From Calliopum simillimum (Eukaryota > Arthropoda > Insecta > Diptera > Lauxaniidae): DNA of 64,000 nt. The stretch lies in the NCBI GenBank assembly GCA_951812925.1, contig OX638370.1, forward strand, positions 105,848,897 to 105,912,896, in the 5' to 3' direction. Shown here piece by piece: positions 1 to 64,000 of the stretch. Every line of letters starts with the position of its first letter. Within the stretch, counting starts at the first letter, position 1. The notes beneath the pieces were generated by a model. That model saw only the letters and a list, made by a program, of their open reading frames with translations. It was not told where the DNA came from and made no database searches. The position numbers and the translations under genes are program-made.

Positions 1-844
1 TCGACACTACGGGCACTTCTTTGTCTCACTGACACGGGAAAATTTTTTACTGTGCCTGTGGATTAAAATTTTTCCACTAGACGCTCAATTGTTGATCTGG
101 TAGTACGATTATGACGACCATAAATTGGACGTAGCTCTCTTAAAGTTGAGGCCACTGAATCCGAATTTCAGTAGTAAATTTTAATAATTTCTACTCGTTG
201 TTGGCTCGTATATCTTTCCATGATGAAATGGGAAACCTTACTGAAAAGAAATATCAAGAGAGCGGGAAAAAATATGGCGTCGTTTGCTGTCCCTATCGGT
301 CTACTTTTGTAACGTCCCTATTGAAAAACTGTCACCACCAGATTCATAACTTTCCTCGCTAAAGTACCGTTTTATTTTTATGCCCGTTTTTACTTCTGAT
401 GTGCAAACATTAACTGAAAAATGCGATAATAACGAATTGCAATGTCCAATCTTAATTTTGACACGAAATGGTAATGTTTCTTCAATTAAACATTAGTTTG
501 GATAAGTATGGTTGAAGGTTGAAAGGAAACGAGAAATTTTTCAATACCTTGTCCACATTAACATAGAAGGACCCCCCTGATGTTTTTAATTTTTTTTTAC
601 TCAATTTTCAAAAGTTTTTTTTAAGCTTTATTGACTTTTGTTCTAAAATATTTTTTTCTGGCCATTAGTTTTTGGAATAAAATTAAAAAAATACCCAAAA
701 CTAAAATTTAAAAAAAGTTTTATAGAAAGTTTTTTTCAACTTTTCTTTTTAAATTATTGTAATTTTTTTGAGTTTAATTTTTAAGAACTTTTTTGTAAAG
801 TTTTTTGACACTTATGTTATAAAAGTTAAACAAACAATACTATA
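1..844. other. AT-rich DNA, no gene seen
   Basis: The stretch has many T and A homopolymer runs and no convincing coding frame or repeat with a recognised partner in the window. Confidence 0.5.
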
Positions 845-1448
845 AGGGGTTTACCTTTGGTCTGACCAAAAATTCATTTGGTTATTGCTCTCAGTTTTCA
901 CTAACTTCATGACTTCAAATAACGCTTGTACTGCAACATTTTGAAAACTTTAAGTGTTTGGGAGGAGCCACGCCTACTTGTCCAAATCAACCGAGTTACT
1001 GATCAGAGTTTGCATTTCCTATCTCTAATCTCTGAATAAAGTTTGGTTCGACTATCTCAAAAAAACGCGCTCAGTATTTTGAAACTTTTTCTTATATGAG
1101 AGGTACCACGAACTCTTTTCCAATTTTGCCTGGATATTAGTATTTATATATGTCTGTGTATTTTGCACTTATGCTTTTAATATTGCGTTTTGATTATTTT
1201 TTTCTTGTATTAACGGTAGACCTGTTTCATTTCCTTAGACTAACTTTGAAAATGGGGACATTGTTCCAAATTTCATCGAATTATATTGCTCCCAAAAAAT
1301 TTAAAAATTATTTTCACGGACACCATGGCTTTATCGACACAAGAGTTGATGCTGATTAAGAAAATATACACTTTTCTATACCTGCCACGCCTCTTTTTCT
1401 GCGTAACAAACGGAAGGCTAAAGTGAATATACCCCGCGTGTGGAGTAT
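845..1448 (-). mobile_element. mini-me-like interspersed repeat, copy A
   Basis: This shares with the fuller copy at 29,134-29,932, in reverse orientation, the end motif TTTGGTCAGACC, the body phrase about GAGAGGTACCACG, the core region around 1,325-1,375 (ATCGACACAAGAGTTGATGC) and the terminal AAAGTGAATATACCCCG segment. It is diverged, and the (GTCY)n tract is reduced. Confidence 0.65.
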
Positions 1449-2689
1449 AAAAAAAAACTATTCAGAAAATATTTAAGTATGCATGATTATTGCAAATATG
1501 TACTCATATGATTAAAGTTCAATCAAAAAGATTTTTTGTAATCCCAAAAAGTATGGAACCTCCCTAAAACAAACATTGAAATATCTACATGCCCGTATAT
1601 AAAGGAGGCAGCAATTAAATGACAGCATGACAGAACTTTCTTTTTACGCTGACGTTGAAAACACAAATTTTCTCTTAATTTTTTCTCATACTTCTCAGTT
1701 TTGTTTTGTTTATGTTTTTGTTTTGTTTTTGATTTCTCTGCGTACGTTTATGCGGCTAAACTCGATTTTCCACTCCTTTAAGTTTGACATTCTGGTGGTG
1801 GGAGTAACACAGCAACTTTGATTATGGATCAAAGGGAAGTTTGATGTTTTTGAGCTTTTGCGGTTTAAACAAATACGAAATCTTTGAGACGGTATTATGC
1901 ATACATTTTTGTCCTTTGTTTTTAAACTGCACATGCAAGTTTGGGTATTCATTATGAAAGTTGTACTTTATTAAATTTTTTGGTTACCATGTAATAAAGC
2001 GATCTTTCTGAAATTAATTATATGGAGTCTACTCGTCATTAGGTTTACTTCAGTTAAATGTGGGTGCAAACTGTATAAGATATTTTAATAAAAGTTGGTA
2101 AGCGAGAATATGAAATTTTTAGGCGAAAAAAATATCACCAAATAAAAAAGATGCAAGTTAAAACTGTCGACTCGAAATGATCAGATCATATAATACACCA
2201 TACAGGGATCAGTCTTACGGTATTATGCTCTTATATTGAATAAACATATGCAAAAACGCCAAACCTTTTAAAATTGTAGTATTTGCATGCAAATTCAGTA
2301 AGATCCTTGGAAGAAAAATGTTTATGTGATGGTTTTACTAGTAATATATATGTATTAGTTTCATCTGAGTGCGAAAGCTTGAATCGCTAATTTGTATAAA
2401 CTATATTGCTTGGAGATCATTAAATTTGACATAAATTAAATTTTGAAACATTATTTTTTTTATAAATAATATTTTTCTTATTACAAAATTTTCCATCTCT
2501 TCGTGATTTAAACTTTTAATAAGTGAAACTAATTTTACAATTAAAACTTCAACTTAGCAGATGCATTTAAATTTACGTTTGCTTAATATATTTGTACACG
2601 GAGAAAAACAAATTTCTTACTACTATGATGTAAAAGCTAAAGAGGCAAGAAAAAAATTTTTTGGATTTTTTTATTTCGAAATATTTTAA
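1449..2689. other. AT-rich intergenic DNA, no gene seen
   Basis: Only short chance frames are present (for example 1,627-1,821). They have low-complexity Phe/Leu-rich translations and no recognisable domain. Confidence 0.5.
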
Positions 2690-3125
2690 AAAAATTTTTC
2701 AAAAAAAACTAAAAAAATAAATTTCTAAAAAATTTACACGTGTTCCTTGAACGATTCTAAGCATTTTATGCCATATACACTTTTTTCGTAAGACGCCTCC
2801 CTCTGGAGTAAAAAAAGCGTTTTGCCTTCCACGGAGCTGCTGACCAGCTTTGTTCTAACGTTTAACAGACTGACCGACAAAACTGTTTTTTATATGCATT
2901 ATGCAATCTGTATAACAATTTTCAGCCTTTAGAAATAAATTTAATCACCATCGAAATCATGCCATGTTTGAGACCATATATCAGCCGCCTGTTCTACAGT
3001 TCGCTTGACTGACCGACAGTTTATGTGAGTACTCAACTACATAGCCAATTGTAACCAAACCAGCTTTTAGAAACGCAAAGCCATTTTTAACCGCTGGCTC
3101 TCCGGCTTTATGGATGATACGAGCA
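2690..3125. repeat. Interspersed repeat, inverted partner at 34.5 kb
   Basis: The phrase TGAACGATTCTAAGCATTTT at about 2,750 and the segments TCTGTTAAACG, ATGGTGATTAAATT and CGAACTGTAGAACAGGCGG reappear in reverse order and orientation at 34,525-34,950. The copies are roughly 390 bp with many substitutions and small gaps. No coding capacity; family not recognised. Confidence 0.65.
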
Positions 3126-3409
3126 CTCTGGATTGAAGTTTAATCTCCAAAAAACTAATATATCTATGCATATTTAAAAAAAAAAAAATTTCTTACAGGA
3201 ACCTATTCTCAATGGGGTATACATTTTCAATCATTTCAATCGCAACTAGAAAATGTAATCCGGAGGGCGTCCTAGGAAAAAGCTGGGGACTCACCTCAAA
3301 ACTTAACATTTGCAATTATGTATATTATACATATACATATAAATATACAGAAGTCCCCAATAAAATTTTTTAATAAATTTGTAGCGCCTTATACGATAAT
3401 TGATTACCT

Positions 3410-4055
3410 AACGCATTACTAGAATGTTAAAACATTTTAAATGTTACATGTAATGCAATAAATAATGAAATACTTTTTCAATTACATGTAATGCAATAGG
3501 TAATGTGAGAACATAAATTTCGAAAGTTTTTTACTCAAGATTTTTTGATTTTTAAGTCATTTTGACGTTAACATTTGTTAATTTTTCAAAAGAAATAAAT
3601 AGTAAAACAGATAATTTTTCAGACAATGTTCTTCTGATGAACTTTTGGCCCAAAACAGAATCCAAAATATTTCTATAACGTCCTACTACATTCATTTAGT
3701 ACTTATGTAACGCAAAAGTAACCCAGAAAGTACAAATAACCCAGAAAGTACAAATAATTTTTTTAGATTACTCGATCGATTACATGTAATCGAATGTTTT
3801 GTTGGGGTAATCGATTACGCCTTATAAAATGCGTATGCTAAAATAATGCCTTTGTAACCCAGAAAGTAATCGATACAAATAATTTTTTCGATTACTTGAT
3901 CGATTACATGTAAGCGAGTGTTTTATTAGGGTAATCGATTACGCCCAATGACATGCATGTGTTAAAATAATGCCTTATGTAACCCAGAAAGTAATCGATG
4001 CAAACAATTTTTTAGATTACTCAACCGATTACATGTAAACGAAGATTTTACTGGG
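3410..4055. repeat. Tandem array, about 124-bp unit
   Basis: GATTACATGTAA recurs at 3,778, 3,902 and 4,027 (124 and 125 bp apart). Each repeat is preceded by TAACCCAGAAAGTA and followed by the palindrome GTAATCGATTAC. More diverged units with TTACATGTAATGCAATA lie at 3,440-3,510. Confidence 0.75.
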
Positions 4056-4059
4056 TCTC

Positions 4060-5400
4060 TATGGGTTTTACGTGAGCACCTGCCATGTTGGCTTAATCCC
4101 CCGGTGTCCAAGACTCACGGTCCGTGTACGACGGACGGCGCAACCTTATATCAGCATAAAGTCGATCGTCGGTTTCCATTTTTAGAATCATGCAATCAGA
4201 CACAATTCCTTCCAATGGTAGGGAAATGAGGCACTATCCAAACCTCTGCCATTCTTTGGGTCATGGCACCCGGTTGAGAATGCAACTCCACACTGAGTAT
4301 TCAAACTCTTCCTGCAATTTAGGTCCAAGTCACAGCCACCACGAAACTCCCCGAAGGGCCGACCCAGTAGTCAGTTGGAATATCCAGTAAACCGGATGCT
4401 CCAAAGGGCTACTGACTCCCGTGGTACCAGAATAATCTCTGGTCAGACTTCGTAGCAATACGATACTGTTGGTATGACTCTGATCAGTCTGGGACTAATC
4501 ACCCATGTCGATTTATCATGGATTGTGGGAACACGTTTCTCTGGTGCATCCCTCCTTTCAAGAAAGCTTAAGACTTTCTTGGGAGAGGTAGTCTTACCCT
4601 TGCTTTGGCCACTTTACCATGTACGACTGGACTTACTATGGATCGTGGGAACACGTTGCCAAGTGCGGATTTCTCAGGAAAACCCTCGAAATCCTGTCCT
4701 GGATTGCTGTTGACCACTTTGCCATATGCGCGTAACGTGACAACTAGGACTAATTGCCACGCCCTTCAGCCTTCCTGCTTTAGCTGGTAGATGACAGCGA
4801 CACTGTGGTCCCACAGCTTCACCGCCACCCACCATTACCAGGGGTTGTCGCTTGGAGGCAGCAGGCTGCTTGAGGCCAGACTTGGGACAATGTCAAGCCT
4901 CTCTTGTTTCGTTCATCTCTCCAACGTTAACAGCAGTTAACCAACACCAACCGATCCAGCTTCAACCAACGCTTTTGGCGGCGAGATATCCGGATCGTCT
5001 TTATAGATCTCTCAGCCCTCTTTAATAACTGGGTGATGATGGGTCGGGACCGGCCCACCATCACCCCTTCATACCATCTTTCAATAACCTGGGTGGGGAG
5101 AACCTAGATTTTCCACCACCCCAAGCATCACCATTTTTCGCCTTCATTGACACCATCCGGTCATCAACTTCTCTACCCCTTACAAACGCCGTGCACAACA
5201 ACGAGGATAGAGAGGTTGGACCACACCAATCCATTGCCTCCCTTCTGAGTTGTAGGGAGACGATCCTCTCCACAACCCTATCTTCACGAAACAAGAGAGA
5301 CTGCCAACTGACACTATCTTCTGCCGGGTCACTCCAACCCCCACATATAAATATACAGTAATCGTCATACCCCTTATTATCTATCCAGCATCCGTACAAA
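4060..5400 (+). mobile_element. GC-richer repeat of unknown class, long copy
   Basis: Base composition is clearly higher in G+C than the surroundings. Segments such as CCATTCTTTGGGTCATGGC, ATGTCGATTTATCATGGATT and ATCGTGGGAACACGTTGC are shared, in the same order, with 59,815-60,545. Reading frames here (for example 4,190-4,390 and 5,061-5,399 on the minus strand) do not resemble known proteins. It is probably a non-coding part of a transposable element. Confidence 0.5.
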
Positions 5401-7960
5401 AGGTACTAAAAGGTGCTACAGAAACCGGAAAAGTCGAACTCCGCCAATTACATTTCAGTTATCAGATCCATGAAAACCACTCCAACTACTGCCTTAGTAG
5501 TATTGCTTGATTTACCAACGTTACTTCTGATACAATATTTGTAGCGAAATTTATGTTCCTGGATAGAGGGAGGGCTAGCAAACAGTTCGCCCTAAGTAAA
5601 GTGGTACATGTGGTTTTATAGAAGTTTGAAGAGTTTTCAAGAAAATTCTAGTATGTTACCGTATAAGTATTATAAAGTACAAGTATATAAATATATAGTG
5701 TTTTTGGAAAATTGCCAACACTCCACTATATACATTACTTTTACTAATCACGTGCTTAATGTAGAAATTCTTTGCAGGATCTATGCCCTGAGGAGAGATA
5801 AAGGACACAAGAAGAACTAATAACCATTCCACAGCCAGAATTGGCACACCCCCAACAATTTCACTGATATTTGGTACATGGTTATATTTCAACGATAAAA
5901 ATGGCAAAAAACTTGGACACTCCTTGACCGAATTTCATTTCAGATCATTTTTCGAAATCAGGCTATGAGCACAAGGTATTTGGCAAAAAGAACCAAATTT
6001 AGTACTATTTAGGAACTAAAATTGCAAGATATATTAAGAACGGATTTGCCCAAATGTGTGTAGATGTAAAGCAAATAAATATCAAATACTTACATTCTAT
6101 TTCAGCCAAGACCTGCACTTTTTGTTCAAATAATGTTAAAAAAATATTGAATCCTTTTGCTCAGTGTAGTTATTCTTGCAACACCTCATTTTTTCCTAAC
6201 TTTTCCACTTAACAGCTAAATCAAATCCACTTGCTGCTTAGCTCAGCTCGACCTGGCTTAATACACTACAACAACAACAACAACAACAATAATAAAAGCA
6301 ACAACAACAAAGATAGACAATAATTTGCTCACATAAATTAATGAGGTTTTAATTAAAAGTTTTACTTTGTGAAATTACATTTATGTGTAATTTCTTTTCC
6401 TCTGCACCCTACTACCGACCTACCTTTCTTTTTACACCACTACGCTTTTGTGCTTTTTAGAATTTTCTCATTTTCTCATCGCGCATTGCCATTTAATTTT
6501 TCGCTTCTCCTTTTTGACCAAGTTTTTAATTCTAAACAACTTTTGCATTCGTTGCAAATTCCGTTAAATTAAGTCTTTGTCATTTGATATGCGGCACCGA
6601 TGCGCTGGGGTAATAAATTCATTTCCATTTTGGGAGTAGGGACGGACTGAAGAGAGCGTGGATAAAACAAGGCCAACATTCCCAGCATTTCAGAATTTTT
6701 TTCTCGTCGGCTGCTGCTGGTGAAAATGAAGAAGAACACGGCAATGTCGTCGTCGTCGTCGCGTCATGTTGCAAGCGAACGGATGCCAACCCAAGCAGGA
6801 AGTGCACCAAATAAAATTTCACTATTCACGCTAAAGGGACGACAGCATTTTTAAATAACGTCATCGTTTCTTGTTGGTTGGTGGTGATGGCAACGCAAGT
6901 CCACCGTTGTCATTGTTGTTTCGCAGAGTAGTATGCGGTTTGTCAGCCAAGACCAAATAGTTAATGCAAAAGAAAAGTGAAGATTGGGAAGGAGAGAGTG
7001 ACAACACGGTTGATAGTTGCCAAGTTGTGGCATTTTCGTGGGTGGTAATGGAGGTGCTTGTGTAAAATTAAGAGCATAACAGCGACTTTTGCACTTCCAC
7101 CATTTTCGCGTTGACATCCAGTGGTAAAGTTTATGCTGCTTTTTTTCTCTCTCAATTCTTTATGATAAAGAATTCAAAAAAAAAAAAATCACTATAATAA
7201 AAGTTAAAATGGTGTTTTTGACAGGTAAGCAAATTGTTGTGTATTTCAGTACAATGGTAAGTGCTGCAGCTCTGACTGCCTCATATTAACACTGGCCAAA
7301 TTTTTTAATTCTTCTAGAGACGGTTTCATAAATGAACATTAGACTTCTTCATAATTATATAAAAAATACAAGAAAAGTTTTCTCCTTGATTCTGTCTATT
7401 TCAACCATTTTTAGACGGAGCACTGCTCTAACTCGATTTGCACTGAATTTTTAGAATTTGCATTACTTCTGGGAACTTTCACAGCTAGGTTTTGGAATCT
7501 CTCATCGAATTTCTCAAAAGATTTAAGTTGTTTCAACTTTAGGCAGGCCTTCAAATATACAACTTTGGTCTCCATTCTATTCTCGGATATTATAAACGAA
7601 TGTGGGGAAATGGGACCTTCTAAGTAATTACGAACCCAAACTTGGTTTAGTTTAATTACACGGAAAGTAAAAAATCAGTTAAAAAAGTTAAAAAGTAAAG
7701 CTTAATGGGGAAGTTTTTGGCTTTCTGATGCTTTTAGTAAAACTCAATTATGCTGTGAAGTAAAAAATTTAACAAAAAATTGGAAAAATATTATTTTTGA
7801 GATTGGATATTTTACAATTGACTCTGTGAAATTTCTTTAAAAATTTGAAAACTGATTGTATTAAACATATTTTTGGTTGAGCATGAAATAAAAATGAGAA
7901 AAACCCTGCTCCCACGGGCTAAAAAGTTTCCTATTGGAATCTTCAGCATAAAAAATTTGG
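5401..7960. other. Intergenic DNA with microsatellites
   Basis: The stretch holds a (CAA)n tract near 6,268-6,290 and a (GTC)n tract near 6,745-6,762. I saw no supportable gene; the frames at 6,619-6,822 and 6,851-7,117 (minus) are short and domain-free. Confidence 0.45.
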
Positions 7961-7970
7961 TCTCAGAGGG

Positions 7971-8103
7971 AAAATATTTGACCGTGCTCCCAGGCTGTTG
8001 AAGGTCGAAAAAAAGCTATTTATAAAAAAAAAACGGGGCTTTAATCGAAAGAATCAGTCCTATCTGCGACCTTCAAGGTCCTGGGGGCACGGTCAAATAT
8101 TTG
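7971..8103. repeat. Perfect-core hairpin with 36-bp arms
   Basis: AAATATTTGACCGTGCTCCC at 7,971 onward is mirrored by the complement ending at 8,103. The arms cover about 36 bp with four or five mismatches and enclose about 60 bp. It directly precedes the larger inverted array and shares its TTGACC motifs. Confidence 0.75.
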
Positions 8104-8130
8104 CCGAACGGAATCAAGATTTTTATCCTT

Positions 8131-8930
8131 GACCCCCATTATCCCCCTTCCAAAGTTTCACAGCTTACCTACCCCCTATTTCCAATCCTTAAGGGGGCTC
8201 CCATACAAAGTTACGGTGTTTTTAAAAACTGCCCCCATTGCCCTTACTGGACCATGGGTACCACTAGAAGGGTCAAATGTATCACCGACGAAATTTATAA
8301 AAAAAAAATTGTATGGCAGCCCCTTTCAGGATTGAAAATAGGGGGTAAGTATGTGTGGGAAAAATATAGGTCGCAAAAAAATAATGGGGTCGGTGATACA
8401 TTTGACCCTTCTAGGAGTACCCGTGGGCCAGTTAGGGCAGTGGGGGCATTTTATATAAAAACAGTATCTTTGTATGGGAGCCCCCTTAAGGATTGGAAAT
8501 AGGGGGCAGGTATGTTGAGAAAAAACTTTGGAGAGGGGCTAATGGGGGTCGGTCATATATTTGACTCCTCAAGGAGTGACTTCTGGGCATTTATGGGCCA
8601 ATTTGACGATTTCCTTTCCATATTTTTCATGTCTGTGACATTTATTTTGTATGGTAGTAAAGAGTCATAGACAGAGGGTAAAAATGCTGGGAAAAAATGT
8701 TGGGAAGGAAAAAATATTAGGGACCAGTCATATTTTGACCTTTCTAGGGGAACCCAGGGAGTGGTGGGGGTGGATTTCCTAAAAATATCAATTTTGTATG
8801 GGAGCCCCCTTAGGGGTTAGAGATAAGAGCTAGGTACGCTTGATAAAAATGTTGGGGGGCGAAAAATAATGTTGGTCGGTCATACATTTGACCCCTCTAG
8901 ATTTGACCCCTAAACATTTGAAGGGCTATA
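8131..8930. repeat. Inverted plus tandem array of about 165-bp units
   Basis: The left arm 8,131-8,289 is the reverse complement of 8,389-8,550 at roughly 85% by eye. On the plus side, units beginning GTATGG(G/C)AGCCCC recur at about 8,310, 8,472, 8,649 and 8,798. Each contains GATTGGAAATAGGGGG or a variant and CGGTCATACATTTGACCC. Low-complexity open frames at 8,101-8,502 are by-products. Confidence 0.8.
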
Positions 8931-10445
8931 TGTAAATTTTTTCCCTTTTGCTCTCACCTTTGACCTCGATGCGCCAACCTTTACCCTCACTCCACCACCA
9001 AAATTTTTTTTGCAAACTAATTTTTTTATCCAACCTCACAAAATTGAGGGGTGTCAAGTATCAAAATGTTGTTACTAAGGATCTCCATACATTCTTAAAA
9101 CACCTCTAGTGTATATGCATATGCTTTCACTAACTTACAATGGGCTCTATTGAGTTAAACTTTTGCTTTGCTAACTAAAACCACCTCCTTTCTATACACG
9201 TAGAACATACAATTGAAAGGTAAATGGAAATCTCAGAACTAAACATTACAAAAACAATGGAAATGAAAAAAAAAAAAAAAAAAAAATGTACCGAGTCAGA
9301 ATTTCAAATACCGCCAGTGATGAAAGTAAAGAGTATTGATGAGAAAAAAGCATTAAAACAAAAATCCACAACACGATAATTCGAGTGAAAAGCCTTTGCA
9401 TTGGACATGGATGGCCTAAAAACATGCTGTGAACAGTTGTTGTCCTTAGCAGAAGTTCGCAATTAATTATGCATTGTGATCCAACAACACAAATTCCAGA
9501 CTACTGGCTGCTGCCATGTTAAGGAGTAGGAGGAGAAGGAGGAGGAGGATTGTGCAACAACTATTCGTACTGTAAATAGCAACAAGGTTGAAACCATGAA
9601 CAAAGGGATGAATTTTGTACACTTCGAGAATTTTGAAAATTGAATGAATCAAATGATTTCTAACTAAATCATACCAGTTTCATAAGCACTTGTTGAGTAT
9701 CAATAGTCGCTTAGATTTGACAACCGTGTACAGAGATGAAGACTGTTATGTGTCGAGCTCATTGATTTTGATTAGTCTTTATACATTCATGGAATTTTAG
9801 CCTGAGTTATACAGATAAATCATCCAAGATGCATCCACAAGATCGAAATGGTTATTTTGCCGAGGATTCTTTTTTTGATTCGTTCATATAACAGACAATT
9901 TTTGTTTAGTTTGCACTATAATTAGCTATCCCAAAGGCATCTGAAGACGATACGGAGGGAATTATACAAGATATTAGAACGCTGATATTATAGAAACTCA
10001 TTTCAATTTTGTAATACAATAAAATCAAAAGGCTCATTTTAAACTTAAAGGGCATATAGTTGAATGGGTTAATAACTCTTTAAGTGAATGCAGAAATATT
10101 CTGTGGGAAAATTCAAGAAACAGAAAAAGCTCTTGACTTATTCATACTGACATGATCCACTAGTAATAAAACACTCCAGAAAATCAGTAAAGATCTACAA
10201 TCTAAACTACTTAATTCAGAGGCTGAAGATAAAATTAGAACCAGTTAAGGCAAACCTTAGGATAGTGGTTTGAGCTAATGAAACTCATGTAGAAAACTAC
10301 CTGTGAAAAAATAAATGCCAGACAACTGCTGGAAACACAGGACTACTAATACTTTTGTTTCTTTACGGGAGTTGGACTATAAGGGGATATATAGCTAGAT
10401 TATATAGGCCACTCTACAATAATAATAAGAGATTAAAATAATACA
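8931..10445. other. Intergenic DNA, no gene seen
   Basis: The stretch contains a poly(A) run near 9,267-9,285 and an AGG-rich microsatellite near 9,518-9,550. Nothing else is supportable. Confidence 0.45.
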
Positions 10446-10560
10446 TAATGGGAGTTATCGTAAATAAAAATTCGCGGAAAATTTTCTAAAAGTACCGTGC
10501 ATTCTCTATTGCAGCTTAAGAAAATTCTCCGGGAATTTCGATTTACGATAACCCCCAATA
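10446..10560. mobile_element. Short hairpin MITE, 115 bp
   Basis: TAATGGGAGTTATCGTAAAT at the left end pairs with ATTTACGATAACCCCCAATA at the right end. Complementarity continues for about 40 bp per arm, including AATTCGCGGAAAATTTT against AGAAAATTCTCCGGGAATT. No coding capacity; superfamily not assigned. Confidence 0.7.
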
Positions 10561-10642
10561 AAAAAAAAAAATTGTATTGAAAACGCAACTTTCCATTTCA
10601 TTTCTCTATTATAGAAATTTAATATAACCGAATACAACAACC

Positions 10643-12197
10643 CTTTAAACAGGCTAGGCAGGAAGCAAAATCTAATTCGACTTAAATGCCCCAGAAATCT
10701 GCATTGATAGGTTGTTTTCTTATAATGTGATGATGAAAACGCATTAAACTTTAAAGTCCTAGCTGATCGCTTTTTTAAAATGAGGTCTTTAAACAGTAAT
10801 TTTTAAAAAAATACAGTGACCCAAAATCAAAATATTTATTTTTGGTGTATTTATTGGTGTAAATCTAAATCTAGTCTCCGAATTGCCCTATCACGTATGG
10901 TTTTTGAGATATTCCAACTTTAACGAACTTTCGATGAGACCTTCACTCGCCGGTGGCCAGTGTTTGTGCTACAAAAAATTTATTGGTTACCGGGGCGACC
11001 CTTTTCGTATAAAACCCTCAACAAATGACGTAAATAAAAAGAAAAGGGATTAGGATATGCTTTTTGTATCTTTGATTTATTTAAATTTATCGTTAATTTT
11101 GCTCTTTTCTTACATTATTTATTTTTCTTTTTAAGGCTTAATTTTATTTTTTCCCGTTGTTTTAATAATTTTGTGGTAATACAAATGAGCGCGCGGTGTT
11201 GTTTTCGTGGGATTAACAGTTTTCGGATTTCATGCTAAGCGCAAGGAGTCTCTATTCTTACCTACGGAAGCTACGTCAATATGCTGCATCTCTGCTAATC
11301 TTGGTACCAGAGAACCGAACAAGCAAAGCAGCCACTCGTAACCTATACGCCGCATATACTAAAGTTACCTTGCCTAGCTATAACTACAATATTTAAAATT
11401 TTACCTTGTTGCTTAGCTTTGTGTTGTTTCCACTTTGTTCCCAATGCCTGCGACTTTCACGTTTCGCGGTTCAAACAAGACTGACTTCGATCGTTCCAGC
11501 GTTCATACATTTATGTTAATTTTTTATCCACACTTTTGACAAGTGGAATGAAAAAACAGCTGTTTGGTGGATCGTTCAGTTTACAGTGTTGCCACTTGTG
11601 TCTATTTTTATTTTCAGGGCAAAATTTTTTCTTAGCTTAGCTTAGTTTTAAGTATAAGCTTGCATTAAAACTTTAAATGTAAACAATTTTACTTAATGAT
11701 AAATGGTGAGGATAGATAGGAAAAATACAAAGTGTTGTGTGACGAAAACGTGCTTGACGACTTTCGTCGTTACACAACCCAAAAGTTAAGAAAAATACGA
11801 TATTTGAGATTATATAGGGGAAGCACAAAATTAGTGTAATTTTGAAGCAGTGATAACTCTTTTAAATAAAATCATACAAGACAAATCATTTGAAGATGAA
11901 AAATTGTACTAAGCGATAAATTTAGTAAAAAAAGGGAAAAATGAGTAGGTATCTTAAAAACCGTACATGATAGGGCAACTTGGAGACTGGATTCGAATCC
12001 AGCACTGACAAGTACAATGAAAATGACTATTCTGGGTTGCTGTGTTTTTATTTCAAAAGAACCGTATTTCGATCTCATTTTAAAGGATTTTAAAGTTTAG
12101 TGCATTTTATCTTCACATTATAAGAAAACAACCCATCAACACATATTTTTGGTCCATTTTAGTCGGACTCGATTTTGCTTCATGCTTACCGTTTAGA
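10643..12197. mobile_element. Foldback-like element with about 260-bp inverted arms
   Basis: The left arm 10,643-10,913 and right arm 11,949-12,197 are inverted copies. Matching blocks include GGTTGTTTTCTTATAATGTG, ACTTTAAAGT and GTATGGTTTTTGAGATA. About 1 kb lies between them with no transposase-like frame. An internal hairpin with GTTGTGTGACGAAA against TTTCGTCGTTACACAAC lies near 11,733-11,778. This may be one foldback transposon or two inverted MITEs that trapped unrelated DNA. Confidence 0.7.
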
Positions 12198-13787
12198 CAT
12201 GGCACCTCGTTAATTAATGCATTTGGAGTTCCAAGTACAGAATTTTTAACAACTAATTACATGCATTTTTTACAGCGCATAAGTGTCGTTATTTATAGCT
12301 CTATGTGCGTGTGTGTGTATATAATTAAATGTGTGTGCTGTGTGTATTCGTGTGAATTACAACTCCATATATGACCAAGTGCGGGCTGACAGTGTGTGCA
12401 CAACAAATACATACATACAACCATTAATGAAATCGAGAGCAAATAACTTTTCCTTTAAGCGATCTAATCGGTGTTGCTGTTGTTATTGTTGTTTTTGTTT
12501 TTGTTACCATTGCCTGCTACACAGTTGTTAATGATGACCATGACCACAATGGGGCAACAAAGTCACAGACAGACATACTCAGATAGAGACACATAGACAC
12601 ATGGATGGTCAAGCCCTGCAAAATGAACATTTTGTTGTCTTTCCGTTTGTTGTTATTCCAACTGCTGCTGCTGCTTCTGTAGTTGTTGTTTTTTCCTGCT
12701 GCTGTTGCTGTTACTGTGTGTGTGTGCCACTAACAAAGACATTGACAAACTCGTACTTGTCACTTATTAACAACGTACACAACGCATAGTGAGTAGTTTA
12801 CGTAGTTCGTTAAGTCGTCGCACCACGTTAAGTCAGCCGAAATGATTTGAATTTACGGTAAAGCGCGCCGCACATGAAAGTTTTTGGGGGGAAAATTTAT
12901 TGCGTTATCCATGAAGCGTGTGAAAATCACAGCTTGCATGAAGTTAATGATGAAGTTCGTGAAGAGCAGCCATTTCGGTTAAGTTGGATAACTCATTTTG
13001 AAACTGCAAACTGTTAGAATATGTCTGGACTGTTGAGATATAGCCACTGACAGTTGTAAATTAACGAAATGCCTGAGAGTTTTGAATCTTTTTGATTAAA
13101 AATGTAAACAATAAATTTCACAGTATGACTCCTGAGTTCAATGGCAACCTGAGCTAACACTACACCTTCATGGTAACTACTACCGTAATGAAAGCTACTA
13201 TGGTAGCCATCACCTTGTTGCCTTAGAAAATCTTGTAGATAAAAGGAATAACAAAAAAAAAAAAAAATCTTAAATTAATTACCAAGATGAAAATTAATCG
13301 CTGTCCACTTTCTGTTGCTGCTTTGTGTACGGAATAAATCTTAAAGCTCATGAAAAGCAGAATAAAGAAAATACAAAAAACAGGAAAAAGCAAAAGTGAA
13401 GAAGAATAAACAATGCAAATGACTAAGCAAATTGCAAAGGACCTCGCTGAAATACAGCAACAAAGGAAATGAATGAATAGCTATGACAATAATGCTGGGA
13501 GATATGTACATAATTATAATACAGGAAGGAAATTATAAGTTTTATTGTTTCGAGTTATAAAATAATCTTTTATGTTATTTATAACTTTTCGAAACATTGA
13601 GTTTCCAGAAAATACTCTCTTTATCGAAATTGCCTTGATTGTATGTATATCTAAATTGAAATGAATTTGAGAAAATCTGAAAGGTTAGAATTGAATTATA
13701 CAGAAATGTGTTTAAATTTCTGAAAATATTGGATTATTTCAAAATATGGAAACGGCCGTTATATTAAAAAATTTAGAAAAAAAGAAA
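12198..13787. other. Intergenic DNA with (GTT)n/(CTG)n microsatellites
   Basis: A (TG)n-like tract lies near 12,306-12,345, GTT/TGT-rich runs near 12,473-12,505, and CTG/TGC-rich runs near 12,660-12,715. No supportable gene. Confidence 0.45.
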
Positions 13788-13789
13788 TA

Positions 13790-14343
13790 GAGTAGAACGG
13801 GGTAATGTCGTGCAGGGGGTAATGTCGTGCACTGGCTGTTTTAGCCCAAAGAATGGAATGATTTACCAACTGTTTGTAAAGTAGGGACCTGCTGACCTAC
13901 TGAGCTTATGCATATAATACTAGCAATTTTCACCAGTTCGTCTCGACAGAGTAACTTTTTTTTCAAAACGCACGCTTTCGGGACGATAAAAGTGTTTTTT
14001 CATCGGGTCAGAAAAATAATTTTCCTTGCGGGAAAATATACCAGATAAGTGTTTTCTGAAACGAAATATCTTGCCAAAGAAAAGAAGTATTTGGTTTTCG
14101 AAAAAACTTTGGGCTTCACCGAGTTATCGAAGTTGACCATTAAAACGACCATTGGGGTAATGTCGTGAACATTTTTTTTCTTCACTTACACAAACACAAT
14201 TTCTCTCTACACAAATGTTGTTACACATGGATGTAACCAACGAAATTATCTTTCGATCGGATGCTTACTCGTTGCATTCACTTGAGATGTACGGCTTTAC
14301 GAGCATGTCAAAGTTGAGTGCACGACATTGCCCCGTTCTACTC
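13790..14343. mobile_element. MITE with 25-bp TIRs and TA target duplication
   Basis: The left terminus GAGTAGAACGGGGTAATGTC (13,790 on) matches the complement of the right terminus ending at 14,343 over 25 bp with one mismatch. Both ends are flanked by TA (13,788-13,789 and 14,344-14,345), consistent with a Tc1/mariner-type target site. The subterminal phrase GGGGTAATGTCGTGCA is repeated right after the left TIR. No transposase frame. Confidence 0.75.
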
Positions 14344-14504
14344 TACACAACGTATTATGTACTTCACACTTGTATAATAATGAATAAATACATGATAATG
14401 CTAAATCTCCTCTAATAGAACCACTACCTATCATTTCTCACACATTTTGGTACCTTTACTATACTCGGAAAACAATGCACGACATTACCCCACAAATTTT
14501 GAGG

Positions 14505-14698
14505 GGGGTAATGTCGTGCACATTTTTTTTTTCTTCACTTACACAAACACAATTTCTTGCTACACAAATGTTGTTACACACGGATGTAACCAACGAAATT
14601 ATCTTTCGATAGGATGCTTACTCGTCGCATTCGCTTGAGATGTACGGCTTTACGAGCATGTCAAAGTTGAGTGCACGACATTGCCCCGTTCTACTCTA
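14505..14698. repeat. Direct duplicate of the MITE right end
   Basis: 14,505-14,698 repeats 14,154-14,345 at over 95% by eye, including the right TIR and flanking TA. The 160 bp between them (14,346-14,504) holds one more inverted copy of the GGGGTAATGTCGTGCA motif at about 14,475-14,490. It looks like a partial tandem duplication or a second, truncated insertion. Confidence 0.75.
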
Positions 14699-14757
14699 AT
14701 ATAAGAAAACTTTTTAAAAGTCGTAAAATCTTCAAAAATATTGAAAGCTTGATTTAT

Positions 14758-16345
14758 GGGTGGTTCTCCAAAAAATGTACCATTCATTATCCCGGGGCTT
14801 AAACCCATGTTAAAATTTAAAATTCGATATTTTAACTATTTAAATAAGATATTTAACCAGAGCTTCTACACGAATTCCACAAAAAAAAAAAAAAAAAAAA
14901 AAAAAATTTTTAATATTTTACTATGAAATTATAACATAAAGTATTCAAATGTCATTCTCCGTCCTATTCCCAACCACTTTGTAGTGCACTAAACTTGCCC
15001 GTTTTGCCTTTTACGTTATTTTCCAAAAAAAAAAAAAAAAAAAACGTAAACGACATTTATATTTCAGCAACTGTTTTTCTGTGTTAACTCTACGAATTAT
15101 TTTTTTTATATAGAATTGAATAACCATGGAATTTTGTCCCTCAATTTAGACAATCTCCCGTCAGTTTTCTTATTCTTTCTGTACATTTTTTTAATATTGA
15201 GTGAATAGTAAACTGAAAGTGTGGAGAAAGAGAAGATTCTTTGTTTTTTCAGCTCACTCAATTTTTGTTTTTCGACAGTGAGTGTTTGTGTGTTAAAAAA
15301 AAAAAAAAAAAAAAAAAAATTGTAAAGAACGCAAGTGTGCATCATTCTCCGCATAAGTTTTTTTATATTACTAAATATATTACTTTATCTTTATATAAGT
15401 AAAACATTGAACCATTACGGGGGCTATCCACCAGTTTCAACATTTAAAAAAAAATTGTTATTTTCATTGTGATATTATTGTTTATGCAACATTTCGTCAT
15501 TCTCCGTTTCATCATTCTCCGTCGTTTTTTTGTAACATTTCAACATTCTTCGTTTAGGAACCCTCCACCTGGTTGCTTAAACTTTTTATTTAAAAAATAA
15601 GAACTAAAATTTAGTCTTAAAACACCTAAATAAACTTTTTAAAAATCCAACATAAATTTTTAGGGTTGCCACCTGGTTATTTTCGAAAATCTTACATTAT
15701 TCTTATTTTTTTTGACTAAATTGAAATTTTTGGTTTCACGGGTGCTCAGATAAACTTTTTTAATATTATAAAAAACTTTCAGTGTTACCACCCGGTTTTT
15801 TTTGCTAGTTTCGCTTAAACCATTTATTTAAAAAAAAAAATAAAAATTTAGTCTTAAAACACTTAAATAAAGTTTTTAAAAATCCAACATACATTTTAAG
15901 GGTTGCCACCTGGTTATTTAGCATCAAAAGTTTTCGCTCTATTTTTAAGACTACATTTTTGTTATTTTTTTATAATAAATGATTTAAGCAAAACTTAAAA
16001 AAAAAACACCATATAGCAACCCTGCAAATTTTTGAACAATTTTAAAAAAGTTAATATGAGCGTTTCTGAAAAAAAAAAAATTTTAGTTAGTCAAAAAAAG
16101 TAAGAATTATGTAAGATTTTCGAAAATAAACAGGTGATCACCCTAAAAATGTATGTGGGATTTTTCAAAAGTTTACTTAAAAAAACATATGGCAACCCTG
16201 AAAGTTTGTGTTCGTTTTCTAAAAATGTTCCAGAAGTTAAAGTCATTATATTCTATGCCTTCAAGTAATAAAAAATTGCATAAAAAAGGTGGGAACAGAA
16301 GTAGGCATGTTTTGGTACATTTTTTGGAAATTTACCCAAATATGT
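14758..16345 (+). mobile_element. Composite repeat with ATTCTCCG and 117-bp units, copy 1
   Basis: This shares with 37,576-38,727, in the same order: TCCAAAAAATGTACCATTCA at the start, several CATTCTCCG motifs, AGGGTTGCCACCTGGTTATT units (15,661; 15,783; 15,899) spaced 117-120 bp, then units in the opposite orientation (GGCAACCCTGAAAG) and a common tail AAGGTGGGAACA/GGCATGTTTTG. Copy 1 has an extra block around 14,870-15,340 with long A runs. Confidence 0.7.
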
Positions 16346-16437
16346 AATTCATTTAAGAGAAAAACAGGAATAACATACTTATTTCTTTATTTATTTTTAA
16401 TCTTCATACTTTTTATATTCTATGTGCATTCATTTTG

Positions 16438-17118
16438 TACTTCCGTTTGTAACGCAGAGAAGGAGGCGTGGCAGTTATGAAAAGAAAGTATGTATATTTT
16501 TCATCAGCATTATCACCTGAGTTGATAATGATATGCCCGTCTGTCTGGATTTCTAACCGTTGCAACCTCAAAAACACCCAGGTAAAAAATTTCGTCTCGA
16601 AACTTTAATGATTTCGACATTTGGCCAGCTTTTAGTAATTTTGAACCAGTGTGCGTTGAAATCATCTTAATATTTTACCAAAGCTAGATAATTCAATACC
16701 TCTATCTTCAAAGTGAGCTTTTTAGATTGAAAAGGAGAGCGATTGATTAATGAGCACGCCTACCGCCCATATAAAAAATTTATTGAAAATACAACTTTTG
16801 GAGTAATTATCACTACAATGCAACCAAAATGCGCATAGATTTTAAGGATAGTAAGCACAAGCTCAGAGAAAAAATTAGGCAAAGGCGGACAAGAGGCCAT
16901 GGCACCTCCCATATAAGCAAAAACTTCAAAATGCTACAATGAAAACATCTTTTGTATCAATTCAACCAAATTTCACTCAAACACTGAGGACATTAAGTGA
17001 AAGTTCTGAGCAAAAACTATGTGGATTTGGACAAGTGGCCGTGGCACCTCCCACACTAGCAAAATTTTCAAAACACTGAGGTATAGTGTATTTAATGTTT
17101 GGCCAGGCCAAAAGTAAC
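16438..17118 (+). mobile_element. mini-me-like repeat, copy B
   Basis: This starts with TTCCGTTTGTAACGCAGAGA, has the core region with GCCCGTCTGTCTGG at about 16,534, and ends with TTTGGCCAGGCCAAAAGTAA. It is collinear with the copy at 29,134-29,932 and diverged. Confidence 0.7.
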
Positions 17119-18250
17119 GTTTTTTTGTAGTTTTGGTTTTATATCGATTTTATAAATTTATGTATATTGATGTTTAGATCTATCGATATCAGTTCATTAT
17201 CTCTAATTCTATACGTAAAGTGAACTTTAAGGTGCATTCTGATTAAACATTATAACTAAAAAAAAACAATTTTAAATTTAATTACTACATTTCATTATGA
17301 TTAAATTTTTGTTGCTGTTGTTATCTAAATAAATAATATTTTGTATTTTGTGGCTACATTTTAGAATACCGAGAGCTGCAATCGAATAGCAGGCAGCATC
17401 GACAAGAGAGAGCGCCGCACAACGTATAGCAGAGGCGTTAGAGAGCGGTTAGAATGTAGACCACAATTTTAATGGATATAGAATGCTTTTGTAAACATTT
17501 GAATGTGCGTGTGTGTGTGTGCAAGGATTTAGTGCAAAATCTGTATTATTTTTTTTGTTTGTTTGTTAATTTTCTACTCACATATAAGTATCTTTTAGTA
17601 TTTGTGGTATTTGATAATGAAAATTTAATAAAATTAGAAATTTAATTTAATTTCGTGTTTTTTTTTTTTTTGCATTAGGGCACCTTTAGTTTTAATGATG
17701 ACCTACTTTGGTTTCAAATGTTTAATTTTAAATGGATAAGAGTTTTGTTTTTGTTTGATATTTTTCTTACAAATTTTCCTTGCATTTGCATGTCTACTGC
17801 TAATATTAATAATAAATGTTGTTGTTTTAAAAGTGTTGCCTTGTTAATTTTGTTTTGTGCAATAATTTGTCAATCACGCTATGACGTGACTAACTCAATA
17901 CAATAAGAAAAAGTTCTACACAAAAAGCAAAACCACATAAACTGCAAACTAACCAAATTGATGTAATTGTAGTGAAAATTAGCTCAAATATTTGTGTGTG
18001 AATTGTGTGCTACTGATACATACATACATATTTATGTACCTGTATATGAAAAAAGTAACAAAAGAAAATCCCCGACTATATTTATAATGTAATTGGAAAA
18101 GTTTTTTCTTTGTTTTTTTTTTTTTTAATAAAAAAAAACGGAAACCGTTATCTACTTCTTTAAAATTATTATTTTTTTCTTTAACTTATATTACAATTTT
18201 TATAAGTTTATATATTTTTTCCAAAATTTTAAAGTTTTTTTTTTTTATAA
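17119..18250. other. AT-rich intergenic DNA
   Basis: A (GT)n tract lies near 17,505-17,521, with long T/A runs near 18,110-18,140. No gene or paired repeat recognised. Confidence 0.45.
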
Positions 18251-18254
18251 TGTT

Positions 18255-18994
18255 GCCTACACTGCAGTATTTTGAAAATTTTGCTTATATGAGAGGTGCC
18301 ATGCCTTCTTGTCCGAGTGCACCAAGTTTTTGCTCAGAGCTTTCGTTTATAGTTCTTAGTGTCTGAGTAAAATTTGGTTCGATTAACTCAAAAAACGTTG
18401 TCAGTATAGCGTTTTGAAGCTTTTGCTTATATGGGGGTTGCCACGCCCTCTTGTCCAAGTTTGTGTAGTTTTAGCTCAGATCGTGCATTTATAGTTCTTG
18501 TTATTTGAGTGAAATTTAGTGTGATTATCTCAAAAAACTTTTTCAGTATATCATTTTTAAAGCTTTTGCTTATATAGGAGGTGCCACGCCCTCTTGTCTG
18601 AATTCATCCAGTTTTTGCTCAAAACTTGTGCTTACAGTTTGTAGTATATATGTGTATTTTGGTTGCATTTTCGTAAAAAATGCTCCAAAAGTTGTATTTT
18701 GAATATATTTTTTGTGTAGGCGGTAGGCGTCTCCGTTGACCGATTTCGATCATTTTCAATTCCACGAGCGAACTTTGACGACGGAGGTAGTATACTAAAT
18801 TTCATTGAATTATCTTGCTTAGTTTTCCCAAAAAATGCATTTCTACAAGCAGCCAGCCAGACAGACAGACATGTCTGTATCGACTCAGGAGGTGACGCTG
18901 ATCAGGAATATATATACTTTTCCATATCTGCCACGCCCCCTTCTTTTCATTACAAACGGAAGGATAAAGTGAATATACCCTGGGTGTAGGGCAT
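18255..18994 (-). mobile_element. mini-me-like repeat, copy C
   Basis: This is the reverse orientation of the 29-kb copy: TTGCTTATATGAGAGGTGCC near the left end, GTCTGTATCGACTCAGGAGG at about 18,875 (core), a TATATATA tract at 18,909-18,917 and AAAGTGAATATACCCTGGG at the right end. Confidence 0.75.
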
Positions 18995-19009
18995 TAAAAT
19001 CCAATATAT

Positions 19010-19940
19010 TGGTAAAAGTCAAAAAGTAACGAAGACCATCTAAAATATTGTGAAAAATCCAATTGTATCGAAAAACATCATAAATATCGGTAAAAGTGAA
19101 AAAGTATCAAAAAACATCTAAAATATCGATATAAGTCTTAAAGCATCGATAAACATCCAAATTATCGATAAAATTCCAAAACTATCCGAAGGTATCGAAA
19201 AAGTCCAAAAGTATCGAAAAAATCCAAAATATCGGTAAGAGTCAAAAAGTATCGAAAAACATCTAAAATATCAGTTAAAGTCTGAAAGTATCAAAAAACA
19301 TCTAAAATATTCGAAAAAATTCAAGATATCGATAAAAGTCCAAAAGTATCGAAAAAAATCCAAAATATTAAGAAAGTTCAAAAGTATGGAAAAAAATCTG
19401 AATTATCAGTAAAAGTCTAAAAAGATCGAAAGTATCCTTAATATTGGGAAAGTCGAAAGTTATCGAAAAACATCCAATATATTAGGAAAAATCCAAGGGT
19501 ATCGAAAAAATCCAAAATATCGGTAAAAGTCAAAAAGTATCGAAAAACATCGAAAATATCAGTTAAAGTCTGAAAGTATCGAAAAACATCTAAAATATTG
19601 ATTAAAGTCTTAAAGTATTGAAAAACATCTGAAATATTTTCAAAAATCCAATGGAAGATATCGATAAAATTCCAAAATATCGGTAAAAGTCTAAAAGTAT
19701 CAAAAAACTTCCAAAATATCGGTAAAAGTCCAATAGTATCAAAAAATGTCCAAAGTGTTGGTAAAAGTGAAAACTCCAAAAGTATCGAAAAACTCCAAAA
19801 TATCTAAAAGTATCGAAAAACATTCAAAATATTGAGAAAGTCCAAAAATATCGACAATATCCAAAATATCGGTAAAAGTCAAAAAGTATCGAAAAACATC
19901 CAAAACACTGGTAAAAGACAAAAAGTATTAAAACATTTAA
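19010..19940. repeat. Minisatellite, about 39-bp unit
   Basis: Units of the form AAAAGTATCGAAAAACATC followed by AAAATATCGGTAAAAGTC recur throughout; for example GTATC at 19,211, 19,249 and 19,288 (38-39 bp apart). Units vary by substitutions and small indels. Open frames across it on the minus strand are artefacts of the 13-codon period. Confidence 0.85.
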
Positions 19941-19945
19941 AGTAT

Positions 19946-21300
19946 TGATGAAAATGAATAAATTTTTTTTTCAAGTTTAGAAATGTCTTTTAAGATCCGT
20001 TTTAGGAAAGACTTTCGACAAATAATTACTTTTTTCTTTCACAATAACTTTTAGGATCATCTGAGTTAAATGATGTGACTTTTTAAAAATAAATGTAGTC
20101 CAAGAGTCAATTAGCTTTATAGATTCACACAAATATTTCGCAATTGTTTTCATGGCCAAAAGAATATTATTTTTAAAATAAATTTCGTTTAAAATTCCGC
20201 TGAAAATTACTTTTGTGGAAATATATTGCAAATTAAACGGATTCCAAGCTTACGAGGATATTTGAGAATATTTTTGCACCAAAAAAAAAAAAAAAATACT
20301 TTGCATTCCGAATTATTTTGTTGTTGTTGTTGCACTGATTGGCTCAACTCAACAATCTGCACAAAAATGTTCGTTTATTTAAATTTACATTGCATTATTT
20401 ATTCTCTCTCTTCTATTTCATTTTCTTTCTCTATTTTCCAATCGCTAACACATTTTGTTTTTTGTAGTCTACTACTTTTCTCTGTGTAAGTGCAGCTCGC
20501 AGCGCTTTTTTTCTACTCCTTTTTGCATTTATTTTTTTCATACAAATTTCATTTGTTTATCCATGCAATGTAATAAGAGTGCAAAAAAAGTAAGGAAAAA
20601 TATTTTAAATGAAAATTGTTTTGAAAAAAGGAAAAACTTAAACAAAATGAAATGAAATAGAAATAATTTTACACTCAGCAAATAAAATGCATTTGCACAC
20701 AATGTGTTATGTATTTACATACACACACATACACACATCGTTGTTGTTAGTGTTGTTCAATTTGGCCTATTGGCTAAATGTGTAAATAACCATTGTGAAG
20801 TACAATTGATGGCCTATTTGGAAAAATAACCGAGAACGAAGAAAAACACCAATCAACAATTGCATTTTCAATAAAATCACAGCTGTAAAGTGCTGGAAAA
20901 CAATCAAAATGTTACAGAATAGTCGAGTGCTTTTATTAAATATCGATAAACTTTTGGTTCATTTTAGAATCCATATTAGCAGTGTAAGCGATTTCTTTTG
21001 GTTATATAGCAAAAACTTGTTCATAAGCAAATGAAACTAGTACGGCTGATATATCGGCATTTTCGCTAAAAGGTACACCATGATCAAAATATTAAAAGTT
21101 ACTAAAAAGTTTTAATTTTATGATATTATCCTAGAGAAACTTTTAAATTTTTCAAATTTAAGCAATTCACACATTAGTAAATTCATTAACCCTGCTGATC
21201 AAACTGACTCCAAAGTTGCACAAATGTAATGATAATTTTATATTGAACTAATTAAACAGTAATTTTTGCAATTTTTCAACAACAGACGAAAGCAAGTGTT
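19946..21300. other. AT-rich intergenic DNA
   Basis: The stretch contains GTT-rich microsatellite at 20,317-20,332 and CA-rich bases near 20,720-20,738. No supportable gene. Confidence 0.45.
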
Positions 21301-21311
21301 AACATGGAAAT

Positions 21312-21392
21312 TGATTACATATGTTTCGGCTACTTCCACATACATATTTATATATTTTCATATATAAACATGTATATAGCCTCATCAGATCA
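21312..21392 (-). ncRNA. Hammerhead ribozyme with extended stem II (copy 1)
   Basis: Read on the minus strand: stem I 5' strand UGAU (21,392-21,389); core CUGAUGA (21,388-21,382); stem II GGCUA (21,381-21,377) pairing with UAGCC (21,332-21,328), topped by a long AU-rich hairpin; GAAA (21,327-21,324); palindromic stem III ACAU/AUGU; A at 21,316 in the cleavage position, which is allowed since any base except G is tolerated; stem I 3' strand AUCA (21,315-21,312). Compared with the copy near 47.4 kb, stems I and II have different bases but remain paired, which is covariation supporting a real RNA fold. Confidence 0.8.
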
Positions 21393-21492
21393 GTTTTAGT
21401 TAAATCTTGCCAGAAACCGTACTCGAACCCGTGACTCCGGTTTTCTAATGAAAGAGAACGCGGTGCTTAAGCGATTGTGCTATAGGTCACGA
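21312..21492 (-). mobile_element. SINE-like element: tRNA-like head plus hammerhead
   Basis: On the minus strand a segment with Pol III-like signals precedes the ribozyme. It has an A-box-like TAGCACAATCGC near 21,480-21,469 and a good B box GGGTTCGAGTAC (21,430-21,419), about 30 nt before the CUGAUGA core. The layout (internal promoter, then hammerhead) recalls Schistosoma Sm-alpha-type SINE-like elements and animal retrozymes. The tRNA-like part lacks a clean cloverleaf, so it is not called a functional tRNA. Element ends are not defined. Confidence 0.55.
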
Positions 21493-22820
21493 GTAAACTC
21501 TCTGAAAAGGATCGCCATTATGAATAAATCATAAGGCTCACTAGCGCCGTCTGTTGTGTAGTTTTTATTTTTTAATAATTTTTAATTGGATGTGATTTTT
21601 TTCTAAAATCTTCATTAAGAGGCATAGTACATGATAACAGTTGTTTCAAAAGATCTCTTTTACAACATTGATGATATAAAACAAATAAAAAGAGAACATC
21701 GCATTCCCGAATAACTGTCAATTTTTTTGTTCTTTAGTCAAACTTCTACATTCCGGTTCGTCATTGAAAAAAATAATTTATCATCATTGCTTCACAAATC
21801 AAGTGCAAACCAAGCAGCAAGTGGGTCAAAAATTAAGTGTAAGTATAGCTTGTTACACCCAATTAAAAAAATAAAAAAATCTAAAGCAAAAAATAAAGCT
21901 ATTTGAAGTTGGTCACGTTCGTCACTTTTGGCTCAAAAGTTACGTATTTTTGAAATTTCATTCGACTGTAAAATTCTTAAACTACGTTTTGGATAAATCT
22001 TGTTATCCTAAGATCATACCTAATGAAATCATGCGAGGAAAATTTTCTAGGAATACATTAACCCATTATATACTGTTTTATGTTCTTTTTGAGACATTTT
22101 TCAAAAAGATTTTTTTATAATGGGTTGAAGTGTTCCGCAAAAATATTCTACGTAAAATTTCACTAGTGATCATCCTAAGCAAGAAATTCTTAGAACTTAA
22201 GAATAATGCATAAAGAAGTAATAAAAGTGTTCCACTTGTCAGATTAGCGAATTTCGCACTTACCATCAGAAAAGCGTGCAAGATTTTTTCTCTCCCAAAA
22301 CTGAATTTAGCTTAAAACAACCTCAGTAAATAAACTTAAAATACAGAAATATGCAAATTGTTACCCGATTGAATCATAATGAAAAAAATGTTACGTTCAT
22401 ATTATCACATATCGATTTGGATTATGATCAAAACAAAACAAAATACAGAAGATATTTGAATCAAATAAAATACATAAATAAGTAACATTATTGCATAAGA
22501 TTCTTAAATAAGTTGCACTAAAAAATTCTGACTTGTTTCGCTGAATTCTGACTTTCTTTGTATAGGCACAAAACTACTGCTATTTTTGTCACGTTCGTTT
22601 TGTGTCTGTTTTTGCGTGTATCTTGGAACCAGGACTTTGCCTTCTATTAACGTTTGCACTAATTATAGTGCTACATAAGAGCTATAATCTAAAGTAAAAA
22701 CTAAAATAAAAATATGTTTAACTTCCACCTTTTTTGCACTTTTAGTCTGTACGACGGTTACGTTCGCCATTTCGAAAATGTCCATATGTATTGTAAGTAT
22801 ATGGCGTGTCAAAAAAAGAA
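21493..22820. other. AT-rich intergenic DNA
   Basis: Only short, domain-free frames occur (for example 22,078-22,281 and 22,663-22,875, minus). Nothing recognised. Confidence 0.45.
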
Positions 22821-22821
22821 A

Positions 22822-22970
22822 ATGCCCTACACCGTGATATTGTAAAAAACTTTGCTTGTATAAGAGGTGCCACACCCTCTTTTACGTTTTCGTTTAGAAG
22901 TTACCTTTGATGTTTCTAGTATTAGCATCTATTTTGGTTGTATTTCCATTGATACTGCTCGAAATAAAGC
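22822..22970 (-). mobile_element. mini-me-like fragment, copy D
   Basis: Partial match to the body of the family in reverse orientation: TTTGCTTGTATAAGAGGTGC at 22,851 and ATTTTGGTTGTATTTCC at 22,932. Both ends are missing. Confidence 0.5.
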
Positions 22971-23890
22971 TTTTCGAATGGTTTTTTGTATAGACTGGTT
23001 CAAAATTCGTACAAGCTGGACAATACTTGAACAAAATATTGTCTTGAGTTGACCTTTTATAGACTGTACTATCTAACTGATAGACCTCAAAAAATGTATA
23101 AGAAACTAACAGGTATTCCGAAAAAGGCTCTTGGGTTCTCTCCAAAAGTACACTTCTCAGACGCAAAATTCTGTGATTTCACAAAGTCAGCTAATAGTGG
23201 TTATGATAAAAGCCTAGAACTTATTATGTTCCTTAAAGTTTCGCCTAGATTCTTCTTGTTTTAAGAAGATTGAAACCTTTTCTGACACATATAAAAAAAT
23301 TGAGTTGCCTTTTTAGCCCTTTTTGATTTACGCTATCTTTTTTGAAACGCCTTTAGAATGATTCAACTCCAAAATTGTGACTTTATTATACAGCTTATAG
23401 GTACTCCAAGGTAATGGAATATAGGTAAGACCCTATTCTATATAGATAAATTTACCATTGCATACAACTCTGTCAAACTTAAAGTTTTGAAATATGTTTT
23501 TAAATAATATATTAAAATTGTGCAAGTTTCATTTGGTGCCATTTCAAGTCTGCCATTTTGACTAAGATTCGGCTGAATATTTATGCAAATCATCCACAAT
23601 TTTAAATCCGCCAATAAATGTCATTAAATAACAAATTTAACTTTCTCCTGCCGCTACGCCATAAGCCTGAAAAAGCGTTTTCTCCAATTTCAAGCAAGGA
23701 TAACTTGAAATCCTACAGATAAATTGTCAATTCGAAGGATGCAGTCGGATTTAGAGTCAAAAAGTACATACGGCTGCGTATAAGTAATAAAAAGTTGATT
23801 CCATTTGTTTTTTGTGTGCCTGTGTAATCAGAGCAATTTTTTGCCATCGATCTGAAAATTCATACTTAGTGATATGAAATTCTTATTCAT
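22971..23890. other. AT-rich intergenic DNA
   Basis: No gene, RNA or paired repeat recognised. Confidence 0.4.
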
Positions 23891-23892
23891 AG

Positions 23893-23957
23893 TTCCCTAC
23901 ACAAAGGGTATATTCACTTTGTCCTTTCTTTTGCCATGCAAAGAAAGAGGCGTGGTA
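23893..23957 (+). mobile_element. mini-me-like terminal fragment, copy E
   Basis: CCCTACACAAAGGGTATATT and CACTTTGTCCTTTC followed by GAGGCGTGG match the first 65 bases of the copy at 29,134. It stops abruptly. Confidence 0.5.
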
Positions 23958-25185
23958 AAAAAAACAAAAATTGATGTATTCCTGTATTAAAAAATTTGAA
24001 ATTTTGATTTATTTTCATATGTTTGTTCCACATTTTCTTGCATTGCTACGACCTTATGTATGTTACTGTTAACACAATTCACATGCCACCTTTTACGGAA
24101 GTTGTACATCAAAAACAATAAAAACAACAACAAAGAGCACAAGAGTAACAAATAAAATTTTCACTTTAAAATTTCCAACTCAGCATAAATTTGCGGTTTT
24201 TGTCAGTTGCATGACAAAAAAATTATATGAAATAAGATTATATGCTGTACTACAGAATGCCAGCTTGCATACAAGCACATTAGGGTGGTTCTAGTTGGTT
24301 AATTTGAGCAAATATTTGTTGAAAGTCAAAAAATAACATTTTTGATATCATGATTTTTTTGAAGTTGCAAAGTTTTATTTAAAGCTTAGTTTATAGCCAC
24401 CCTAAAACACACGTATAAACACACACATACCCACACACAAACAGAACATAGTTTGAAATACAGATTTTAATTAATATTTAACAAGGACATAAGCGTTCGT
24501 TCATTATAAAATCTCAACGGTGATGTTCATTTTCTCGACATTTTTCAGCTTGCATGCATATACATTCATCTGTATGTATGCTGCTTGAAAACAAGTACAT
24601 GTTTGTAGTGGTAGTGTTGGTGGTGGTGTTGTTGTTGTTGCTGCTATTTTTGTTTCTGTTTTCATTTACAAAAACAAGTGCTAAACACAAAGACGACTAT
24701 TTTACTGCTGCCGTTGCGGTTTTGGATTTTATTTGCATGCATGTGTTACGAGTAGCATACTTTTAGGCGCGCACACACAATAACATAGCAAAATTCAAAA
24801 CAATTATACCGGCATAGAAGGCAGAACAGTCGAGATAAAAATAAACAAAAGTGTCGCCAACCATAGTGACACAGCATAAATGTTCGCTATGTACTTTAAA
24901 TTAGAATGGAGTGGCCAGAAAAGATTGGGTAATTCTTTTCAAGGTACATTTTTCAAAAAAAAAAAAAAAAAAAAACCATTAAGCAAACCATCATTTAGGC
25001 GTATGAATATTTTTAAAGTTGCCGTAACTAACATTGTCCACTCTGAAGTTTAAATTTTCTGTGACTCCTTCGAGAATTTCGAGTGGTGTTTAGCAAATGA
25101 TCTAAGTAATGTTGGCTTCCAATTCTTCAATCGTGTTCGGATATTTCGTGTAGACTTTGTGCTGAACTCAGTTCTAAAAAAAAGA
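23958..25185. other. AT-rich intergenic DNA with microsatellites
   Basis: A GTG/GTT-rich tract lies at 24,605-24,660 and a poly(A) run near 24,955-24,975. A short frame at 24,554-24,766 reflects the microsatellite. Confidence 0.45.
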
Positions 25186-25189
25186 GTCG

Positions 25190-26935
25190 GAGATGTTGAT
25201 AAAATCGAAAAAATTCGAAAAATGTTGATAAATTTGAAAGATTTGTATGTAAAGATAAAACTGACATAACTTAAAAAATTTTGATAAATCCGATATATGC
25301 TGAGAAAATCGAGAAAATTCGAAAAATCTTGATGAAATCGAAAAATTTCGAATAATGTTGATGAAATCGAAAAATGTTGATAAAGTCGAAAAATGTTAAT
25401 GAAGTTGTCGATTTATAGAAGCGAAAAATGTTGATAAATTCGCAAAAACTTGATAAATTCGCAAAATATTGATAAAATCGTAAAAAGTTTATAAAAGCGA
25501 AAAATGTTTGTCGATTCGAAAAATGTTTGTCGATTCGAAAAATGTTGATAGAAGCGAAAAATTTTGATAAAATCGAAAAATATTGACAAATGAAAAATGC
25601 TAATCAATTCGAAAAATGTTGCTAAAACTGAAAAATGTTGATGAAAGCGAAAAATGTTGATAGTTTCGCAAAAAATTTAAAAATTCGCAAAATGTTGATA
25701 AAATCGTAAAATGATGGTAAGAGCGAAAGATGTCGATTAATTCACAAAATGTTGATGGAAGACGAAACATTTTGATGAAATTTTTGGTAAAGTTGAAAAT
25801 GTTGATATACTCGCTAAAGGTTGATAATTTCCAAAATATTGATAGAAGCGAAAAATGTTGATAAAAGCAAAAAAATATTGACAAATTCGCAAAAGGTTGC
25901 TTGATTTTGCAAAATTTTGATAAAATCGTAAAATGTTGGTGAAAGCCAAAAATGCTGATAATTTTGCAAAAGTTTGAAAAAATTCGCTAAATGTTGATAA
26001 AATCGTAAAATGTTGATAGAAGTGAAAAATGTTGATAAAAGCAAAAAATATTGACAAATTCGCGAAAGGTTCCTTCCTTAATTTTGCAAAATGTTGATAA
26101 AATCGTAAAAATGTTGATAAAAGCGAAAAATGTTGATAATTTTGCAAAACTTTGAAAAAATTCGCTAAATGTTGATAAAATCGTAAAATGTTGATAGCAG
26201 TGAAAAATGTTGATAAAAGCAAAAAATATTGACAAATTCGCGAAAGGTTCCTTAATTTTGCAAAATGTTGATAAAATCGTAAAATGCTTGAAAAGCAAAA
26301 AATGCTGAACAAATTCGCAAAATATTGATTGATGCAAGCGAAAAATGTTGATAATGTCGCAAAAGTTTGAAAAACTTCACAAAATTTTGATTAAATCGTA
26401 AAATGCTGATAAACTTGTAAAATATTGATGGAAGCTAAAAATGTTGATAAAGGCAAAAACTATTCATAAATTCGCAAAAGGTTTTTTAATTTAGCAAAAT
26501 GTTGATTAAATCGTAAAATGTTGATCAAAGCCAAAAATGTAGATAATTTCGCAAAAGTTTGAAAAATTCGCAAAATGTTGATAGAATCGAAGAATGTTGA
26601 TAAAAGCAAAAAATATTCATAAATTCGCAAAAGGTTGCTTAATTTTGCAAAATGTTGATAAAATCGTAAAAAATGATGAAAGCGAAAAATGTTGACCAAA
26701 AAATGTCGATAAAACCGAAAAATATTGATAAAATCGGAAAAATTTGAATATGTCGACAAAATCGAAAATTTTTGATAAAATCGAAAAAAATTGTCAAACA
26801 CGAAAAATGTTGATAAAATCGAGAAAACTCGAAAAATGTTGATTCAATCGAGAAAAGTTGAAAAATGCGAAATATATTGATAAAGTCGAGAAAATTCAAA
26901 AAATGTTGATAAAGGGCGTGTGCCAAATCGAAACT
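25190..26935. repeat. Degenerate minisatellite, about 21-bp unit with higher-order period
   Basis: The array is built from AAAATGTTGATAAAATCG-like units. A marker variant, TTCGCAAAAGG or TTCGCGAAAGG, recurs at about 25,889, 26,062, 26,240, 26,474 and 26,627, giving higher-order spacings of 173, 178, 234 and 153 bp. Open frames on the minus strand (FYQHFA, LLSTFF repeats) follow from the seven-codon period and are not genes. Confidence 0.85.
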
Positions 26936-29133
26936 TTTACCTTAAGCAAATAATGGTGAAAAAAAATTTCACTCTGGTGACTAAAATTTTTAATTTTTGA
27001 CATTTCAGCGAATCTAATTTTGTTTACATTTGTTTTGCACAATTTTTACCAATTACAGAAAATAAATAAGTAAAAAAAATTCAAAAATTTAAAAAAAAAA
27101 AAAATTGGACTTGATTAGGATATTCGAATTTAATTTTGAATATGGTCAAGGAGCTGGGTCAGCAAAAGACGCTGCTATGGAGTTTATTTAGAGTGAAAAA
27201 GCCTGACATATGGTGACCCAAAAGAAAGTTTATATACAGTGGAATAGTAAAAAATAACCCATCTATCGAATGTTTTCATTATTTATGAAACTATATAATT
27301 TTGGAAGTTTATTTCTGAAAAATAATATCGTCCAAATGTAATTTCTAGCCGTCACTGCACTAATTCATTCAACCACTAAAATTTCTTATGATGGCTACCA
27401 TTTTGTGATGGATATTTTTAGTAAACTGTGCCAGAGGATTTGGTCTATTGGCGGAAACATCAGATTTTAAAAAAGATCAGGACTGCGTGGAGGCCAATAT
27501 ATGTCACTTGCCTTGAAAATCAATTTCTCAGGACAAATTTCTCAAATTCTTGGCAGAGACATGTGTTGCGTTGTTCCGTTCTGCTGAAACCATGTTCTTT
27601 GGATTCTTACATCTGCAGTTTTGCTTATGTATGTATTTAATTTTTAATTTTTATCAGTCCGAAGCATGAAATTTACTGTTAACTGAATTGTTCTCGCAAT
27701 ATAAACCAAGATTTCACTAGGCTGGTGTTACGTAGCGCACTGTTGTCAGAAAAATATGTCGTTGAGATCACAGGCTTTATTTTCGGGCAGTAAAAATTCC
27801 ATGTTCTAGAGTCGATATAGGGCTCCATTCACAATAACATTCTGGCAGCGCTGATTTTTGAAGATATATTAATCGATTATTCCACCAGCCACCAAAAAAT
27901 TACAGCAACTCGTTGTTTTCCTTGTAATTGATGTGAACTTTTGAATACATTAGAATTGTTTTTCAGCCCAGCTATGGCAATTTTGCTTATCTCATTGCTT
28001 TAAACAATTTTGGTCAAACACAGTGAACTATCTTAAAAAAATTTCAAAAGCACAACGGCAAGTTGTAACGGCCATCTGGCAACTCCAAGGAAAATATGCG
28101 TATGTGTCCGTGCCAAGTGTTATTCAGCAATTTTATTAATATTTTATTCATATGGATGTGAATTTAAATATGGTGCCTCTGCGACATGTAAGTATGTGTG
28201 CATTGTTAAAGTGAGTGTTAAGCATTTCATGGGTTACGTCTGTATTTGTGTGTTTTTTTTTCCTTCCTCTGCTTTGTCTTTGGTTTTTAAAATGTTTTGA
28301 ATTTTTACTTTATCAAAAGAGGTTTTCTTGTGCGTTCAAGGTATAATTGCGCTATTGTCTTGCCATATGTTTGAACAAAAAATTTTAACTTTGTAAATAA
28401 ATTTCTATGGCAAACGCGTATTTTGCATTGTGAATAAAAATTAAAAGAAAACATTTTTAGGATAATTCAAAACCATATATGAACTCAAAAATGTTTGCGG
28501 CTAAAAAGTTGTGAAAACTGTGGCGTTTTTATACAATCAAATTAAATTTTTTACCATATATTTTAATTAAATAAACCTTGAAATTAACAGAGTTCACTTA
28601 CCTAGAGATCTTGTACAAATTCGGCTGCTTAAAAAAATTTATTTTCTGACTGAGCAGACAAAAACTGACATTTAAAACAATTCATCTTCATTTTTGTCAA
28701 CTTTTAGCTGTTCAGTTTTTTTTGCTTCCTTTGCTCAACCTGCAATTCTTATGAAATCATTTGCAAAATGATAAAACTCAACATAATGGTTACAAAAAAG
28801 AAACACAATTCAAATAAAATGCAAACAACACCGAAAGGCCATTTAGAATAAGTTGTACAACAATAACAACAACGATTGAAGGTGTGCGAAAAAAAAATAT
28901 TTACTTGGCAACACTGCGCATATGAATGTTTGTGTGTGTGTGTGTGTCTGGATAATCAGAAAAAAACTTGATCCTTAATTTGCCAATGTCAGTCAACGTC
29001 TTGAAAGTGTTAGGCTTCGCAGTAAGTAGCGCAAATACCAAGAAGTTGTTGATAAACAAAGGATTTCCATTATTTTTTTTCATGCTTTGTTTGTTTAATT
29101 GATAAAAGTATTTAGTTTTTTCCAGATTTTTTT
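26936..29133. other. AT-rich intergenic DNA
   Basis: A (TG)n tract lies at about 28,931-28,948. Nothing else recognised. Confidence 0.45.
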
Positions 29134-29267
29134 ATACCCTACACCCAGGGTGTATTCACTTTGTCCTTCCGTTTGTAACGCGGAGAAGGAGGCGTGGCAG
29201 ATATGGAAAAGTATATATATTCTTGATCAGCGTCACCTCCTGAGTCGATATAGCCATGTCCGTCTGT

Positions 29268-29303
<36 letters not shown>

Positions 29304-29932
29304 AACGGCTGTGTGTGGAAATACATTTTTTGGGAAAACTAAGCAAGATAATTCAATGAAATTTGGTACACAGCCTTCGCCGTTAAAGTTAACTCGGGGG
29401 ATTGAAAATGAGCGAAATCGGTCAACGGACACGCCTACCGCCCATACAAAAAATATCTTCAAAATGCAAATTTTGGAGTATATTTCACAACAATGCAACC
29501 AAAATACACATAAATACTACGAATTGTCAGCGCAAGCTCTGAAAAAAAGCTGGTCGAATTCGGACAAGAGGGCGTGGCACCTCTCATATAAGCAAAAGCT
29601 TCAAAACGCTGTACTGAAAGCGTTTTTTGAGATAATCAAGCTAGATTTGACTCGGACACTAAAAACTATAAATGCAAGCTTTAAACAAAAACTAGACAAA
29701 ATCGGACAAGAGGGCGTGGCTCCTCCCATATAAGCAAAAACTTCAAAACGCTATTCTGAAAATATTTTTTCAGATAATCCAACCAAATTTCACTTAAATA
29801 CTAAGAACTATAAATGCAAACTCTGAGAAAAAACTGGGTGAATTTGGAGGGCGTGGCACCTCCCATATTAGCAAAATTTTCAAAATACTGCTATGTAGGG
29901 AATTTAATGTTTGGCCAGGCCAAAGGTAACAC
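29134..29932 (+). mobile_element. mini-me-like repeat, fullest copy (F)
   Basis: This begins TATACCCTACACCCAGGGTG, then has a (TA)n tract at 29,213-29,220, a core from TTCTTGATCAGCGTCACCTC to about 29,255, a (GTCY)n stretch that grades into a (GGCT)n run at 29,271-29,304, and a body with repeated CACCTCTCATATAAGCAAAA phrases at about 130-bp steps. It ends TTTGGCCAGGCCAAAGGTAA. Frames inside it (29,139-29,498 minus; 29,311-29,733 plus) are not conserved between copies. Confidence 0.8.
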
Positions 29933-30240
29933 CCTTACTAGTTATTTTTATAGCAACACCGTATTGCTTGCTTCCAGAAGTGTGGAAAAATATTTTCTCA
30001 ATCAATTTATTTTCTATTGAAACAGATTCAAAGATGTGCAATTTAATTTTAATAAATAAAATTTTTTTCCAAATAACGTATGGCAACAGTGTGTCTAAAA
30101 TGTTTGCAATATTTTGTATCAATACCACTCGTTGTTCAGAAATTATTTCTTGCATGAAATATAAAAAATGTCAATATGTAAGTACATTGTACGAAATTTC
30201 TATCCCTCGATATCAAAATCTTATTTGTTTTTCAACATGA
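29933..30240. other. AT-rich spacer
   Basis: No gene or repeat recognised between the mini-me copy and the next array. Confidence 0.4.
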
Positions 30241-31770
30241 AACTATTGTCTCATGAGATTATAACCATAGAGTATAAATTACATGTTTCAATAATCGCAT
30301 GATATGATATTTTAATCTCATACAATTTTTTATCTTTGCTCTCATGCGAGCTTTAAGCTTCATTCCATACATAAATTAAAAGTAAGTCCCATGCGAGTTT
30401 TCGCCCTAATATGAAATCTAAATCTCATTCGAATTTTATTCCCCGTTCCTTCCTAATACAAAATTTAAATTCTATGCAAAATTGTAATTCCGTTCTGTCC
30501 TAATATGAAGTACACAAATCTCATGACAATTTTAATACAAAATTAAAATGTGATGCGATTTTTATCTTTGCTCTTCCTACAAAATTTCAATTATGTGTTA
30601 ATTTTAAACTCTTTTGAATACTAACATTATCTTTAAGTCTCATGCGAGTTTTCATTTCCGCTTCATATTCATATGAATTAAAAATCTGTTGCAAATTTTA
30701 TCTCGGTTCCACGCTTAGATGAAGCTAAGATTGCAAGCAGATTTTTATCTTCGCTTCAAACAAATATGAATGTTAAATTACATGTGCGTTTTCGTCTCCG
30801 TTCTGAACTATTATGAAGCTTATATTTTATTGGGTTTTGTAATGTGTGCCCCCCTCAGTTCAAATTTAAGCTTTAAATCTCATTCTGGTTCTCCCTAATA
30901 TTTATGAAGTTCAAATCTTATGAAAATTTTAAGCTCCGCTCTGTCTTAATATAAACTCCAAATATGCTGCGAGTTTTTATCTCTATTCTTTTTTATTATG
31001 AAGTGTAAGTCTAAAGTAAATTTTATTCTTTACTCCGTCCTAATATGAAATTTAATTCTCATACGTGTTTTCGTATCCGTTTTGTATTAATATGAACTTT
31101 AAATCTAACGCAAATTTTGTTTTCTGCTCCTATCTGATATCAAATTTCATTCGCATGCGATTTTTCACATCCGTTTCGTTTTAATATAAATTTAAAATCT
31201 CAAGTCAAATATAAACTCAGTTCCATCTTAATCTGTATTTTAAATCTGATGCGTATTGTACTCCACTCCTACCTATTATCAAATTTCAATCGCATGCGAT
31301 TTTTCACCTCCGTTCTGTCCGAATAAAATCTTTAAGTCTCATGCAAATTTAAGCTCAGCTCCACTCTTATATGTACTTTAAATATCATGCGAGTTTTCAT
31401 ATCCGTTTTTTACTAATATGAACTTTAAATCGCACGCAAATTTGGTACTCCGCTCCGGCCTAGTATAAAATTTCACTCGTATGCAATTTTTCACCTCCGT
31501 GTCGTCCGAATATGAACTTTAAAGTTAAATCTCATGTAAAATTTAAACTCAGCTCCACTTTAATATCAACATTAATTCTGATACTAGTTTTTATAGCCAT
31601 TTTGACCTTATTTGAGCTTTATATCTTACGCATATTTTGCTCTCAGCTCCGATCTAATATCAAATGTCATCGCATGCGGTTTTTCACTTCCGTTCCGTCC
31701 GAATATGAACTCTAAGTCTCATGCGAGTTTTAATCTATGCTTTGCCCCATCCTATTATGAAACTTAAATC
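30240..31770. repeat. Satellite-like array, about 48-bp units, about 190-bp higher order
   Basis: Units contain CATGCGA followed by TTTTCA(C/T)(C/A)TCCG and AATATGAA(C/A)TTTAAATC. The marker GCGATTTTTCAC(C)TCCG recurs at about 31,162, 31,301, 31,488 and 31,681, with spacings of 139, 187 and 193 bp. Confidence 0.8.
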
Positions 31771-33112
31771 CCATGTGCTGCTCCGCCTTTTCCAAATCTA
31801 TGATACAATAAACTTGTCCAAAAACGCTGGCATCCCTTAATTCACAAAGTTTCACTTCACTCAATCAACATGTCGTATGAGTAACATTTAATGAACCTCA
31901 CCGCATTATGGTAATTTGCGTTCATAAAAACCATAACAATCATAATACAACACATCGAAAGTTTTTCAATTACTGTGATTTAGGTCACCGTAATCATTAT
32001 TTTTTCTTTACTTCAGTAGACAACCTACCATTTTCGCAGCAATAAATTATGGCGGAAAAATTTATTACGGTACTACACCCCCTCAAGGAAAAGTGTGTTG
32101 CTGCTGCAATTGAAATACACGTGCGCAGTTACGCACATTAATAAGTTAGAGAAAAAGGAAGAAAAGGAAAAGGAAGAAAAAAAAAAGGAAAACAAAAACA
32201 ACAACTCAAGCGAAAATTGTTAACAGAACCGAATTAATAGCATTGAAATGCAAAACAAAACACCGACAAAACAAACAAATAAATAACAAAAAGAAAATGC
32301 TTTTTCTTTTACATACGAGGTAGAGGACAATCCTTTTTTTCTTCTTGGCCTCAACTTGCTCATTAAAGTGATTGCAACAAGAACAACAATGGCCATGACC
32401 ATGGTCAAGTTGAACAACAACAGCCAAAAAAATGGGGTACACAACATAAAAATCAGTTAATGATTTTCCTCAAGTAGCGTTTCAAGCGTTTTTTTATTTA
32501 TTTTTTGTTTATTTATCTGTTGTTTATTTATGGGCGGCATTCAAAAAGGTTAAGTGCTCTGGAGCAAAAAAAGAAAATACGATGCATTAAGGAGACACTT
32601 GAAATTTGTTATTTTTCATTGTACTTCATTTAAATTGTAGTTTCCGTAAGTGTCACAAAGTACCTTTTGATATTTTTTTTTTATGGAAAAATGTCATAAG
32701 TATTTTTGTTAAATAAGTATAGTCGTTTGTAAGCCACACTGTCACAGCTGTTTTGTACATTACACAAACTGAAAATAGGGGATTCAACTTGTCGCATTTA
32801 AAAAATCATTAACGTTTTTCACTCATTACCTCCCAAATTGCGCAAGTGTGTGTGTGACCTACTTAAGGTTTTTTGTTTTTACTTGTACACCACCACCATG
32901 ATAACATGCGACTCTCATTAATATTTCCAGGTATCCTAATTAGTGTTTTAGATAAATTAACTTAAAATCATTTTTCACTTTGCATGTTTGTGTTTTTCAC
33001 ATATGTATATTCACATACGTATTTACATATATGTGTAATACACACTGTGTATTCACACGCCTTGGCACAAAAAAAAGGGACATTCGCACACATATCCATT
33101 AGTTAATGTACT
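31771..33112. other. AT-rich intergenic DNA
   Basis: A purine-rich GGAAAAGGAAGAAAA tract lies at 32,156-32,190, and CACCACCACC-like bases at 32,887-32,898. No supportable gene. Confidence 0.45.
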
Positions 33113-33116
33113 TTAA

Positions 33117-33256
33117 CCCATTAATGCCCAACGGGAACCTCGATAGATAGAAGGCTGAAATTTTTAGGAGTTGTGGACCTGAGCTCAAACTATATTTTTG
33201 GAAAAAATTTTTGTATGGAAAATGGGTGCCGTATGGCACCGCTGGGCATTAATGGG
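33117..33256. mobile_element. piggyBac-type MITE, 140 bp
   Basis: CCCATTAATGCCCAACGG at the left end is the near-complement of CCGCTGGGCATTAATGGG at the right end. Flanks are TTAA (33,113-33,116) and TAAA (33,257-33,260), a one-base-decayed TTAA. CCC...GGG ends with a TTAA target duplication are the hallmark of piggyBac elements. No coding capacity. Confidence 0.75.
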
Positions 33257-33272
33257 TAAATATGAGTATCTA

Positions 33273-33730
33273 ATAGTGATGAGCAAAATTAGTCTTGGTC
33301 TTGAATCTTGTTCTTGGTCTTGGTAATTTTGCAAAACCAAGACCAAGACGCTAATATTTTTGCAAGACCAAGACCAATACTGCTATGATCTTGGTTTTGG
33401 TATTGCGCACGATAATCACCAAGATCATGACTGCTTTTCAGTCTTGGTAATTTATAGTTAAAAGTTGTTTCACTCCCGTTTTAAAGATTAAATCATCTCT
33501 CAATTTAAGTTTTGGCATCATAAAAACCAAACTGCTTTGAAAAATATGGTTTTGAAATTTTGAATACTCATTATCTCTGAAAATTTTTTCAAGACCCAGA
33601 CCAAGACCAAGAATTAATGAGCAAGATCAAGACCAAGACTCAATATCAAAACCAAAACTCAATGTGCAAAAAAAGACCAAGACCCCGACTGCTATGGTCT
33701 TCGTCTTGGTCTTGGTTTGCTCATCACTAT
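33273..33730. mobile_element. Inverted-repeat element made of CTTGGT/ACCAAG runs
   Basis: TIRs ATAGTGATGAGCAAA (33,273) and TTTGCTCATCACTAT (33,716-33,730) bound 458 bp. The subterminal regions consist of GTCTTGGTCTTGG and ACCAAGACCAAGAC repeats in both orientations, so much of the element can form hairpins. No coding frame; family not assigned. Confidence 0.75.
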
Positions 33731-33835
33731 TTCTGGTGTTTCAGTGTAATTTTATTTTGAATTATCTTTTCGGTTGTGAGAAGGTCGCGAACAAAACATA
33801 GAAAATGTTTTGTTTTAATCGTACATTGCATTATA

Positions 33836-34496
33836 CAGGGTGTATTGCAAAAGGTTACGAAAAAGAGGAGGTCTAGATTAACAAAAAATTGCGCCTGGAT
33901 GGGGGGTCTGAAATGTACCCCAGAGGAGTTATAGATTTCTGATTTTCTGACTTGTTTCAGAAAAATATACTTTTCAAAAACAATCAGCTTCAAAGCTTCA
34001 GTAGAAAGCTCGCAAATCATACTCTATGCAGCAAAACGCATGCGAGTAACCCATGTGTTACAGAGAAAAGTATTTTTTTCTGACCTCAATCTAACTAATA
34101 GGCAAAATGAATGTACTACCAAATTAAAGAAAATTAAACGAGGATTTCAAAAAAAATTGTAAAATTTGCAAATGTAAAAAAAATGGGGGCAAACAAAAAT
34201 TAAAATATCAACTTTAAAGGTCCAGAACTTTGCAAAAATCTTTTAAACTCTTTAAGCCATATACACTATCTGAAAGCTCTTAAAATTAACTAAAACTTCG
34301 CCACAAAAATGTTTTCTCTAAAACGTTAGGGTGATCCAAGAAATTGTTTTTTTCTGAATCAAATCAGAAAATCAGTTTTAACCCTGTAACTGCTCAGGTG
34401 TATATTTTAGACCCCCCTCCAAGTGCAAATTTTTTGTTAGTGTAGTCCTCCCCTATCACCTCCCAGAAGTTTCGCAACCTTATGCAATGCACCCTG
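33836..34496. mobile_element. Tc1/mariner-type non-autonomous element, 661 bp
   Basis: CAGGGTGTATTGCAAAAGGTT at the left and the complement of AACCTTATGCAATGCACCCTG at the right are flanked by TA on both sides. Weaker complementarity continues about 100 bp inward (AACAAAAAATTGCGCCTGGA against its partner near 34,415-34,440). No transposase frame remains. Confidence 0.75.
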
Positions 34497-34524
34497 TACA
34501 TATGCTAGAAGTAAATTATATTCC

Positions 34525-34950
34525 ATATTAGCTGGAGAGCCAGCGCTTAAAAATGACTTTACGTTTCTTAAAGCTGGTCTTATTACAGTTAGCTATAGTA
34601 GTTGTGTAGACACATAAACTGTCGGGCAGTCAAGCGAACTGTAGAACAGGCGGTTGATATATGGTCTCAAAACATGTCATGATTTCGATGGTGATCAAAT
34701 TAAATTCTAAAGGCTGAAAATAGTTATACAAATTGTATAATGCATATAAATAATAATTATGTCGGTCAGTCAGTTAAACGTTAGAACAAGGCTGATCAGC
34801 AACCCCATGAAAGGCAAAACACTTTCTTTACTCAAGAGGGAAGCATCTTACGAAAATAGTGTACGTGGCATAAAATGCTTAGAATCATCCAAGGAACACG
34901 TGTGAATTTTTTTTTTTATTTTTTTTTTTTAAATTTTTTTTGGTCCAATT
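34525..34950. repeat. Interspersed repeat, inverted partner at 2.7 kb
   Basis: This is the reverse-complement relative of 2,690-3,125, running from GCTGGAGAGCCAGCGC to AAGGAACACGTGTGAA and then a T-rich tract. It abuts the right end of the mariner-type element that stops at 34,496. Confidence 0.65.
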
Positions 34951-35019
34951 TCACAGAACTATTTCGAATTTTATGAAATAACTCCAGAACTATTCCCAAC
35001 GGACCAGAACTTTAAAAAA

Positions 35020-35870
35020 ATGTTCGGTTTTCAAATATTCCGGAGCCAACTTTACATGAGTCTATAAACAGAGGTTTTTTTGGGATTTTCCGGGAAAATT
35101 TATGGTTTACCAGAAAACGTTTTTCATTCAAAATCAACTTAAAACTAGCTCGAAATTCCTATGACAGAAGATATTTTCGTCAACTATTCCCAAGGATTCG
35201 TATGGCTGAAGAAGAGTTTTTTTTTTGGGATTTTCCAAAAAATGCATTATGTTTTATATCAGTTCGAAACTATCTCGGAATTCGTGCGTCAATAAATTTT
35301 GTCGGCAATGTTTCCCGTGGTTTTGTCTGGCTGAAAGAGTAGAGTATTCTGGATGTTTCCGGGAAAATTTAGAATTTTTTGAAAAACGCTTTTAACCAAG
35401 GATCAGCTCGAAACTAGTTCGAAACTTCTCTATCGAATGAATTCATCGCCAATTATTCCTGTGTATTCGGTTTGCTGAAAATATAAAGTTAGCCGTAGAA
35501 AGAGGTTTTTGGTGTTTTCCGGAAAGCACTTTTAGTTTTTGATCAGCTTGAAACTATCTCGAAATTCGTGTGTCAAAAAATATGGTCGCCAAATATTCCT
35601 ATCGGCTCGTCTGGCTGAAAAAAATAAAGCTACCCATATAAAATTTGTTTGGGATTTTCTGGGAAAGCTTCTGGAAAACACTTTGCAGTCAAGGTCAGCT
35701 CAAAATAAAATCAAATCTTCTGCATTAAAAGATTTCACCGCTAATTCTTCCCATGGATTCGTCTGGCTGAGAATTAAAGGTAGCCATAAAAGAAGTTTTT
35801 TGAGATTTTCCGGGAAATTGGGAGTGTCAAAATTTTTAAATTTGATATTTTTCAGAAAAAGTTAAAAAGT
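35020..35870. repeat. Tandem array, about 145-bp unit
   Basis: GGGATTTTCCGGGAAA and variants recur at 35,083, 35,229, 35,354, 35,513, 35,653 and 35,804. Each unit also has TCAGCTCGAAACTA, ATTCGT(C/G)TGGCTGA and AAAG(C/T)TA(G/C)CC. Divergence between units is high. The frame 35,539-35,865 is a by-product. Confidence 0.75.
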
Positions 35871-35874
35871 TTCA

Positions 35875-36925
35875 CATAAGCTATTTTTTGACTTTTTAGA
35901 AAAAAAGTTCCAAAAAACTTAAGAAAGCATATTTTGTACAACAGACTTTTCAATCGAAACAAATGGATAAGGTAGGAGCTTACCACAGTTTGAGTTAAAT
36001 TTCACAAAGTTTTATTAAGGGTGCACGTCACAATAATGCTAGCGAGGAATCGCTAACACGTTGTGTATTCAGATATACAAAATGAAAGGAATAAGAGATA
36101 AGATTTCCGAATGTAAGTTAACTAATTCAGTTTATATTCTTCATAGCCGCAGGTCTTTACATTCTGCAAACCTTTTAAGATTAATTGAATACAAAATTTT
36201 GTTTGTGTGAGTTATGTCCAATTCAAAAAACACATACATACATTTGCGTAACCGCCCGCAAGCCAACAACTAAAAGGTGGCTAATGATCTCTCCTGCGCT
36301 TGGTATCCCATGGGGTATGAAACATGGCCAATGATTTGAATACATTTTTTTTTTTTATGCAATTTATATTCTGCACTCCAACAACACACGTGGTAAAGGA
36401 GTATTTTCCCAGAACTCCAACTCACCATTACATACCATACGCCTGAGGATTAAATGCACCTGCTGTTAAACGCCTGCTGCTGCTGTTGCTGCTAAATTTG
36501 TTGAACTGGTGAAATGTTGCGAATGCAAAATATTGCTGTTTTTGTTGTTTTTGTTCTGGCGTTCCCGTGATAAAACCCGGATTCGTTGATTACAAATGCT
36601 ATTCAATTCACAGGCGACTTTTAGTTGCTAATGGATAACGCCAAATGTTGCTCAGTTTTCCTTTTAACGACTCTCTGATGCTGCCGCCGCCGCTTTTGCA
36701 ACAAATTCACATACATTCACTCAAACAACAACAGACAGTGCTATGCATGTAAGCAATTGGTTGCAATTTTGTTTGACCCAGTAGGAAATGAAAGCAGAAT
36801 TGATTTTGTTAAAAAAAACTTACAGCATAATAGTATAAACAATACTAATATAATTTTTGCGCACTACTTCCCAAGAGGAAAAATTTTTATAAAATCGCTT
36901 GTGCCCATAGAAATATAGAAGCACT
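35875..36925. other. AT-rich intergenic DNA
   Basis: CTG/GCT-rich microsatellite lies at 36,474-36,492. No supportable gene. Confidence 0.45.
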
Positions 36926-37430
36926 TTCACAATGATTTTTTATAAGGCTGCAGTAAGAACAACATGGGTTCGAACCCAGTCCGGGTGATTTTTGTTTTTA
37001 TTTTTGGTTTTGTTTTATTTTGCTTTATTTTTTTTTATAAAAATATTTTTTATTCAACATTTTCTATTTCACTTTTCTATATTCCTTTCTCTTTTTTATT
37101 TACTATTGCTCAATTGAATTGAAACTTATTACACAATGATTCTATGTAAGGCTGTAGGAGCAATTGAATGTCAAATTCTTTTTGGACAACATTTGTTTAA
37201 TATACAACTTTAATAACGCTTCATATCATTGGGCATTGGTGTAGCGGTCTAAAGGGTTGGTAAATGTAAGTAAAAATAATCCGTTTCTATCTATCACACG
37301 GACGGCCATGGGTTCAAATCATTCGTTTTTTTTTTAAATTTTATTGAGAAAACACTTACCGCAGCATTACAAATATACAAATAAGCGCTTCAAAATGCCT
37401 TTTTACGTAAGGCTGCGGTAAGTTTAAGGG
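36926..37430 (+). repeat. Repeat cluster with tRNA-like boxes and a 12-bp hairpin
   Basis: AATG(A/C)(T/C)T-TAAGGCTG(C/T) occurs at 36,931, 37,136 and 37,396. B-box-like GGGTTCGAACCC (36,966) and GGGTTCAAATC (37,310), with an A-box-like TGTAGCGGTCTAAAGGG at 37,240, suggest SINE-derived pieces. ACTTACCGCAGC (37,354-37,365) is perfectly complementary to GCTGCGGTAAGT (37,412-37,423). No complete tRNA fold could be drawn. Confidence 0.45.
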
Positions 37431-37575
37431 CGCTTACATCCTATGACATGCAATGTTATAAAGAAAATATTGTTCTGACGGAGCGGAAGAGCTTATTGTT
37501 GAAAAAGATGTACATCAGAAGGGTTTTTGAAGCTTCTTTTCCTCGTTAATAAATCAGCGTAAAGTAAAAATAAGT

Positions 37576-38727
37576 GAGTCTCCAAAAAATGTACCATTCA
37601 ATCTCGCGTGGCTCAAAATCATGTTTAAATTGAAGATTTTTTTATATAAAATTGTTAAAAAACAAGCGTGCATCATTCTCCGCATGAGTTTTTGCATATT
37701 ACTAAACATATTGTTTTATCTTTATATAAGTAAAACAATAACCAATTAGAGAGGCTATATACCCCAGTTTCAACTTAAAAAAAAAAAAAAAAAAAAATTG
37801 CTATCTGTATTGTGATATTACTATTTTTCCAATATTTCGTCATTCTCCGTTTCATCATTCTCCGTTTCATCATTCTTCGTAGGTTTTTGTATCATTTCAT
37901 TATTCTCCGTTCAGTAACTCTCTACCTGATTATTTTTTTGTTACTTTTGCTTAAAACATTTATTTAAGAAATAAAAATTAAAATTTAGTTTTAAGACGCT
38001 TAATTAAACTTTTAAAAAATCAGCATAAAGTTTTAGGGTTGCCACCTGGTTATTTTCGAAAATCTTATATAATTCTTGCATTTTTTTGACTAAATTGAAT
38101 TTTTTGATTTCAAAAACGATCAGATAAACTTTTTTAAAATTTTACAAAACTTTTGGTTTTGCAGCTCGGTTTTTTTTGTTAGTTTTGTTTAAACCAAATT
38201 TCGGTTCGATGAGTTTTTAACGATATAAACTATTATTTTTTAGTGTGTACTTATAATGGCGAACGTAAGAAAAGGAAGATTTAAAATAAATTTTCGAAAG
38301 AAACCATCTAGTAACCCTAAAAATTTTTTGTTGGATTTTTCTGAAGTTTATTTAAGCGTTTTGAGACTAAAATTTTATTTAAATTTTTTAAATATATTCC
38401 TTAGGCGAAACTTAAAAAAAACATATGGCAACCCTGAAAGTCAATTTTCGAAAGCAACCATCTGGTAACCCTAAAAATTTTTGTTGGATTTTTCTAAAGT
38501 TTATTTAAGCGTTTTAAGACTAAAATTTTATTTAAATTTTTCAAATCTATTTAAAAGAAACTTAAAAAAAAACATATGGCAACCCTGAAAGCTTATGTTC
38601 ATTTTTTAAAAATTTTCTAGAGGTTTGGGTCATAATATTCTTTTTTTGCAAGTGATAAAAAATAAAAAAAATGGTTGGGAAAATAAAAGGCATGTTTTGT
38701 TACATTTTTCGGAGATTCAACCACATA
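37576..38727 (+). mobile_element. Composite repeat with ATTCTCCG and 117-bp units, copy 2
   Basis: This is collinear with 14,758-16,345 but shorter. ATTCTCCG-type motifs occur at 37,675-37,905. GGTTGCCACCTGGTTATTTT lies at 38,038, followed by inverted units with GGCAACCCTGAAAG at 38,429 and 38,577. Head-to-head units mean the element can fold on itself. No coding frame. Confidence 0.7.
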
Positions 38728-41700
38728 CTCAAAAATTTTTATTTGTCTGACTTCTTGAATTAAGACTTTAAGATTTAATTCTAGGTAATAAAAATGTGAT
38801 TCAAAGGAATCGAAAACATTACTTTATTTACTGCTGAGAATACATGAAAGCTAATTACGTAATGATGATTAGAGCCGATTAGTTCATGATTAGTACTGCT
38901 TTTCATAATAATAGCATATCCATAGGGAATCTCTTCAGATCATGAAACACACTTTACATCACTGGGTGTCCCTTTTCTCGCATTGTGTACCTTTGTACAT
39001 GTAATTGTATAAAACTATACACATACACATGAGTTATTGTAAATGTAGTCCAGCATTACACGCATTTCGTAACCAGAACAAATCACAAAAGAGGAAAAAA
39101 AGTCACCATTTTGTTATCTCTACCTTAGCATGCACATCGGAAAAAGTTGACCAAATAGCGAGTATCAGTGTGTGTGCGTTTGTTACGCACATACACTAAA
39201 ATATATGTAAGTGTGTGTGTATTTCAACCATGATTTTATTTTAAATTAAATTCAGGTTTTCCATGTTCGTCGTCGTTCTCTGTTTGGTGCATAGGTGCGC
39301 GCCTGTATATATGTTGTTGTGTATTTGTTTGTAAGGATTTTTGACAAAAGGATTTTTAGTCCTGTTTTTTATGTTGTCAGTGAATTTGATACAACAAAAA
39401 ATTGTCTGCTGTTTGATATCGTTTTTGTTGTTGTTTTCTTTTTACTTCTAATTAACATTTAACAATTTTTGCGCAGTTGCTCTCTGAGCGCTTCGGCTCC
39501 ATGCACACATGCAACAATGTTGAATGTTGAATGTTGTTATGTAAAAAGTGCTGACTTTGTATTTTAGATTTTAATTGAAAATGTTACTGTACGAGTACTT
39601 CAGAATTCTCTTTTTTTATTTTGTTTTAATTTTTTTTTTAAAGCGTGTAGGTTTCACCTTTTTCTGAGAGTTTGCTTTTTATTCAAAAATATGCTTTGGA
39701 TAGTATCTACTCAAGTTCTTTGAGGCATATAGGCTCATAGTTATATGCAAGATATGTCTTCTAGTTTTCTCTACCTCTTAGAAAATAGCGCTCAAAACGT
39801 TAAATTTGAAGGTCGATTGACAAGAACTACTCCAAAGCATTTTACAAAGATTTACTTAGTTGCCACTGACATTGCAACAGTGGCCCACGCACAAAGAACG
39901 CCCTTCGCCCTTACAAACCCCAACAACTGTTTTCTTGTTCTGTTTAAAATATTCTACATTAAAGTTTCTCTCCTCTCGTACATAATTTTGAAATATTTTC
40001 GAATTTCATTTAACTTTTTTGGGTTGTTTTTGTGCATTCCCATTCCGAAGACTTTAAGCCAAGGTTGTTGCAAATGCAGCAGCAGCAGCATTAAATGTCA
40101 GCTGCTTTTGCGGTTCTGGTTGTCATCGTTAAAACGTTGCATTGCATTTGTTGCAATTCAAATGAAAGCAATAACAACATTGAGGAGAGAGACAGAACAT
40201 GCTCAAGTTTTCCGCATACATTTGCATTTATGTTTGTTGAAGCTTCCGAATTTATGTCGTCTAACTGGATCTGTCTCTGCCTGCCTGCCTGAATGCCTGC
40301 TTGTGTATGTCAGTATGTTAATGTGGCTTTCTGTTCCTTGTACTTACGCACAAATACTGACCATAAATGCACATATTTTATTCAAACATATGTATGTGCA
40401 GTAAAGGCATATGCAATTTATGTTAAAATTATTAGTTAACCCAGTAGGAAACGTTAGTCATTGATTGCATTTAGTTAAAATATTGCTTTTAAGGCTTATC
40501 ATGAATAAAGAAATTCATCATTTAATAAAATTTTTGGATAGTACTCGACAGTGTCTTTCACGTAAGTTTTGGGCGCTTATCGTTCTTGTTGACATCTTAA
40601 ATATAGCTTTCAATATAGCTAATTTAGGAATTCGATGAAACTTTAAGAGGATTTTGACTAAGCTGACGTCGGTCATAAGTCTTTCCTGGTAAATTTTAAC
40701 GAAACAAATTTCTGCGCTTATGTTTTTAGAGTAACTAATTTCGATTTTTGGAAACATTTCTTGAAAATAAAATTGCCGGACTTAAAATGGCGTACAATTT
40801 ACTGAAAAAATTTTTATATGATGAAAAATTTTTTTAAAAAGGGGTTTTTGAGGTTGTTGAATCCGGATTCCGGGTCAAACCGTTTAAAACAAAATGGTTA
40901 TTCTAATATAGCGGACAATTTTCTTAAAAAATGATTATATCACAAAAAAATTGTGGAAAATTTGGTTTTGAGCTCGCTGTTTGCAAATTATGAACAACAT
41001 TTTTCGAAAACAAAATGGCAGAGATTTTCGGACAGTAAAAAAGATTCTGTCACGCCCATTTTCAACTAAGAGCTTGACGATTTCTTATTGTTCAGCCGAG
41101 GATTAAACTTTTTTTTATGTACGTATATATTTAGCGGGTGGCGAAAATATTTGATTTGAAAGGAATACCTTTTCGAAGCTTGTCTGCTGTGTAAAGTTGC
41201 TGCTCCCGGCGTCGGCTGCCGCGTGAACTGCTACTTTTGACAATGGTGGCTGCGATGATGAATGATCGCTGGAGTGATGCTGATGACTACCAAAATGATG
41301 CTGCTGATGTCTTCGATAATCAAAAATACTCTTGGGGTATGATGTTCCCAAAAGTTAATTGCAGAGTAAAAATGTCCCACCAGGTGTCTTTGTTTCAAAG
41401 AAAAAAACTAACTTTTGAGTTTACTTTTACGTTGTAATTTTTTGAACAATTTAAATTTAGTTTAAAGTAAGTTATTTGAAGTTTTAAACAAATTTAATAT
41501 TTAAAAGAAACATAAATAAAAATTACGGCGGCCGCTGCTAAGCACGATGGAAAAACGAATGACAAAAGCTCATGAGTTTGATGTATTCAACGCATACGCA
41601 TTAGATTTAGAGAGATGGCGGTATGAACTGAAGAATTTTCAATGGGTTCGATTCGCATTGCCAATCGCGGGAAATAAAATCCGGTTTTTTGGAGTTTATG

Positions 41701-44354
41701 CGTATTCCTGCGTAAACACTCATTACATCACAAATATCAGATATTACTGTTACACTTGAAATATTTTCGAAGTTATGGCGATTCAAAATGTTGGGCTGTA
41801 TGGGAGATGGGCGTGTCCTTGATTCGATTGCGCTTATTTTCAACGAATAGGTAGATACTACTAATTTTATCTTAGATATAAAATATTATTGTCGTACTTG
41901 CAGTATTCACGAAGTTATGGCGATGTGGGATGTGGGTGTTTTAATGCCCACAAAAACAAGATGCTGCCAGTACTGTCTCAGATATGGAATTTTATTGCAA
42001 TAAATTGAAATATTGAAATAATATTGGTTTTGTTAGTTCTAAAAGACTAGAGCATTACAAGAATACAGAAGAGATGCTGAAAAAAATCATTGTATTCAAA
42101 AATGCGGTGTGAACAGGGTGGTTGATAACTCTAGTTTCAAATCATTGACAAATTTTTTCCCATTGAATGCCACTATTCATTTTATATGTGAAATCGGCTG
42201 CTGTTTCCGAAAACCGCATTATTTTTTTTTCACGTCGTTTTCGGGATATCGGTCATTTTCGGTTTTTGGACAAAAAAAAAAGATAGTTCTATTTAAATAC
42301 AAATATCTCAAGAACAAATATTTGTGTATAAACGTTCTATAAATTATATTAAAGGTAATTAAATTACCTACAAATAATATGCACAACACTTTTTAGTTGG
42401 TTGGTTAGTTTCGGCAAAATAAATTGATTTCTAAAATAAAATTTTTTTTTCGGAAAAATTTAAAAAAAAGTCAAAATCACATAATTTTACTTAAGAAAAG
42501 GGTCAAAATGACCCACATGCGGGTGTTTTAGAGGGTTAAAATTTTCTACAAGAATATTCCTCGCAATATCTTGCATAGATTTACTGAAGACATGATACAC
42601 CTCAGATGTAAGGATCATACACTCAGTTAAGTTCATCGATTTAACACAATAAAGCAATATATTGTTTTTTAATGTACATGGGATTTAAAAACTTCAAAAA
42701 TCGTTAAAAAAATCTGACTTGCTGGAGAAAAACGACGTGACACAGGTATTTTTTTAACGTCTATTTAAAATTTTTTTTTTTGGATTTTCTCTTGTGTTTT
42801 TTTTTTATGTGTTGGACCGTGTTATAACTGATTTGATTGCTTTTATTTCCAACTGGGTTGTACTTTAAATTGCAACTCTCTATCTTTTTCTTACTTGACC
42901 TATAGACATTTATGCATTATTGTTTTTGTATCATTTTGTTGAATCAAATTTTTGCTGGATAAAATTTTGAAATTTTTGTTGGAATATTGTTAAAGTTTTA
43001 TGCTTCCACATCTGCTGTGGTTTGCTGGAAATGCACATAATTTTACTAAACCTACTGTTTTTTTTTTAATAAAATTTTGTAGATGTTTTTTCCATTCTGT
43101 TGTATGTTAACTTGCTTGTCATTTTACTTTATATGTGGTTACTAAACATTTTCTGATAACACATGTTATATTCAGTATTTTCTTTAATATTTTTTAATTT
43201 TTGGAAAAATCTTAAAGTCTGTTAAGTGGAAAAAGTTCAAATCAGCCATATAACACATTAAGGGAATTCACTTGTCACATTCATTATAAAGTGCGTGCAT
43301 TATTGTGTTGCATTGCAATAAAAATCAAAAGGAAAATGCATTATTCACGTTCTAATCACTCAACAGAGTATAATTTTTCAAGCCAGCCGCAATACTTTTG
43401 AAGTGAAAAATGGTTTGGTGTGGCGTGGGGTGAAGAAAACAAAAAACTATAGAAGAACACTAATACCTACTTGCATAAAACAAAGGCAAAGTTGTGCTTT
43501 AGAGTCCTGTGTAGAATATTAATTAGTTAATGCTCGAAGTTAACTAATTGGTTAGTTTTATAGTTAATAGAAATCTCAATTATGCAGAAACTGCGCCATT
43601 CATGTCTTAGAATGTACTATTGTACTTACTTAATATGATCCATTTAAGTTTAACTTTTCGATACTAAAAAGTGAAAAGTATGCAAATCACAAAAATGTTT
43701 CGTAATGCATGAACTTTTACTTTGCAGCTATGTAGATTCCTTATATTAAAGTCCTTGGAGCATTTTCTGTATGTTTCACACAGCAAAGTTTAATTCCACC
43801 GCTCTGTGCAATATGTAGGAAATTCCTCACAACACTGAATTGTGGCAAATGCATTGCAAACGGAATATACTACGCATTGCATGGCAGCGCAAGAAAACGT
43901 TTCCCTACTTTTGAACGGTTTTTTCCGCTATATATTTCTTTAGTGCAGTTTTTAATTTCACCCTTTAGTTCTAAGTTTTGTTTTGATTTCTCAACACCTC
44001 CCCATTCCAAGGCAAATCGCTGGTGTTGCATATCGTTCGAGCAAACACAGTTTTTCACACGCAAACCATCATCAGCAGCATCAGCTAAAAAACCCTTTTC
44101 ATTTTCTTAAGTTTAAGTCTTCAGCTCTCAAGGGGGCAATACTTTACAAATAGAAACAACACTGCAAGGATTAATTTGAAGCGGGTAAAAAGCAGCAGCA
44201 ACAGCGACAACGAATGAAAAAGCATGTTAAACACAAACATTAAAATGAATGTTGGCACATACATACATAAACACGCAGTTGTTTGCGTACGCACACAAAT
44301 TAGTGAAAAAAGTGTTGCCAGTGTTTCACATATAAGCACAGTGGCTTATAAATA
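38728..44354. other. Long intergenic stretch, no supportable gene
   Basis: AT-rich DNA with GT/CA and GTT tracts near 39,165-39,430. The longest frame, 39,745-40,404 (219 codons), starts without context, has no domain and reads through microsatellite-like Ser/Cys stretches. A GGGTCAAAATGACCC hairpin and GAGGGTTAA at 42,500-42,537 could be a piggyBac-type end. Confidence 0.45.
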
Positions 44355-44356
44355 TA

Positions 44357-44745
44357 GGGTGTCTCAAAAGAAAGTTCATATTTGTTTAGCTTCTTGTGTT
44401 AATATAATGAATGCGAGGGGCGCAAAAGGTATGCCAATCAGTTCCGCCTGGCTCTTCGGAATCAAGATGTTTTGAAACGTTTTTCGGGGAGAGAGAGTGA
44501 TTTTGGCGAGTGCCGTTCTGGATGATTTTAGTAGCCCAAGTTCATCAAGAACTGCAGAAAAGTGGCAATAGCCGCAATCGGAGTTTTTGTAAAACCGCAC
44601 AAGGCGCGGTACGGTCCTGAGAAACGCTCCCTAAAGACTGAATTCCGAAAGCCAGGCTACCGATTGATATATTCCCGTTGGATCTTCAGATTCGATGCGT
44701 TTACAAAGGAAGCTAAATAAATATAAAGTTTCTTTTGGGACACTC
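44357..44745. mobile_element. Mariner-type non-autonomous element, 389 bp
   Basis: The left end GGGTGTCTCAAAAGAAAGTT and the complement of AACTTTC-like right end bases (AAAGTTTCTTTTGGGACACTC) match over about 40 bp, including TATTTGTTTAGCTTC. TA flanks both ends (44,355-44,356; 44,746-44,747). The interior has higher G+C but no transposase motif. Confidence 0.75.
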
Positions 44746-44754
44746 TAGCTAACA

Positions 44755-46130
44755 AAAAAAGCTAGTTGTCAACCCTAAAAATTATTTTTTCAATTTGCTG
44801 AAAGGTTATATAAGCGTTTCCTAAACTAAAAATTTGAATTTAGTTACAAAAAGTACGATTTTAACAAAATTTCAGAAAATAAATAGGTGGCAACCCTACA
44901 AATATTTTTTGGATTTTTCAAAAGATTGTCTAAGCGTTTTAGGACTAAAATTAAATTTTTATCTTGATATACAATGTAGTATATTAGGAGAGTCACCGGG
45001 TATGAGACACCTCCGGGTATGAGACATTCGATTTTTTCTATGATGCAAAACTAATGTTGCCAATCTGACTACTGTCGAACTGTCCTCTTGCTATGACCAT
45101 AATTCATGTTTTATATTTTTAAATTTTCATTGCATTTTTCTAGGTGTCTCATACCCGGATACAATTTTTTTTTTTGAAAAACTTGTACTTAAAAAATTGG
45201 CCATAACTTTTGCATGTGATAAAACTACTTTCTACTCCTTTCAAAAGAAAGTTGTGTGTATTTCCTGCCTTTCGAACGATATATAAAACACCTGAAACGG
45301 CTTAACCAGTAACAATTTATGGCTCAATAACAAAGCCCGTCTCATACCCGGAAACACTCCCTTACATATATGGTTTAAGCAAAATTTACAAAAACAAAAA
45401 AAAAAAATAAGTGGAAACCCTGAAAGCTTTGAACAATTTTTTAAAAGGTAATCTGAGCGTTTCCTAAGCTATAAACTTAAATTTAGTTTCAAAAAGTACG
45501 ATTTTAACAAAATTTCAAAAAATAACCAGGTTGTAGCCCTAAAAATATATGCTGCATTTTTAAAAAGTTGATCGAAGCTTTTTAAGGTTAACACTTTTTT
45601 TTTTTGATATACATGGATTAAGCAAAATTCACAAAAAAAAAAACCAGGTGGCAACCTTACGGTTTTTCAAAGTTTATCTGAGCGTTTCTGAAACCAAAAA
45701 TCTGAATTTAGTCACAAAAAGTATGATTTCAACTATATATATAAAAAAAATCAGGTGGCAACCCTAAAAATATATTTAAGGTTTTTAAAAAGTTTATCTA
45801 AGCGTTATAAGACTTAATTTTTTTTTTGAAATATATGGCTTAAGCAAAATTACCAATAAAAAAAAAACAGGTGGCAACACTGAAAGTTTTTGAACAATTT
45901 TTAAAAAGTTTATCTGAGCGTTTCTTTATCCAAAAATTTTAATTTGGTCACAGAAAGTATGACTTTAACATAATTTTTTAAAATAACAATGTGGCAACCC
46001 TAAATGTATGTTAGATTTTAAAAAAGTTTATCGAAGAGCTTTTAGACCAAAGTTTATTTTTTTTTTTAAATTAAAAAGTTCAATTTAACCATAACGAAAA
46101 TAACAACGGTTGGCAGCCCTGAAAGATTAA
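44755..46130 (-). repeat. Tandem array of 117-bp units forming about 235-bp dimers
   Basis: (G)GTGGCAACCCT-type motifs occur at 44,887, 45,411, 45,528, 45,648, 45,754, 45,870, 45,990 and 46,109. From 45,411 on the spacing is 106-120 bp. Units alternate between a version followed by CTGAAAG...TTATCTGAGCGTTTC and one followed by CTAAAAAT...CTAAGCGTTTTAAGAC. The same unit occurs in opposite orientation in the repeats at 15.66-15.9 and 38.04 kb. A MITE interrupts it at 44,987-45,361. Confidence 0.8.
44987..45361. mobile_element. MITE inserted in the 117-bp array, 375 bp
   Basis: The left end GGAGAGTCACCGGGTATGAGAC resembles the complement of the right end GTCTCATACCCGGAAACACTCC. CCGGGTATGAGAC is repeated at 45,013, and CTCATACCCGG recurs at 45,149. 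Both flanks carry TTA. Bases on the two sides (CTTGATATAC and ATATATGGTTTAAGCAAAA) rejoin to match uninterrupted units near 45,600, which shows a nested insertion. Confidence 0.7.
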
Positions 46131-46149
46131 TTCATAGTAAGCATCTGCA

Positions 46150-46395
46150 GATAGAAACGGCGTTAAGAAATAACGCCCAGTAAAATAACGCCCAAAAAAA
46201 AGAAAAAAAAACTACGCCCAAAACAAAAACGAAATATCGCCCAAAAAATATAAATTAAAGCCCAAAAACAAAAATTAAATAACTCCGAAAATATTTTCGT
46301 ATAAATTTAGGCGTTATTTCGTTCAAAATAAAAAACGAAATAACGCCCAAATAATTTTCATACCAATAAATTTTGGCGTTATTCTTCAGAAACGG
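46150..46395. repeat. Short array of AACGCCC motifs in both orientations
   Basis: AATAACGCCC(A/G) occurs at 46,170, 46,186 and 46,340, with decayed forms between. GGCGTTATTTC/T occurs at 46,311 and 46,374. It has many A runs and no coding potential. Confidence 0.55.
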
Positions 46396-46448
46396 TTCCT
46401 GAAATAAAGGGGTACACGGAATTCCCGGACCAGCTCTATTGTATATTT

Positions 46449-46515
46449 ATTATACCCTAAGCCGAGAGTATATTTACTTTGTTCTTCCATTTGATTAGCA
46501 TCATCCCATGAGTCG
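46449..46515 (+). mobile_element. mini-me-like terminal fragment, copy G
   Basis: TATACCCTAAGCCGAGAGTA, TTTACTTTGTTCTTCC and ATCCCATGAGTCG match the start and core of the family with a deletion between. Confidence 0.45.
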
Positions 46516-47420
46516 AAACTTTCATCTGGAAACACTGGCAATGCATAATAATAAATAAAAATGATTAAGTTTCTTCCCACTGTACACTATTTTAAGAAAA
46601 TAAAGAACAAAAACAACAGAAATCGCGTCACAGAAGGCTTAAGCGCGCACGAAAAGGCATTAGCACAAGGAAGGAAAACTTGACGTCGACCACAGTGGGA
46701 GGTGGGATTTCAGGAGTAAAACTTTCTAAATCACTATTTTGAAATCTGAACACAAACAGCGGCAACTACTGTGCGTATGCAACAACAACAACAAAACTGA
46801 AGAAAGAAAACATACGCAACATTCCGGCAGCAACTGCTGCAGCTGCTTTTGCGTTGATTGAAAAATGCAGCGGCCCCAAAGGCGAATTTCTCCGTTTGTT
46901 TGTGCACTTAAATTGAATGAGATTTCCGTTGATTGAGATTGGCACACGCTTACAGTCGCACATATGCTTATGTACACAATTACACTCAAATACTTTATGC
47001 GTAGGAAACGCAGTTGTGCGCTTTTTTGCGTTCTCTGTCCTTTTTGCATCTTTCGTTCGCTTAAAAATCATTTTGACCAATTGCTTTGCGCTTCGCCAGA
47101 TAACTTGTTGACTTAGATTCTCGACTTTGTTGCCAAGCTTAATTTTAAAAAATTAGTGAGGTGGGATAGGTCGAGAATAGATTTTGGACATGACCAGGGG
47201 TGTCTCCGACCCCTCTAAGTGACCGATTGATAAAACTTTTATATAAAAACTTTTAAGAATTTTTAAGTGTATAACTTAATGACATTTTATATATAGAAAA
47301 TTGATTTTTTAATTGAACTTTTAGTCATATATTTGCAAAGATCGACTTACATATAAATCTATCAATGCATTTTTTCTAACACATAATTATGACAAATCAA
47401 GGAACGGATTAAAAACACGG
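46516..47420. other. Intergenic DNA downstream of the serpin gene
   Basis: Two overlapping minus-strand frames at 46,726-47,080 have no conserved domain and carry simple-sequence (CAA)n-derived residues. Not supported as genes. Confidence 0.4.
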
Positions 47421-47600
47421 CTATAGTGACATATGTTTCGTCTTTCGCCACAAAGACTCATCAGACTATTTTTGTTGTAATTATAATTATATTTATTTTA
47501 CTAAATTAATTATAATTGAAAAATTGCAAGTTTGAAAACTTTTTGTGTTTTTTGGCCTGGGCGTGAGTCGAACCAAGGAACTCGCGGTTTTAATTGTTTT
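47421..47600 (-). mobile_element. Second SINE-like hammerhead element, degraded head
   Basis: This is the same arrangement as the 21.3-kb copy. A B-box-like GGTTCGACTC (47,574-47,565, minus strand) and neighbouring bases align with the tRNA-like head of copy 1, followed by an AT-rich insert of about 90 bp and then the hammerhead. The A-box side is not recognisable. The ribozyme is better preserved than the head. Confidence 0.5.
47423..47469 (-). ncRNA. Hammerhead ribozyme, type I topology (copy 2)
   Basis: Read on the minus strand: stem I 5' strand AUAGU (47,469-47,465); core CUGAUGA (47,464-47,458); stem II GUCUUU with loop GUGGCG and AAAGAC (47,457-47,440); GAAA (47,439-47,436), whose last A starts stem III; palindromic stem III ACAU/AUGU; the unpaired C at 47,428; then stem I 3' strand ACUAU (47,427-47,423). 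All paired positions are Watson-Crick. Cleavage is predicted between 47,428 and 47,427. The very short stem III is typical of hammerheads in metazoan SINE-like and retrozyme elements, which are thought to work best as dimers. Hammerheads are known to self-cleave RNA at the NUH site; activity of this copy is inference. Confidence 0.85.
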
Positions 47601-48412
47601 ATTTTTTTTATTATATATATTTATATTCTTAAAAAAATATTGTATTAATTTTTTTTGTTTATCTTATTTAGTAACAAAAAACATATCTTTTTATATATGT
47701 AAATGTTGCGATAGTTTTTGAGTTAATAACTTAAATTTATACATTCACTGTTGTTGCAATTTCAAAATTTAACACAAAATAGTTTAAAATTAAAAATTTC
47801 AATTTCAATCAAGAGCAATAAACATATTTATTGTGAATGAAAATAATAAGTAGTTGTATATGATATATGCAGAAGTATATCAAATAAAAGTTAAGCCTAT
47901 TGCTGCGCATCAATCCTGAATCATTCTAAGAATGAACGAATTCAAGTTCCAGATCATTCCAGAGATACGTGATTAAGGCACAGCAAAAAGTCATCATATA
48001 ATCTATATAGATATGTAGATAGAAATTAAAAATAATTAAGGACTAATTAAAAATTCACTAAGTATGACGCTTGACATGGATGCATACGTCGTTCGCCAAC
48101 ATTTTGCTTTTGCTGAAAATTTAATAAAAAAAAAACATTACTAATTCCTCTTAAGTATAAGAAACTTTCGAATTCGAAAAAAAAATCGTTGTCTTAATCA
48201 ATAGTTTTGGGTTTCACGATATTTTCGTTGTGAACTCACAAAATTTATAGATTGCGAATTTTTTGCCTACAAAGAAACCGAACACGAAATGTTTTGTGAG
48301 TTTTCTTAATTGTTGGTTTGTATAAATTCACAGTTAGTATTGTTAAATTCAAAAAAAAAATATAAGTATCTATTTCAAATTTTTAATCAGCTATTTCGAA
48401 CTGTTGCGTAGC
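47601..48412 (-). other. Probable 3' flank and UTR of the serpin gene
   Basis: AT-rich DNA immediately downstream of the stop codon, without other features apart from candidate poly(A) hexamers. Confidence 0.4.
47827..47832 (-). terminator. Candidate poly(A) signal AATAAA for the serpin gene
   Basis: AATAAA on the minus strand, about 580 nt downstream of the stop codon. A weaker ATTAAA variant lies nearer at 48,120-48,125. In such AT-rich DNA these hexamers occur often by chance, so the true 3' end is undetermined. Confidence 0.25.
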
Positions 48413-51400
48413 TCATGGCAAAAGGCGTGGATTAAATCGTCCCATAAACAATATCATGCCAGTTGGATTGTGACGCACAAAGTACAGGAATGGTTTATCG
48501 AAACGTAATCTCGGTGAGTCCGGCACACGTGCCTGTCGCGGACGCAATGGCAATGGCAATTCCAAGTACTTTGGATCTAGCAAATCATCATAGAAACCAC
48601 GACCTAATGCCGACTCCTGTACTATCGAACCAAAATCAATAATCGCCTCTGATGAATCAAATTCATCATCTTCGTTGGCATCAACATCCTTATTACGCTT
48701 GCGTAATGGCGGCGCTGGATACATCTCCACATGATGATGGTCCGAAATTTTCTCTTCACCACATGTGCTAAATGTATTTATTTGTATCATATCGGAGAGA
48801 TAAATATCACGATTCGAGGAACCCGTCAGTCCACGTAAATCGGCCAAGTCTGATTTGAAGAGACCCTTTAGACCCATTTTCTGCAGTCCCAGCGATGCGT
48901 TGACAAATGAACGATGTGAGAATCTTGGCAGCTGCACTTCCATTTCGGGACGATCCATAAGTGATGTCAATATGTTGCTCCAAGCATTTTCACTGCTAAA
49001 GGCTAACTCAGCAAGCTGCTTCTCCAAACGATCTAAATTATCTGTTGGTGATACAGAACTCTGATGTCCAGGCATAACGTAGATTGTGCTAACCGTATCT
49101 TCTATGCGTCCAAATGCCACAACGGTAGCGTCTAATTTTGGCTCATAGCCTGCCGTGAAACCATTCTTATACAACACTGCTGGTATAGGTATCAAACGTC
49201 GTTGTCTTACCGATGGATGTACCTGGAAGAACATTTCACCATCGCGATCTTGCGTCGAACCACGTGAGCAGTCTGTTTGGAAAAGATTTGCTGAAATTGT
49301 TGCAAGCGGCCCATTTACCCAAACGCTATTGGTGCGTAAGTATTCCAATACTTTGCCCATTGTATGACGTTTCACAAGCAGATTCGTGCGTCGTCTTATG
49401 ATGTCATTGACAACATGGAAGTTGACTTCTTCAACGTGTCCCGCATAAAGTTGCTGTGTCTTCTCTTTGAAGAATTGCAGTATCTTACCATTAGCGCGAT
49501 CGCTAAAGATTTCACGCACAAATGCGGTCGTTGCTATATCGCTGTCGGTTGCTTTTTCGACAGATTCAGTTATATTCTTAAAGACCAGATGTGGATTAAA
49601 TGTGACCATATCATCAAGTTTGAGCACTTCATTCATTTCGCCCGAAGTACCACCGCGTGCTCCCAAGAAGACCATGGAGAGCATAGAGGTGAGTGCAAAT
49701 GGCGATATGATCAAACTACGCGCTGAGCTAATTTTCTCCGATGTAATTGATTTCCAATAGCTGAATGCCAACTCATTGCAAAGTTTGGCAAATTGAAGCA
49801 CATCTTCATCTAAGTTGGCGATCGAAGCCTCTAAGCCCTTTGAATCCTCTGGACTGGCTTCCAACTTTACAGGTGGACGTGTTGCTTGCGTTGAAGTGTG
49901 CATGAGGTTGCTTAATGCAGCTGGGCGATGCATAGGCCGTTGTTGTTGTGGTGGCATCGCTCCGGGCAAACTGGCAGCTGTATACGTTGTGACCTTAGGT
50001 GGTTGTTCTGCTTGGTTGTAAGCGGTGAATGCAGGTTGCTTATAATATGAGACGGGCTTCAACGTATTAAAACGTTTTGTGGTCGATACTGTTGTGGGCC
50101 GTGGTGTTGTGGTCTTTTTAGTGATTGGCCTTGATGTTGTTGTAGTTGTGGATGGAATAGTGCTGCTAGCTGGAGCTTGATATGTTGATTGGTCATCTTC
50201 ATCTTCTTCATCTACTTCGTCATTAGTTTGGCCATAACTAAGCACAGGCATTATAGCTTGCTGATGTCCATTTACATTGGTAACATAATTATTTTGCAAG
50301 TGTTCTGGTTGTTTTACTTGCGCTTCAATGGGCTTAAGTAGTTCTGGCAAGTTGTATAGTGGCTTTTCTTTTTTATGGTCTTCTTCTTTTGTTTCTGTTA
50401 CTGCTGCAATTTTCTTGTTGATCTCTCCCAATTTAATGTAGGGATCCTCTGGTACCACTGTTTCTTCCGCCTCTTCTGCTGATAATGTTGCATATAGTTC
50501 ATCTGCAGTCTCATTGCTTAGCTCTGTGCTATGCGCATATTTTTCAGTGGCAGTTTCGGTATTTTCAATATTTTGCTCGGAACTTTCAACCATATCAGAA
50601 TCAGTATACACTGCTGGAGTTTCGCTGGAAATTTCTGTAGATTCTGGTATATCTTGCGACGGACTTGATGCGTAAGCTTCAGTTACTCCATCAGTTTCCG
50701 CAGTTTCGTATTGTGTACTTGGATTCGCTGCATACTCTGGCTGCGGTTGCGCTGCATTAGTAATGCTGTCATATTCAATGGTTGGCTGTTTTTCGCTTGG
50801 TTTTCCATTAAAATTACTCGTTTCATGTATCGTTGCATAAGTTTTCTGATCTGTTTGTAACTTCTCCGTGTAGTTTTCCTCAGTCGATTCAGTTTTTAGT
50901 GCTTCTTTTTCATTAATCATTGTGGCATAGCCCGACTCAGTTGATTGTTTCTCTGTGGACGCTTCTTCGCTTTGATTTATCATTGTTGCATAGTGCTGTT
51001 CGTTGGAATCCTTTTCTGTGTTCTGTTCTTGCCCATTAATCAGCTCTGCATATGTTACCTTTGCGGGTTTAGGCGCTGGAGTGATCGCCACGATGGAGTC
51101 GTTCTCAGTAGCACTCTCATTATCATAGACTGGCGCAGTTTCAGTGGATTCTTTTTCCAAACTTGTTTTCTCGGAACTTTCAACCTCACCACTTACTTCT
51201 TCGGTAACTTCGCGCTCATCGCTTGTCTCGTAACTATTGGTCATGGTGGCAGTCAATCCATCATCTTCTTCCTCTTTCAATGTAGTAGGAGCATTCTCAG
51301 TTGGTTTGTTACTGTCCGGATTTTGTGATGCCTGTATAGGTACTAACTTTTCACGTTCAGCCTCAAAAAGTGCTCCACTAACTTCCTCGTCTTGCTGTTG

Positions 51401-54400
51401 CTGGGCGTATATTTGCGAAAGTGATAGCAGCGGTACTTTAAAGGTGGTTGTCTCTACAAACTCCTCAGGATAAATGGGCGCGCCTGTTGTTTTCTCAAGT
51501 AATTGTTGCTGTACCAAGCTCAAGTATGCTTCTTCCTTTTTGATTATCTCCTCTTTGCTTGGTATTATGGTGGTTGTATCTGGTGCTACTGGTTTTGGCT
51601 TGAAAATTAACTCAGGTATTTTAATGACAGGCATGGGTTTATAAATGGGATCAGGTTTATCCTTATCAATTATAGCTAACGCTGGTATTTTGGTATTTGT
51701 TATGGCTGCATAAGTGGGATCTGGTTTGTCTTTATCGGAGTTTGTTATTCCGGGTTTCTCAGGTACAATTGGATCTGCGACATACACGGGTTTTGATGTA
51801 GATGGTGCCTTTATAACTGTAACGGGTTGATAAATTGATTCCATTTTTTCGACGTCCTTTGTAAACTGCGCGGGAGAACCATAAGTTGTGGACTTTGTAG
51901 TACTCTCTATAGCAACTGTAGAAGCAGTGTCACTGTAAGTAGACACTACAGCTGCTGGCTGCTGTTTCTGTGCATTAGGATTATGTGTTGGCTTCTTCAG
52001 TAGGAATGAGGAATTGAGTTGTGCAAAGTTTGTTAGACGATTTGTATTCTCTAGCACCGGCTGAATTTTGTAACTTTCTTCATGGTTCGTTATTTGCTGG
52101 ATCACATCATTCATTAAGAAAGTCAATTCATCTTTTGTTTCGTTGGAACTCATAAAGCTATCGGCAGCGAAAGTATTTGTGCCATCAACAAGTGTTGACG
52201 CAACGGTCGCGGCTTGTGTCTGGAATTCGGACATTGGGATTTGTTCGGTTGGTTTCAGTACCGAAAGATTCAGGTGCGGTTTCAAATTTGCTACCATTGG
52301 TTGCTGCTCAGTAGTTTCATACCCAACTGCAACCAGCATCACTGGAAGTCGTGGCATGCCAATTTCCTGAACGTTAGTTGCGCTCTCTGTGGACAATTCA
52401 GTGATACTTGCTTCATCATCGCTGTAATTGCTTAAAGGCGTTGGTACCTCAGTGGTGATTTCACTCACCACCGGATCTTGTATGTCTGCATACAATGGTT
52501 GGAAGTTTGTGACAGCAGCTGCTGTCTCAGGTTCTTTCAACGTTGTTGGGTTGTTAGTGGCATCTTTTTCTGCTTCTTCCTTCTCCTTTATTGTTGTATC
52601 CTTCAATTGGTCATAAGGTGGAATACCTGTAGTTTCTGATATATGTGGTAGTGCCATTGTTGTTGGTACATAGTCAGTCTGCTGTGTTGTTATTAAATAT
52701 TGTGGACGTGCTGTGATGAGCACAACAGGCGTATTCAATTCTTCACTCGATGTAATTGTGGTATCTTCAGTACTGCTGGAGTCTGTGGACCATGATTGTG
52801 TAAATGGACGACTAGTCATAGCTTCAGTAGATTCTTCTGACAGCATGGTACTTAACGTGCTGCCACCGTAGTGTGCAGTTGATGGCACCATTGTTGTTGC
52901 CACCGCAAAGTGTGGCGCTACGGAATTCAAAAGCACTGGTTTCTTCTTCTTATGGACGATTTCTTCCAGCTTATCTATAGTTTCAGCGCTATCATATTTT
53001 GTTGGCATTATTGTGGGGATCTTGTTATTGGTTTCCTTATGTTCAAGTACTTCTTGACCAGCTTTTTCTAAATCTTTATTATCACTCTGCTGTAGACTTA
53101 GCATTATTTGATCGAAAGAAAGTTTTGTATTTTGATCCTCATCGACTGGACGTTGGGAATCTGTTTGCGTCTGATATGTCGATTGAGGTGAGTTCGCTGA
53201 TTGTTGTGGTTTCTGCTCTGTTTGATGAGTTGGAGGCTGTGCTGTTGCTTTTGAAGGTTTGGGTATCTCTGGCACTTGATATTGCGGTTGTTGCGTAGGC
53301 TTTTGAGTTTCTGCTTGCATTGTATACGTTGTTTGCGGTGGTTTCTGTACTTCAGGCTGCAGTTCTGGTTGTTCTGAATATGCTGGCTGTTTTGGCGGTT
53401 GCTTCGTGCTTACTACTGGTAAACGATGTGTCTGCTCGTATACAGGCTTCAATGGTTTTGCTTGCTGTTGTATCTGTGATAAAGTTGGCAGTGGATTCTT
53501 CTTAAGATGTATTGCATCTAAGTCTTCTGAGATATAATCGGAAGTTGGTTCCACTTGTTGAAGGCTAGAATCATAAGAGGGAACTGGATAAGCTGGCGAA
53601 GGTGCTGTTGAGTAGGATGCAGCATTTGAAAATGTACTACTCTGGTCCGATGAGTAATTTGGAGCATTAATGACAATTAATGGGGTTTCTGTTGTTGTGC
53701 TTGTTGCTGTTGTAGGTCGTGGACGTTGCTTGTGATGATTCACATGCGTATATTGCTGTGCAGCTTCCTGTTGCACTGTGGATGCTGCCTCGGTATCTTG
53801 TGCTGGACGATGTTTATTGTGATGCTGCGGTTGTTCTTCCTGTTGTTGCTGTGGCGCATGTGTTGGTTTTGGTCTTGGACCTGGCTTGCGACCAGGTTTG
53901 TGACCAGGCTGACGTGTGGGCTTCTTCTTTTTCTTTGGCGGTGTTGTGGAAAGAATAGGCACTGCTGTTGTTGGCGCGGGCGTTGTTGTAGTTGGTGGTG
54001 CTGGTGTGGTTGTAGTTGTAGTTGTTGTGGTTGTTGTTGTTGTTGTCGTAGTTGTGGGCTCCGTTGTAGTTGTTGGCTCCTGTGTTGTTGTTGCTGGTGC
54101 AGCCGTAGTCTTCTTTTTCAATTTTTGTTTATTATGTCCTCCTGCTGTACCCGGTCGCTTTGAGGTGTGCCCTTGCCCTCCATTATTCGGTGTCTTATTG
54201 CGATGTGGTAGCGTATGTTTGGTGTTAATACCTGCGGGTTTCTTTGCAAAGTTCTCAGTTAATTCAGTTGTAGGTGATCGCACCGTTGTCGTTGCTGGAC
54301 GCATTTCGCTGGTAGTTTGAATCATTTCTTGATTATTCACAAATACACGACGTGTTGTTGTTTCTGCAGCCGGCGCTTCCGTTGGTAGCTTATGATAAAT

Positions 54401-55148
54401 AGGTTGCATATTCATTGCCGAGAAAGCATTAAAGTTTTGTATATTCGAGGCAAGACTTTGATACTGCTGTTGGCCTGTGTAAACCGACTCATTCGGTTCC
54501 AGCTCCTCTTGCACTTGTTGTGGTGTAGGCAGTGCCGTTGTGCTGGTGGTAGTTGTTTTTCGTTTTTGTCCTGGCTTACGCTTGGATGGTTTTGGTTTTT
54601 TGGTGGCTTTCGTTGTTTGTGGTGTTGATTTCGTTGAAGTTTCAAGTACATCTGAATCCGGTGTCATGACAATTTGTTGTGGTTTCTGTTGCGGGAAAAT
54701 ATCACCACCTGTATTACCAAAAATGGCCGGTAAGATCATTGACCATGAAGAGGATACGTCTGGTGTATCAAGTTGTGGCATGGGCGTTTCGACACTGGCA
54801 TTCTTCGTTGATTCAACTTCTTTATTCAACACACTCTGTACGCTATTGACGATGTCTTGAACATTTTTCTCTGGATCACGTTCATCGACTGGTGCTGTGT
54901 GAATTATGGATGGTCCCTCACCATCACCGTTGGCAACAATGCTTTGTATTTCTTGCATGGTCATTAGACGCTTAATAAGTTCGCCATTGTCGTCGAATGT
55001 GTAGAACTCGTAGCGATCTGGATTGAGCAGATTTATTGGGCTGGCAACCTGCAGTGAGGGTTGCGGTTTTGGTACCTTGTGACCGAGTGCATCGGTAAAT
55101 TGTGGTGGTTCGTTGCCATTCAGTATGACTGAGACAGAAGTGACGACA
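48413..55148 (-). CDS. Very long mucin-like protein with C-terminal serpin domain
   Basis: A single open frame ends at a TGA at 48,413-48,415. It can be read back to an ATG at 55,321 (2,302 residues; numbering here uses that ATG). Residues about 230-490 carry Lys/Pro patches and a run of 17 Thr near 414-440, followed by a KKKKKP/GHKPGRKPG basic segment. Residues about 500-1,800 are rich in Gln, Pro, Thr, Glu and Ser, with YATMIN-like repeats near 1,420-1,510. Residues from about 1,833 match a serpin: SLIISPFALTSMLSMVFLGARG (helix B region), IYLSDMIQINTF (strand 5A region) and FDKPFLYFVRHNPTGMILFMGR at the C terminus. The protein is probably secreted and O-glycosylated. The serpin hinge is missing, so protease inhibition is doubtful. 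I prefer an exon start at 55,148 because a strong splice acceptor lies there. An alternative is unspliced translation from Met24, whose next 30 residues are hydrophobic like a signal peptide. I do not recognise the exact orthologue. Confidence 0.9.
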
Positions 55149-55180
55149 CTGTAAAGAAAAATGTGGAAAAATGTTAAAAA
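55149..55180 (-). promoter_or_regulatory. Probable 3' splice acceptor of the serpin gene
   Basis: On the minus strand the sequence reads through a pyrimidine-rich tract to TTTCTTTACAG, with the AG at 55,150-55,149. A TTTTAAC sequence resembling a branch point lies about 22 nt upstream. The AG splits codon 58 of the open frame, so the exon would begin in phase 2 at GTC GTC ACT TCT. The sequence just upstream is AT-rich and includes a homopolymer, as expected of an intron. I looked for an upstream exon with a suitable donor as far as 64,000 and found none I could support. Confidence 0.55.
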
Positions 55181-55321
55181 ATGAATTGCGGAAAATGTGA
55201 AGATTGATAAAAAATATTTTGGAAGCCATATCTTGCAATGCAGCTGTTGCATTGCCAGCAATTTACAAGGAGTTTTTTGTGTATTTTTTTTTTTTTTTGG
55301 CCAACTACTCGTAGCTTTCAT

Positions 55322-56039
55322 GTTGGGATAACTAATGGTTTCTATTACAACTCATCGATTTTTGTGTGGCAATGCAGCAGGGTGTTAAAAAAATTTTAGA
55401 TGCAAATTGGGAATATAAACGAAGGTCATGCAACTTTGAAGCTTTTGAACTATCTCTCTTTGCTCATAATGTCGCTTAGTGAAGGAAGAACTTAACGTTG
55501 TCACTAAGTTTTGTGTTAATTTTCAACTATCATTTAACAAATGCTCCCATTTTTTGATATACCCTGAGACTCATAGCAATAGAAAAGCTGAAGAAAAGGA
55601 AAATCCATTTACAAAACGCTGTTGCATGTACTATAAAGTACATACAATATGTTGCAGACACAGCACAAATCTGTTCAGGGTTTTTAGTTAGGTTAATGCA
55701 GGAAAGTTCAATCATTAGTTATGAAATCTGTTGCATAGCATTCAGCAGGAATTCCGTATGATAGCAAGATACTTGCAACTCAGTGTAAAAAAAGTCAAAT
55801 AAACCTGCTTGCAAAGCAAATCTCTGCTAAGGGGTGCACGAAAAAAGAAATTCAGAAAATTCAAAGAAAAATCAGTGCAAAATACGCCATATCATTGCAC
55901 ACTATTAAAGATTTCTCTCCTGCAACTATGTACATACAATAATAAAATACATATTGGTTTTCACTCCTAAGTTGATGACAGAAGAAGAAGTAGCCTAAGT
56001 TGTATGTTTTAGCAATGGTTTTGAACTTAGAGTTTTTCT
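55322..56039. other. 5' flank or intron of the serpin gene
   Basis: If the acceptor at 55,149 is real, this and possibly much of the sequence to the right is intronic on the minus strand. No exon recognised. Confidence 0.4.
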
Positions 56040-57800
56040 CTCATGCGTTTTTTATTTTATAAGTGAAAACAAAAGGTTGGCAATCAACAGATTTGTTAAG
56101 GTAAAATATTTCATGTGAGTGAAAAGTTTCATGGGAGTAAAAATCGCATGCGATCAAAGACTTGCATCAGATCAAAAAACAGCTACATGTTGTTTGCAGT
56201 CTCTTTTTTTTCAAAAGCTGGTACAAGTCTATTGTAAGGTGTAAAAAATCGCATGCGGTTAAAAAATGGCTTCAGATCCAAAAGAAAACAAAATTTTTTT
56301 TTTAATATAGGTCATTAAGAAAAATTTGCGTTAGTTTTTTTTTAAACTTAAAAATCGCATGGAAGAAAAAAAATTTCATGGGAGTAAAAAGTATCATCAG
56401 ATGCAAAAGCTACTATAAGTCGTTTGCTTACTGTAATTTTTTTTTCTCATGCGATTTTTCATTTTATAAGTGAAAACAAGTCGTTTGCAATCAATATATT
56501 TTTTAAACTAAAAAATTCCATGTGAATAAAAAATTGCATGGGAGTGAAAAAGTAACATCAGATCAGAAATCTGCTTCTAGTCATTAGCAACAAATTTTTT
56601 CTAAAAAATAAGGAATCGCATGGGAGTGAAAAATTGCATGCGATCTAAAACTTCAGATCAAAAATCAGACCCAAAAGCTGCTACAAGTCTAAGCAACATT
56701 TTTTTTTTTTTAATGTTTCGCTTGAATGTGAAAAAATCGCATGCGGTTAAAAAGTGGCATAAGATTCAAAAGCTGCTACAAGTTGCTTAGAAACAAAACT
56801 TTTTGAATATATTTAAAAAAATCCCATGCGATAAAAAAGGAATATCGGAACAAAAATTTGCGTTCATTTTCTTAGACTAAAAAATCGCATGGAAGTGATA
56901 ATTTCATGGTAGTGAGAAAATAACATCAGAGTCAAAAGCTGCTACAAGTCTTTTATAAACAAAAATCTTTTTAAAATAATAAATTTGCATGCTATTAATA
57001 AGAAGCATCAGATTCAAAAGCTATTTTCAGTCAATTGAAAACAAGATATTTTTAAGAATCAAAAAATTGCATGGGATTGAAAAACCGCTTGCGAGCGAAA
57101 CGTTTCATTAGATCCAAAAGCTGCTGAAGTCGTTTGCAAGCAACATTTTTGTTAAGTCTAAATAATCGCGTAGGAGTGAAAAATCGCATGGGAGTGAAAA
57201 AACTACATCGGATTCAAAAGCTTTTATAAGACTTTTAAAAACAAAATTTTTTTAAGATAATAAAATCGCATGCGGTTAAAAAATAAAGTCAGATTCAAAA
57301 GATGCTACAAGCTTTTTGCAAACAAAAAATAAATAAAAAATCGCATGAGTTAAAAATTTCATGCGATTAAAAAGAAGTATCAGGTTCAAAAGCTGCTTCA
57401 AGTCATTTGAAAACCAAAAATTTTTAAGAATAAAAAAAAAACGCTTGGGAGTCAAGAATCGCTTGCGATAAAAACGTAGCATCAGATCCAAAAGCTGCTA
57501 CAAGTTTCTTGCGAAGAAAGTTGTTTTAAAAAATTTTAAAATTGCATGGGAGTAAAAAGCTCTTAGCTACTTCAAGTCATTTTTTTTATAGAAATTAAAA
57601 AATTGCATCTGAGTGTAAAATTGCGTGCAATGAAAAAAAAGCTCGTATGGAAGTTAAAATTTGCAAAGAAAGAAGTTCGCATGGATGTAAGAAGTAGCAA
57701 GCAACTAAAAAGTTTTGTAGGACTTAAAATGCGTGTGCGTGATAGGTACTGAAATGTTGCATGCGACTTTGCTGCGCAAGAAGTAAAAATCGCATGAAAC
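56040..57800. repeat. Tandem array with CGCATGCGAT core, 80-130-bp spacing
   Basis: The phrase CA(A)AAGCTGCTACAAGT and close variants recurs at about 56,673, 56,768, 56,934, 57,116, 57,216, 57,297, 57,388 and 57,490. Between these are GAGTGAAAAATCGCATG(C/G)G segments. That core is the reverse complement of the CGCATGCGATTTTTCAC core in the 30.2-31.8-kb array. Confidence 0.8.
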
Positions 57801-59814
57801 TAAATATGTATTTGCGCATAGGACTTAAAATTTCGAAACGACTTAAGGAGTTCTACAAAACCTTAGAAGCAAAAATTTCCATATGATTAAGAAACAGAAC
57901 TAGATCTAGAAATCTCAACGACTGAATAGCCTCAAGGCGTTCTAAGTAGATTGAACGAATCAAAGTTACAATGAACTGACTGATAAAATTCGCTTAATTT
58001 TGGTTTTGAGTTGTCAGTTAATTTTCACCAAAAATTGTGGTTATATTGTGCTTTGATATAACATCTCCAAAGACCAGCACACAGCAATACTGTCAATTCG
58101 AAACAAAGAAAATGCTAGTATCTCCAGCAAAATACCATGAAAATAATTCTTATTCGACAAATAAAGCAGAAACAGAAGTTTTCGCCGAAATCATAGCAAC
58201 AGCAAGAAACGACGTCTGATGCATTATGACCACAAATGTCAATCTTAGCAAGTTGGCCAACCAGCACAGCATAAGGTAAAGGAAATCCGCGTTGAAATCG
58301 ACATGGCATGTCAAAGACGATGGTGGTGGTTTGACCACGCATCGTTCATTGTTCTTGATGACATGTTTGATGTGCAATGACTTAAAACCAATGCGTCTAA
58401 ATGTTGTGGGCGTACGTATGTATATGTAGCAGTCATCAAATGCATGCATGTATGAATAAATGTGAATTTGGCCATTTTTTTCCTGGAAGTAAAAAAATCT
58501 GAAGTTTAGCCAATGCTGCAAGAGCTTGCAAAGTAGTTTTCTGTTTTCAAGTGAACATTTTTTTGAACATTTCCTTTCTATACACAACTACATCCTACGT
58601 TTATGGCACTGTAGATAGCCCAAAAGCGTTGAATATCCAGATTTATTTGAGCTTAAACGATGGCAAGATGACGCACGTATGCAAATCTTCTTCAATGCGA
58701 ATGTGAAATGTGAATGCACACAAAAAGAATCCCAATTTTTTATTACGGGTACTAACTGACCACCTTTTTTTTAGACTTTTTTCATTTTGTAGGATTTGTA
58801 ATTCAAATGTACAGATACCTAGTATTTTTTGTTGCCACTCTCTCTCTCTCTCTGCGTGTGTGTTTGAGCACAAAGTCCAAGCTGACAGTGATTTGTTGTC
58901 GGGGCCATTATATGTAGATTAGTTTAGGACAAATGAATTGGTCGTTTATTATTGAGCTGGGAATTTTTGTACAGAGTACCAGTGTGCGATTGTGAATGCG
59001 CTGCGTACATGTGATGGCAGGTCGACGTCGACTGACAACAAGTTGGATATGAATTTCTTTTTGGAAAAAAAAAAATTCAGGAACTTATTTGGGTAAGCCA
59101 ATCTATCAAATGTGCTATGACCGAAGAGTAGAAAGCGGTAAATTCAAAATGTCTGCTATAAGTTATTTGAAGCGATGTAGCCTCATATCTAATTTTAAAC
59201 AGAATTTGACTTATAAAATCATCTCATGATACTACATAGTATGTGAATAGGCTTATCTGATAGAGTGTTTTGCTGTTTCAAAAGGTGGCAGCTTACTTAT
59301 TTTTTTTTATTAAATTTTACACGAAAACCATGTAGCCATTAACATAGCTATGGACTATCCGAAACTTATTAAAAAAAAAAAAATGTCAGATATATTTTTT
59401 CTAAAAATGGTCATAACATTTAGGAAGGGAGGCGGGAGGGCAGTTGTTGTTTTTTTAATCAATTTGCCATTCTGTTGCGTAACTAAAAACCCAATAAAAT
59501 CTTTTAGATCATACCTTTGCTTGAGACTGAAAAATTGTCGAAAATATCGCATGAGATAAAAAAGTTTTATTCAGCAAAAATTTGATTTTTTACTTAAAAA
59601 TCAATATCCATAGCACAGTTTTTACCACTACAGTGCTATAACTACTTAGAAGCATGAACTCAAACTACTTTGATTCCTTATTTTCTAACATTAAAGAACA
59701 AGATATGCCGAATCTTCTCAAAAACTCGCCTCTAAATAACTGCAAAAGTTATCCATAACACAACTGGGGAAAAGAGTTCGCCGAGTCGGATGAAAATAAT
59801 AAAAGAAAAAGGTG
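57801..59814. other. AT-rich intergenic DNA with (CT)n tract
   Basis: A (CT)n run lies at 58,837-58,852. The minus-strand frame 58,150-58,587 has no domain. The palindrome GTCGACGTCGAC lies at 59,022-59,033. Confidence 0.4.
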
Positions 59815-60545
59815 CTTAACGTGAACACCTGCCTTGACAATTAATTTCACTGTGCTTTTCGCACAAGCCCAGCATAACGAAGGACGCCGCAACCCTCAAT
59901 GCGGCAATGGATAAGTTCACCCAAACGGTGAAGAATTGAGGTTTTTCTGAAACTCTACCATTCTTTGGGTCATGGCTTTCGGTTGCAATGCAACTACACA
60001 TCGAGCTTTCTTTACTTTTCCTGCGAATTTATGTCCAAACCACAGCCACCAAGAATTCTTCCCAAAGACGTGACCAAATAGTTAGTTGGGAGACCTAGCG
60101 TACTGGATTCTCCGAAAAGCTTCTGACTCCCATCAGATCAGAGAAATCTACAGTTGGATTTCGATTTCTGACCAGCGTGAGACTGGTAACCCACGTCGAA
60201 TTGTTATGGATTGTGGGAACTGGTTTCTTGATGCTATTCTCTCTTCAAAAACGCTCTTATTTTCTTGGGTGAAGATGTGCTATTAAAGGTTGTTTTAGTC
60301 ATGTTAAAATATAGATCGTGGGAACACATTGCGAACTTCTCAAGAAGGCTGGGGAAAGCATTCCACTACACTATCACCCTACTACATTGTGGCCCACTGT
60401 CATCACTGTCTTAACAAGTCTTGGGTGTTGGAAGATGGGTAAATTCTCCATCATTCCATCGATCATGCAGCAATTTATCTCTATTGGAACCATTCAGTCA
60501 TCAACTTTCACAATCCTTTGTGGTTGATGGAAGACCTGGGTAAGT
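59815..60545 (+). mobile_element. GC-richer repeat, second diverged copy
   Basis: This is collinear with 4,060-5,400: the opening CGTGAGCACCTGCC-like bases, CCATTCTTTGGGTCATGGC, ATGGATTGTGGGAAC, ATCGTGGGAACACATTGC and the closing ACCTGGGT. It is shorter and diverged, and no reading frame is conserved between the copies. Confidence 0.5.
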
Positions 60546-63230
60546 CAATTCACAGAAAAAAGAAATTTCGTATATCAAATACAATCACCCGCACGTAGAG
60601 GTCCTAATTCTCAGCTTATATGGAACTTACTCTACAAATTGTTGGGCCCTAAATAATGTGAAATGACGAACTGCTAACCAGATGACGCGGAAATTCCAAG
60701 AAACATTGGTCGGAAAAATTAAAGACTTTTATTGACCTGATCACATGCCAATATTTAAATTAACTACGTGTTTTTAATAAAAAAAATATCTTTGAAAATT
60801 TAGATTTTTGTGAAAACTTTACAAATGTTGGAAATGGAAACTGTTCAAAAAGTCTTTTAAATGCTCTGGATTTATTTTTGATTAACAAGCATTAGATGAA
60901 GAAATCTTTAAGAGTTGGTTATAAGCAGCAGAACATTTATTTTCCAAACCTATCAAATGTTTGAAAATCTGAAAACACTACAAATGTTAGTAAAGATGAT
61001 GAACGTAATAAAATATCAATTTTATGTCAAAACATTCAAAGAAATGACAATGTCGCATACAATTGGCAATATTTTAAAGGACTTTTAAACTTCTCCTAGC
61101 AGCGCTTCAGTACAATTGCTTCAAAGTGTTGACAAAAAAAGAAAGCATTTCTTTAATACTTCAAATTTGTGAATAAATAAGTCAACATCGACACAAAAGT
61201 TAAACAGATTTATGTTTTGCATAACAACTTAAGCAAACAGCCGCCGATGGTATAAAATGAAACACTCGAAACAAATGCTTGATAACAATCTCAACTAGAT
61301 GAATTTGGTGAATAAATTCACAAAGCAGACACAGTCAGACGCAAAAAAAGAATGACAATCATACAAATGGTATGGGACACTTACTTAGTAGACAAACCAA
61401 TGCACAATAATGTTACTTTGCATATTCATGACCAAAGGACCTACCCAAAGACCAACAGCTTTGGTATGGTACTTACTACATACTAATGACAATCAACTAA
61501 TAGAGAAAGAGAGAACTGGAGCCCTTAGAGTGGCATACAACAATCAACTACCAGTTACCAACATTGCACCAGCAACATCCACCATCAACAGCCACAACCG
61601 CTGCTGTCGACCAGGTATTTTGCGTTAAATTTATTTTTGGCTTTTTTCAGGTAATCACATTCAACATTTCGGTTGCAGCTGCCACAAAAAGGATACACGC
61701 GTTGATGTCACTGGTTGTAGACCACTTGCTAAATTGTTGGCTTAACAGGTGACGAACGATCGTTACCAGAACCATTGCGCCATTTGCAAAATGCTGCCTG
61801 GCTAGGTGAGTGGGTGAATGTAAATAGTAGGGAAGGGGGGGGGGGGGCGAAGTGACTACAAGTGAATTGCTTTGGTTTGTTTTTGGTAATGTTGGCGACT
61901 TTGTGCATTATGCATATTGAGTTGGTTGCTGCTTATGTTGCTGGACTTGAAAGCGCACTAAAGTTATTGGTGGGAAGATTTATTGCTTAGGTGTAGCACA
62001 GTTGAGGTAGATGGTGCAAGTACTTGTGGTTACATTTGGTAAAGCTTTGAATATATAAATAAACTCTTCACAATTTGTGGAAGATATTACATGAATTAAG
62101 TTGTGAGGATTAAGAAAAGTTATTTATTTAAGACCTTAGCAAAGTTTGTAGCACTATGAAAGTGTCCCCATATTAAACTTAAAAAAATTATTCAAACAAA
62201 AAGAGATTTTTCGTTTAATTTTTGCTCAAAGCTAAAAAACATCAATTTGTTTCATAAACTCTTTATTATCTAAATGTCATCATGATATCAATCCGAACAA
62301 ATCAATTCAACTTTCAACTATCCAAAACTTTTTTGCTCCTGTATGTATTATATGCCACCACCTTTAATGCGCTACGTAACCTTCTAAATGATTTGAAAAC
62401 CCATTTTGGATCTCATTGTGTTAATCATTTATTGCTGCTATCGCCATGACAGCGGCTTTTGAAATTTGAAACCTCATGACATTTAATGTGATTTTCGTTT
62501 ACTAAGCGCATTCCGGCCCTTTTTTGTTTTGTATTTGTATTTGGCTAAATTGGTTCAATATTGTGTAATTGTGATATCTGATTTAAATCAAACTCGGGAA
62601 TTTATATCAATTAGCGTGAAATGGGGCAGCGACCTTAAGGGTCGATGCTTTGATTTGACATACATTAGTGGTAGAGTTGTCGATGATTGTGATTATTCGG
62701 TTTAATGTGAAGGACAATGTCTTGAAGAGAGAACCAAAACAAAGTCAAACGACTTTTCCTCAATTTTTTATACTGAATGCTTGAAATGTTGACTTTTAAA
62801 GAAAATATCTTGTGGAAAGTGACTGAATATAAAAATAGCCTCCATATTTTTAAAAAGGCTAGTGATTTAAGTTTTTGCGCAAAAGTTTTACAAATAGAAA
62901 AAACTTTTAAGTGAGATATCATTGCTAAAGGAAACATTTCTTGAAGTTGATAGCTTCCAAGTTCCTTTTATAACCGATTTTCAGATGTAAAGATAATCTC
63001 TGCTTAGGGATATGTGAAAACACCTGTAAGCCTCTCTTTTCCAGTTGTCGAAACTAAGTAAGTAAGTACTTTAAATTCTATTGTAAGAGGTTATCTGAAC
63101 AAAACTAAATCGCATGCATCTTAGCATATGTGGAAGAAGTGAAAATTATTTCTAGAAAAGTGAGCATATCATTTATTTTACTAACCCCACTTTTTGTTCA
63201 GTATACGGTATGTACGTCTGGTATGGAGTG
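60546..63230. other. Intergenic DNA, no gene seen
   Basis: A G-run of about 13 lies at 61,836-61,848, and CCACCATCAACAGCC-like simple sequence near 61,580. Nothing else recognised. Confidence 0.4.
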
Positions 63231-63234
63231 TAAC

Positions 63235-64000
63235 GCAAAAGTCGAAAAATAAAATAAAAAGATCCCCAAAAAGTGTCACCATAAAGTTCGAAAAATGTGT
63301 CACCAAAAAATGTGTGAAAAATATGCCTCCAAAAAGTGTCGAAAATGTGTCGCCAAAAAAGGTGTCGAAAGGTATGTCACCAAAAAAGGTGTCAATAATG
63401 TTCCAACAACAAGTGTCGAAAAATGTCACGCCAAAAAGTGCCAAAGAATGTGTCGACAAAAAGGTGTCAAAAGATGCGTCCGTGCAAAAGGTATCAAAAT
63501 GTTCCAAGAAAAAGTGTCGAAAAACGTCTCGCCAAAAAAGTGCCAAAATAGTGTTGCTAAAAACAATCTCGAAAAATGTGGTGCCAAAAAATGTGACGTC
63601 AATAAAGGTGTTAAAAGATTCATCACTATCAAAGGTGTCAAAAATGGTCCAACAATGAGTGTAGAAAAATGTCTCGGCAAAAACGTGCCCAAAATAGTGT
63701 TGCTAAAAAAAGTGTCGAAAAATGAGTTGCCAAAAAAAGTATTGCCGCAAAAGGTGTCGAAAATGTATCGCAAAAAAAAAGTGTTAAAAAGTGACTTTCT
63801 AGAAAAAGGTTCAAAAACATGGCGCCACAAAAAGTGTCGAAAAATAATCCGCCAAAAAAGTGTTGAAAAAGTGTCTCTAAAAAAAGTGTTGAAAAATGTG
63901 TACCAAAAAAGAGTCCAAAAATGCTTCAATAAAAAAAAAAATGTGTTTAAAAATGTGTCCACAAAAAAAGTGTGAAAAAAATATTTTCCTAAAAAATGTG
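63235..64000. repeat. Minisatellite running off the right edge
   Basis: Units AAAAAGTGTCGAAAAATGTGTC and relatives have about 30-36-bp spacing. A longer block, GGTGTCAAAAATGTTCCAACA with variants, starts at about 63,389, 63,489 and 63,635, giving a higher-order period of 100-146 bp. Long frames on both strands are by-products. Confidence 0.8.

What the first reader, a model, noticed from the sequence alone, without database searches (positions are those of the whole stretch)
47423..47469. Intact minimal hammerhead ribozyme on the minus strand
Every conserved core base (CUGAUGA, GAAA, C at the cleavage site) is present in the right order between three perfectly paired stems in only 47 nt. The palindromic stem III ACAU/AUGU suggests activity as a dimer or in a tandem transcript. 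I cannot tell whether this fly family has been described.
Basis: partly seen in the sequence, partly recalled or inferred. Interest (0 to 1): 0.9.

Follow-up and report, generated by a model that had tools for sequence, protein, structure and literature searches.

The report
Two type I hammerhead ribozymes, fly
A fly genome carries two related copies, about 26 kb apart, of a small motif that looks like a self-cleaving RNA of a widespread kind often carried by mobile elements, so the finding is real but of a largely known sort.

Summary
Minus strand 47469-47423 is a complete type I hammerhead (HHR1): every core base, stem I 5 bp, stem II 6 bp, stem III of two pairs with a palindromic AUAU loop, site GUC. 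Insert cut out, they align without gaps, 33 of 47 identical, four base pairs changed on both sides. Shuffled windows hold 0.05 such motifs (0.005 with a short loop III) against two seen. No Rfam model reaches its gathering score, nor in four viral contigs where the same descriptor finds hammerheads, so that test is uninformative. A two-pair stem III with a tetraloop is called similar to invertebrate hammerheads in PMC7229834. No tandem copies, supported target-site duplications or Penelope proteins were found near the sites. A B-box-like sequence precedes both copies, a weak hint of a Pol III-driven SINE. The search of the window's own genome did not complete, so copy number is unknown. New member of a known kind.

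The parts
47465..47469 (-). HHR1 stem I, 5' arm AUAGU
47458..47464 (-). HHR1 core CUGAUGA
47440..47457 (-). HHR1 stem II GUCUUU / AAAGAC with loop GUGGCG
   Evidence: forms in the MFE fold
47437..47439 (-). HHR1 core GAA (its fourth A is the first base of stem III)
47429..47436 (-). HHR1 stem III ACAUAUGU: two pairs with AUAU loop in the monomer, 8-bp palindrome between two molecules
47428..47428 (-). HHR1 C17; predicted cleavage between 47428 and 47427
   Evidence: position rule recalled from the hammerhead literature
47423..47427 (-). HHR1 stem I, 3' arm ACUAU
21312..21392 (-). HHR2: second type I hammerhead, same core and stem III, stem I UGAU/AUCA, stem II GGCUA/UAGCC, H17 = A at 21316
21341..21376 (-). 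36-nt AT-rich, largely self-complementary insert in loop II of HHR2 (border chosen by eye)
21419..21482 (-). tRNA-like A box (21471-21482) and B box (21419-21429), the B box ending 26 nt before HHR2; weak
   Evidence: 0.33 such pairs expected per shuffled window, 60 shuffles; 2 seen in the whole window, this being one; no tRNA found
47564..47574 (-). B-box-like GGTTCGACTCA ending 94 nt before HHR1; no A box found
48413..55351 (-). 2312-codon stop-to-stop frame ending in a serpin domain; its end lies about 940 nt upstream of HHR1 on the same strand

Best explanation
HHR1 and HHR2 are two diverged genomic copies of one family of type I hammerhead ribozymes, dispersed by a small non-autonomous retroelement of the metazoan (non-LTR) retrozyme or Penelope-related kind. 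A transcript of the minus strand folds into three helices around the conserved core and cuts itself after C17 (HHR1, GUC) or A17 (HHR2, GUA), leaving 2',3'-cyclic phosphate and 5'-OH ends; in active source copies such ends would let a host RNA ligase close a small RNA circle that is copied back into the genome. Shown: complete core, paired stems, two copies alike beyond the core, pair changes compensated. Inferred: catalysis, transcription, circle formation, mobility. HHR1 looks fit to cleave alone; HHR2 is probably slower (shorter stem I, GUA site, long loop II insert).
For: Core bases and stems present in both. Two motifs against 0.0475 expected with the loose descriptor and 0.005 with a short loop III (400 shuffles), 0.0067 for 300 permuted cores. 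Used on the 13 fetched loci, the loose descriptor finds motifs in 6 (11 in all) and none in the other 7, which include the five loci that matched the bare pattern, so it does discriminate. CTGATGAG occurs twice in the window, both strands together (0.77 expected), and both times CGAAACATATGT follows. Insert removed, 33 of 47 positions identical, including five loop II letters TGTGG; 4 of 12 pairs changed on both sides, 95.8% of 24 cells paired against 20-46% for slid partners. A two-pair stem III with a tetraloop is called similar to invertebrate hammerheads, and retrozyme-like type I repeats are reported in insects (PMC7229834, passages and section 13).
Against: No Rfam match at gathering score; below it RF00008 (type III model) at 24.2 bits, E 0.0049, and RF03152 (RAGATH-1 hammerhead) at 16 bits, E 3.3; no hammerhead model for HHR2 up to E 10. 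The bare core order is not rare by chance. A model built from both copies gives HHR2 only 19 bits over its 3' part, no better than loci L001, L002 and L005 that match the bare pattern without proper stems (20, 19, 21.7 bits). No tandem repeat around either copy; 11-nt direct repeats within 200 nt on either side are no better than chance (194 and 200 of 200 block shuffles do as well). Downstream flanks do not align (100 of 300 shuffles reach the score). Pfam on 20 stop-free minus-strand frames found no reverse transcriptase or GIY-YIG domain. The covariation rests on two sequences and an insert border that I chose; 31 of 500 shuffles reach four double changes and 12 of 500 the pairing.
Confidence: 0.75

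Rival explanations
1. The hammerheads sit in a tRNA-derived, Pol III-transcribed SINE: A and B boxes upstream drive transcription straight into the ribozyme, which trims the 3' end and allows circles to form. (A sharper form of the best explanation; the odds overlap.)
For: GTTCGA lies 20-150 nt upstream of both motifs; 1.85% of minus-strand positions have this, so 3.4e-4 for both, a post hoc figure. The upstream regions align as AAAACCG-GAG-TC...GGTTCGA-T-ACG; 12 of 300 shuffles reach the score. HHR2 has an A box 53 nt before its B box and no run of four T from the A box to 21200. A SINE-like type I hammerhead family, SMalpha, is known in Schistosoma (PMC8490949, passages).
Against: No tRNA by ARAGORN with its bacterial setting or by Rfam up to E 10 in the stretches searched. 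0.33 A+B pairs expected per shuffled window and 2 seen in all. HHR1 has no A box, two T runs lie between its B box and the ribozyme, and the spacing differs (94 against 26 nt). No supported target-site duplications.
Confidence: 0.15
2. HHR1 is a relic of a Penelope-like element's terminal repeat, where minimal type I hammerheads are known. (Overlaps with the best explanation.)
For: Minimal type I hammerheads are reported in Penelope-like elements (PMC7229834, introduction passage; PMC11167929, passages).
Against: No RT or GIY-YIG match in 20 stop-free minus-strand frames of 61-128 aa near the two sites; short or badly decayed pieces could be missed.
Confidence: 0.2
3. HHR1 has a host role: it lies in or just past the 3' UTR of a serpin gene and cuts its mRNA, as proposed for amniote hammerheads in mRNA biogenesis.
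For: Same strand, about 940 nt after the stop codon at 48413; the serpin domain is well supported. A role in mRNA biogenesis for a few amniote hammerheads is cited in PMC7229834 (introduction passage).
Against: AATAAA at 47832, 47612, 47603 and 47497, and two ATTAAA further up, precede it, so the mRNA may end before it; no gene was identified next to HHR2; no conservation test was possible.
Confidence: 0.05
4. Chance resemblance in AT-rich DNA.
For: No Rfam hit at gathering score; the bare core order has one match in 13 of 100 shuffles; exact-pattern scans of very large collections find matches without proper stems (L001-L005).
Against: Two motifs with three stems against 0.0475 (loose) or 0.005 (short loop III) expected and 0.0067 for permuted cores, with identical stem III and compensated stems.
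Confidence: 0.04

Closest known systems
Metazoan non-LTR retrozymes with type I hammerheads (PMC7229834; abstract, section 13 and passages seen)
   Same: Type I topology, stem III of two pairs with a tetraloop, low GC, more than one copy; reported in insects among other phyla.
   Different: No tandem repeat of 150-450 bp and no supported target-site duplication found here; circles and expression untested.
Penelope-like element hammerheads (PMC11167929, passages; Cervera and de la Pena 2014 and Lunse et al. 2017 seen only as citations inside other papers, or recalled; neither is held)
   Same: Minimal hammerhead with a short stem III, possible dimer action (recalled from Lunse et al.).
   Different: No Penelope RT or GIY-YIG remains found near either copy.
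Dipteran type III hammerheads (Drosophila pseudoobscura, Rhagoletis zephyria, Musca domestica, Hermetia illucens; PMC7936874, section 10 and passages)
   Same: Hammerheads in fly genomes.
   Different: Those are type III with large helices I and II; here stems II and III are closed and stem I is open (type I).
Aedes aegypti interspersed-repeat hammerheads (PMC3088659, passages)
   Same: Dipteran, interspersed, loop III can pair fully in a dimer.
   Different: Sequences not compared; the alignments are in a supplement that I did not open (look-ups in supplements were capped at zero).
SMalpha SINE-like elements of Schistosoma mansoni (PMC8490949, passages)
   Same: Type I hammerhead in a SINE-like element.
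   Different: The tRNA-like head is only weakly supported here.

Membership tests
Hammerhead ribozyme | Core CUGANGA, GAAA and NUH before the cleavage site, between three helices | tested here: met
   for both copies (HHR1 GUC, HHR2 GUA)
Hammerhead ribozyme | Match to a curated covariance model | tested here: not met
   0 matches at gathering score in the window. Control: four viral contigs in which the descriptor finds hammerheads also give 0, and 0 at E 0.5, so this feature does not discriminate; it is a tool threshold, not a property of the ribozyme
Hammerhead ribozyme | Self-cleavage in Mg2+ | not testable with these tools
   needs the bench
Type I hammerhead | Open end in stem I, stems II and III closed by loops | tested here: met
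Type I hammerhead | Loop II contact with an internal loop of stem I | tested here: inconclusive
   the best outer stem I helices, 4 and 5 bp, are as good as chance (981 and 468 of 1000 block shuffles); the contact itself was not modelled
Metazoan non-LTR retrozyme | Repeats of 150-450 bp in tandem or multiple copies | tested here: inconclusive
   two dispersed copies in the window, no tandem seen near them; the search of the genome did not complete (ten calls from 10 to 85)
Metazoan non-LTR retrozyme | Target-site duplications, when present | tested here: inconclusive
   best 11-nt direct repeats within 200 nt no better than shuffles; other lengths and wider flanks not tested, and they are not always present
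Metazoan non-LTR retrozyme | Circular RNA in tissue | not testable with these tools
   needs RNA data
Penelope-like element | RT and GIY-YIG reading frame next to the hammerhead | tested here: not met
   20 stop-free minus-strand frames near the sites, no such Pfam match; frames under 61 aa and decayed pieces not tested
tRNA-derived SINE | tRNA-like head with A and B boxes | tested here: inconclusive
   both boxes at HHR2, B box only at HHR1; no tRNA found

The most novel reading that the evidence does not exclude
A fly SINE family built from a tRNA-like Pol III promoter joined to a self-cleaving hammerhead, so that the element carries its own promoter and its own RNA-processing ribozyme; [quoted passage not shown]
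Probability: 0.15. Interest if true: 0.6.

Novelty: new member of a known kind. Interest (0 to 1): 0.36.

Why it matters
It adds an apparently intact type I hammerhead family to a fly, where the papers that I could read name type III forms in several fly species and interspersed copies in Aedes. Two copies with compensated stems suggest that the source elements kept a working ribozyme. If copies elsewhere share the tRNA-like head, it would bear on how such elements get transcribed.

Tried and rejected
Type III reading of HHR1: the Rfam type III model aligns at 24.2 bits but has to pair AT-rich flanks with mismatches; the type I closure has perfect stems, so type I was kept. Target-site duplications: near-identical 11-mers flank HHR1 at a spacing of 176 nt and a 10-nt inverted repeat flanks HHR2; the former is no better than chance and the latter is reached by 12 of 200 block shuffles. 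Further copies: a covariance model from the two copies, run on the window without filters, gives HHR1 (68 bits, a training sequence), the 3' part of HHR2 (19 bits, also training) and then 13.7 bits, E 0.27. Relatives in public collections: one viral-contig and four genome-contig loci match the exact pattern; none of the five passes the descriptor, and the four genome records are titled as bacteria. A pattern with TGTGG gave eight viral-contig loci, of which six pass the descriptor (L006, L008, L009, L010, L011, L013); TGTGG was asked for, so the shared loop is no evidence of kinship. Shared flanks: a BLAST of 1.6 kb against 1.8 kb around the two copies gave only short low-scoring matches. Penelope proteins: none; three Pfam matches below their cut-offs (NttE, TraF, Cauli_AT, best E 0.014) look irrelevant. 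Extended outer stem I: not better than chance. Literature, open-licence library only and judged from capped listings: no hammerhead-bearing tRNA-derived SINE in insects among the listed papers (20 of 98 listed; 1 of 1; 6 of 6); no tephritid hammerhead among those (25 of 3,389; 15 of 2,589), where the one Bactrocera paper with the word (PMC4956098) has it only in a reference title; on fly hammerheads PMC7936874 (15 of 338; 1 of 1). In some searches I guessed a tephritid; the protein search supports only a fly near Drosophila, Ceratitis and Teleopsis.

Full report
What was checked. On the minus strand, 47469-47423 reads AUAGU-CUGAUGA-GUCUUU(GUGGCG)AAAGAC-GAA-ACAUAUGU-C-ACUAU. It has the conserved core bases of a hammerhead with a 5-bp stem I, a 6-bp stem II and a stem III of two pairs capped by AUAU.

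A second copy. A descriptor scan of both strands (CUGANGA, stem II of 4 or more pairs, GAAA, stem III of 2 or more pairs with A-U first, H17, stem I of 4 or more pairs) found two motifs (it printed three rows because the second motif also closes in a longer way). The second, HHR2, is at 21392-21312 on the same strand. It has the same core, the same ACAUAUGU, stem II GGCUA/UAGCC, stem I UGAU/AUCA and H17 = A. Its loop II holds a 36-nt AT-rich, largely self-complementary insert. CTGATGAG occurs twice in the window on both strands together (0.77 expected), and both times CGAAACATATGT follows.

Chance. The bare order of the core is weak evidence: one match, 0.14 expected, 13 of 100 shuffles with at least one. 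With stems and loop III up to about 57 nt, 400 dinucleotide shuffles gave a mean of 0.0475 motifs; 18 had at least one and 1 had two. With loop III held short, a limit set after both motifs were known, the mean was 0.005, 2 of 400 had one and none had two. On the real window, 300 permuted cores with the short limit gave a mean of 0.0067, 2 with one and none with two. The true core gives two. On the 13 loci fetched from public collections the loose descriptor finds 11 motifs in 6 viral contigs and none in 7 loci, five of which matched the bare core pattern.

Likeness and pairing. With the insert cut out, the two copies align over 47 columns without a gap, 33 identical. Of 12 pairs, 4 are changed on both sides, 7 are unchanged and 1 (outermost of stem I in HHR2) is unpaired; 95.8% of cells pair, against 20-46% with slid partners. 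In the shuffle control 12 of 500 reach the pairing and 31 of 500 the double changes, so with two sequences this is support, not proof. The insert border was my choice.

Rfam and own model. The window has no match at gathering score. In a 301-base stretch HHR1 matches RF00008 at 24.2 bits, E 0.0049, cut-off 48.5, and RF03152 at 16 bits, E 3.3. HHR2 is matched by no hammerhead model up to E 10. As a control, four of the eight viral contigs, all four passing the descriptor, were searched: none matched at gathering score or at E 0.5. So the lack of a curated match says little; these control motifs are themselves unproven. A model built from the two copies gives HHR1 68 bits and HHR2 19 bits over its 3' part only, the insert breaking the match, with nothing else under E 0.27. 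On the fetched loci it gives 21.6-27.3 bits to the six that pass the descriptor, but also 19-21.7 bits to L001, L002 and L005, which have no proper stems; its score alone does not separate them.

Folding. For HHR2 the core stretch alone forms stem II only; with 10 nt more on each side stem I forms too. The co-fold of two HHR1 strands pairs the whole ACAUAUGU over 8 bp, though helices I and II drawn there are not those of the hammerhead.

Surroundings. HHR1 lies about 940 nt beyond the stop codon of a long frame with a serpin domain, on the same strand. The last 666 residues of that frame have their best named relatives in Drosophila, Ceratitis and Teleopsis (82-91% identity in the five best of 87 hits over 58-83% of the query), so the host is a fly of that breadth; the family is not fixed. 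Poly(A) signals precede HHR1. No reverse transcriptase or GIY-YIG domain was found in 20 stop-free minus-strand frames, of 54 frames of 55 aa or more listed on both strands in three stretches near the sites.

A possible promoter. GTTCGA lies upstream of both motifs, and HHR2 has an A box 53 nt before its B box. The two upstream regions align with a score reached by 12 of 300 shuffles; a narrower comparison chosen after seeing it, by 6 of 500. Against this, no tRNA was found, A+B pairs are expected at 0.33 per shuffled window with 2 seen in all, and HHR1 lacks an A box and has T runs before the ribozyme. I give this reading 0.15.

Known relatives. PMC7229834 (abstract, section 13, passages) describes type I hammerheads in retrozyme repeats of 150-450 bp in animals, with retrozyme-like repeats in insects among others, and calls a stem III of two pairs with a tetraloop similar to invertebrate hammerheads; that is the form here. 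It also says that amphibian ones with a shorter helix III work better as dimers. PMC7936874 (section 10, passages) names type III hammerheads in Drosophila pseudoobscura and, as work in preparation, in Rhagoletis, Musca and Hermetia. PMC3088659 (passages) reports Aedes copies in interspersed repeats and a possible dimer. PMC8490949 (passages) cites a SINE-like hammerhead family in Schistosoma. PMC7761336 (passages) says that retrozymes do not seem to carry promoters.

Verdict. Very probably a genuine hammerhead family with two copies in the window, most likely carried by a small non-autonomous retroelement. Cleavage, expression and mobility remain untested. The kind is known; whether this member has been described could not be settled, because no insect DNA collection was at hand and the genome search did not complete.

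Noticed in passing
window 21279-21288 and 21548-21557: Perfect 10-nt inverted repeat bounding a 279-bp stretch that holds the tRNA-like boxes and HHR2; 12 of 200 block shuffles match it.
   Followed up: partly
window 47395-47405 and 47571-47581: Near-identical 11-mers (10 of 11) 176 nt apart flanking HHR1, the upstream one overlapping the B box; no better than chance.
   Followed up: partly
window 48413-55351, minus strand: Uninterrupted 2312-codon frame: a long Thr/Pro/Gln-rich part, mucin-like to the eye, ahead of a serpin domain; only its last 666 residues were searched, with relatives in many insects.
   Followed up: partly
window 45365-46063: Diverged direct repeats with spacings near 225-240 and 107-120 nt (families D1, D2, D4).
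   Followed up: no
L006, L008, L009, L010, L011, L013 (IMG/VR contigs): Eleven hammerhead-like motifs with three closed or pairable stems, two in each contig but L011; Rfam calls none in the four contigs searched, L006, L008, L011 and L013.
   Followed up: partly
window 36966-36977: GGTTCGAACCC, a palindromic B-box-like sequence on both strands, with no hammerhead found near it.
   Followed up: no
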